Origin: a virus
Reading direction: 5' to 3' (one strand)
Virus record (IMG/VR): IMGVR_UViG_3300042691_015688
Location: 1 to 28,338 of that record
Length of the DNA: 28,338 nt
The translations under genes were made by a program, and so were the position numbers. Of the stretch, positions 1 to 28,338 are shown piece after piece (the stretch's first letter is position 1; every line of letters begins with the position of its first letter). The notes under the pieces were generated by a model. The model saw nothing but the letters and a program-made list of their open reading frames with translations, did not search any database and was not told the origin of the DNA.

Positions 1-59
1 ACGAATACGAGGCATGGGTCGCCGAAGGTGTCTACAACAGCAACCACCCGCTCCCATGA
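1..59 (+). CDS. 3' end of an unidentified phage protein (partial)
   Basis: The window opens inside a gene read in the frame that starts at base 3; its last 18 codons end in VYNSNHPLP and a TGA at 57-59. Too little is left to name a family. Because it sits just before the lysis genes, where tail genes normally end in this genome type, a tail or host-recognition protein is a reasonable guess, but that rests on position only. Its stop overlaps an ATG at 56 (ATGA) that opens only a 14-codon frame ending at 100. Confidence 0.5.
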   Translation, partial: EYEAWVAEGVYNSNHPLP

Positions 60-103
60 GATCCGCCGCCATCCTCGTCGCCCTGCTACGATCGGAATGA
101 ACG

Positions 104-313
104 ATGGAACTGGTGCTTGTCGCGCTAATCGGTGGACCCATTATGTGGCTCCTCGCACGATTCGACCGGCGCAATACCGAACAACACGCACAGAACACCG
201 ACCTGCTGACCCGAATTGACGGGAAGGTAGACAGGCTCGACGGGAAGGTAGACAGACTTGACCGTCAGATAGATAGCCATCTCAGTTGGCACGAAAAGAA
301 GGAAACACGATGA
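104..313 (+). CDS. Small membrane protein with coiled-coil repeat, holin-like
   Basis: A 69-residue protein with one N-terminal membrane segment (about residues 3-19) followed by a charged helical tail. Residues 38-57 contain two exact copies of the heptad DGKVDRL and then a related DRQID unit, so a coiled coil is likely. One membrane helix plus an amphipathic helix resembles XhlA/haemolysin-type lysis accessory proteins, and it lies directly before the endolysin, so a role in lysis is plausible but inferred. The next gene starts within its stop codon (ATGA at 310-313). It has only a weak ribosome site upstream. A structural or regulatory membrane protein remains possible. Confidence 0.65.
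   Translation: MELVLVALIGGPIMWLLARFDRRNTEQHAQNTDLLTRIDGKVDRLDGKVDRLDRQIDSHLSWHEKKETR
218..259 (+). repeat. Two 21-bp tandem repeats encoding the heptads
   Basis: Two adjacent 21-base units (218-238 and 239-259), each starting GACGGGAAGGTAGACAG, differ at only a few bases near their ends. They encode the two DGKVDRL heptads of the small membrane protein. A multiple-of-three length keeps the frame, so copy number could vary between relatives without breaking the gene. Confidence 0.85.
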
Positions 314-1095
314 ACCTGCCGTACCTGAAACTTGTTGTTCCGACCGCTCTTAAGGCACACAAGAATGGGCAATTGCCAGCGAACCTTCTCGCGAAGGTGA
401 AGACGGGAGGCGTGATGTATGCGCCGGTCGCCGAACAGTTCAACCGTCTCTATGACGAGGCCTTACGAGCAGGTCACAAACTTAAGAACATTGGTGATTA
501 CAGGTCGTTCGACGGGCAACTGAAGATGTTCCTCGAGCGGTACGACACGACGGATCGTGGTCGGTCGCCGCAGGTTACGCGAACGTATGAAGGCAAGACT
601 TGGTATCTGAAACCGGGCTGTGCTCCTTCGGCGGCTCCTGATCCGACGGGTCTTAAGGGCTCGAATCACGGTTGGGGACTTGCGATTGATCTTGCGTTTG
701 AGCAGAACGGGAAGACGGTCGCGATGGGCGGTGCGTGTTTCGACTGGCTCTGCGCTAACGCTCCTCGATTCGGGTTCTACCTACAAACCGATAACCGACA
801 GTCGAAGGAATTCGAGGCGTGGCACTGGCAGTATGCCCTCGGGGATCGTACCCCTGACGGTTCGTCGGCTCCTGTCGCTCCTGTTGCGTCGTCCTCGCCT
901 GCGTACCCCGGAGTGCCGGTCAGAATCGGAGCCAAAGGAGAGGCCGTCAAGCGTATTCAGGAGAAGGTCGGGGCTGTCGCTGACGGAGGGTTCGGGCCGA
1001 GAACCGAAAAGTCGGTTATGGCTTGGCAGTCTAAGAACGGGCTAAAACCGGACGGGGTAGTTGGCCCTGTGACTTGGAAGAAGATGTTCGGATGA
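310..1095 (+). CDS. Endolysin: M15-type D-Ala-D-Ala peptidase with peptidoglycan-binding domain
   Basis: A 261-residue cell-wall hydrolase. The N-terminal part has the zinc-peptidase M15/VanY-like pattern: SNHGWGLAIDLAF at 118-130 (His120 and Asp127 as metal ligands) and EAWHWQY at 169-175 (His172 ligand, Glu169 likely catalytic). A Ser/Ala/Pro linker (about 184-200) leads to a peptidoglycan_binding_1-type domain at about 203-261 containing QEKVGAVADGGFGPRTEKSV. The enzyme should cut peptide cross-links in host peptidoglycan at the end of infection. ATG 310 is preferred over the in-frame ATG at 286 because it has AAGAAGGAAA just upstream and forms an ATGA overlap with the preceding stop, the pattern used throughout this genome. 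Confidence 0.9.
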   Translation: MNLPYLKLVVPTALKAHKNGQLPANLLAKVKTGGVMYAPVAEQFNRLYDEALRAGHKLKNIGDYRSFDGQLKMFLERYDTTDRGRSPQVTRTYEGKTWYLKPGCAPSAAPDPTGLKGSNHGWGLAIDLAFEQNGKTVAMGGACFDWLCANAPRFGFYLQTDNRQSKEFEAWHWQYALGDRTPDGSSAPVAPVASSSPAYPGVPVRIGAKGEAVKRIQEKVGAVADGGFGPRTEKSVMAWQSKNGLKPDGVVGPVTWKKMFG

Positions 1096-1283
1096 AACTG
1101 CTGGTCATTCTTCTAGGCCTTACCGTCGTGATCTTCTTCGGTCTCTTCGTCGGAGGGTGCGCCGATCAGACCCGTTACTTCTGTCAGCAACTCGAGAACT
1201 TGGAGAACCCCGAATGTCAGCCTCCTCTCTGCCGGATCAGCGACCGTTGCGCCAGCGACCTGATCGGGACCGTCGTGCCGTGA
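1092..1283 (+). CDS. Small membrane-anchored or lipoprotein, lysis cassette
   Basis: A 63-residue protein starting at an ATG that overlaps the endolysin stop (ATGA, 1092-1095). Residues 2-20 form a hydrophobic stretch that ends in FVGGC, a plausible but imperfect lipobox, followed by a short Cys-rich tail with five further cysteines. It may be a lipoprotein or a single-pass membrane protein. Its place between endolysin and holin candidate suggests a lysis accessory role; no family recognised. An in-frame ATG at 1074 lies inside the endolysin gene and lacks a better ribosome site. Confidence 0.6.
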   Translation: MKLLVILLGLTVVIFFGLFVGGCADQTRYFCQQLENLENPECQPPLCRISDRCASDLIGTVVP

Positions 1284-1561
1284 GTCGTCGTCTGAGCCCT
1301 GAGGACTTACACGCCCGTCTAATCGTGACGGTCGGAATCCTGCTGGCGATCGCGTTCTGTGCGATGATCTTCGTGATCCTGTACGGGGTTCTGTTCGTAG
1401 AACAGCCGCTCAATAAGACTTCTCCGAACGATCAGGAGGCGTGGGGCATTATCTCTACGACCGTCCCGTATCTCGTCGGAGCCTTGACGGGCCTCGTTGC
1501 CGGTAACGGGCTGAAGTCGAAACCGAAACCGCCGACGCTCCCCGAACCGCCCCAGCCGTGA
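1280..1561 (+). CDS. Putative holin, two membrane segments
   Basis: A 93-residue protein. Start chosen at GTG 1280, which forms a GTGA overlap with the previous stop; longer in-frame starts (ATG 1214, ATG 1157) add only Arg/Pro-rich sequence overlapping the previous gene. Two hydrophobic segments are evident, about residues 13-38 (LIVTVGILLAIAFCAM...) and about 54-76 (TTVPYLVGALTGLVAGNGL), followed by a Lys/Pro-rich cytoplasmic-type tail. Size, two-helix topology and position after an endolysin fit a class II holin that would permeabilise the membrane for the endolysin. Several other small membrane proteins nearby compete for this role. Confidence 0.65.
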   Translation: MSRRLSPEDLHARLIVTVGILLAIAFCAMIFVILYGVLFVEQPLNKTSPNDQEAWGIISTTVPYLVGALTGLVAGNGLKSKPKPPTLPEPPQP

Positions 1562-2724
1562 AACTGGTTTCGCGAGCCGCCTTCCTGACTGTTCTTCTCC
1601 TCGGCTGGTTCGCTCCTTATTCGCTCGCTGAGGCTCTCCCGATCTCGGTAGAGGTATTCCGGTTCACCGAGGAGGGACAGCCCCACAGAGAGCGTTTTAG
1701 GCCTCTCTGCGAGGGTTCGCTAACCGCTACAGACACCATCGACTTTGACTGGGGTGGCGACCTTGTCGCCGGATGTGCCTACGATCAGGTCGTTGTTCGG
1801 TTCGGAGGCCTAATCACTATCCCGTCGCGATCCCTCCTAGTGATCCAACACGATGACGGGGCATCCCTGTCGCTGTCGGGCGAGATGGTGATTGATGCCT
1901 ACTACGACACGGGCTGTGCGTGGGATACGGTTTGGGTTGATCCCGGCACCTACGACTTCGAAATGTGGTTTTACGAGAACGGAGGAGGAGCCTGCGCCCG
2001 TCTGTGGTACACGGATGAAAACCAGTACGAGTACCAGCCTGTACCGGCAGAATGGTTCACCGTCGCGTCCCCTCCAACCACTATCGTAGAGACGACAACC
2101 GAGGCCCCGACAACAACCGAGGCCCCGACGACGACGACGGAGGTGACGACATCGCTCCCAGCAGAAGCATCTACGACGACGACCCTCACGCCGCCGCCTA
2201 TCAGCGATCCATCGACCACGCTTGGCGAACTACCCTCAACGACATCCTCAACTACATGGCCTCTCTCTACAACATCCACGACTTCTCCGACTCTCGCTAC
2301 TACTACTGTCCCGATCGCGACTGTGCCTGTAACGACGACCAGCGAACCGCCGACGACAGAAGCTCCGACGACCGAACCGCCGACGACCGAACCACAATCG
2401 GAGCCGGAAGAAACACCGACCGGAGCGGAGATCGTTGAGACCCTCGAGAATCTGAACGAACTGACGGACGATCAGATCGCTGATCTTGTTGCCGATATCG
2501 CGAACGCTGACCTGAGCGAGGCCGAAGCAGAAGCCATTGTGGCGATACTGAACGAAGCACCCGAAGAAGTCAAAGAGGCATTCGAGGAAGCCGTCAATGT
2601 GTTTAGCGGTGGGTTTGACGGTTATGTCCCGACCGGCTCAACGATCTCGGTAGGGGAACGCAGAACTATCGTTGCCGTTTCCGGTACGATGGCTGTCGCC
2701 GCCGCCCCGAGGAGGAGAACGTGA
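1558..2724 (+). CDS. Secreted protein: PA14-like domain, Thr/Pro-rich mucin-like linker, acidic helical region
   Basis: A 388-residue protein starting at GTG 1558 (GTGA overlap). Residues 1-24 are a Sec signal peptide (hydrophobic core FLTVLLLGWFAPYSLAEA). Residues about 28-168 resemble a PA14-type carbohydrate-binding beta fold (LLVIQHDDGASLSLSG, then a DTGCAWDTVWVDPGTYDFEM stretch). Residues about 170-285 are dominated by TTT, TTEAP and EPPTTE repeats, typical of an extended, possibly glycosylated stalk. Residues about 290-345 are acidic and helical, and the C-terminus ends with a short hydrophobic stretch and PRRRT, which could be a membrane or wall anchor. Secretion by a phage in a lysis/late cluster suggests a host-surface role such as receptor masking; a virion protein with a signal-like N-terminus is the alternative. 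Function not established. Confidence 0.75.
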   Translation: MKLVSRAAFLTVLLLGWFAPYSLAEALPISVEVFRFTEEGQPHRERFRPLCEGSLTATDTIDFDWGGDLVAGCAYDQVVVRFGGLITIPSRSLLVIQHDDGASLSLSGEMVIDAYYDTGCAWDTVWVDPGTYDFEMWFYENGGGACARLWYTDENQYEYQPVPAEWFTVASPPTTIVETTTEAPTTTEAPTTTTEVTTSLPAEASTTTTLTPPPISDPSTTLGELPSTTSSTTWPLSTTSTTSPTLATTTVPIATVPVTTTSEPPTTEAPTTEPPTTEPQSEPEETPTGAEIVETLENLNELTDDQIADLVADIANADLSEAEAEAIVAILNEAPEEVKEAFEEAVNVFSGGFDGYVPTGSTISVGERRTIVAVSGTMAVAAAPRRRT

Positions 2725-2894
2725 AACGACGAATGGCCTCCGATATTGGCGCACTCGTTGTTATGGCAGGGTCGTTAGGCCTCGTCATTATCACTCTCTC
2801 AGGCTCGACTCGCGATATCGGTATCGTGATCTCGGTTGTGTCTATCGTTGCTCAACTAGTCGCGATCGCTCTAGGAAACGGAGAAGACGAATGA
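2721..2894 (+). CDS. Small membrane protein, two hydrophobic segments
   Basis: A 57-residue protein beginning at GTG 2721 inside the previous stop (GTGA) with GAGGAGAAC just upstream as a good ribosome site. It starts MKRRMASDIGALVVMAG and has two hydrophobic segments (about residues 7-27 and 33-53) separated by GSTRD, ending in GNGEDE. The helical hairpin with positive N-terminus fits a second holin or antiholin. The next gene overlaps its stop by ATGA. Confidence 0.6.
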   Translation: MKRRMASDIGALVVMAGSLGLVIITLSGSTRDIGIVISVVSIVAQLVAIALGNGEDE

Positions 2895-3109
2895 CCTTAG
2901 AAGAGGCTCTGAGACGTACCTTTGCAAGTCTCGGTTCTACCCTTGCCGCATTTGCAACTATTGAGGTAACCCCCGGCGACAAGCCGAGCATCCTGATCGT
3001 CCCGACTGCTGGCCTGCTAACCCTTCTCGGGCATCTCAACGGGGCGAGACGCGAACAGAAACGCCGAACGGCTGGGGATGAAACCCCTGCTAGTGACCCC
3101 TTTTTGTAA
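2891..3109 (+). CDS. Small membrane protein, possible holin/antiholin
   Basis: A 72-residue protein starting at ATG 2891 (ATGA overlap with the previous stop; ribosome site GGAGAAG). It has an N-terminal amphipathic start (MTLEEALRRTFAS), one or two moderately hydrophobic segments (about 13-27 and 34-48) and a strongly basic C-terminal stretch around ARREQKRR. It is the last gene of the lysis cassette; the next operon's promoter follows directly. Function inferred from topology and place only. Confidence 0.55.
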   Translation: MTLEEALRRTFASLGSTLAAFATIEVTPGDKPSILIVPTAGLLTLLGHLNGARREQKRRTAGDETPASDPFL

Positions 3110-3115
3110 AAACCC

Positions 3116-3145
3116 TAGACACCATTAGTTTGTTCTGTATACAAT
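3116..3145 (+). promoter_or_regulatory. Promoter of the early operon (TAGACA-N18-TACAAT)
   Basis: A -35 hexamer TAGACA at 3116-3121 and a -10 hexamer TACAAT at 3140-3145 with an 18-base spacer. The same layout occurs at 8001-8030 (TAGACA-N18-TAGAAT), which supports both. The predicted +1 is base 3152. It lies in the first gap after the lysis genes and would drive the recombination/replication operon. Confidence 0.75.
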
Positions 3146-3151
3146 GAAGTC

Positions 3152-3183
3152 GTCGGGACAACCTCGACCTCAACCGTAAGGAG
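3152..3183 (+). promoter_or_regulatory. 5'-terminal mRNA hairpin and ribosome site, conserved with 8037-8067
   Basis: The predicted transcript begins with GTCGGG (3152-3157), a five-base loop ACAAC, and CTCGAC (3163-3168), a six-pair stem with one G-T pair. It is followed by CAACCGTAAGGAGCA, containing the Shine-Dalgarno AAGGAG at 3178-3183, seven bases before ATG 3191. The other copy keeps the stem with different bases and the same downstream block, suggesting a selected mRNA-stabilising or translation-controlling leader. Confidence 0.6.
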
Positions 3184-3190
3184 CAAGCAA

Positions 3191-3418
3191 ATGGGGATGG
3201 TTCACCTTCAAGGTGTCGGACGGGTTCCGGCAATCGAGGCAGGAGACCTTCAGGCCGGAATGGTCACGGTCTGGAATTACGGCTACCGAGAGCAGATCAT
3301 CACGATTGAGCCTCGGGGCGAAAAGCAGATCAAGGTGTGGCTCGTCAGCCTGCGAAACGGCGAGAAGTTCACTCGCGTCCTGAACAAGTCCCGACTCGTT
3401 GCGATTGACGAGGCCTGA
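3191..3418 (+). CDS. Hypothetical small protein, first gene of early operon
   Basis: A 75-residue basic protein led by a strong ribosome site (AAGGAG, 3178-3183). The sequence reads as a small beta-rich fold: hydrophobic/charged alternation in AGMVTVWNYGYREQIITIEP and KQIKVWLVSLRNGEKFTRVL, without membrane segments or metal-binding cysteines. No function recognised. Being the promoter-proximal gene, it should be among the first and most strongly made phage proteins, as is common for host-takeover peptides; that role is inference. Confidence 0.7.
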   Translation: MGMVHLQGVGRVPAIEAGDLQAGMVTVWNYGYREQIITIEPRGEKQIKVWLVSLRNGEKFTRVLNKSRLVAIDEA

Positions 3419-3419
3419 G

Positions 3420-3683
3420 ATGAAGACCCAAAACACGATCTCGAAACTTGATTGCGGAACCGCCGCAATGATCGTTCGTGCTGACATCGCACGATTCGCA
3501 AACGAACTACAGCCAGCCGAACTAGTCGCTCGCGCATGGGCGGTCGCTCAGGCTCACTACCACGGCTACTGCCCCTGCGAGGGCTGGGAGCCGTGCCGTG
3601 AGATGACCGAGAACGCAAGTCCCGAACAGATCGCAGAAGCGGTGGCCTCAGGCCTGCGTGTTTCCGAAGGATGGGAGGCCTGA
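3420..3683 (+). CDS. Hypothetical protein
   Basis: An 87-residue protein starting at ATG 3420, just after the previous stop; an upstream in-frame ATG at 3399 would overlap the previous gene more. The middle part (ARAWAVAQAHYHGYCPCEGWEPC) holds three cysteines and a histidine close together, hinting at metal binding, and the rest is helical. No family recognised. Same operon as its neighbours, with spacing that allows coupling. Confidence 0.6.
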   Translation: MKTQNTISKLDCGTAAMIVRADIARFANELQPAELVARAWAVAQAHYHGYCPCEGWEPCREMTENASPEQIAEAVASGLRVSEGWEA

Positions 3684-3684
3684 G

Positions 3685-4011
3685 ATGAAGAAGATCAACC
3701 AAACCACAGACCAGCGTTGGTTCGTCATCGTCTTTGAGTACATCCAAATCAGCGCAGACGAATGGGACGAATGCTGGGGAATCCGCACCACCTTCTCCTC
3801 ATTCCCGAAGGCCTACGAACACGCCGAAAAAGAACTAGCGGCGAACAGCGACCGAATGTTCCGAGTAGAGATCGGTCGTGAGTACGACGACCCGACTTGG
3901 GGAACGTGGGAAGAGGGCAGTTTTTACAGCGACCGCTATGAGCGGATCAGTCTCCAACTCATCAAGGATCGTGTAGAGATTGTAAACGAAGGCTACGGAG
4001 TGAAGCCGTGA
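3685..4011 (+). CDS. Hypothetical acidic protein
   Basis: A 108-residue acidic protein with ATG 3685 preceded by GGGAGG six bases upstream. It is rich in aromatic residues (WFVIVFEYIQ, WGTWEEGSFYSDRY), with a predicted mixed alpha/beta fold and no membrane segment. No family recognised. Acidic small early proteins of phages sometimes mimic DNA or bind host factors, but nothing here shows that directly. Confidence 0.65.
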   Translation: MKKINQTTDQRWFVIVFEYIQISADEWDECWGIRTTFSSFPKAYEHAEKELAANSDRMFRVEIGREYDDPTWGTWEEGSFYSDRYERISLQLIKDRVEIVNEGYGVKP

Positions 4012-4040
4012 GCATCACCTTCATTCGATTGTCCTGCTGA
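4008..4040 (+). CDS. Ten-codon micro-ORF bridging two genes (tentative)
   Basis: A GTG at 4008 overlaps the previous stop (GTGA), runs for ten codons (MSITFIRLSC) and ends in a TGA at 4038-4040 whose last base is the A of the next ATG. It may serve only to carry ribosomes to the next gene, which has no Shine-Dalgarno of its own. Chance is possible. Confidence 0.25.
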   Translation: MSITFIRLSC

Positions 4041-4204
4041 TGGGTTACAAGATCGTCCCGTCAGGAGATCGTTATGCGATCTATAACTGTAGCCAAACCG
4101 AAGGTAAAGACGAACCGCTAGCCACGTTCGCGACTCTTCGTGAGGCCATCGTAGGCCTACCGACAATCCTTGACACACCCCTGTACAAGAATCTCAACAA
4201 CTAA
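4040..4204 (+). CDS. Hypothetical small protein
   Basis: A 54-residue protein starting at ATG 4040 and ending at TAA 4202-4204, immediately before the exonuclease gene. It begins MGYKIVPSGDRYAIYN and contains ATFATLREAIVGLPT, a beta-beta-helix pattern seen in many small phage proteins of unknown role. There is no ribosome site; translation probably depends on coupling from the ten-codon frame at 4008-4040. Confidence 0.5.
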   Translation: MGYKIVPSGDRYAIYNCSQTEGKDEPLATFATLREAIVGLPTILDTPLYKNLNN

Positions 4205-4215
4205 CTGGAGGAACA

Positions 4216-5151
4216 ATGAGAACAGAACCGAAACCCGAACACGGTAGCCCCGAATGGCTCCGAGCAAGACAGAGAGACGAACACGGATCAATCCGATTCG
4301 GTGCGTCCGAGGCACCGACATTAATGGGGGTGAACCCGTTCGGGAACCTGATTGATCTGTTTATAGAGAAGATGAACCCTGACCCGATCTCGATTCGTTC
4401 GGCGGCATTCCATCGGGGGAACCTTCTTGAGCCAGTCCTTGTCGCTGAAGCAGGACGCGAATACGGGTTTGAGCCGGTTGTCCCCGAAGTGATGTTCGTG
4501 AACGGGCGACTTCTTGCCAACCTTGACGGCGCAGATCACCCGACGAACCCGACTCAGATCATCGAGGCCAAGACTTCCACCTTCTACGACGTAGCCCAGC
4601 CTCTTCCCGAGTCCTACTACTGGCAGGCAATCGCACAACTCGGTACGACCGAAGCAGAAGTGGTTCGCGTTGTCTGTCTCGACCGTCGCCAAACCATCGG
4701 ATACTGGGATGTGTATAGGGACGAAGAAGGAACTGCGATCAATCGTCTCTTTGAGAGAGCCGAAGAGATCGGAGGCCTATTCGATGCGGCGAAGATTCCC
4801 GACGAGATCAGACCGACACAGGAACAGATCAACCGTCTCTTCCCGAACCCCGAAGGTGTACGAGAACTGTCTAACGATGATCTCAAGATCGTTCGCGATT
4901 GGTCAGCGATTAAGGCAGAACTTGACCTGCTGGAAGAGAAGGAGAAGCAGTTGCGTGATCTAGTCGCCACTCTGATCGGGGAGAAGGAGCAGGCTACCTA
5001 CAACGGAGAGGCCATCGTCACCTACAAGACACGCAAGATCGGTAACCGATTCGACACGACCCGATTCAAGGCAGAGATGCCCGACCTGTACAACACATAC
5101 ACGAAGGACGGCGGCACTACTCGCGTCCTGCGTCTTACGAAGGGAAACTGA
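4216..5151 (+). CDS. YqaJ-like (lambda-exonuclease family) recombination nuclease
   Basis: A 311-residue protein with a good ribosome site (TGGAGGAAC). It carries the YqaJ pattern in order: GSPEWLRARQ (10-19), FGASEAPTLMGVNPF (28-42), HRGNLLEP (66-73, Glu72 metal ligand), ANLDGAD (101-107, Asp104), IEAKT (116-120, the ExK core Glu117/Lys119) and YYWQAIAQL (134-142). These match the PD-(D/E)xK lambda exonuclease fold that resects double-stranded DNA 5' to 3' for single-strand annealing. The C-terminal part (about 225-265) is a charged coiled coil. The following gene is the likely annealing partner, as exonuclease and annealase normally sit together. Confidence 0.88.
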   Translation: MRTEPKPEHGSPEWLRARQRDEHGSIRFGASEAPTLMGVNPFGNLIDLFIEKMNPDPISIRSAAFHRGNLLEPVLVAEAGREYGFEPVVPEVMFVNGRLLANLDGADHPTNPTQIIEAKTSTFYDVAQPLPESYYWQAIAQLGTTEAEVVRVVCLDRRQTIGYWDVYRDEEGTAINRLFERAEEIGGLFDAAKIPDEIRPTQEQINRLFPNPEGVRELSNDDLKIVRDWSAIKAELDLLEEKEKQLRDLVATLIGEKEQATYNGEAIVTYKTRKIGNRFDTTRFKAEMPDLYNTYTKDGGTTRVLRLTKGN

Positions 5152-5152
5152 A

Positions 5153-5827
5153 ATGGACCTGTCTAACTACGTTGATGTAGCGGAACGCATCCGCATCTTC
5201 AAGGGTCTCTACCCGACCGGAAGTCTCCAGCCTGTGGACCCTGCGAGGCCTTACTGGGTCGAGACCATTGGCGACCGCACGTTTATCGTGTACGCATCAG
5301 CCGCCTATCGAACCCCTGACGACCCTCGACCGGGCATCGGACTGGCTTGGGAACCGTTCCCCGGTCGTACCCCGTACACGAAGGACTCGGAGCTCATGGT
5401 CTGCGAGACATCATCGTGGGGCAGGGCAATCGTCGCGACCCTTGCCGCAGACACCCAGCGGATCGCATCTCGTCAGGAAGTCGAGAACCGTATTCAGCAG
5501 GCACCAGCGAAGAAGGAGACGCGAGCGAAACTCGGAGAGAAGGCCCAGCCGACACCTGCCGATGCGACGCTGGACTACCCTACGGAACCGTCGCTCCCAG
5601 CCCCGTCAAAGGCACAGGTTCAGTACATCAGGCGTACCGCTCAGGCTCTCGCTGACGACCTTCAGACGACCGAGCAGAGCCTGCTTGACGGGCTGTGCGG
5701 TTGCGATCCCCAAGACCTTAACCCCGAAGCAGTACGGTTCGTCATCGAGGCCTTGACTCGAGGCCGACAGGACAAGAACAAGGTAGAGATTGACGCAGAG
5801 ACAGGCAGGGTGACGATTCGTGAGTAA
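5153..5827 (+). CDS. Putative single-strand annealing protein (Erf/Sak-like), partner of the exonuclease
   Basis: A 224-residue protein one base after the exonuclease stop. Residues about 30-110 hold the most conserved-looking part: WVETIGDRTFIVYASAAYRT, then PGIGLAWEPFPGRTPYTK and SELMVCETSSWGRAIVATLA. The E-T-x-x-W/V-G-R-A pattern recalls the core of Erf/Sak-type annealing proteins, and the gene pair with YqaJ supports it. Residues 110-150 are a Pro/Lys/Ala linker and 150-210 a helical C-terminal domain (KAQVQYIRRTAQALADDL). The family call is inferred from pattern and neighbourhood; a ssDNA-binding accessory is the alternative. Confidence 0.6.
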   Translation: MDLSNYVDVAERIRIFKGLYPTGSLQPVDPARPYWVETIGDRTFIVYASAAYRTPDDPRPGIGLAWEPFPGRTPYTKDSELMVCETSSWGRAIVATLAADTQRIASRQEVENRIQQAPAKKETRAKLGEKAQPTPADATLDYPTEPSLPAPSKAQVQYIRRTAQALADDLQTTEQSLLDGLCGCDPQDLNPEAVRFVIEALTRGRQDKNKVEIDAETGRVTIRE

Positions 5828-6182
5828 ACAACAATCCCTCTTTGATCTCCTCGCAACCCCTGAGAAGCATCTGTACAGCGACGACGATCACGACACATCT
5901 AAGGCTGGGGCAAAGTCGGTCGCGATGCGCTCAGGGTCGCAGAAGGCCTTGCTACTGAATGTGTATGCGAACAGCGCAGTCCTGACCGATGACGAGGCGG
6001 CAGACCGAGCAGGCCTACTCGTCAAGCCGGGATGCTGTTGGTGGCATCGATGCTCTGACCTGCGTAAAGAAGGCCTGATTGCTCAGGTAACAACGAAGAC
6101 TTCCCAACTAACGGGAGAAGAAAGAATGGCCTGCGTCATTACCGAGGCAGGACTCGAACTACACAGAAGGATTAACAAGTGA
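5820..6182 (+). CDS. Winged-helix-type small protein
   Basis: A 120-residue protein starting at GTG 5820, overlapping the previous stop by eight bases. Residues about 40-100 (KALLLNVYANSAVLTDDEAADRAGL, then WWHRCSDLRKEGLIAQV) look like a winged helix-turn-helix: an N-terminal helix, the DEAADRAGL turn, a recognition helix RCSDLRKEGL and a wing. Such proteins occur in phage replication or repair operons and may bind DNA or a polymerase partner. The next gene (SSB) starts within its stop. Function inferred. Confidence 0.6.
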   Translation: MSKQQSLFDLLATPEKHLYSDDDHDTSKAGAKSVAMRSGSQKALLLNVYANSAVLTDDEAADRAGLLVKPGCCWWHRCSDLRKEGLIAQVTTKTSQLTGEERMACVITEAGLELHRRINK

Positions 6183-6514
6183 ACCAAATCGTCATTATCG
6201 GCAACCTCGGCGCAAACCCTGAGCTCCGATACACACAATCAGGCAAGCCTCTCGTCACGATGAACGTCGCTACGAACAGGAAGGTACGCGACGAAGAAGT
6301 AACGACGTGGCATCACGTTGAGGTGTGGGACAAGTTGGCAGAGAACTCTGCCGCAACCCTCGCCGGAGGCACTCGAGTGATCGTTGTCGGGCGACAGGAA
6401 CAGTTCTCTTGGGAGGACAAGAAGACGGGCGAGAAGAGAACGAAGACGATCATCGTGGCCTCCGACATCGGAGTGTCCTTGTCCCGTGCTACCGCCTCCG
6501 TAGAAAAGGCCTAA
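6179..6514 (+). CDS. ssb: Single-stranded DNA-binding protein
   Basis: A 111-residue OB-fold protein starting at GTG 6179 (GTGA overlap). It shows the SSB signature: NQIVIIGNLGANPELRYTQSGK at the N-terminus, FxVATNRK-like VTMNVATNRK, TTWHHVEVWDKLAE, and GTRVIVVGRQEQFSWEDK. It lacks the extended disordered tail and acidic tip (DDDIPF-like) that bacterial SSB uses to recruit host enzymes, ending ATASVEKA, so it is shorter than host SSB and may serve the phage recombination pair only. It binds and protects ssDNA during replication and annealing. Confidence 0.93.
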   Translation: MNQIVIIGNLGANPELRYTQSGKPLVTMNVATNRKVRDEEVTTWHHVEVWDKLAENSAATLAGGTRVIVVGRQEQFSWEDKKTGEKRTKTIIVASDIGVSLSRATASVEKA

Positions 6515-6750
6515 TGCGAAGTCGCTGGTTAGATGAGGCGGCGTGTCTTGATCTAGATGTGAACCTGTTTTTCCCTGAACCGGGGAAATTAGCCCACATT
6601 CAGGTCGCTCGAGCGAAGTCCATCTGTAAGTCGTGTACGGTTCGCGAGCAGTGTCTAGATTATGCGTTGAGTTTCTCTGATCGTTCTATTCCCGGCATAT
6701 GGGGTGGGACGACAGAGTCCGAACGACGACGACTAAAGAGGACACAATGA
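6514..6750 (+). CDS. whiB: WhiB-family iron-sulfur transcription regulator
   Basis: A 78-residue protein. ATG 6514 shares its A with the stop of ssb (TAATG). The WhiB layout is complete: Cys11 (W-x-D-E-A-A-C), Cys38-x-x-Cys41-x5-Cys47 for the [4Fe-4S] cluster, the phrase FFPEPG at 19-24, the turn GIWGG at 61-65 and the basic helix RRRLKR at 71-76. WhiB proteins bind the sigma-A subunit of RNA polymerase in Actinobacteria and respond to redox. A phage copy may redirect host polymerase or block host WhiB; phage WhiB proteins that repress host genes are known. It is the strongest marker that the host is an actinobacterium. Confidence 0.95.
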   Translation: MRSRWLDEAACLDLDVNLFFPEPGKLAHIQVARAKSICKSCTVREQCLDYALSFSDRSIPGIWGGTTESERRRLKRTQ

Positions 6751-7244
6751 AAGACGGTGTTGATCCGGCGAGCCTTCTAGGCCCGACGAAGGGTGATTGT
6801 GCCTGTGGCTGTGGCCTCTTCGGTACGTTGCGCAAACGTCCACTAAACCACATTCGAGGATGTACCTGCCCTAAATGTCGAGGGAAACGTAATCGTGCGA
6901 AGGGTGACGCGAAGGCTCGAGTGGCACGGAAGGCTCTAGGCCTTAAGGGTGCGAATACGCGACACGAAGAATTGTGGGGTGGCGGTATTCGGGTAGAAGT
7001 AAAAGCAGGTGCTCAGGTCTCGCCAGTTTGGACACGGTTCCGTCTTGCTGAGGAACAGTCCGAACAACATCGTGCGTTCGGGGATTCTCGCCCGTTCGTC
7101 CTCGTAGCGATGCCTGATGGTATGAAAGACGGACTAATAGTGACGAGGCTCTCAACGATACGAGAGACTGCCGCCGCTCTACTGGAGGAAATGTTTGATG
7201 AGTATCGAAGCAATGGTGTGGGCCTTAGAGCAGACGAACCTTGA
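6747..7244 (+). CDS. Putative PD-(D/E)xK nuclease with N-terminal zinc site
   Basis: A 165-residue protein starting at ATG 6747 (ATGA overlap with whiB). The N-terminal 50 residues hold six cysteines (CACGC at 18-22; CTCPKC at 39-44) with His35, a likely zinc knuckle, followed by a basic helix. Residues 70-130 read GANTRHEELWGGGIRVEVKAG and later RPFVLVAMPDG; Glu74 or 75 with Glu84-Val-Lys86 fits the E...ExK core of PD-(D/E)xK nucleases or Holliday-junction resolvase-like folds. It probably cuts branched or foreign DNA in the replication/recombination operon. Fold assignment is by motif only. Its 3' end overlaps the next gene by 47 bases. Confidence 0.55.
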   Translation: MKDGVDPASLLGPTKGDCACGCGLFGTLRKRPLNHIRGCTCPKCRGKRNRAKGDAKARVARKALGLKGANTRHEELWGGGIRVEVKAGAQVSPVWTRFRLAEEQSEQHRAFGDSRPFVLVAMPDGMKDGLIVTRLSTIRETAAALLEEMFDEYRSNGVGLRADEP

Positions 7245-7956
7245 CCCTGTAGACAAACTGACCCTGCTCGGGATTGCGAATCACGCCGACAGGTTCGGAG
7301 CTAACGCTTGGCCTTCGGTCTCTACCCTTGCCTTATATGTGGGTAGATCGGAGATGACGGTACGTCGCTCCTTGCGTCGTCTCTGCGATCTCGGTCTGAT
7401 CTCGATTCAGATTCAGGGTGGAGGCTCGTCGCGTCACGGGGGCTACCGTCCGAATCTGTACACAGTCCGAATGAGGCCTATCACCGGCGATACCCCTAAA
7501 CTAGAGAGGGCTCACACCGGCGATAGCGCAGGCCTCTCACCCGTGTTAGGGCAGGCCTCACATAGCCCTGTGAGGAGAACCGTCCTAGAACCTTTAGAGA
7601 ACCGTCCTACCGTCCCTGTCGGCTTCGAGGACTGGTGGAAGGCCTATCCGAAGCGTGTCGGTAAGAGAGCGGCGCACACAGCGTTTCAGAAGGTTCTTAA
7701 AGGCAAGGACGCACCTACAGTCGAGACCCTTATTCAGGGAGCGCAACGACTCGCAAGCGAGGGTCGCGAGTACCGGTTCATACCGAACCCGACGACGTGG
7801 CTCAATCAGGGACGCTGGGAAGACGAAACGCTTGCCCCTCCGATCCCGTCCGAAGCCCCAGCCCCGAAACCGTTCTGTCAGGAATGCCGGTCGGGCTGGA
7901 AGATTCGCGAGGAGGACGGGGTAGAGCGAGCATTCCGATGCGAATGCCAACGCTAA
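7198..7956 (+). CDS. Replication initiator / replisome organiser (HTH_36 type) with C-terminal zinc ribbon
   Basis: A 252-residue protein; ATG 7198 is eight bases after GGAGGA (7184-7189), better than TTG 7195. Residues 1-90 form a winged helix typical of phage initiators (KLTLLGIANHADRFG, WPSVSTLALYVGRSEMTVRRS, LRRLCDLGLISI). Residues 90-140 are a linker whose DNA carries origin-like repeats. Residues 141-205 (FEDWWKAYPKRVGKRAAHTA, then IPNPTTWLNQGRWEDE) match the C-terminal domain seen in phage replisome organisers that load the host helicase. The last 25 residues hold CQEC and CEC, a small zinc ribbon. It would open the phage origin and recruit the host replisome; no phage polymerase or helicase is visible here. 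Confidence 0.75.
   Translation: MSIEAMVWALEQTNLDPVDKLTLLGIANHADRFGANAWPSVSTLALYVGRSEMTVRRSLRRLCDLGLISIQIQGGGSSRHGGYRPNLYTVRMRPITGDTPKLERAHTGDSAGLSPVLGQASHSPVRRTVLEPLENRPTVPVGFEDWWKAYPKRVGKRAAHTAFQKVLKGKDAPTVETLIQGAQRLASEGREYRFIPNPTTWLNQGRWEDETLAPPIPSEAPAPKPFCQECRSGWKIREEDGVERAFRCECQR
7482..7575. other. Candidate replication origin: direct and inverted repeats inside the initiator gene
   Basis: Within the linker-coding part of the initiator gene, CACCGGCGATA occurs twice (7482-7492, 7515-7525). GCAGGCCTC, followed by TCAC or AC, also occurs twice (7528-7540, 7551-7561). CTCAC recurs at 7511, 7536 and 7557, and CCTCACA (7556-7562) faces TGTGAGG (7569-7575) across six bases as a perfect seven-pair inverted repeat. 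Iterons inside the initiator gene, between its two domains, are the arrangement of lambda O and several Gram-positive phages. The origin role is inference. Confidence 0.45.
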
Positions 7957-8000
7957 AACCCCTGCGTAAAACACTATTTTGCGAGAATCTTAGAAAAACC
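7957..8000 (+). other. Short AT-richer gap before the second promoter
   Basis: This gap follows the initiator gene and holds a weak hairpin: CGTAAAA (7965-7971) can face TTTTGCG (7977-7983) with a five-base loop and one G-T pair. It might end the upstream transcript, but it is too AT-rich and lacks a T-run, so only weak support. Confidence 0.25.
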
Positions 8001-8030
8001 TAGACACCTTTACTAGATAGTGTTTAGAAT
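8001..8030 (+). promoter_or_regulatory. Promoter of the second operon (TAGACA-N18-TAGAAT)
   Basis: TAGACA at 8001-8006 and TAGAAT at 8025-8030 with an 18-base spacer, preceded by AAAAACC as in the copy at 3116. Predicted +1 is base 8037. The two elements and the spacer length are shared with the first promoter while the spacer sequences differ, which argues for function rather than a recent duplication. Confidence 0.75.
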
Positions 8031-8036
8031 GAGTAC

Positions 8037-8067
8037 GTCGGAACAAGCCGACCACAACCGTAAGGAG
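8037..8067 (+). promoter_or_regulatory. 5'-terminal mRNA hairpin and ribosome site, conserved with 3152-3183
   Basis: At the predicted +1 the RNA starts GTCGG (8037-8041), loop AACAAG, CCGAC (8048-8052), a perfect five-pair stem. It continues ACAACCGTAAGGAGCA with Shine-Dalgarno AAGGAG at 8062-8067, six bases before GTG 8074. The stem pairs differ from the first copy but pairing is kept. Confidence 0.6.
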
Positions 8068-8073
8068 CATTAA

Positions 8074-8502
8074 GTGATCACGAACGTAGACAAGGCCAAG
8101 GCCAAGGTCATCTCAGAGGAGATCAAGCAAGCCGTTGAGGCAATCCTCGCCAAGCACAACCTCGAAACCACCAAGATCAGCACCGGACACGGCGACTGGT
8201 TTGAGTTCAAGGTTCAGGCCACCGCAATCCAGTTGAGCCTCAACGGAGTCAATCTCGCCACCAAGCACGCACTTGCGTACACCAAGTTCGGATTCACCTC
8301 CTACACCAACGGCGAGGCCACCGAACTCACCGCACCGCTCGGAACCAAGTTCACCTTCCGCAACGCCGAATACATCTTCATCGGAATTGACACGGCGAAA
8401 AAGAAGAACCCCATCGTGATTCGGAGCGTCGTGAACGGCGCAGAGTACGGGATGCCCGAGAGCGGTATCAGTCTGATCAACGAAGCGGCGAAGGAGGCCT
8501 GA
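8074..8502 (+). CDS. Hypothetical protein, probably highly expressed
   Basis: A 142-residue protein starting at GTG 8074 behind the second promoter and an ideal ribosome site. It has an N-terminal helix (KAKAKVISEEIKQAVEAILAKH) then a beta-rich body (WFEFKVQATAIQLSLNG, TKFTFRNAEYIFIGIDTAKK). No catalytic or binding motif is recognised. Codon choice is unusually strict (AAG, ATC, GAG, ACC, CTC preferred), like the capsid and major tail protein genes and unlike its small neighbours, so the product is probably abundant. A DNA- or RNA-coating or host-takeover role would fit, but this is inference. Confidence 0.8.
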   Translation: MITNVDKAKAKVISEEIKQAVEAILAKHNLETTKISTGHGDWFEFKVQATAIQLSLNGVNLATKHALAYTKFGFTSYTNGEATELTAPLGTKFTFRNAEYIFIGIDTAKKKNPIVIRSVVNGAEYGMPESGISLINEAAKEA

Positions 8503-8503
8503 G

Positions 8504-8770
8504 ATGGACAAGGCCTTCTATAACGAGGCGGTCGACCGACAACTGCCGTACAGCCCACAAGCGTTACGAGCCGCTCTTGTCATCTTCCTCAGACATTGGG
8601 ATGACGAGACCCCTGACGAGGACATCGTCACGGCTCTTGACGAGGCCTCTGATCTCGCTGATCTCCCGTACGAGATTGAGGTGGACGAGACGCTAGAGAC
8701 CAAGACCCCGTACCAAGTCAGCGGCCTGATCACCAGCGTCGCTATCTACCTCACCGGCAAGACGTTCTAA
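8504..8770 (+). CDS. Hypothetical small acidic protein
   Basis: An 88-residue acidic protein with ribosome site AAGGAGG seven bases before ATG 8504. It is mostly helical (QALRAALVIFLRHWDDETPDE, VTALDEASDLADLPYEIEVD) with a C-terminal stretch that could be a buried beta strand or weak membrane segment (VSGLITSVAIYLTG). No family recognised. Same operon as the preceding abundant protein. Confidence 0.7.
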   Translation: MDKAFYNEAVDRQLPYSPQALRAALVIFLRHWDDETPDEDIVTALDEASDLADLPYEIEVDETLETKTPYQVSGLITSVAIYLTGKTF

Positions 8771-8781
8771 GGAGGACGAAG

Positions 8782-9093
8782 ATGACCACATTCGAGGCAA
8801 TGGCAATTCGCAATCGTGCGAGAGGAGGACACTGGTTTGACCACGACTCAATGGAACTGTTCGGCACACGTTTTGAGTCCGACCCCGACCTGATCGGTGA
8901 TGAGTATTACTTCATCACTTCCGAACAGGATCGCTCAGGGGAACCGTGGCGTAGTGCGTGGGAAGGTGTACGCCGATACACGATCAGAGCCGAATACGAA
9001 GGCCGAATCAGGACGGTAAGTGAGTTCGGAGAATACGACACCCTGCGTGAGGCTCAGGAGGCCTTGCGAAACATAGAAGGAGAAGACAGATGA
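8782..9093 (+). CDS. Conserved small phage protein (HWFD-x5-LFGTR type)
   Basis: A 103-residue protein with ribosome site AAGGAGG before ATG 8782. The phrase HWFDHDSMELFGTRFES followed by YYFITSEQDRSGEPW is characteristic of a small protein family found in phages of many hosts, always of unknown function. The C-terminal half (RRYTIRAEYEGRIRTVSEFG then LREAQEALRNIE) is beta strand then helix. The compact alpha/beta fold suggests a cytoplasmic early protein. Confidence 0.75.
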   Translation: MTTFEAMAIRNRARGGHWFDHDSMELFGTRFESDPDLIGDEYYFITSEQDRSGEPWRSAWEGVRRYTIRAEYEGRIRTVSEFGEYDTLREAQEALRNIEGEDR

Positions 9094-9281
9094 CAGCACA
9101 ATGGGAACAGCCGATCCGACCGCTCGAGTACAAATACCGGTCAGATGAATTCGCGTCCGGCTGGTCACCGTGGTTGTTGGTCGTGTTCATTCGACCGACA
9201 CACAATGGCTATGAGATTATGGGCCCGAACGGTGTCACGTGGGATTCGTCCTCAGTGTTTATTCAGGAGAAGAAAGCATGA
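9090..9281 (+). CDS. Hypothetical small protein
   Basis: A 63-residue protein with ATG 9090 overlapping the previous stop (ATGA) and AAGGAGAAG upstream. It is rich in Trp and aromatic residues (FASGWSPWLLVVFI, GYEIMGPNGVTWDSSSVF), with the look of a small all-beta fold. No family recognised and no membrane anchor is convincing. The next gene overlaps its stop. Confidence 0.6.
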   Translation: MTAQWEQPIRPLEYKYRSDEFASGWSPWLLVVFIRPTHNGYEIMGPNGVTWDSSSVFIQEKKA

Positions 9282-9454
9282 CACGCAAAGACTTTGAGCT
9301 CATCGCCCGAATCATCGCAGAGGCACGACGCGACTACCCGTCCGATCAGACGGCGCAGACCATCCTCAACCGTCTCAGCGAGGACTTCGCATCACAACTC
9401 GCAACGACCAACGAGGCCTTCCAACCGGAGCGTTTCCTGAGGGCTTGCGAATGA
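9278..9454 (+). CDS. Small helical phage protein (MTRKDFELIA type)
   Basis: A 58-residue helical protein starting at ATG 9278 (ATGA overlap; GGAGAAGAAAG upstream). It begins MTRKDFELIARIIAEARRDY and ends FQPERFLRAC. This pattern (a short N-terminal DYxxIA helix, a middle LxxxFA helix and a terminal F-x-x-ACG-like end) is familiar from small proteins of many actinophages and enterobacterial phages, function unknown. Confidence 0.65.
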   Translation: MTRKDFELIARIIAEARRDYPSDQTAQTILNRLSEDFASQLATTNEAFQPERFLRACE

Positions 9455-9786
9455 CCTACGACCTTGACGACCCTCGGTCGATTGCCGCCGCTTGGCACGG
9501 AGGCCAAAACTCGGCCCTGTACGCATACGCATCTACAGGACTCGTCACAGGGGACAGCATCTTCCGAGAGATCGATTACTGCCTGACCCTCGCGACCACG
9601 AAGAAAGACGAAGCGGAACTACAAACCCTCCGAGCATTCGTCGTCGTCGCTCGCCGTGACGCAATCCTGCGAGACACAGACCGCCTAGTTCGCAACGTCA
9701 TAGGCATTCACGGCGACATCTGGGACTTTATGAACCTCAAGACAGCGATCCTCGAGACGATCAGCAAACACGAGAATGTTGAATGA
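9451..9786 (+). CDS. Hypothetical helical protein
   Basis: A 111-residue protein starting at ATG 9451 (ATGA overlap); a TTG at 9445 would add two residues without benefit. It is helical and charged, with phrases SIAAAWHGGQNSALYAYAS and LRAFVVVARRDAILRD. No motif or family recognised. The tight overlaps on both sides place it firmly in the operon. Confidence 0.65.
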   Translation: MTYDLDDPRSIAAAWHGGQNSALYAYASTGLVTGDSIFREIDYCLTLATTKKDEAELQTLRAFVVVARRDAILRDTDRLVRNVIGIHGDIWDFMNLKTAILETISKHENVE

Positions 9787-9980
9787 CAGTCACAATTCGG
9801 GTCGGTATCCCTCTCGCCGAGTTTGATTACCCCGGTGTACGGGCGAGAGTAGAGCGGTACGCGATGGATGTACTGCGAGAGGAATCAGGCACGACAAGGC
9901 CTCTCGAGGTTGCGTGGCAATTCGTACCGCTCGCCGACCAAGCGATCTGTATTGCGACTATCGGGAGGGAAGATGCCTGA
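9783..9980 (+). CDS. Hypothetical small protein
   Basis: A 65-residue protein with ATG 9783 inside the previous stop (ATGA). Predicted beta-helix-beta: MTVTIRVGIPLAEF, RARVERYAMDVLREES, LEVAWQFVPLADQAICIATIG. No family recognised. The next gene starts eight bases before its end. Confidence 0.55.
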   Translation: MTVTIRVGIPLAEFDYPGVRARVERYAMDVLREESGTTRPLEVAWQFVPLADQAICIATIGREDA

Positions 9981-10146
9981 GCCTCGCTGGCTGACCTACG
10001 TTCTCGCAGGTCAGACCGTCTCAATGCTTTCGCTCCTAGACATAAACGGGTGGCGACCAACATTTGCTCGGCTGGTCCTTGTATGCTGTGTAGGTCTGAC
10101 CACAATCGGGCTGATCAGAACATCGACACAGAAGGGCAACAAGTAA
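9973..10146 (+). CDS. Small membrane protein
   Basis: A 57-residue protein starting at ATG 9973 behind GGGAGGGAAG, overlapping the previous gene by eight bases. Two hydrophobic stretches (about residues 7-23 and 31-49, LVLVCCVGLTTIGLI) suggest a two-pass membrane protein with a basic C-terminus (RTSTQKGNK). It lies among early genes, not the lysis genes, so a superinfection or host-membrane role is possible; no direct evidence. Confidence 0.55.
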   Translation: MPEPRWLTYVLAGQTVSMLSLLDINGWRPTFARLVLVCCVGLTTIGLIRTSTQKGNK

Positions 10147-10328
10147 TGGCACCGAAGATCACAGCACCCTGCGGAACACGATCAGCGTGGGTGCGTCACA
10201 AGCGCAAAGGAGAACAACCGTGCGAAGAATGCCGTTTGGCCTACAACGAATACTGCCGTGCGTACTACTCGCGTCGCCGTTCCTCGCGTCCTGCGGTGAC
10301 GACGGAACAAGTCCCGACAGCACTCTGA
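10146..10328 (+). CDS. Small zinc-finger-like actinophage protein
   Basis: A 60-residue basic protein whose ATG shares the A of the preceding TAA (TAATG). It has the pattern CGTRSAWVRHKRKGEQPC (Cys9 to Cys26) then CEEC and a further Cys37, a small zinc site common in short actinophage proteins of unknown role. The last 36 codons are overlapped in another frame by the lipoprotein gene that starts at 10220, which is unusual and probably explains its low-complexity basic tail (YYSRRRSSRPAV). Confidence 0.65.
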   Translation: MAPKITAPCGTRSAWVRHKRKGEQPCEECRLAYNEYCRAYYSRRRSSRPAVTTEQVPTAL

Positions 10329-10831
10329 GCCCTCTTCCCTCAATCGTGTATGTACCGGTTGAGACAACCACATTCGGAGCTCACGACGCACTCCAAGAGG
10401 ACATTGAGTCGGGAGCGTTAGAACCCGACCTGACCCAAGTTGATTGGGAAGGCCTCGCAGAGATCGTCGCCAGCGAAGAAGAGAGCAAGCGGCAGGCCGA
10501 GATCGCTACAGCCCGAGACACATACGGGCGATGCGGCGAATGGCACGACCTTGCGATTAGCGTCGGCTGGACAGAAGAGGACTGGCCTACCCTCTCGAGG
10601 ATCATCTACCGTGAGTCACGCTGTATCCCCGAGGCCTGTTCACGGAGCGACTCGGGCCTAAAGTGTCGCGACGCTGGGCTAGTTCAGGTCAATCAGATTC
10701 ATCGCGAATGGCTCGCCGGTATGGGCTACTCATTCCCTGACGATCTCTTCGACCCTGCGATCAATCTCACGTTCGCCCGTCGTCTCTACGAGACCTCAGG
10801 GTGGAAACCGTGGCGTTGGCTCGCCGAATGA
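10220..10831 (+). CDS. Lipoprotein with lysozyme/transglycosylase-like domain
   Basis: A 203-residue protein. GTG 10220 is seven bases after AAAGGAG (10206-10212). It begins MRRMPFGLQR, has a hydrophobic core and an excellent lipobox LASC (22-25), so the mature protein would be lipid-anchored at Cys25 outside the membrane. Residues 25-115 are an acidic stalk with a helical part. Residues about 105-203 fit a lysozyme-like fold: WPTLSRIIYRESRC places Glu132 as the catalytic acid, GLVQVN at 153-158 is the hallmark turn, and a Trp-rich end (GWKPWRWL) closes it. It could trim peptidoglycan locally, help DNA entry or block superinfection; a lysis role is less likely because it is far from the lysis cassette. 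Its start lies inside the preceding gene (109-base overlap). Confidence 0.75.
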   Translation: MRRMPFGLQRILPCVLLASPFLASCGDDGTSPDSTLSPLPSIVYVPVETTTFGAHDALQEDIESGALEPDLTQVDWEGLAEIVASEEESKRQAEIATARDTYGRCGEWHDLAISVGWTEEDWPTLSRIIYRESRCIPEACSRSDSGLKCRDAGLVQVNQIHREWLAGMGYSFPDDLFDPAINLTFARRLYETSGWKPWRWLAE

Positions 10832-11973
10832 GATTCGTTAGCCTGTTCTCCGGCGTCGGAGGGTTTGATCTAGGCCTAGAACAAGCCGGGATGGAATGTG
10901 TCGCACAGGTCGAATGGGATCGGAACTGCCAAGCGATCCTTGCGAAACATTGGCCGAAAACCCCGAGATGGGGTGACGTAGCGAAAGTGTATGGAAGACA
11001 CCTACCGCCAGCCGAAGTCGTCGCGTTCGGATCACCCTGCCAAGACTTATCCCACGCAGGCAAACGAGCAGGCCTCAACGGCGACAAGTCCGGCCTGTTC
11101 TTTCAGGCGATCCGAATCATAAAGGAGATGCGCGATGCTTCAGCATCCCGACCAACTGGCCCTATTCCCCGATACGCAATCTGGGAGAACGTCCCCGGAG
11201 CACTTAACAGCAACAACGGACGAGACTTTCGGGCCGTCATCGATGCGCTGGCAGACATCGGGGCGGTGGCAATCGAATGGGCTGTGCTGGATGCGCAACA
11301 CTTCGGAGTCCCCCAGCGACGACGGCGCATCTTCCTCGTCGCTATCTTCGATCCTGCTACCGCCGAACGCTGTCCCGATCCGCTACTACCTGTCGGCAAA
11401 GGCCGCCGAGGGAATACTTCGGAGAGCCGAACGACGCTCGAGGACGATACCCCGACTACTGGAAGACGCTCTGACGACTCTCGCGAACAAACGCCCGAAG
11501 ATGACTCAGTCACCGTCTTCCAGCCCGGAGTAATGGTCAGGCAAGGCGCAGGGGTACTTCGCGACCTAGTCCCCTCTCTGCGAGCCGAGGCACACGCAGG
11601 AGACAACCAAGCGCACATCGCCCAGCCCATCGGGTTCTCCCATACTCAAGGCCTCGACCCCCAAGCCTCCGAGATTGCGTGGCCTACCCTGCGCTCCGAA
11701 GGAGGAGGACACGCCGTCCTAACGGAGTACGCATTACGCAAACTGACCCCTTTGGAATGCGAACGGCTGATGGGGTGGCCTGACGACCACACTCGTTGGC
11801 GAGCAGACGGGCAACAGCAGGCTGACGCTCATCGCTACCGGCAGTGCGGTAACGGGGTCGCGTCTCCCGTCGCTCGCTGGGTAGCCGAACAGATCATTAG
11901 GCTTGAGGAACTCAAAATTGAGGCGAAACGTGGTGTTGAGGCCGGATTACGGGAGATTGGGGACGGCGCATGA
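10828..11973 (+). CDS. C5-cytosine DNA methyltransferase
   Basis: A 381-residue enzyme starting at ATG 10828 (ATGA overlap). All core motifs are present: motif I FSGVGGFDLGLE (7-18) for SAM, motif IV GSPCQDLS (68-75) with catalytic Cys71, motif VI WENVPGAL (119-126) with Glu120, motif VIII QRRRRIFLV (163-171), and motifs IX-X in LTPLECERLMGWPDD and YRQCGNGVASPVARWV (337-352). The region 175-300 between VIII and IX is the target-recognition domain; its target cannot be read from sequence. It would methylate phage DNA, for protection or as the first step of a base hypermodification. Another reading frame with its own ribosome site is embedded at 11135-11533, opposite residues 103-235. Confidence 0.93.
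   Translation: MRFVSLFSGVGGFDLGLEQAGMECVAQVEWDRNCQAILAKHWPKTPRWGDVAKVYGRHLPPAEVVAFGSPCQDLSHAGKRAGLNGDKSGLFFQAIRIIKEMRDASASRPTGPIPRYAIWENVPGALNSNNGRDFRAVIDALADIGAVAIEWAVLDAQHFGVPQRRRRIFLVAIFDPATAERCPDPLLPVGKGRRGNTSESRTTLEDDTPTTGRRSDDSREQTPEDDSVTVFQPGVMVRQGAGVLRDLVPSLRAEAHAGDNQAHIAQPIGFSHTQGLDPQASEIAWPTLRSEGGGHAVLTEYALRKLTPLECERLMGWPDDHTRWRADGQQQADAHRYRQCGNGVASPVARWVAEQIIRLEELKIEAKRGVEAGLREIGDGA
11121..11127 (+). promoter_or_regulatory. Internal Shine-Dalgarno (AAAGGAG) for the embedded gene
   Basis: AAAGGAG at 11121-11127 lies inside the methyltransferase coding sequence, seven bases before ATG 11135, which opens a 132-codon frame. Ideal strength and spacing support real translation of the nested gene. 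Confidence 0.7.
11135..11533 (+). CDS. Out-of-frame gene embedded in the methyltransferase gene (YYLSAKA family)
   Basis: A 132-residue protein read in a different frame from the methyltransferase, lying entirely inside it. It has its own ribosome site (AAAGGAG, spacing 7). The sequence is not random: SGRTSPEHL (16-24), CWMRNTSESP (51-60), SLSSILLP (69-76) and YYLSAKAAEGILRRAERR (84-101) followed by IPRLLEDAL match, from memory, a recurrent phage protein (pattern FGxTSPE, W-x-NTxESP, LSxIL, YYLSxKAxxGILRRAExR) that accompanies phage C5-methyltransferases in other host phyla. Function unknown. Partnership with the methyltransferase, for instance modulating it, is inference. Alternative: a conserved shadow frame, which the ribosome site argues against. 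Confidence 0.72.
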   Translation: MLQHPDQLALFPDTQSGRTSPEHLTATTDETFGPSSMRWQTSGRWQSNGLCWMRNTSESPSDDGASSSSLSSILLPPNAVPIRYYLSAKAAEGILRRAERRSRTIPRLLEDALTTLANKRPKMTQSPSSSPE

Positions 11974-12119
11974 AGTTTTATGTTAGGACAGACCACTACT
12001 GCTCAAACTGCGAGGCTCACACGGGCTGGTTCGTGGAGGCGTACGACAACGGGACTGAGTACGCCTGCGATACCTGTGAGCAAATGTGGATAGAGGAAAC
12101 ACGGGATGACCTTGACTGA
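11970..12119 (+). CDS. Small zinc-ribbon protein
   Basis: A 49-residue acidic protein starting at ATG 11970 (ATGA overlap with the methyltransferase stop; GGGGA upstream). Cys11-x-x-Cys14 and Cys33-x-x-Cys36 are spaced as in a zinc ribbon (HYCSNCEAHTGWFVEAYD and YACDTCEQMW). Such mini-ribbons often bind nucleic acid or bridge proteins. It is the last gene of the methyltransferase transcript before a gene-free gap. Confidence 0.65.
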   Translation: MKFYVRTDHYCSNCEAHTGWFVEAYDNGTEYACDTCEQMWIEETRDDLD

Positions 12120-12310
12120 CGGCTCCGAGGTGCTGGTCGCTTGTTCCGCTGTGTAGAACACGCTTGAAGAGGACGCCGAGCAGTAGGCCTCGCCAGTCGG
12201 CCTGCCCCGTAGCGTCGCGTCTCCGAGGCAGGCCTAACCGCCGAGGGCAGGCGGCTCCTCGTATTCTGCCAAGGCTTGCGAACGAAAACCGCACAGGTCA
12301 TAATGTGTCC
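12120..12310 (+). other. Gene-free gap with GC-rich hairpins and a promoter
   Basis: About 190 bases without a convincing gene; the frame open from 12164 translates to Arg/Pro-rich sequence before it joins the ParB-like protein. Three inverted repeats are visible: TGTTC/GAACA (12142-12146 with 12156-12160), GGCCTGCC/GGCAGGCC (12199-12206 with 12227-12234) and CCGCC/GGCGG (12238-12242 with 12250-12254, loop GAGGGCA). They could form a terminator region for the upstream operon or a small structured RNA. The promoter for the next gene is at 12276-12304. No T-run follows the hairpins. Confidence 0.4.
12276..12304 (+). promoter_or_regulatory. Promoter for a leaderless ParB-like mRNA (TTGCGA-N17-CATAAT)
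   Basis: TTGCGA at 12276-12281 and CATAAT at 12299-12304 are separated by 17 bases, a good sigma-A-type match. The predicted +1, seven bases after the -10, is base 12311, which is the G of an in-frame GTG. No ribosome site precedes that GTG. Leaderless mRNAs starting directly at ATG or GTG are common in Actinobacteria. Confidence 0.5.
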
Positions 12311-12952
12311 GTGAACATTCGACCTGAGCTCAAAGAACTTGCCACACCGATTAACAAGATTAAGCCGCATCCTCGCAACGTACGGCAAGGAGACATCGGC
12401 GCAATCTGTACGAGTCTGACCGAACACGGACAGTACCGACCGATCGTCGTACAGAAGAAGTCGCGACACATCCTCGCAGGCAACCACACCTATCTCGCCG
12501 CTAAGAGCCTCGGCTGGGAAGAGATCGCCGTCACCTTCGTTGATTGTGACGATGAAGCCGCCCTGCGAATCCTCCTTGTAGACAACCGTGCCTCGAGCCT
12601 CGCAACCTACGACGACCACGCACTAGGTGATCTCCTTCAGGAACTAGCGGTCACCGACCGAGGCCTTACGGGAACCGGCTACGACGCTGACGACCTCGAT
12701 GACCTCCTGCGCCTCCTCGAGTCGCTCTCAGCGAACCCGATTGACCCCTACAAAGAGTGGGAAGGCATCTCCGACTATCGCTCCGAGGACAAGAACAGCG
12801 TGTTCCACACGACCGTGCACTTCGCGAGCGACGAAGACGCAGACCGATTCTTTGAGACGCTGAAAAGAGACAAGACAGGATCGTTCTGGTGGCCTGACAC
12901 CGATGGGCATCTCGGGTCAACCGTCAAGAAGCAGTTCGTTGCTGAGGCCTGA
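12311..12952 (+). CDS. ParB/sulfiredoxin-fold nuclease-like protein
   Basis: A 213-residue protein. Start taken as GTG 12311, which coincides with the predicted transcription start; GTG 12305 is the other choice and neither has a ribosome site. Residues about 12-80 are a ParB N-terminal-like domain: INKIKPHPRNVRQGD, LTEHGQYRPIVVQKK and ILAGNHTYLAAKSLGW (the GNHxxLAA box in place of the G-x-R box of true ParB), with VDNRASSLATYDD afterwards. The last 75 residues (FHTTVHFASDEDADRFFETL, SFWWPDTDG) are a separate small domain. Phage ParB-like proteins of this type are DNA nucleases or CTPase-type switches and recur beside modified-base enzymes. Position between methyltransferase and glycosyltransferase suggests a role in the same system. 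Confidence 0.8.
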   Translation: MNIRPELKELATPINKIKPHPRNVRQGDIGAICTSLTEHGQYRPIVVQKKSRHILAGNHTYLAAKSLGWEEIAVTFVDCDDEAALRILLVDNRASSLATYDDHALGDLLQELAVTDRGLTGTGYDADDLDDLLRLLESLSANPIDPYKEWEGISDYRSEDKNSVFHTTVHFASDEDADRFFETLKRDKTGSFWWPDTDGHLGSTVKKQFVAEA

Positions 12953-12954
12953 CG

Positions 12955-13860
12955 ATGCCACAACCCCGGTTCCCTCTCTTCATCCCGTCTAAAGGTCGTG
13001 CTGACGTAGCGTGTACGCCACGGTTCCTCGACTCAATCGATGTCGCGTACCGCCTCGTCATCGAAGAACAGCAGTACGAGGACTACAACAAATACTTCGA
13101 CGCGAGCAAACTCATTGTGTTGGACAAGCAGTATCAGGAGAACTACCCGTCACTCGACGAACACGGCTTGTCGTTCTCTAAAGGCTCAGGCCCAGCACGA
13201 AATTTCATTTGGGATTACGCCGTTGATGAAGGCCACGACTGGCATTGGATTATGGACGACAACATCCAACTGTTCGCGATGCTCCAAGACAACCAGCGAA
13301 TCCCTGTCGGTGACGGAACCCTCTTCCACGCTATGGAGACGTTCTGCCTGCGCTACAAGAACGTCGCGATGGCTGGGCCTCAGTACTGGATGTTCGCACC
13401 GTCTCGAGCCAAGTTGCCGCCGTTTACGACAGGGACACGCATCTACAGTTGTAACCTGATCCGTAACGACGTGCCGTTCCGTTGGCGAGGACGCTACAAC
13501 GAAGACACAATCCTGTCGCTCGATATGCTGAAGGCAGGCTGGAATACCGTCCTGTTCAACGCATTCCTCCAATACAAACTCACGACACAAACGATGAAGG
13601 GTGGCAACACCGAGGCCTTCTATTCACAGAAGGGGACGCTACCGAAGTCGCAGATGCTCGTAGATCAACACCCCGATGTCGCAAAGGTTGCGTGGCGATT
13701 CGGACGCTGGCATCACCACGTCGATTACAGCCCGTTTAAGAACCTCGGACTTATCCCCGAGGACGACTACATCCCGTCATCAGAACCGCTCTACAAGTTC
13801 CGTCTCGAGGACAACGAAGAGCGACCGTTCAGACCACCCGGAATCAAGAACTGCCGATGA
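12955..13860 (+). CDS. TET-associated-type glycosyltransferase (TAGT/GREB1-like), putative DNA-base glycosyltransferase
   Basis: A 301-residue protein. It shows the TAGT pattern: PLFIPSKGRAD (8-18) at the nucleotide-sugar end, YRLVIEEQQYEDYNKYF, RNFIWDYA (82-89), HWIMDDNI (97-104) with the Asp-Asp-Asn metal/sugar-nucleotide motif, GPQYWMF, TRIYSCNLIRND, RWRGRYNEDTILSLDML (177-193) and TQTMKGGNTE. In phages these GT-A-like enzymes are known to add sugars to 5-hydroxymethylcytosine made by TET dioxygenases from methylcytosine. Here a C5-methyltransferase lies upstream, but no TET-like dioxygenase is visible in the window, so the acceptor base is unknown. The next gene, a SAM methyltransferase, overlaps its stop. 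Confidence 0.78.
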   Translation: MPQPRFPLFIPSKGRADVACTPRFLDSIDVAYRLVIEEQQYEDYNKYFDASKLIVLDKQYQENYPSLDEHGLSFSKGSGPARNFIWDYAVDEGHDWHWIMDDNIQLFAMLQDNQRIPVGDGTLFHAMETFCLRYKNVAMAGPQYWMFAPSRAKLPPFTTGTRIYSCNLIRNDVPFRWRGRYNEDTILSLDMLKAGWNTVLFNAFLQYKLTTQTMKGGNTEAFYSQKGTLPKSQMLVDQHPDVAKVAWRFGRWHHHVDYSPFKNLGLIPEDDYIPSSEPLYKFRLEDNEERPFRPPGIKNCR

Positions 13861-14633
13861 TCCGCACCGACATCGTTAGCCTCAACCGCAAACAGAGCAT
13901 CCGGTACCTGCGCGACATCCTCCAAGGGATACTCGACCCTGCCGTCATACGACGGATCACCGCAACCCTAATGCGAGACGACGGTATACACGAACGCACC
14001 CAACTCGAGCGACGCTGGTACGACACCTATGACTTCAGCATCTACAGTGAGGATCAATACCTCATTGAGGCGTGGTACTGCTGGCATTACTACTCACGCA
14101 AGTACATTCAGGCCATAACGAAACCGAACGCCGTCCAACAGCAAAGCGTTCGCGACCTTCTCTCCGATACAGCCACAATCGTTGATCTCGGTAACGGGCT
14201 AGGCCTAACGACAGGAGCACTCGCAAACCTGTTCCCGAACGGGAAGATCATCGGCACAAACGTCAAACCCTCAACCCAGTACACGATCGCTGAGCGACTT
14301 GCGAACATCTACAACTACACGATGACCGACGACCTCGAGACGATCACCGGCCCCGTTGAGCTCATCTTCGCATCCGAATACTTCGAGCATCACACACACC
14401 CGATCGACCACCTCAACGACATCATCAACGTCCTCCAACCCCGATACCTGCTACTCGCAAACGCATTCACCGCAGACGCAATAGGCCACTTCAACACCTA
14501 CACGATCAACGGCGAAGAAACAGAAGACCGAGTCACAAACCGTCTCTTCAGTCAGAACCTACGCAAACACGGCTACAACCCGATACCGACGACGTTCTGG
14601 AATAACAGACCGGCACTATGGGAACGACGATGA
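13857..14633 (+). CDS. Class I SAM-dependent methyltransferase, linked to the glycosyltransferase
   Basis: A 258-residue protein starting at ATG 13857 (ATGA overlap). Residues 1-95 are a helical N-terminal region rich in Arg, Tyr and Trp. Residues about 105-230 are a Rossmann methyltransferase: motif I TIVDLGNGLGLTTG (107-120), GKIIGTNV for strand 2, and ELIFASEYFEHHTHP for motif IV, followed by NVLQPRYLLLANAF. The catalytic-loop HH/EH look and the coupling to the glycosyltransferase suggest methylation of a sugar or modified base. A protein or small-molecule methyltransferase cannot be excluded. Codons are unusually rich in ACC/AAC/CTC, like its right-hand neighbours. Confidence 0.7.
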   Translation: MIRTDIVSLNRKQSIRYLRDILQGILDPAVIRRITATLMRDDGIHERTQLERRWYDTYDFSIYSEDQYLIEAWYCWHYYSRKYIQAITKPNAVQQQSVRDLLSDTATIVDLGNGLGLTTGALANLFPNGKIIGTNVKPSTQYTIAERLANIYNYTMTDDLETITGPVELIFASEYFEHHTHPIDHLNDIINVLQPRYLLLANAFTADAIGHFNTYTINGEETEDRVTNRLFSQNLRKHGYNPIPTTFWNNRPALWERR

Positions 14634-14851
14634 ACAACGAACTACGTCAAGCCCTACGAGAGGCCCACGACGCACTCCAACGCATCGCTATCCTCACCCA
14701 AACACGACTCGAGAACGCTTGCGCCAACCTCGACTGCCCCGACAACAACCCTCGCGAACTCGGACGACAAGGACGTTGCTACTCCTGCTGGCGATACAAA
14801 AAACTTCACGGAACAGACCGCACCCGTCGATACCAACGAGGGGACGACTAA
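14630..14851 (+). CDS. Small zinc-finger-like protein
   Basis: A 73-residue protein with ATG 14630 overlapping the previous stop (ATGA). An N-terminal helix (MNNELRQALREAHDALQRIA) is followed by CANLDC ... CYSCWRYKKLHGTDR, giving Cys30, Cys35, Cys49 and Cys52 as a probable zinc site. This Cys-x4-Cys / CxSCWxYxxxHG arrangement is a familiar small actinophage protein, often beside HNH or terminase genes; its function is unknown, DNA binding plausible. Confidence 0.65.
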   Translation: MNNELRQALREAHDALQRIAILTQTRLENACANLDCPDNNPRELGRQGRCYSCWRYKKLHGTDRTRRYQRGDD

Positions 14852-14856
14852 CCCCC

Positions 14857-15177
14857 ATGCCTACCTACCCCTGCCTAACCTGCGGCGATCTATCCCCCGA
14901 GGCCTACTGCCCTACCCACAAACCACGACGACCTAAGCCGTACACACACCGCCTCCTCTACAACGCCGAATACAGGAGAGCCGCCAAGAAGATTCGCGAA
15001 CAAGCAACCGCCTGCTGGATCTGCGGCAAACCACCCACCTCGAGCGACCCGATACAGGCCGACCACCTGTACCCCGGAAACCCAAACTCACCGCTCCTCC
15101 CAGCCCACCGCTCCTGCAACATTCGACGACAGACCAGAAACCGTAAAAACCCTCGAGACGGGGAGACCCCCACGTGA
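14857..15177 (+). CDS. HNH endonuclease
   Basis: A 106-residue protein, ATG 14857. A first zinc site is formed by CLTC ... CPTH (6-21). The HNH core follows: CWIC (53-56), QADHLYPG (68-75) with the Asp-His pair, and PAHRSCNIRRQTRN (82-95) with His and Asn. A free-standing HNH directly before the terminase genes is typical of HK97-like phages, where the nuclease assists the terminase in cutting DNA at the packaging start. Ribosome site is weak (GAGG about thirteen bases upstream). Confidence 0.85.
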   Translation: MPTYPCLTCGDLSPEAYCPTHKPRRPKPYTHRLLYNAEYRRAAKKIREQATACWICGKPPTSSDPIQADHLYPGNPNSPLLPAHRSCNIRRQTRNRKNPRDGETPT

Positions 15178-15347
15178 CTTTTCCACAACCCACGACTGCG
15201 GTTTACCCCGATGTCACTCTTTGGCATACGCTCGCGAAAGTCACAAGTTTTCGAGAAGGACGGAAGAAGGCTGGCGAAGAAGGCAGGAAGGCCTTGGTTG
15301 GTGTCTATATTCGTGTGTGGTCGTGTCTAGGAGGATTCGTTGGCTAG
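15174..15347 (+). CDS. Hypothetical small protein before the small terminase
   Basis: A 57-residue frame starting at GTG 15174, which overlaps the HNH stop exactly as elsewhere in the genome (GTGA) and has GGGGAG about nine bases upstream. It starts MTFPQPTTAVYPDVTLWHTL, continues with a basic helix (FREGRKKAGEEGRKALVG) and ends CLGGFVG, eight bases into the terminase gene. No family recognised. If it is not real, 15178-15339 is a gene-free leader that contains the packaging-gene promoter. Confidence 0.42.
   Translation: MTFPQPTTAVYPDVTLWHTLAKVTSFREGRKKAGEEGRKALVGVYIRVWSCLGGFVG
15306..15311 (+). promoter_or_regulatory. Weak -10 candidate (TATATT) before the terminase genes
   Basis: TATATT at 15306-15311 would place a transcription start near 15318, just before the ribosome site AGGAGG at 15329-15334 and TTG 15340. 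No good -35 hexamer lies 16-18 bases upstream, so this is only a candidate for the late-gene promoter. Confidence 0.25.
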
Positions 15348-15807
15348 GACAGGACGACCGCCCAAGCCGGTCGAGACGAAACGCAAGACGGGCAATCCGG
15401 GGCATCGAACGTTGCCCGAGCCTGCTGTCGTTGTCGCTCAGACGGTCAATGTGCCTGATCCTTTGCGACCGCTCGGTCAGATCGGGCTTGCGTTCTGGTC
15501 GCGAGTATGGGCTCACGGTCGTGCGTGGATTAGCCCGACGACAGACCTCGACGCAATCCAGTTGCTCGCCGAGCAGATGGATGAGCGAGCGATTATGTAT
15601 CAGCAGGTCATTCGTCAGCAGGCGGCAGGCGAGGTGGACTGGCGACTTCGCAAACAACTGCGTGATCTAGACACAGTCTTGGCTCGAGGCCTCGCGTCAA
15701 TCGGCTTTACCCCCGAGATGCGTACCCGACTAGGCCTCGCTGAGGTACGAGCGCAACACGCAATCGAGTCGCTCATATCTCGAAGGGCTAACCGTGCCAC
15801 CTCGTAA
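15340..15807 (+). CDS. terS: Terminase small subunit (P27-like)
   Basis: A 155-residue protein. The start TTG 15340 is supported by a perfect AGGAGG at 15329-15334; no ATG or GTG is suitably placed. The N-terminus GRPPKPVETKRKTGNPG is the signature of P27-type small terminases. The rest is helical (LGQIGLAFWSRVWAHGRAWI, DAIQLLAEQMDERAIMYQQV, RLRKQLRDLDTVLARGLASIG). It recognises phage DNA and feeds it to the large subunit, whose gene overlaps its last 14 bases. Confidence 0.85.
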   Translation: MARTGRPPKPVETKRKTGNPGHRTLPEPAVVVAQTVNVPDPLRPLGQIGLAFWSRVWAHGRAWISPTTDLDAIQLLAEQMDERAIMYQQVIRQQAAGEVDWRLRKQLRDLDTVLARGLASIGFTPEMRTRLGLAEVRAQHAIESLISRRANRATS

Positions 15808-17260
15808 GCAGAGACTGACCGAAGGCAACGACGTACAGGAATTCATCGAGGGTTGCTGTCGCGAGACGAAGGGTGCGAACGCCGGAGAACTGATTACCCT
15901 TCGAGACTGGCAGAAGAGTCTGCTGGACGATCTGTTCACTATTCGTCCTGACGGGCTACGTCAGTACCGTCGAGGCCTTATCGGGATGCCCCGTAAAAAC
16001 GGGAAGAGTACTCTGGCGGCTGGTATCGCTCTGTTTGGTTTAGTCGCTGACGGCGAACCCGGAGCCGAGGTGTACTGCGTCGCCGCCTCGCGTCAGCAGG
16101 CACGAATCGTCTTTGACGACTGCCGCCAAATGGTGTCTAGTGATCCTGTGCTGTCGCAGTTAGTCAAGGTGTACCGCTCCCATCTCGAGATGCCTTCTAC
16201 AGGATCGATTATGAGAGTGCTGTCCTCGGACGCTGGACTTCAGGAAGGCCTCTCGCCACATATGGTCGTCCTCGATGAGTTACACGCTCACCCTTCGGAC
16301 GCGATGTGGAACGTGATGACCCTCGGATCGGGAGCAAGACGCAACCCGTTGATCCTCGGAATTACGACTGCCGGTGTACGTTCAGACCGACAGGGTTACG
16401 ACACAATTGCGTACCGTTTGTACCAGTACGGCAAACGAATCGAGTCGGGAGAAGTAGTTGATGAATCATTCTTCTTCCGCTGGTGGGAAGCACCCGAAAA
16501 CCTTGACTGGAAAAGTATCGAGGCCATCGAAGAGGCCAACCCAGCGTACGGCGACTATCTCAACGCCGAAGACTTTGAGGTGTCTAGAAAAACTACGACT
16601 GAGGTTGAGTACCGAATCAAACGCCTAAACCAATGGGTTCAGTCGCGAACCGTATGGCTACCTGACGGCGCATTCGCCGACTGTACGGTCGAAGGCCTCG
16701 AGAAACCCGATGCGGAAACGGAGCTCATCGTCGGCTTTGACGGCTCCTATTCGCGAGACGCAACCGCCGTCGTCTGCTCAACCCTCGACGGACATCTGTG
16801 GGTAGAAAATATTTGGGAACGACCCTACGGCGAAGAGGACTGGCGAGTCCCGATCGATGACGTACTAGACACCATCCGAAGATTGTGCATGCGATACCGA
16901 GTGTTAGAAGTCGTCTCCGACCCGTACCGTTACGAGCATCAACTACAGCAACTGGAAGACGAAGGCCTGCCAGTCGTCCGATTCCCAACTACGGTTGCGT
17001 CCCGAATGGTCCCAGCCTGCGGTGCGTTCTACGACGCAGTAACCGCTAAGACGATCCGGCACGACGGGCAACCAATCCTCGCTCGCCACCTCGAGAACTG
17101 TGTCGTGAAGATGGATCGGGCTGGCCCTCGTATTACTAAAGAGTCGCGAAACTCCGAACGCAAAATTGATGCCGCGATCGCAGGTGTCATCGCGTACTCC
17201 CGAGTTGTGTATCATCGGAACAAACAAGCAGAGCCTTTGCCTGCGATTACGAGTTGGTAA
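15794..17260 (+). CDS. terL: Terminase large subunit
   Basis: A 488-residue packaging motor starting at GTG 15794 within the terS gene. The ATPase domain holds an atypical Walker A GMPRKNGKST (64-73) and Walker B MVVLDELH (157-164). Residues 310 onward are the RNase-H-like nuclease: LIVGFDGSYSRDAT with Asp316, VSDPYRY with Asp376, and KIDAAIAGVIAYSR with Asp459 as the three metal ligands. It is full length for the HK97/P27-associated class. It pumps DNA into the prohead through the portal encoded next and cuts the concatemer. Confidence 0.95.
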   Translation: MPPRKQRLTEGNDVQEFIEGCCRETKGANAGELITLRDWQKSLLDDLFTIRPDGLRQYRRGLIGMPRKNGKSTLAAGIALFGLVADGEPGAEVYCVAASRQQARIVFDDCRQMVSSDPVLSQLVKVYRSHLEMPSTGSIMRVLSSDAGLQEGLSPHMVVLDELHAHPSDAMWNVMTLGSGARRNPLILGITTAGVRSDRQGYDTIAYRLYQYGKRIESGEVVDESFFFRWWEAPENLDWKSIEAIEEANPAYGDYLNAEDFEVSRKTTTEVEYRIKRLNQWVQSRTVWLPDGAFADCTVEGLEKPDAETELIVGFDGSYSRDATAVVCSTLDGHLWVENIWERPYGEEDWRVPIDDVLDTIRRLCMRYRVLEVVSDPYRYEHQLQQLEDEGLPVVRFPTTVASRMVPACGAFYDAVTAKTIRHDGQPILARHLENCVVKMDRAGPRITKESRNSERKIDAAIAGVIAYSRVVYHRNKQAEPLPAITSW

Positions 17261-17265
17261 ACACA

Positions 17266-18438
17266 ATGGGATTCTTCGCAAGAGAAAAAAGAGCACTGCC
17301 CATTCGCATCGACACAGAGCGTGTTACCGCTAGGCCTTCCGGTTTCAATATGACCGGAGAACTGGTCACAGAAGACACCGCTTTACAGATGTCGGCGGTT
17401 ATGGCCTGCGTCTCTCTGCTTGCGGATTCTATCGCCGGACTCCCGATTGATGTCTACAAAAAGATTGACGGACGCAAGATCGAAGTACCGTTACCCGAAC
17501 ATCTCAAGTATCCGAACGAAGACGAATCAATGTTTGAGTTCGTCCATACCTGTATCACAACACAAGCATTACACGGCAACCTGTTCGTGTTCGCTCCTCG
17601 CCGACCTGACGGAACCGTCCTCGAGATGCGAGTGCTTCCCCCCGACCGTACTCGCGTCTCCATTATCAACGGCGAAAAAGTGTATGAGGTTGGCTCAAAA
17701 CGAACTGACGATGTGATTCATTCCCGATGGTGGCCTCGACCCGGAAGTCTGTACGGCTTGTCGCCGCTCGAGTCACAACGCAACACGATCGGTCTTGCGC
17801 TTGCTATGGAACGGTTTATGTCGCTGTGGTACGCCGAAGGTGGAACCCCGTCAAGCGTTCTCGAGACCGACGCGACCTTCACCGAGGAGCAAGCACGAAT
17901 CCTCCAATCAACGTGGGACGAAGCACATCGGCAACGTCGCCGTCCAGCCGTCCTATCAGGAGGCCTCAAGTGGAAACCAATTACGGTCTCTGCCGCTGAT
18001 ATGGGTCTCCTCGAATCTCGCGAACATCAGGTGCGCTCTATCGCTCGCGTCTTCCGAATCCCGTCACATATGGTCCTAGCCCAAGGTGACTCGCAGACAT
18101 ATCAGAACGTCGAGAGTGCTGGCATCTCCTTCGTACGCCACACGCTTATGCCGTGGATCGCACGACTCGAATCCGTCCTATCAAAAACGGTCGGCGGCGA
18201 TATCTACGTCCGATTTGATACCGAAGAATTTATGAGGGCTGACCTTCTGAACCGTGTTCGCGCACAACAAATTCAGATCTCCTCCGGCGTATTGACCCCG
18301 AATGAGGCTCGTTATCAACTCGGCCTCGAACCGTACCCCGGCGGCGACGACTTCGTAATGGCTCTGCCCGGCGCACCTATGGCTGGCCCCGGTGTCGAAC
18401 CTGCGCCAGTCGGAGAAGACGCAGAACCACCGAAGTAA
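17266..18438 (+). CDS. Portal protein (HK97 family)
   Basis: A 390-residue protein; ATG 17266 preferred to TTG 17254, which would overlap terL by seven bases, though neither has a strong ribosome site. The family features are clear: VMACVSLLADSIAGLPIDVY near the N-terminus, IHSRWWPRPGSLYGLSPLES for the clip/stem entry, GGLKWKPITVSAADMGLLE, and VFRIPSHMVL followed by NVESAGISFVRHTLMPWIARLE. The dodecameric ring sits at one capsid vertex and is the DNA gate. The acidic Pro-rich tail (GVEPAPVGEDAEPP) is typical. Confidence 0.95.
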   Translation: MGFFAREKRALPIRIDTERVTARPSGFNMTGELVTEDTALQMSAVMACVSLLADSIAGLPIDVYKKIDGRKIEVPLPEHLKYPNEDESMFEFVHTCITTQALHGNLFVFAPRRPDGTVLEMRVLPPDRTRVSIINGEKVYEVGSKRTDDVIHSRWWPRPGSLYGLSPLESQRNTIGLALAMERFMSLWYAEGGTPSSVLETDATFTEEQARILQSTWDEAHRQRRRPAVLSGGLKWKPITVSAADMGLLESREHQVRSIARVFRIPSHMVLAQGDSQTYQNVESAGISFVRHTLMPWIARLESVLSKTVGGDIYVRFDTEEFMRADLLNRVRAQQIQISSGVLTPNEARYQLGLEPYPGGDDFVMALPGAPMAGPGVEPAPVGEDAEPPK

Positions 18439-18447
18439 GGACAGACG

Positions 18448-18717
18448 ATGGCATCATCAAACTTTGCGGTAACGATCACCGACACACCAACATTGATCCT
18501 TGAAGCAGAAAACATTCACCGTCCGATCTACCTTCAGATCATCGGAAACCAAACCGTGTATCTCGGAGACAACGCAAGCCTTACGACGGCGAACGGTTTC
18601 CCGGTTGCGAAACACGCCGCTCCGCTTAACTTCCACTTCGAGCCGGGTACTGCTCTCTACGGTATCTGTGCGGCAGGTCAAACGGAAAACCTGCGAGTGT
18701 TCGCGGTGCGTGACTAA
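18448..18717 (+). CDS. Small beta-rich structural protein
   Basis: An 89-residue protein with ribosome site TAAGGACAG before ATG 18448. It alternates hydrophobic and polar residues throughout (FAVTITDTPTLILEAE, HRPIYLQIIGNQTVYLGD, LNFHFEPGTALYGICA), a jelly-roll-like all-beta pattern. Position between portal and prohead protease suggests a head decoration or accessory virion protein; no enzyme motif seen. The protease gene's ATG shares the A of its stop. Confidence 0.65.
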   Translation: MASSNFAVTITDTPTLILEAENIHRPIYLQIIGNQTVYLGDNASLTTANGFPVAKHAAPLNFHFEPGTALYGICAAGQTENLRVFAVRD

Positions 18718-20840
18718 TGCCGTACGAGATCATTACTAACGCCGAAGGCTGTAACGGTTTCGCTGTCGTTAAAGTTGGCGAACAGGAACCTGTCGCCGGA
18801 GGATGCCACACAAACGAAAACGACGCACAGGCACACGCAGACGCTCTCAATATTGCGACAAGCGACGAACAAAGATCACGCGATCAGGCCTTGATCATTG
18901 ATATTGACGACACGATTATCAGCAACGGAAAGCCTCTTCGCAAGCGCATTAACTACATCAACAGCCTCGAGAACTACAAGATTGTTGTTACCGGAAGATT
19001 CGCCGCCGATAAAACTCAAACCGTCGCTGATCTTGCTGACGCAGGATTGGAATACGACGAACTGATTATGAATCCGGGTGGCGATCCCGTAGAACACAAA
19101 CGCGAAACCGCTAAGAAGATTCTCGAGCGTATGCCTGTAGCAGGAGCCTTCGAGAATTATGACGATGCTCGACAGGCCTACACCGAGTTGGGAATTGACG
19201 CAATCGACCCGACGACGCTGGACGAACTCGGAACAGAGGAACGTGCCGTTGATCTTTCCCCTCCTGAGTACGTTCGCGAGAACTGTCGCCGAGGCCTCTC
19301 CTACTATGAGGAGGGATTCGCTGGCGACGGGCTTAAGGCCAAGACGGTTGCTGAGGCCCGTAATATTGCCGCAGGCAAAACGATCTCCGAAGACAAGGTC
19401 ATTAGGATGCGAGCGTGGATCGCTCGTCATCTCGTTGATCTAGACAACGCACCGGAACCTTCTGACGACGACTACCCGTCACCCGGTCAGGTCGCTCATC
19501 TTCTTTGGGGTTCAGGCACGACTCGTAATGCCGCACAGAAAACCTACGACTGGACGAACATAAAGGTTCGGCAGATCGAACGCGAACGCGAAACTGAGGA
19601 AGATCGAGCAGATGGTCCGGCCTCGAAACCAGCACCGAAAAAAGATCAGGTGTTCGGATCAGAGGAGAATCCTGCCGGAAGTGCCGCAGGCAAGCAGGGT
19701 GGGATCGAACTATCCGAGGCCGTCGAGAAGTCGCTCGCGAAAAAGGCCACGACTCACAATGACAAGATGACCGAGAACGGGCGACCGGACTGGACTCGAG
19801 TAACAGTCGGAGCACTTCGTTCTGTTTACCGTCGTGGGGCTGGAGCGTTCTCTACATCGCACCGCCCCGGTATGACTCGAGGCCAATGGGCGATGGGCAG
19901 GGTAAACGCATTCTTGTATCTCGCCGAGAAGGGCAAGCCGGAGAACAAGAACTATGTGGGCGATAACGATTTGCTACACAAAGATCACCCGAAGTATTCA
20001 GACACAAACAGTAGGTCAGACACAATGAACACCGAGACGCGAGAACTACCGCCGTCCTATCGCCCTGCGTCGTCGGAAGACGTTCCTGTGCTTAGGCCTT
20101 CCTGTATGTCGTGTGAACACTTTGAGTCAGATCAGTCATACTGTGAGAAGTGGTCAGCAGAAGTACAGCCTGACTACTACTGCGATGCTTACTGTCCCGA
20201 GGAAGAATCGCCCGAGGAAGAGACCCCCGAAATGGAGCAGGAACCGATGATGGAAGAACTGTCAAACCTGTGGATAACCCGTTCCCTTGACGAGAAGAGA
20301 ACCGTTGCGTACACCACAATCGAATGTCGCGCAATGGGAGACGGCAACACGCTGGTCGGATACGCCGCCCTGTTCGACACTCCTTCCCACGATCTGGGCG
20401 GTTTCGTTGAGTACGTCTCGCCCGGAGCCTTCCGTAAGACGCTCAACGATGGTGCCGACGTTCGGCTCCTTATCGATCACGAAGGTGCGCCGCTTGCCCG
20501 TACGAAGTCAGGCACAATGCGTCTCGTAGAAGATGAGCGAGGCCTTCGTGTTGAGGCCGATCTTGACCCTGCGAACCCCGTTGCCGCAGGAGTGATCTCG
20601 GCCCTGAAGCGTGGCGATATGAACCAAATGTCGTTCGCGTTCCGTACGGTCAAAGATGAATGGTCTCGAGACCGAGCAACCCGAACCCTTAAAGAGGTGC
20701 GACTGTTCGACGTTTCTGTAGTCACATTTCCAGCGTATGAGGCCACAGTCGCCGAAGTACGGGGGATGCTTGACAACACCACCGCACCCTCCGGTAACAT
20801 CCTCCGTAGGAAGCGGCAAATCCAAATCGCCGCTCTCTGA
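18717..20840 (+). CDS. Multidomain prohead protease polyprotein with HAD phosphatase domain
   Basis: A 707-residue protein. Domains in order: 1-46, a short beta-helix module (YEIITNAEGCNGFAVVKVG); 57-165, a HAD phosphatase of polynucleotide-kinase 3'-phosphatase type with DIDDT (62-66), VVTGR (90-94) and YDDA (148-151), so catalytically intact; 181-290, a helical module PPEYVRENCRRGLSYYEEG ... YPSPGQVAHLLWG; 350-426, VGALRSVYRRGAGAFSTSHR ... YVGDNDLLHKDHP; 463-493, a cysteine cluster (CMSC, C476, C489, C493); 515-700, the HK97/U35 prohead protease with LVGYAALFD, DHEG (His588), MSFAFR (Ser639) and FDVSVVTFPAYEAT. HK97 proteases are usually about 200 residues. The protease should cut the scaffold domain off the capsid protein; the other modules may enter the prohead with it. 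ATG 20025 could start a separate short form. Confidence 0.88.
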   Translation: MPYEIITNAEGCNGFAVVKVGEQEPVAGGCHTNENDAQAHADALNIATSDEQRSRDQALIIDIDDTIISNGKPLRKRINYINSLENYKIVVTGRFAADKTQTVADLADAGLEYDELIMNPGGDPVEHKRETAKKILERMPVAGAFENYDDARQAYTELGIDAIDPTTLDELGTEERAVDLSPPEYVRENCRRGLSYYEEGFAGDGLKAKTVAEARNIAAGKTISEDKVIRMRAWIARHLVDLDNAPEPSDDDYPSPGQVAHLLWGSGTTRNAAQKTYDWTNIKVRQIERERETEEDRADGPASKPAPKKDQVFGSEENPAGSAAGKQGGIELSEAVEKSLAKKATTHNDKMTENGRPDWTRVTVGALRSVYRRGAGAFSTSHRPGMTRGQWAMGRVNAFLYLAEKGKPENKNYVGDNDLLHKDHPKYSDTNSRSDTMNTETRELPPSYRPASSEDVPVLRPSCMSCEHFESDQSYCEKWSAEVQPDYYCDAYCPEEESPEEETPEMEQEPMMEELSNLWITRSLDEKRTVAYTTIECRAMGDGNTLVGYAALFDTPSHDLGGFVEYVSPGAFRKTLNDGADVRLLIDHEGAPLARTKSGTMRLVEDERGLRVEADLDPANPVAAGVISALKRGDMNQMSFAFRTVKDEWSRDRATRTLKEVRLFDVSVVTFPAYEATVAEVRGMLDNTTAPSGNILRRKRQIQIAAL

Positions 20841-20925
20841 ACGAATCGGGTTGAGAGCCGGGACATCCCACTCACAACACCACTCGTAGTCCCGAAAACA
20901 TCAACGACTACAGGAGAAACAAACC
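20841..20925 (+). promoter_or_regulatory. Capsid-gene leader with two mutually exclusive hairpins
   Basis: CGGGAC (20859-20864) can pair with GTCCCG (20889-20894), while the overlapping GTAGTC (20886-20891) can pair with GACTAC (20906-20911), directly before the Shine-Dalgarno AGGAG at 20912-20916. The two pairings share bases, so they exclude each other. This could tune translation or RNA processing of the most abundant virion protein; inference from pairing only. Confidence 0.4.
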
Positions 20926-22272
20926 ATGTCCTTCGCAAAGCAACTGCGCGAAAAGCGTGATGCCCGAATCAACGAATCGCAGAACATCATCGCGACCGCC
21001 GAAGCCGACAAGCGTGAGCTCACGACCGAAGAGGACACTCGCATCGGTGCGATCCTTGATGAAGTGCGCTCGCTCGACACTCAGATCACGAACGCCGAAG
21101 AGGTTGAGAAGCGAGCCGCTGAGGCCGCTGAGGCTCGCAAGCCCATCGAGAACGAAGTCCGTGGCGGCGCAGTCGTTCGCAACGAGGCTCGCACCTACCG
21201 TCCGAACGGTGAGAACGACTTCATCGCCGATGCGTTCCGTGCGCAGATTCTCGGTTCCTACGAGGCTCGCGAGCGCATCGCTCGCCACCAGCAGGAAGAG
21301 GCCGTGGAGCGTCGTGCCGTCGGCACCTCGGCGTTCTCCGGCTTGGTCGTCCCCCAGTACCTCGTTGATTTGGTGGCTCCGTACGCCCGTGCTGGTCGCC
21401 CGTTCCTCGACGGAGCGACGGTCGGACACGGTCTGCCTGACGAGGGCATGACCATCTACATCAGCCGTATCACCACCGGTTCTTCGACTGCTGTTCAGTC
21501 CTCGGAAAACTCGGCTGTGTCCGAGACGAATATGGACGACACCCTGCTGTCCGTCCCCGTCATCACCGTCGCCGGTCAGCAGACCGTTTCGCGTCAGTCG
21601 CTCGAGCGTGGCACGAACATCGAGCAGATCGTTATGGGAGACCTCGTCCGTGCGTGGCACACCAGCCTCGACTCGCAGGCGATCCTCGGCTCCGGCTCGT
21701 CCGGTCAGGCCAAGGGCATCTACACCACCCTCGACGGTGGAGCCAACGAGATCACCTACACCGATGCGTCCCCGACCGTCGCCGAGTTGTACCCCAAGTT
21801 GGCTGACGCGATTCAGCGTGTTCAGGCCGCAACCTTCCAACAGCCCACGCACTGGGTGATGGCTCCTCGCCGTTTGGCTTGGTTCCTGTCGTCGCTCGAT
21901 GGGCAGAACCGTCCGTTGGTCGTCCCGACTGCGAACGGTCCGATGAATGCCCTCTCGACGGGCGACGGTGCGGTGCGCTACGCGAACAGCGGCTACTCGC
22001 TGATGGGCCTCCCGATCATCACGGACGGCAACGTCCAGCTGACGCTCGGCTCCGGCACCAACGAGGATGTCATTTACTGCGTGAACGGAATGGAATCCCA
22101 CCTGTGGGAGGCACCCGGTCACCCGATGATGCTCAACTTCGAACAGCCGAACGCCGCAAGTCTCGGTGTGCTGATCGTGGTCTACGGCTATGCGGCATAC
22201 ACCGCAGAGCGGTACGGTGCGGTCGGTCACTCGATGATCACCGGAACCGGCCTCGCCGCTCCGTCGTTCTGA
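20926..22272 (+). CDS. Major capsid protein (HK97 fold)
   Basis: A 448-residue protein with ribosome site AGGAG ten bases before ATG 20926. Residues 1-75 are a charged coiled coil (REKRDARINESQNII, TEEDTRIGAILDEVRSL), the scaffold-like delta domain removed by the prohead protease. The mature part starts around 110-130 and shows family phrases: GTSAFSGLVVPQYLVDLVAP, VTVAGQQTVSRQSLERG-like VITVAGQQTVSRQSL, HWVMAPRRLAWFLSSLD, LMGLPIITDGNV and ASLGVLIVVYGYAAYTAERY. It forms the icosahedral shell. Codon choice is the most biased in the window, as expected for the most abundant protein. Confidence 0.96.
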   Translation: MSFAKQLREKRDARINESQNIIATAEADKRELTTEEDTRIGAILDEVRSLDTQITNAEEVEKRAAEAAEARKPIENEVRGGAVVRNEARTYRPNGENDFIADAFRAQILGSYEARERIARHQQEEAVERRAVGTSAFSGLVVPQYLVDLVAPYARAGRPFLDGATVGHGLPDEGMTIYISRITTGSSTAVQSSENSAVSETNMDDTLLSVPVITVAGQQTVSRQSLERGTNIEQIVMGDLVRAWHTSLDSQAILGSGSSGQAKGIYTTLDGGANEITYTDASPTVAELYPKLADAIQRVQAATFQQPTHWVMAPRRLAWFLSSLDGQNRPLVVPTANGPMNALSTGDGAVRYANSGYSLMGLPIITDGNVQLTLGSGTNEDVIYCVNGMESHLWEAPGHPMMLNFEQPNAASLGVLIVVYGYAAYTAERYGAVGHSMITGTGLAAPSF

Positions 22273-22282
22273 CCTGAACATC

Positions 22283-22325
22283 TAGGCCTCGGAGGGATCA
22301 CCCTCCAGTATCCCTCCGAGGCCTA
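22283..22325 (+). terminator. Perfect 16-bp hairpin after the capsid gene
   Basis: TAGGCCTCGGAGGGAT (22283-22298) pairs perfectly with its complement at 22310-22325 across an 11-base loop. The loop carries a second CCCTCC that could pair with GGAGGG instead. The stem is very stable but no T-run follows, so it may be a factor-dependent or partial terminator, or an RNA end protector that raises capsid mRNA over the genes downstream. Both arms contain AGGCCT. Confidence 0.8.
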
Positions 22326-22340
22326 ACCAAAGGAGCAACA

Positions 22341-22520
22341 ATGCCGTCCGTGATCTCACTTATCGCCGAGCGAGCGAACTATCTGAAGCGGAACCTGCCT
22401 GCTCGCGTCAAGCAAGTCGAAGAACAACTGCGCCTCCTCGGCTTCGGTGTTGATGAAACTGCCGCCGCCGACCCTCGCGAAGAGACAGCGACGGTAAAGA
22501 AACCACGCAAGAAGGCCTAA
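22341..22520 (+). CDS. Small basic head-region protein
   Basis: A 59-residue protein with ribosome site AAAGGAG before ATG 22341. It starts MPSVISLIAERANYLKRNLP, continues with a coiled-coil helix (ARVKQVEEQLRLLGFG) and ends in a Lys-rich tail (KKPRKKA). It resembles short proteins found between capsid and connector genes, sometimes called head-fibre or Rho-N-like; its function is not established. Confidence 0.65.
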   Translation: MPSVISLIAERANYLKRNLPARVKQVEEQLRLLGFGVDETAAADPREETATVKKPRKKA

Positions 22521-22523
22521 GCC

Positions 22524-23108
22524 GTGCCGATCACGAACGGGTACGCAACTCTCGCCGAAGTCAAATCAGCCCTACGAATCAACGACTCTGTTGATGACAC
22601 TCGGCTCGAGTCTGCTATTCAGCGAGCGTCGCGATGGATCGACTCGAAAACAGGCCGATTCTTCTATCAGGTATCGGGAACCTACGACTTCGTCTGTCAG
22701 AACCCGTATCGGATTCGCATCGTTGATCTAGCCACCGCAAACGGTCTAGTCGTAACGTCAGACGACAACAACGACAACTCATTCAGCGGAACGTGGGAAC
22801 TCAATACCGACTTCCGGCTCGAGCCTACGGAAGCACCGGCCTTCGGTCTCCCGTACAACTTCCTGTACGCACAAGACTCCGAATGGGTACAGGACACTCG
22901 TGTTCGCGTACAAGGCACATTCGGATTCCCTGCGATTCCCGACCCAATCAAAGAGGCCTGTACGCTCCTCTCTATTCGTCTCTACAAGAGGCCTGACGCA
23001 CCGCTAGGGGTCGCCGGATTCGGAGATATGGGAGCCGTAATGGTTCGTGGGGTCGATTCGGACGCACAGGCATTGCTCCAACCGTTCATCCGAATCGCGG
23101 TTGCCTAA
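22524..23108 (+). CDS. Head-tail connector (HK97 gp6-like adaptor)
   Basis: A 194-residue protein starting at GTG 22524, three bases after the previous stop. The N-terminal part is the adaptor signature: YATLAEVKSALRINDSVDDT, LESAIQRASRWIDSKTGRFF. The middle is beta-rich with an insertion (NFLYAQDSEWVQDTRVRVQG), and a C-terminal helical part IPDPIKEACTLLSIRLYKR closes it, as in HK97 gp6/SPP1 gp15-type rings that sit under the portal. It joins head and tail. Confidence 0.85.
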   Translation: MPITNGYATLAEVKSALRINDSVDDTRLESAIQRASRWIDSKTGRFFYQVSGTYDFVCQNPYRIRIVDLATANGLVVTSDDNNDNSFSGTWELNTDFRLEPTEAPAFGLPYNFLYAQDSEWVQDTRVRVQGTFGFPAIPDPIKEACTLLSIRLYKRPDAPLGVAGFGDMGAVMVRGVDSDAQALLQPFIRIAVA

Positions 23109-23109
23109 G

Positions 23110-23517
23110 ATGACAGCAACCCTCTCACAGGCCGCTACAGCCCTCGGCACCGCTATCGGGACTATCTCAGGGCTACGAGTCGTAGCGCACCCTACGGACG
23201 CGATCAACCCTCCAGTCGCCGTTATCGAACCGAATAGTGTCGAGTATCATCGGGCGTTCGCCAACGGTCTAACCCAAATGACGTTTACGGTGACCGTTAT
23301 CGTCTCCCGTGTAACTGACCGGCTGGCCCTCGCGAACCTTGACCCGTACATAGCGACCGACGGGGCCTCCTCGATTCGTGCCGCTATCGAAACCGATCAG
23401 ACGTTAGGTGGGGTCGTTCAGGCGGTCAAGATGACAACCGCATCCCAATTCGTTACAGTTGCCCTAGCGGATGCGTCTTACTTCGCAGTCCAAACAGAGG
23501 TGATTGTGTATGCGTAA
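23110..23517 (+). CDS. Putative tail terminator / head-tail joining protein
   Basis: A 135-residue protein, ATG 23110 two bases after the previous stop. It begins with a helix (LSQAATALGTAIGTISGL), then shows an alpha/beta layout with PPVAVIEPNSVEYHRAFANG, MTFTVTVIVSRVTDRLA, SIRAAIETDQTLGGVVQAVK and a final strand VQTEVIVYA. That layout and its place just before the major tail protein match tail-terminator proteins that cap the tail tube. Family call from pattern and synteny. Confidence 0.7.
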   Translation: MTATLSQAATALGTAIGTISGLRVVAHPTDAINPPVAVIEPNSVEYHRAFANGLTQMTFTVTVIVSRVTDRLALANLDPYIATDGASSIRAAIETDQTLGGVVQAVKMTTASQFVTVALADASYFAVQTEVIVYA

Positions 23518-23722
23518 ATTCGTAATTGTCGGTAGCGCAAAGATTGCCGGACGCAACCCCGGTGAAACGATCTCTGAGGCCGACCTTCCCAACATCAACA
23601 TCGAGGCCTTGGTAACATCAGGGCATCTCGCGGTAGCAAAACCCAGCAAGGAGAAGAAGAACAATGGCGAAGCAAGTGTTGCTGTCACCGGTGATCACGA
23701 TCAATGCGGTGGATCTGACTGA
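23510..23722 (+). CDS. Small head-tail region protein
   Basis: A 70-residue protein starting at ATG 23510, overlapping the previous stop by eight bases; a GTG/TTG three residues upstream adds nothing. MRKFVIVGSAKIAGRNPGE then IEALVTSGHLAVAKPSKE resembles short beta-rich proteins with a NVEALVxAGHI phrase located before major tail proteins in many phages. Its last 59 bases overlap the major tail protein gene in another frame, giving a poorly conserved-looking tail. Confidence 0.55.
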   Translation: MRKFVIVGSAKIAGRNPGETISEADLPNINIEALVTSGHLAVAKPSKEKKNNGEASVAVTGDHDQCGGSD

Positions 23723-24074
23723 TCACATCGCGTCGGTCACGATTGACGAAAACTACGACGAAGTCGAGACGACCGCCTTCGGTCAGACGGCTCGCACCCG
23801 TGTCGCCGGACTCGGTGATCATTCGGTGTCGTTCGACTTCCATCAGGACTTCGCCGCCTCGAGCGTTGAGGCCACGATCGACGGCCTGATCGGCACCGTT
23901 ATCCCCGTCACCGTCAAGCCGACGAACGGGGCTGTGTCGGCTACCAACCCCGAGTACCAGTTCGACGTTCTCATCACGTCGTGGCAACCCGTCAATGGTG
24001 CTGTCGGCGATCTCGCGACCGCCTCGGTAACTTGGCCTATCTCCGGTGCGATCACTCGCGATACCACCGCATAA
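23664..24074 (+). CDS. Major tail protein
   Basis: A 136-residue beta-rich protein with ribosome site AAGGAGAAG before ATG 23664. It has the tail-tube pattern: PVITINAVDLTDHIASVTID, YDEVETTAFGQTARTRVAGL, HSVSFDFHQDF, and a final YQFDVLITSWQPVNG ... ASVTWPISGAITR. It would stack as rings to form the siphophage tail tube. Codon bias is strong like the capsid gene's, consistent with high expression. Tail chaperones and tape measure follow. Confidence 0.85.
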   Translation: MAKQVLLSPVITINAVDLTDHIASVTIDENYDEVETTAFGQTARTRVAGLGDHSVSFDFHQDFAASSVEATIDGLIGTVIPVTVKPTNGAVSATNPEYQFDVLITSWQPVNGAVGDLATASVTWPISGAITRDTTA

Positions 24075-24095
24075 CCAACAGAAGAGGGCAAACAA

Positions 24096-24386
24096 ATGAT
24101 TGGTGTATCACTCAAGATCGAAACACCTGAAGAGACCTACACGATTCCTGTGACCGCTCGAGGAGCAATCAATTTCGAGCGACAGTTCAAGACCGGCATC
24201 ACTAAGGCCTTCGCAGATCAGCAGAAGATGGAACATCTCTACTGGCTCGGCTGGGAACAGACGCGACTCTCCGGCAAGGTCGTCAAGCCGTTTGATACTT
24301 GGCTAGATCAGGTCATCAAAGTCCAGTTCGTGTTCGACGGAGATGCCGCCCCTTTAGACAGTTCGATGACACCGTCATCGAGTTGA
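24096..24386 (+). CDS. Tail assembly chaperone, short product (G)
   Basis: A 96-residue protein starting at ATG 24096 with AGAGGGC upstream. It begins MIGVSLKIETPEETYTIPVT and has ARGAINFERQFKTGITKAF and HLYWLGWEQTRLSGK, typical of the first chaperone between major tail protein and tape measure. It ends just after a slippery heptamer at 24350-24356, where a fraction of ribosomes shifts to make the longer form. The unshifted end is SSMTPSSS. Confidence 0.85.
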   Translation: MIGVSLKIETPEETYTIPVTARGAINFERQFKTGITKAFADQQKMEHLYWLGWEQTRLSGKVVKPFDTWLDQVIKVQFVFDGDAAPLDSSMTPSSS

Positions 24387-24526
24387 TCGCAACCGTAAGT
24401 GTTGAGACAGGGATCGCACCGAACGATCTGCTTGACACTCCTTCAGAGATTCTGCTTGCCATAATCAGTATTCTGAAGAAGAGAGCGGATGCCGCAAAGA
24501 AGGCCGCACAGCGACGAAGGAGATAA
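24096..24526 (+). CDS. Tail assembly chaperone, -1 frameshift fusion (GT)
   Basis: Joined product of 24096..24356 and 24356..24526, 143 residues. At C-CCT-TTA (24350-24356) ribosomes slip back one base to CCC-TTT and read on as RQFDDTVIELIATVSVETGI and LLDTPSEILLAIISILKKR, ending in a basic tail. The second frame has no credible start of its own. Both forms bind the tape measure protein and recruit tail tube subunits; the ratio matters for tail assembly. The next gene has a good ribosome site (GAAGGAGATAAG) at the end of this frame. Confidence 0.85.
24350..24385 (+). other. -1 ribosomal frameshift signal: slippery heptamer and hairpin
   Basis: CCCTTTA at 24350-24356 has the canonical X-XXY-YYZ phase relative to the chaperone frame (C-CCT-TTA). 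Six bases on, TCGATGAC (24363-24370) pairs perfectly with GTCATCGA (24374-24381) over a three-base loop. With two G-T pairs the stem extends to 24359-24385 (twelve pairs). Spacer and stem are textbook. Confidence 0.88.
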
Positions 24527-24527
24527 G

Positions 24528-25073
24528 ATGAACGACCTGACTGTAACTGTCAGCGGTGTTCGCGAAACTCTCCGGTCACTACGGAAACTGGATCCCGAGT
24601 TGCGGAAGACCACGCTACGCACAGTCAAGGCGGCGGCTAAACCGATCAAGACAACCGCAGAATCCGCTCTGCCCGACGAGATTATGCGCAACTGGCGCAA
24701 CGTACCAGCGAAACGTGGTCGTGTTCGAGGAGGCAAAGGTTGGCCTGCTTACGACAAAACGCAAGCCAAGAGGGGCATCAAGATTCAGTTCGGCGGTCGA
24801 GCGAACGTCAAGGCAACACAATGGCGGTTGCTTCGCGTCGTTCAGACAGATGCTTCCGGCGCAATCTTCGATATCGCAGGCCGAAACAACCCGAACGGTA
24901 ACGGGACTATTCAGGCCGCAACGTTTATGAGCAACCTGACGCTTGCGGCAAACGGTCGTAAACCGTCGCGAACGATTTGGATGTCCGTAGAGAAACATCA
25001 GCCTGAAGTCGTGAGCTCCGTTATCGATGCGCTCAGAATCGCTGAGAATCGTGTACAGAAAATGATTGGCTGA
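24528..25073 (+). CDS. Minor tail / HK97-gp10-like protein
   Basis: A 181-residue basic protein with ATG 24528 behind GAAGGAGATAAG. It starts LTVTVSGVRETLRSLRKLDP and LRKTTLRTVKAAAKPIKTTA, the pattern of HK97 gp10-type proteins (a strand then a long helix), continues with basic loops (RNVPAKRGRVRGGKGW) and ends with helices. In most genomes gp10-like genes precede the major tail protein; here it is between the chaperones and the tape measure, so a tail-tip or tape-measure-associated role is more likely than a neck role. Confidence 0.65.
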   Translation: MNDLTVTVSGVRETLRSLRKLDPELRKTTLRTVKAAAKPIKTTAESALPDEIMRNWRNVPAKRGRVRGGKGWPAYDKTQAKRGIKIQFGGRANVKATQWRLLRVVQTDASGAIFDIAGRNNPNGNGTIQAATFMSNLTLAANGRKPSRTIWMSVEKHQPEVVSSVIDALRIAENRVQKMIG

Positions 25074-25075
25074 CT

Positions 25076-27211
25076 ATGTCTATCGTTGCGAAAATATTTG
25101 CCGAGTTCAACCCGAAAGGCATTAACGACGCAGAAACCGCCTTTAGTCGATTCGGCAAAGCGGTAGGTGGTTCCCTCGCAACGGGAGCCATCATTAACTT
25201 CTCGCGAGCGTTCGTTACGGCGGCGGCTGAAGATGAGAGCGCACAACGAAAACTACAGACACAATTAGAGAACAGCACCGGGGCTACCGCCGATCAGGTT
25301 GAACAGGTTGAGCGGTTTATCTCTAAGACGCAGACGGCGACAGGTGTTCTTGACGACAAACTACGTCCGGCCTTAGGCAACCTTGTTCGTGCGACAGAAG
25401 ACTCGACAGAAGCCCAAGACCTTCTAGGCCTTGCGATCGATATCAGCGTCGGTACAGGACGCGACCTTGAGGCTGTCTCGCTTGCGCTCGCTCGAGCACA
25501 CGACGGTAATACGGGCGCACTTTCGCGTCTCGGTATTCAGACGAAAGACGCTGAAGGCAAAGCACTCTCCTTTGACGAAGTCGTTCAGAATCTCTCCGCT
25601 ACGTTCGGCGGTCAGGCCGATAAGGCTATGGAGACGACCGAAGGCAAGATGAAACTGCTTACGGTACAAATGGAAGAGGCCAAAGAGACCATCGGGATGG
25701 CCTTGATTCCCGTCTTTGTTACCCTCGCTGACGCACTCCTTCCGATTATTGAGGCCTTTAACGCTCTACCGGAACCGGTGCGGAACGTCGTCGTAATCTC
25801 TACCGTTGCCGCTGGTGCTTTCTCGTCGGCATCTAAGGCTCTCGAGGGGTTCGGTCTTTCCGCTAAAACAGCGAATATCGCACTCGGAGTCGTCGGCGCA
25901 ACCCTCGGAGCCGCCGTCACGATCTACTCGTTGTACAGTTCGCGAAAAGCGGAGGCCACGCAACGCACGAAAGATTTGGCAAGCGCACTCGCTCTCGAAT
26001 CCGATGCCCAGCAGACCGCTATCGAAGACCTCGTTGCCTCCGACAAGAACACACGCCGAGTTATCGAAACCATTACCGATCTTGGGTATACCCTCGGTGA
26101 TCTTGAGCAGTATTACGAAACGGGGGGCGGCAAACTCGCAAAGTTGATTGATATCTACAATGACTTCAACATCGCGGGAATTACCAACGAGGAGCAGGGT
26201 AAAAGATTTGCTACGGCTCTCGGCCTTACCGAGCAACAAGTAGAGAGCATTTCGGGTTCCTACAGTCAGTTCACCGTTAGCCTCGACAAGACGGTCGCTC
26301 AGTCAGAGAAACTACGGGAAGAGTTCCTGAAGCAAGAAGAGGTCACAGCCCTAGTCGCAACCGCTACGGGGGAAGCAACGACAGCCCAGCAGGAAGCAGA
26401 AGCCGCCGCCCTCGCCAACGAAGAAGCACAAGCGGAGCTCACGGCTCAACTCGAGGAAGAGGAGGCCGCACTACGAGCGGTTATTGCGGCACAGTTAGCG
26501 GCGTTCTCCTCGCAGATCGGGTACGAGGAATCGACGTGGCAGACGATTGATGCTGTGTCCGAATTTGCGGAAATACAGCGACAGATTACCGAAGGCACCT
26601 ACGAAGGGGCAGATGTTTTCCGTGACTACGCAGAAGCGGAGAACGCTGTTTATGAGGCGGCTCTATCGCAGGCGGCGGCGGCGGCGAAACTAGCGGAAGA
26701 GAATGCGAAGGCCTCCGGCGCAACCCTTACTGCGGCAGAATCAGCGAGGATTCAGCGAGACGAACTAATGAACGTCGCGAAAACGCTTGACCCTGCGTCC
26801 CCTCTTCGCAGACAGTTAGAGGAATACATCACTACTCTCAATTCGCGTATCCCCGGTCAAGTCGGAACCGTACTCAAGATCACCGGAGAAATGGATATTG
26901 AGACGCGACGGTTCCTTAATCTTCAGAAGAGAGCCGCTGGCGGTTCTATCGGTACGTCACAGCCGACGCTCGTTGGCGAGCGTGGCCCCGAATTGTTTAT
27001 GCCGTACTCTTCAGGTCAGATTGTGTCTAACCCTGATCTGTTGCGGATGACTTCTGCGTCATCGCTCTCGAGCGGTCGAATGGATAGTGACGGTAGGCCT
27101 TCGGTCATAAACGTCACCGTCACCTCAGCCGACCCCAACGCCGTCGTGCGCGCCCTCCAACAGTACGTGCGCCAGTCCGGGCCTGTGCCTGTCAACACTC
27201 GAGCGATGTAA
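25076..27211 (+). CDS. Tape measure protein
   Basis: A 711-residue protein, the longest gene product in the window, starting at ATG 25076 two bases after the previous stop. It opens with a conserved-looking N-terminus (SIVAKIFAEFNPKGINDAET), has a long helical body with hydrophobic segments about 225-290 (NVVVISTVAAGAFSSASKAL, ANIALGVVGATLGAAVTIYS), an Ala/Glu-rich coiled coil about 430-560, and near the C-terminus the phrase VGERGPELFMPYSSGQIV common to tape measure proteins. It sets tail length; by the usual scale of about 0.15 nm per residue the tail would be near 100 nm. No lysozyme domain is visible in it. Confidence 0.93.
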   Translation: MSIVAKIFAEFNPKGINDAETAFSRFGKAVGGSLATGAIINFSRAFVTAAAEDESAQRKLQTQLENSTGATADQVEQVERFISKTQTATGVLDDKLRPALGNLVRATEDSTEAQDLLGLAIDISVGTGRDLEAVSLALARAHDGNTGALSRLGIQTKDAEGKALSFDEVVQNLSATFGGQADKAMETTEGKMKLLTVQMEEAKETIGMALIPVFVTLADALLPIIEAFNALPEPVRNVVVISTVAAGAFSSASKALEGFGLSAKTANIALGVVGATLGAAVTIYSLYSSRKAEATQRTKDLASALALESDAQQTAIEDLVASDKNTRRVIETITDLGYTLGDLEQYYETGGGKLAKLIDIYNDFNIAGITNEEQGKRFATALGLTEQQVESISGSYSQFTVSLDKTVAQSEKLREEFLKQEEVTALVATATGEATTAQQEAEAAALANEEAQAELTAQLEEEEAALRAVIAAQLAAFSSQIGYEESTWQTIDAVSEFAEIQRQITEGTYEGADVFRDYAEAENAVYEAALSQAAAAAKLAEENAKASGATLTAAESARIQRDELMNVAKTLDPASPLRRQLEEYITTLNSRIPGQVGTVLKITGEMDIETRRFLNLQKRAAGGSIGTSQPTLVGERGPELFMPYSSGQIVSNPDLLRMTSASSLSSGRMDSDGRPSVINVTVTSADPNAVVRALQQYVRQSGPVPVNTRAM

Positions 27212-28338
27212 TGCCGAAAATTAACTGGGTCTTTGAGCGACAGACACCAACGGTAGTGGATGTCACAAGTTTTGTTTTGTCCTTTAGTTATCAGCAAGGC
27301 AGACAGAATTACCTTAACTCATACTCTGGCGGCATCTTAAACGTCACTTTAAATAACCAAGCAAACGTGGCCCAATACTTTGGTTTTAACGACGTATTTA
27401 ATTTAGAAGAACCAGTAACAGGCTATAAATGTAGTTTTTGGGTGCAAAATGTTGTGTTTAACGATTACCCCGGCAACACAGGTATGTCAACAATAACTGT
27501 GAGCCTTGCTGATGTGTTAGCCCGTAACGGTCGCAATGTTGTTAACAATGTGTCGCTTACACAAAAACCAACACAAAACCAACTTGAGGATCTTTGGAGA
27601 ACAAGTGGTTATCAGATAGGTAATGTTGCGAACTTTGGCGCTGGTCAATCTGTGGCAAGTGCCCAAACCTATACAGGTTCAGTTTTAAACTATTTCAATT
27701 TGATAACCAGCACGGAAAAAGGCGGCGTTCGCTTTACGGGTCAGTTAGTACAAGTCATTGCTCGAAACTTTATGGCTGATTTTGTGTCGGGTTTTACTTT
27801 TACACGAAATAGCCCAACCGCTTCAGCGATTGCCTATCAAACGCTAAACCATAACAAGGCTGGTCTAAACTTTTTTAACAATGTGACCATTGCGCCACAA
27901 GGGTTGGCAGGACAAACGGCAACAAATAGCGCGTCGTTGACGGCCTACGGCAACGCACAAGAAACAATCACTACAGTCGACGCAACAACAACGCAGGCTT
28001 TAGGCCTCGCGCAATGGTTAGCGTTTAGCCAGTCTGACCCTGAATCAGAATTGTGGTCAGTTGGTTTTATAGATCTGATACAAAACCAAACAGCATTGAA
28101 CGAATTTCTAGATGCTTTTATCGGTGGCGTTAATCAAAATCTAATTTGGGATTTAGTTTATCGTGTGCCGGGTGCAGGTTCAGACACAACCGAATCGGTT
28201 GCAATTGAAGGTATCGCTGTTAACGCAACCCCTGAGCAAACTACTTTTGAAGTATTTTTCAGCCCGACAACGTACTACCAGTTTTTCACCCTTAACTCAT
28301 CAACGCTGGGTATTCTGAATACCAGCAGACTCGGATGG
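27211..28338 (+). CDS. Minor tail protein, AT-rich, 3' end outside window (partial)
   Basis: An uninterrupted frame of 376 codons from ATG 27211 (TAATG overlap with the tape measure stop) to the end of the window, with no stop. It starts MPKINWVFERQTPTVVDVTS and is beta-rich with many Asn, Gln, Thr and Phe (GGILNVTLNNQANVAQYFG, LNYFNLITSTEKGGVRFTG), typical of distal tail or baseplate proteins. Its base composition is clearly lower in GC (about 37-50 percent in sampled stretches) than the rest, and codons such as TTT, AAC, CAA and GTT dominate, a sign of recent exchange. Probably a distal tail or adsorption protein. Confidence 0.75.
   Translation, partial: MPKINWVFERQTPTVVDVTSFVLSFSYQQGRQNYLNSYSGGILNVTLNNQANVAQYFGFNDVFNLEEPVTGYKCSFWVQNVVFNDYPGNTGMSTITVSLADVLARNGRNVVNNVSLTQKPTQNQLEDLWRTSGYQIGNVANFGAGQSVASAQTYTGSVLNYFNLITSTEKGGVRFTGQLVQVIARNFMADFVSGFTFTRNSPTASAIAYQTLNHNKAGLNFFNNVTIAPQGLAGQTATNSASLTAYGNAQETITTVDATTTQALGLAQWLAFSQSDPESELWSVGFIDLIQNQTALNEFLDAFIGGVNQNLIWDLVYRVPGAGSDTTESVAIEGIAVNATPEQTTFEVFFSPTTYYQFFTLNSSTLGILNTSRLGW

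What the first reader, a model, noticed from the sequence alone, without database searches (positions are those of the whole stretch)
3116..3183. Twin promoters whose RNAs begin with the same hairpin
The two operon promoters (3116-3145 and 8001-8030) share TAGACA-N18-TA(C/G)AAT. At the exact predicted +1 of each (3152 and 8037) a GTCGG-type stem begins, followed by the common block ACAACCGTAAGGAGCA or CTCAACCGTAAGGAGCA with the Shine-Dalgarno. The stems use partly different bases yet keep pairing, and the promoter spacers differ, so the shared parts look selected. A 5'-terminal hairpin may protect the mRNA or be a binding site for a phage or host regulator.
Basis: partly seen in the sequence, partly recalled or inferred. 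Interest (0 to 1): 0.6.

Follow-up and report, generated by a model that had tools for sequence, protein, structure and literature searches.

The report
Early phage mRNAs capped by hairpins
Both early operons of this uncultured actinobacterial phage start from near-identical promoters whose RNA should begin with a small hairpin just before the ribosome-binding site, and many related phages put a hairpin of different sequence at the same spot, so the structure looks selected, probably to protect the 5' end of early mRNA.

Summary
TAGACA-N18-TA(C/G)AAT lies at 3116-3145 and 8001-8030. A hairpin starts 7 nt after each -10 box (3152-3168; 8037-8052), followed by an identical CAACCGTAAGGAGCA ribosome-binding block. 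The two leaders are 78% identical over 77 bp. The hairpins are not significant from this genome alone.

Eighty relatives found through the syntenic resolvase gene make the case. Hairpins cluster at the predicted +1 of early promoters: 17 of 100 dereplicated promoters against 3.2 in shuffles, 20-fold rarer further downstream. Stem sequences differ between phages and covary; G-U wobbles and variable loop lengths argue for RNA, not a DNA operator. Several relatives also carry similar twin leaders. Some leaders have lost the stem while keeping the promoter, so it helps but is not indispensable.

Best reading: strong SigA-type early promoters give mRNAs with a 5'-terminal hairpin that hinders 5'-end-dependent decay, plus a start-associated ribosome-binding repeat. 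The structure is well supported; the function is inferred. Closest known: E. coli 5'-terminal stabilising stem-loops, mycobacteriophage SAS/ESAS, HK022 put. New variant of known kinds, apparently undescribed in these phages.

The parts
3109..3115 (+). A-rich stretch AAAACCC just upstream of -35, shared with 7994-8000
   Evidence: twin alignment
3116..3145 (+). promoter 1, TAGACA-N18-TACAAT
3152..3168 (+). 5'-terminal hairpin 1, GTCGGG(ACAAC)CTCGAC, 6 bp with one G-U
3169..3185 (+). start-associated block CTCAACCGTAAGGAGCA with Shine-Dalgarno AAGGAG
3191..3418 (+). first gene of early operon 1, 75 aa, no family match; operon then runs through YqaJ recombinase, SSB, WhiB, resolvase-like protein and replication initiator
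7994..8000 (+). A-rich stretch AAAAACC upstream of -35
8001..8030 (+). promoter 2, TAGACA-N18-TAGAAT
8037..8052 (+). 5'-terminal hairpin 2, GTCGG(AACAAG)CCGAC, 5 bp
8053..8069 (+). start-associated block CACAACCGTAAGGAGCA with Shine-Dalgarno AAGGAG
8074..8502 (+). first gene of early operon 2 (GTG start), 142 aa, no family match and no similarity to the first gene of operon 1
3410..3422 (+). junction repeat GAGGCCTGAGATG, stop of one gene beside start of the next, operon 1 copy 1
3675..3687 (+). junction repeat GAGGCCTGAGATG, operon 1 copy 2
8494..8506 (+). junction repeat GAGGCCTGAGATG, operon 2 copy

Best explanation
These are the leaders of the two early operons of a WhiB-bearing actinobacterial siphophage. 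Host RNA polymerase with its main sigma factor starts each transcript at about 3152 and 8037, so the RNA begins directly with a 5-6 bp hairpin followed after about 9-10 nt by a strong Shine-Dalgarno in a repeated start-associated block. The hairpin most likely works as a structural cap: with almost no unpaired nucleotides at the 5' end it hinders 5'-end-dependent decay (pyrophosphate removal, RNase E or RNase J entry) and keeps the short leader from folding over the ribosome-binding site. Shown by computation: the promoter, hairpin and block layout, its repetition, its recurrence at +1 in relatives with covarying stems. Inferred: the start site, decay protection, and use of the host sigma factor.
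For: Hairpin starts pile up 4-9 nt after the -10 hexamer in syntenic relatives: 32 of 136 promoter candidates at offset 3-9 against 0.012 per 7 nt at offsets 10-30. After dereplication 17 of 100 against 3.2 in shuffles, maximum 9 in 200; with other -10 definitions 24 against 7.5 and 11 against 1.6, above the maximum of 500 shuffles each time. Stems are unrelated in sequence between clades, e.g. TCGCCAC(aaggg)GTGGCGA, CGACGGAC(aaggg)GTTCGTCG, TATGGGG(aaaa)CCCCATA, TCGGGC(atcc)GCCCGA. Two-sided changes with pairing kept: L115 twin leaders TCGGCGGC(gaggg)GTCGTCGA and TCGGGCGC(gaggg)GCGTTCGA; in the UAAGGAA-loop clade pair 4 is UA, CG or GC and pair 5 AU, GC or CG. In the CCCTGAGGAGGG clade one pair passes through GC, GU and AU, and another through UA and UG. 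The two hairpins of one genome can differ entirely (L087, L119), which favours structure over a sequence-specific binder. The position right at the 5' end is what E. coli 5'-terminal stabilising stem-loops need (Emory 1992, Bouvet and Belasco 1992, cited in PMC3997798 and PMC7509114).
Against: No 5' end is mapped. In the window itself the folds are only modestly better than shuffles. Some relatives keep promoter and start-associated block without a stem (L118 6676, L110 2373, L066 leader 2). Covariation inside the closest aligned clade is wobble-only and not above the column-shuffle control (140 and 321 of 500). The invariant UAAGGAA loop in one clade suggests an additional sequence-specific role there. 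No close relative of the window's own leader was found: searches gave only contexts without the promoter and hairpin.
Confidence: 0.55

Rival explanations
1. The hairpin is the binding site of a phage-specific RNA-binding regulator or antiterminator, like lambda boxB with N: one protein recognises the matching hairpins of both early transcripts.
For: Twin hairpins within one phage are often similar while different phages differ (window; L076, L082). The loop UAAGGAA is invariant in 12 leaders while the stem covaries; the loop GAGGG is kept in both L115 leaders. Stem and loop size (5-6 bp, 5-6 nt) resemble boxB (own knowledge).
Against: In L087 and L119 the two hairpins share neither stem nor loop. 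The loops of the window's own pair differ. No boxA-like element stood out. Position is fixed at +1, which boxB does not need. No candidate RNA-binding gene was identified.
Confidence: 0.2
2. The inverted repeat is a DNA operator for a phage repressor overlapping the start site of both early promoters; RNA pairing is incidental.
For: Both early promoters of a phage are expected to be co-regulated; twin leaders are common in relatives. The related ESAS repeats of cluster K phages contain -35/-10 boxes and are argued to be DNA sites (PMC3203893, PMC11373665).
Against: G-U pairs, which break DNA dyad symmetry, are common (8 of 13 at one pair, 5 of 13 at another). Loop length varies from 3 to 10 nt, which would shift half-sites around the helix. 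Dyads inside the -35/-10 spacers of 20 leaders are not enriched (4 against 3.4).
Confidence: 0.13
3. HK022 put-like cis RNA: the nascent hairpin touches RNA polymerase and reduces pausing or termination in both early operons.
For: put also comes as two related RNA elements in the two early operons of a phage, and putL lies just downstream of its promoter (PMC9378689).
Against: put is about 70 nt with two stems and a conserved sequence; these leaders are one short stem of free sequence, and the next 15 nt are the ribosome-binding site.
Confidence: 0.06
4. The leaders are simply copies of one ancestral promoter region, with no function of the hairpin.
For: The two leaders are 78% identical over 77 bp. 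Window folds are weak against shuffles. L066 leader 2 lost the stem yet keeps 89% identity over 63 bp.
Against: Does not explain the family-wide pile-up of hairpins at +1 or two-sided changes with pairing kept.
Confidence: 0.06

Closest known systems
5'-terminal stabilising stem-loops (E. coli ompA, papA; B. subtilis aprE leader)
   Same: stem-loop at the very 5' end of an mRNA, followed by an unstructured leader with a strong Shine-Dalgarno; sequence of the stem free
   Different: known from host mRNAs and tested there; here a phage group uses it on both early operons, and half-life is unmeasured
Start-associated sequences (SAS) of cluster K mycobacteriophages
   Same: short conserved repeat containing AGGAG a few nt before start codons, beyond what 16S pairing needs; CAACCGTAAGGAGCA here and CCCTGAGGAGGG in relatives are analogous
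   Different: sequence differs (GGGATAGGAGCCC there); 2 copies in the window and several per relative instead of 11-19
Extended SAS (ESAS) of cluster K mycobacteriophages
   Same: repeated intergenic unit with SigA-like promoter and inverted repeat upstream of a start-associated sequence
   Different: the ESAS inverted repeat carries the -35/-10 boxes and its departures do not support RNA pairing; here the repeat lies downstream of -10, starts at +1 and covaries
HK022 putL/putR antitermination RNAs
   Same: pair of related structured RNAs in the two early operons, one directly after its promoter
   Different: about 70 nt and two stems, conserved sequence
Lambda nutL/nutR boxB
   Same: small hairpin shared by both early transcripts and phage-specific
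   Different: not at +1, needs boxA and N protein; neither found here

Membership tests
5'-terminal stabilising stem-loop | stem begins within a few nt of the transcript's 5' end | tested here: met
   stem begins 7 nt after the -10 hexamer, the predicted +1; family peak at offset 4-9; the start itself is predicted only
5'-terminal stabilising stem-loop | structure rather than sequence conserved | tested here: met
   unrelated stems at the same place, two-sided changes
5'-terminal stabilising stem-loop | longer mRNA half-life when present | not testable with these tools
   needs RNA measurements
SAS (cluster K mycobacteriophages) | 13-bp GGGATAGGAGCCC within a few nt of start codons, 11-19 copies | tested here: not met
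   the repeat read at the two starts is CAACCGTAAGGAGCA, two copies only; works like SAS but is not SAS
ESAS | 17-bp imperfect inverted repeat with -35 and -10 inside it, no RNA pairing support | tested here: not met
   hairpin lies downstream of -10 and pairing is supported in relatives
HK022 put | about 70 nt, two stem-loops of conserved sequence | tested here: not met
   single stem of 16-17 nt, Rfam scan at gathering thresholds empty
lambda nut site | boxA plus boxB bound by N-like protein | tested here: inconclusive
   no boxA-like element noticed by eye in the 40-nt leaders; no dedicated boxA search was run and no N-like protein identified

The most novel reading that the evidence does not exclude
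A large, uncultured group of WhiB-bearing actinophages caps its early mRNAs with rapidly changing 5'-terminal hairpins, in some clades with a conserved SD-like loop (UAAGGAA, AAGGG, GAGGG) that is read by a phage factor or serves as a ribosome standby site, so that promoter, hairpin cap and start-associated repeat form one exchangeable, phage-specific early-expression cassette.
Probability: 0.25. Interest if true: 0.7.

Novelty: new variant of a known kind. Interest (0 to 1): 0.5.

Why it matters
How phages of abundant uncultured actinobacteria switch on early genes is largely unknown. A structured 5' end placed exactly at the start site in many relatives, with sequence free to change, gives a simple testable rule: the hairpin is selected as structure. 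It provides ready-made 5' caps and early promoters for actinobacterial expression tools, and its positional signature also marks likely start sites in metagenomic phage genomes without RNA data.

Tried and rejected
Exact-pattern scan for the ribosome-binding block in all viral contigs gave 24 hits in unrelated contexts at roughly chance number. Terminase and capsid relatives (77-100% identical segments) are short contigs; the leader was not detected in any of them. YqaJ gave two distant relatives. The resolvase gave 80 syntenic loci, but nothing in cultured phages or in the held bacterial genomes, so no prophage and no host were identified. Pontimonas phage phiPsal1 (similar gene order) and phiC31 show no promoter-hairpin-SD leader by the same scan. 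A DNA-operator reading of -35/-10 spacer dyads was tested and not supported. Column-shuffle covariation in the CCCTGAGGAGGG clade was not significant and is not used as proof. Duplication of the first genes of the two operons was tested and not found. Outside the family, GTCGG hairpins at +1 after GACA-N18-TANNAT gave 14 contigs, 7 of them with full TTGACA; a control with the hairpin 10 nt further down gave 10 contigs, 5 of them with TTGACA but none with a Shine-Dalgarno and start codon following. Suggestive, but the numbers are small and several hits are near-duplicates.

Full report
What is there. The window is a 28,338-base virus record with its genes on the + strand: lysin-like genes, an early region (YqaJ recombinase, SSB, WhiB, a resolvase-like protein that the tools did not name, replication initiator), a second early operon with DNA-modification genes (C5-methylase, ParB-type, TET-associated glycosyltransferase), then terminase, portal, HK97-type capsid and tail genes. 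Its terminase is 43% identical to that of Pontimonas phage phiPsal1 and 39% to phiC31. The described leaders are at the stated coordinates, each before the first gene of an early operon.

Check of the observation. The promoter pattern, the 77-bp similarity and the 15-base block are far beyond chance inside the window. The hairpins alone are not: z-scores are -0.60 and -2.11. Between the twins only one pair changes (G-U against G-C), one pair is extra in leader 1 and the loop shifts by one base; this keeps pairing but is not compensation. Whether the hairpin matters therefore had to be decided with relatives.

Relatives. The resolvase-like ORF 6699-7241 found 80 syntenic loci in uncultured viral contigs (46-75% identity), most also with YqaJ and WhiB in the same order. 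No cultured phage or bacterial genome matched. Scanning these loci for -35/-10 plus Shine-Dalgarno and start codon, hairpins of at least 5 bp begin almost exclusively 4-9 nt after the -10 hexamer, where transcripts start: 32 of 136 candidates at offset 3-9 and only 0.012 per 7 nt at offsets 10-30. With near-identical leaders removed, 17 of 100 have such a hairpin, against a mean of 3.2 and a maximum of 9 in 200 dinucleotide shuffles. With other -10 definitions it is 24 against 7.5 and 11 against 1.6, above all 500 shuffles; contigs outside the family show 6 against 2.2 and 1 against 0.4, within the range of their shuffles. phiPsal1 and phiC31 give no such leader.

Structure, not sequence. The hairpins are unrelated between clades. 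Pairing survives two-sided changes: in L115 the two leaders of one genome read TCGGCGGC(gaggg)GTCGTCGA and TCGGGCGC(gaggg)GCGTTCGA; in a clade with the invariant loop UAAGGAA the stem varies at three pairs, two of them with plainly compensatory types. In the clade whose genes start with CCCTGAGGAGGG, eleven distinct true leaders pair at both positions left free in the search pattern, with pair types GC, GU and AU at one of them; slid controls pair 50% or less against 93%, but column shuffles are not exceeded because variation is wobble only. Frequent G-U pairs and loops of 3 to 10 nt speak for RNA and against a DNA dyad.

Twin leaders in the family. Similar pairs of early leaders occur in several relatives (L066, L076, L082, L110, L115, L120), but the hairpins of one genome may also be entirely different (L087, L119) or one may be missing (L066, L110). 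The hairpin is thus an often-kept, replaceable structural module.

Mechanism. The element sits exactly at the 5' end, is free in sequence, tolerates loop changes, and is followed by a short unpaired leader with a strong Shine-Dalgarno. That is the anatomy of 5'-terminal stabilising stem-loops known from E. coli (cited in PMC3997798 and PMC7509114). I commit to decay protection and insulation of the ribosome-binding site at 0.55. A phage-specific RNA-binding factor remains possible (0.2), mostly because of the invariant SD-like loop in one clade; a DNA operator (0.13), a put-like polymerase effect (0.06) and mere copying (0.06) are less likely.

Relation to known systems. Cluster K mycobacteriophages have start-associated repeats with a promoter-bearing inverted repeat (PMC3203893, PMC11373665, PMC12699233). 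The start block here works like SAS but is not SAS; the hairpin is not ESAS, because ESAS repeats hold the promoter boxes and were judged not to pair as RNA. HK022 put (PMC9378689) shares the two-early-operon layout only. A further parallel to SAS is the exact repeat GAGGCCTGAGATG at three stop/start junctions in both operons.

Limits. No transcript data exist; the window's own closest relatives lack this region in the held contigs; promoter candidates were defined by consensus and include false ones, which dilutes rather than creates the +1 peak; the promoter and hairpin criteria were chosen after first seeing some of these leaders; the several scans were not corrected for multiple testing.

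Noticed in passing
L052:4482-4560, L058:12287-12362, L089:6284-6360, L091:4907-4983 and 5401-5477, L094:4266-4342, L104:8487-8563, L105:8825-8901, L106:1326-1402, L112:6018-6094, L113:5472-5548, L119:8723-8799, L120:1990-2062 and 8455-8531: A tRNA-like minihelix in leaders before early genes: acceptor-like stem GGGTG/CATCC around a canonical T-arm (GGTTCAANYCC), no anticodon arm, then ACAAGGCAACAACGCCGAA and a ribosome-binding site. Five of 11 pairs change on both sides and keep pairing. ARAGORN finds no tRNA in the ten loci scanned and the one Rfam search made (L119) gives only a sub-threshold mascRNA hit. It could be a minimal RNase P substrate or processing site. Not in the window.
   Followed up: partly
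window 3410-3422, 3675-3687, 8494-8506: Exact 13-base repeat GAGGCCTGAGATG at three gene junctions in both early operons, combining the upstream gene's stop with the next start; SAS-like translational coupling element.
   Followed up: partly
L089-L119 (for example L117:615, 1422, 6812; L119:2133, 2948, 8290, 8797): Start-associated sequence CCCTGAGGAGGG in several copies per contig, present at early gene starts; analogous to mycobacteriophage SAS.
   Followed up: partly
L068:908, L071:2798, L072:1811, L076:1164, L082:8604: 5' hairpins whose loop holds an invariant UAAGGAA, a second Shine-Dalgarno-like sequence ahead of the real one; possible ribosome standby site.
   Followed up: partly
L120:1682-1711 and 8168-8197: Identical 30-bp stretch with two TTTGCAAAA repeats over the -35 region of both early promoters; candidate operator for joint control.
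   Followed up: no
window 22283-22325: Perfect 16-bp inverted repeat with 11-nt spacer directly after the major capsid gene; likely terminator or processing site.
   Followed up: no
window 10801-13860: C5-methylase, ParB-type protein and TET-associated glycosyltransferase in a row; suggests hypermodified cytosine in the phage DNA.
   Followed up: no
L125:2976, L128:6625, L129, L130, L131:2136, L136: Contigs found by DNA pattern alone, relation to the window not tested, with TTGACA promoters followed by a GTCGG hairpin at +1, then Shine-Dalgarno and a start codon; the 5' hairpin may be wider than this family.
   Followed up: partly

Follow-up and report, generated by a model that had tools for sequence, protein, structure and literature searches.

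The virus record analysed here encodes a ParB-like protein with a C-terminal domain, for which the name MPEF was coined in this analysis, directly ahead of a TAGT-type glycosyltransferase. Our best explanation, held with moderate confidence, is that ParB-MPEF and TAGT act together as a two-component module for phage DNA modification that would be independent of TET, with ParB/MPEF-guided glycosylation and variable tailoring of the sugar. TAGT enzymes were named for TET oxidases and have been explained via TET or via T4-type hydroxymethylation. The whole stretch of DNA analysed (the window) spans 28,338 bases; its virus record is linear and probably represents a fragment of a larger phage genome. 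The presence of a WhiB gene (PF02467, E 2e-20) indicates an actinobacterial host.

The original prediction described positions 10828-14633 as a single hypermodification block with a C5-cytosine methyltransferase, an embedded protein, a zinc ribbon, a ParB-like protein, a TAGT-type glycosyltransferase and a SAM methyltransferase. All of these genes are there, in the order claimed (Table 1), but they do not form one unit and split in two. The first unit comprises the C5 methylase, the embedded frame and the small zinc-ribbon-like protein; the second, which starts about 190 bases further on, comprises the ParB-like protein, TAGT and the SAM methyltransferase. An HNH-like gene and then the terminase genes are located downstream of the second unit.

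Table 1. Features of the two gene units in the window.
Feature	Position	Strand	Evidence
C5-cytosine DNA methyltransferase	10801/10828..11973	+	PF00145 E 1e-60, TIGR00675
Embedded +1-frame ORF within the methylase gene	11135..11533	+	phrog_16143 2e-4
Small zinc-ribbon-like protein, 4-base overlap with methylase stop	11970..12119	+	Four Cys
ParB-MPEF protein, about 214 aa	12308..12952	+	PF02195 E 1e-7, phrog_723, 37-sequence alignment
ParB_N / Srx-fold domain	12350..12682	+	Pfam match and Foldseek
MPEF domain, about 55 residues, C-terminal in the ParB protein	12743..12907	+	HMM made in this analysis
TAGT-type GT-A glycosyltransferase, MPEF-linked branch	12955..13860	+	PF20691 E 1e-42, phrog_842 E 9e-45
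Class I SAM methyltransferase, probable tailoring enzyme	13857..14633	+	Pfam matches under cut-off

The C5 methylase has its motifs intact (PCQ, ENV, QRRRR and GNG) and relatives in 1,479 phage records. No counterpart of it was found near TAGT in the related viral-contig loci. A whole-record search of 47 records with PF00145 gave a full-length C5 methylase solely in the window, and partial, weak matches in three other records. Homologues of the embedded ORF occur in 93 phage records, in Mycobacterium phage Lucky2013 in the same relative frame, and the zinc-ribbon Pfam matches of the small protein are all under the curated cut-offs. By sequence comparison the C5 methylase is judged to lie outside the TAGT module, and the three genes are ordinary phage cargo.

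The TAGT call holds in both profile and structure comparison (PF20691, phrog_842, Foldseek). The match to PF20691 scores 146 bits against a cut-off of 27.5, and the invariant residues are DDN at 101-103, NED at 182-184 and HH at 253-254; the invariant D101-D102-N103 is the acidic metal-binding motif of a GT-A enzyme. The AlphaFold2 model has a mean pLDDT of 90.6. Its Foldseek neighbours in the PDB are UDP-sugar GT-A enzymes with TM-scores of 0.38-0.48, low values that reflect the common GT-A fold. The viral neighbours are TAGT proteins and a T-even type beta-glucosyl-HMC glucosyltransferase, and a Klebsiella phage member of the family matches the fold with TM 0.57-0.62. Sequence searches of the PDB with TAGT yielded no relative.

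A listed TTG start at 12164 lies too far upstream for ParB-MPEF. The protein contains a ParB_N domain (PF02195, 31.9 bits) with Foldseek matches to CTP- or CDP-bound ParB. The AlphaFold2 model has a mean pLDDT of 87.2. Foldseek pairs the N-terminal part of the model with ParB and Noc; the MPEF part is partly of low confidence. The protein differs from chromosome-partition ParB in having AGNHT where the canonical GERR motif stands and in a C-terminal MPEF that replaces the full ParB architecture, and it scores under the cut-off of TIGR00180 (chromosome-partition ParB). In the relatives the MPEF motif reads EWxGMPEF...KTxSxWWP, and W151 and P196 of the MPEF domain are conserved residues. MPEF, which was absent from the original prediction, is the diagnostic feature of the system.

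The pairing of MPEF with TAGT is obligate. By HMM, MPEF is located directly upstream of TAGT, or fused to it, in all 86 loci whose upstream sequence is long enough to be scored, a set that partly overlaps the training set of the HMM; five further loci are truncated and fall outside the scorable set. The sole scorable TAGT without MPEF is that of the TET operon of Nonlabens/Persicivirga phage P12024L. Because of the training-set overlap, more weight is carried by a search of phage genomes and a ParB-only scan. The consensus of the ParB-borne MPEF copies gave 12 matches in 50,697 phage genomes, all 12 of them N-terminal to TAGT in the same gene, and MPEF forms the TAGT N-terminus in Vibrio, Aeromonas, Tenacibaculum and Pectobacterium phages. 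The ParB alignment is too variable for a profile scan, so a single ParB sequence was used as the query of the ParB-only scan. Among the 80 genes obtained, 22 carry MPEF, each of them with TAGT nearby, while TAGT is near none of the 58 without MPEF (Fisher p 4e-20, with kinship ignored and some contigs shared with the TAGT scan). Four architectures were observed: ParB-MPEF beside TAGT, an MPEF-TAGT fusion, a lone MPEF (between a methyltransferase and TAGT in L048) and ParB-MPEF-TAGT in one frame (a single ORF in L012). The Mantel r against TAGT distances is 0.51 for MPEF and 0.20 for the ParB domain, and the mean pairwise identity is 58% for TAGT, 38% for MPEF and 31% for the ParB domain. Such a pattern of distances and identities would be expected where MPEF binds TAGT and ParB varies with the target.

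The ParB-TAGT core is a recurrent feature of viral contigs. The TAGT scan gave 556 relatives, of which the best 80 were studied; in most of these 80 the ParB gene adjoins TAGT and abuts or overlaps its start. Of 18 contigs or records compared, mostly of 26-52 kb, 17 have TAGT and 14 have ParB. The third commonest family, a portal-type protein, is found in 6 of the 18, and no third widely shared gene exists in this set, with the portal, replication and terminase families each in at most 6. The hosts of the carriers range from actinobacteria (from the WhiB gene of the window) to Vibrio, Aeromonas and Tenacibaculum. In Vibrio phage 1.076.O the TAGT gene is flanked by portal and head genes. Culturable carriers include Aeromonas phages Aeh1 and 65 and Vibrio phages 1.124.O and 1.076.O.

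TAGT and the SAM methyltransferase are coupled, as had been proposed, by a 4-base overlap at the TAGT stop. The proposal that the SAM enzyme is a sugar-tailoring step fits its recurrence beside TAGT, with changing gene order, in four relatives. Homologues identified by blastp beside TAGT or ParB are located between ParB and TAGT (L010), upstream of ParB (L017), ahead of the stand-alone MPEF (L048) and, as in the window, after TAGT (L060). Several of them overlap their neighbours briefly, and a fifth relative (L066) was detected at the DNA level by tblastn. No close relatives of the window enzyme were found in viral contigs or phage records; the enzyme is weakly related to known families. Equivalent places are occupied elsewhere by a sugar-binding-type glycosyltransferase (L059 and relatives), a radical SAM protein (L045), a GDP-mannose-dehydratase/epimerase-type protein (L044) or a second TAGT (L012, L036). 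Scans of viral contigs with the second TAGT and with the TAGT of P12024L matched almost only the queries themselves. The variable neighbour genes fit a glycan that may be assembled stepwise.

No oxidase is seen in the window, as originally observed: PF12851 and PF20515 find no TET there. PF12851 gave no match in 50 records (the window and 49 relatives), a search in which the control was also silent, and none in 16 carriers (the window, five long contigs and ten isolates, eight of the latter titled complete genome), a search in which the P12024L control matched with E 2.8e-29. PF20515 as a TET probe gave no match in any record searched and is uninformative. A TET-like match in Nigel lies near 1.0-1.5 kb, with none in another stretch of proteins scanned. 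The TET of P12024L as query found 32 phage records, which have no host-genus group in common with the MPEF-TAGT records. Nearly all viral contigs are fragments, and a divergent oxidase could escape such searches.

Both the T4 hydroxymethylase and the RB69-type 5-hydroxy-dCMP synthase belong to the thymidylate-synthase superfamily (PMC13390438). The profile PF00303 of this superfamily matched nothing in the window or in 41 further viral contigs. The large isolates have a thymidylate synthase, and the dUMP-type Asn is retained in the copies read. The dCMP hydroxymethylase gp42 of T4-type hmC glucosylation is absent from nine of the ten isolates, all MPEF-TAGT carriers; the tenth, Tenacibaculum phage PTm1, matches it weakly. 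Kuja and henriette encode a thymidylate-synthase-family enzyme with an Asn fitting dUMP, and hydroxymethyl-uracil made via a dUMP-type enzyme is possible in either phage. Neither a TET nor a hydroxymethylase was detectable at the sensitivity of these searches, and the small carriers also lack the other known enzymes that make a hydroxyl acceptor. With no TET, no full-length C5 methylase and no third shared gene in the relatives searched, an oxidase encoded beyond the window, as the original prediction had allowed, is unlikely, and its lack is probably not a mere gap in the window. The proposed route from cytosine methylase over TET to TAGT finds no support, as neither a full-length C5 methylase nor a TET turned up in those relatives. 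What stands of the earlier reading is the TAGT call, the coupling, the probable tailoring step and the use of another acceptor by the glycosyltransferase, now the favoured option.

Several known systems resemble the module in part. In the operon gp26-gp28 of P12024L a methyltransferase gene likewise comes after that of a TAGT-family glycosyltransferase. That operon, however, has TET and lacks ParB and MPEF, its TAGT is 23% identical to that of the window, and its methyltransferase, with a DPPY motif, has no meaningful similarity to the window enzyme; the TET-linked TAGT is a distant branch. The beta-glucosyl-HMC-alpha-glucosyltransferase of T2/T6 also belongs to PF20691, and phrog_842 carries its name. 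Its substrate is 5hmC that bears one glucose, to which it attaches another (PMC13216743), and T2/T6 enzymes of the family glucosylate DNA (PMC13216743, PMC13390438). The glycosyltransferase of Aeromonas phage Aeh1 is of the same branch as the window TAGT, about 50% identical, with MPEF fused N-terminally; this phage has a large T4-like genome, and no separate ParB partner adjoins the gene. The target of the Aeh1 enzyme is given as 'unknown base' (PMC8056088, citing Iyer 2013), an entry matched to the gene through the phage and the annotation rather than through sequence.

Curtobacterium phage Elener gp1 and Gordonia phage Salvador gp82 have a related ParB domain (about 41% identity). Phage ParB-DNA methylase fusions carry a C-terminal N6/N4 methylase in place of MPEF, and the ParB-methylase gene of Elener is located directly upstream of terminase genes, like the window module. 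A DPPY-type methylase motif is present in the same frame in 39 of the 58 MPEF-less ParB genes, and two such isolates examined have N6/N4 methylase domains (PF01555). Fusion of ParB domains to DNA methylases has also been described (PMC12783734). The other 19 of the 58 frames lack the DPPY motif as well as MPEF, which counts against the best explanation. A ParB-superfamily precedent in base modification is the ParB-like ATPase DpdB of 7-deazaguanine insertion by DpdA-DpdB (PMC12839542), a system that differs in using transglycosylase chemistry.

In the proposed mechanism TAGT would be the catalytic subunit, a nucleotide-sugar-dependent GT-A transferase, and MPEF would serve as the docking domain between it and its partner. 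Contact with DNA, and probably the choice of target, would fall to the ParB domain. The downstream SAM enzyme would trim or cap the sugar, plausibly with a methyl group, a part that in relatives the second glycosyltransferase, the dehydratase/epimerase-type protein or the radical SAM protein might play. The families suggest the use of a nucleotide sugar, and they point to DNA as the substrate because the T2/T6 members act on DNA and relatives of the ParB domain occur as DNA-methylase fusions. The purpose would probably be modification of the phage's own DNA by sugar. As the module comes without TET, phage cytosine methylase and nucleotide-level pyrimidine hydroxymethylation, the acceptor would not be the usual 5hmC. 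The lack of a further widely shared gene means that the pair suffices, that the handle is supplied in various ways by different phages and hosts, or that the substrate is not DNA.

If the pair alone sufficed, sugar would be transferred to an ordinary base. In this form of the model TAGT and ParB-MPEF would put sugar directly on a canonical base lacking both a hydroxymethyl and a hydroxyl handle. ParB would guide the reaction to selected sequences and MPEF would be a dedicated recruiter of the glycosyltransferase; the idea is tentative and rather unlikely. A DNA substrate with a hydroxyl handle from an unrecognised phage or host enzyme, also a sub-case of the module, is held with low confidence: the known T2/T6 relatives add sugar to a hydroxyl (PMC13216743) and the large carriers have hundreds of unassigned genes, whereas only TAGT and ParB-MPEF recur widely over the 18 diverse contigs and the hosts are as disparate as actinobacteria, Vibrio, Aeromonas and Tenacibaculum. 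It is unlikely that the target is a protein (of the virion, or ParB itself) or a component of the cell envelope. Such a target would suit the protein glycosyltransferases among the PDB neighbours (ColGalT1, LARGE1, GalNAc-T2), the adjoining terminase genes, the portal and head neighbours in Vibrio phage 1.076.O and the lack of any known route to the acceptor base. Those neighbours, however, have low scores that reflect the shared fold, family members of T-even phages act on DNA (PMC13216743), and TAGT is obligately linked to a domain on a ParB protein, relatives of which occur joined to DNA methylases.

The standard route, in which the C5 methylase makes 5mC, an unseen TET converts it to 5hmC and TAGT glycosylates the latter, is quite improbable. 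The window is a fragment, the intact methylase gene is located upstream on the same strand, and TET-TAGT-methyltransferase operons exist, as in P12024L. Against it stand the confinement of the full-length methylase to the window among the records searched, the gap between the zinc ribbon and ParB, the negative TET searches with silent and with working control, the separate host genera of the 32 TET phages, and the divergence of the TET-linked TAGT, which lacks MPEF. Hypermodification can also start without TET through CmoX, a C5-methylase homologue near which ParB-domain genes occur (PMC12783734). That the window enzyme is a CmoX-like carboxymethyltransferase making another handle is extremely improbable: it has GSPCQ and not SPPC, it has the Asn of the GNG motif where CmoX has Arg350 (the HhaI Asn304 position, matched by motif), and the SAM enzyme has no match to CmoA. 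The CmoX/CmoA route was rejected on these residues and profiles. The TET-independent ParB-MPEF and TAGT module is retained as the best explanation.

A large phage branch, with 556 relatives in one viral-contig scan, pairs TAGT with a ParB-borne domain and does so without the known acceptor-making enzymes. The 'unknown base' entry for Aeh1 becomes a testable question in culturable phages, and ParB domains are indicated as common DNA-engaging parts of phage DNA-modifying enzymes.

The MPEF domain (about 55 residues, C-terminal in the ParB protein of the window) and the ParB protein itself occur in further arrangements. In one of the compared viral records (L012) ParB, MPEF and TAGT form one open frame, the TAGT part of which is a second, divergent copy; the normal TAGT gene comes next. 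In Curtobacterium phage Elener ParB is fused to a DNA methylase, and the fusion gene occupies the same site as the ParB gene of the window, immediately 5' of the terminase small subunit gene. Four T4-like Aeromonas and Pectobacterium phages (L123, L124, L125 and L128) carry a second, tiny MPEF-like protein of about 66 aa at about 5830-6100, encoded immediately 3' of the MPEF-TAGT gene.

Coordinates of the features.
Record	Feature	Position	Strand
Window	WhiB regulator gene	6325-6750	
Window	132-aa open frame within the C5 methylase gene	11135-11533	
Window	Prohead protease (Peptidase_S78), 707-aa frame	18717-20840	
Window	457-aa open frame, antisense to nearly all of the major capsid gene	20908-22281	minus
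L012	ParB-MPEF-TAGT, one open frame	89-1573	
L150 (Elener)	ParB-DNA methylase fusion	36-1867	
L144 (P12024L)	Compact TET-TAGT-DPPY methyltransferase operon	7122-9387	

Homologues of the frame embedded in the C5 methylase gene were found in 93 phage records. The match in Mycobacterium phage Lucky2013 also lies in +1 relative to the methylase. Before any correction for conservation of the methylase at the nucleotide level, the frame is possibly a conserved overlapping gene. The antisense frame is probably a shadow frame. At its N-terminus the protease frame also has a part that resembles HAD phosphatase/polynucleotide kinase, and it contains a DUF5824 stretch. The WhiB gene indicates an actinobacterial host.

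In Tenacibaculum phage PTm1 a sequence weakly resembles gp42/thymidylate synthase and has Asp close to the specificity position; this phage could make hydroxymethyl-dCMP. The P12024L operon contains neither ParB nor MPEF, and is useful as a control for TET-linked TAGT.
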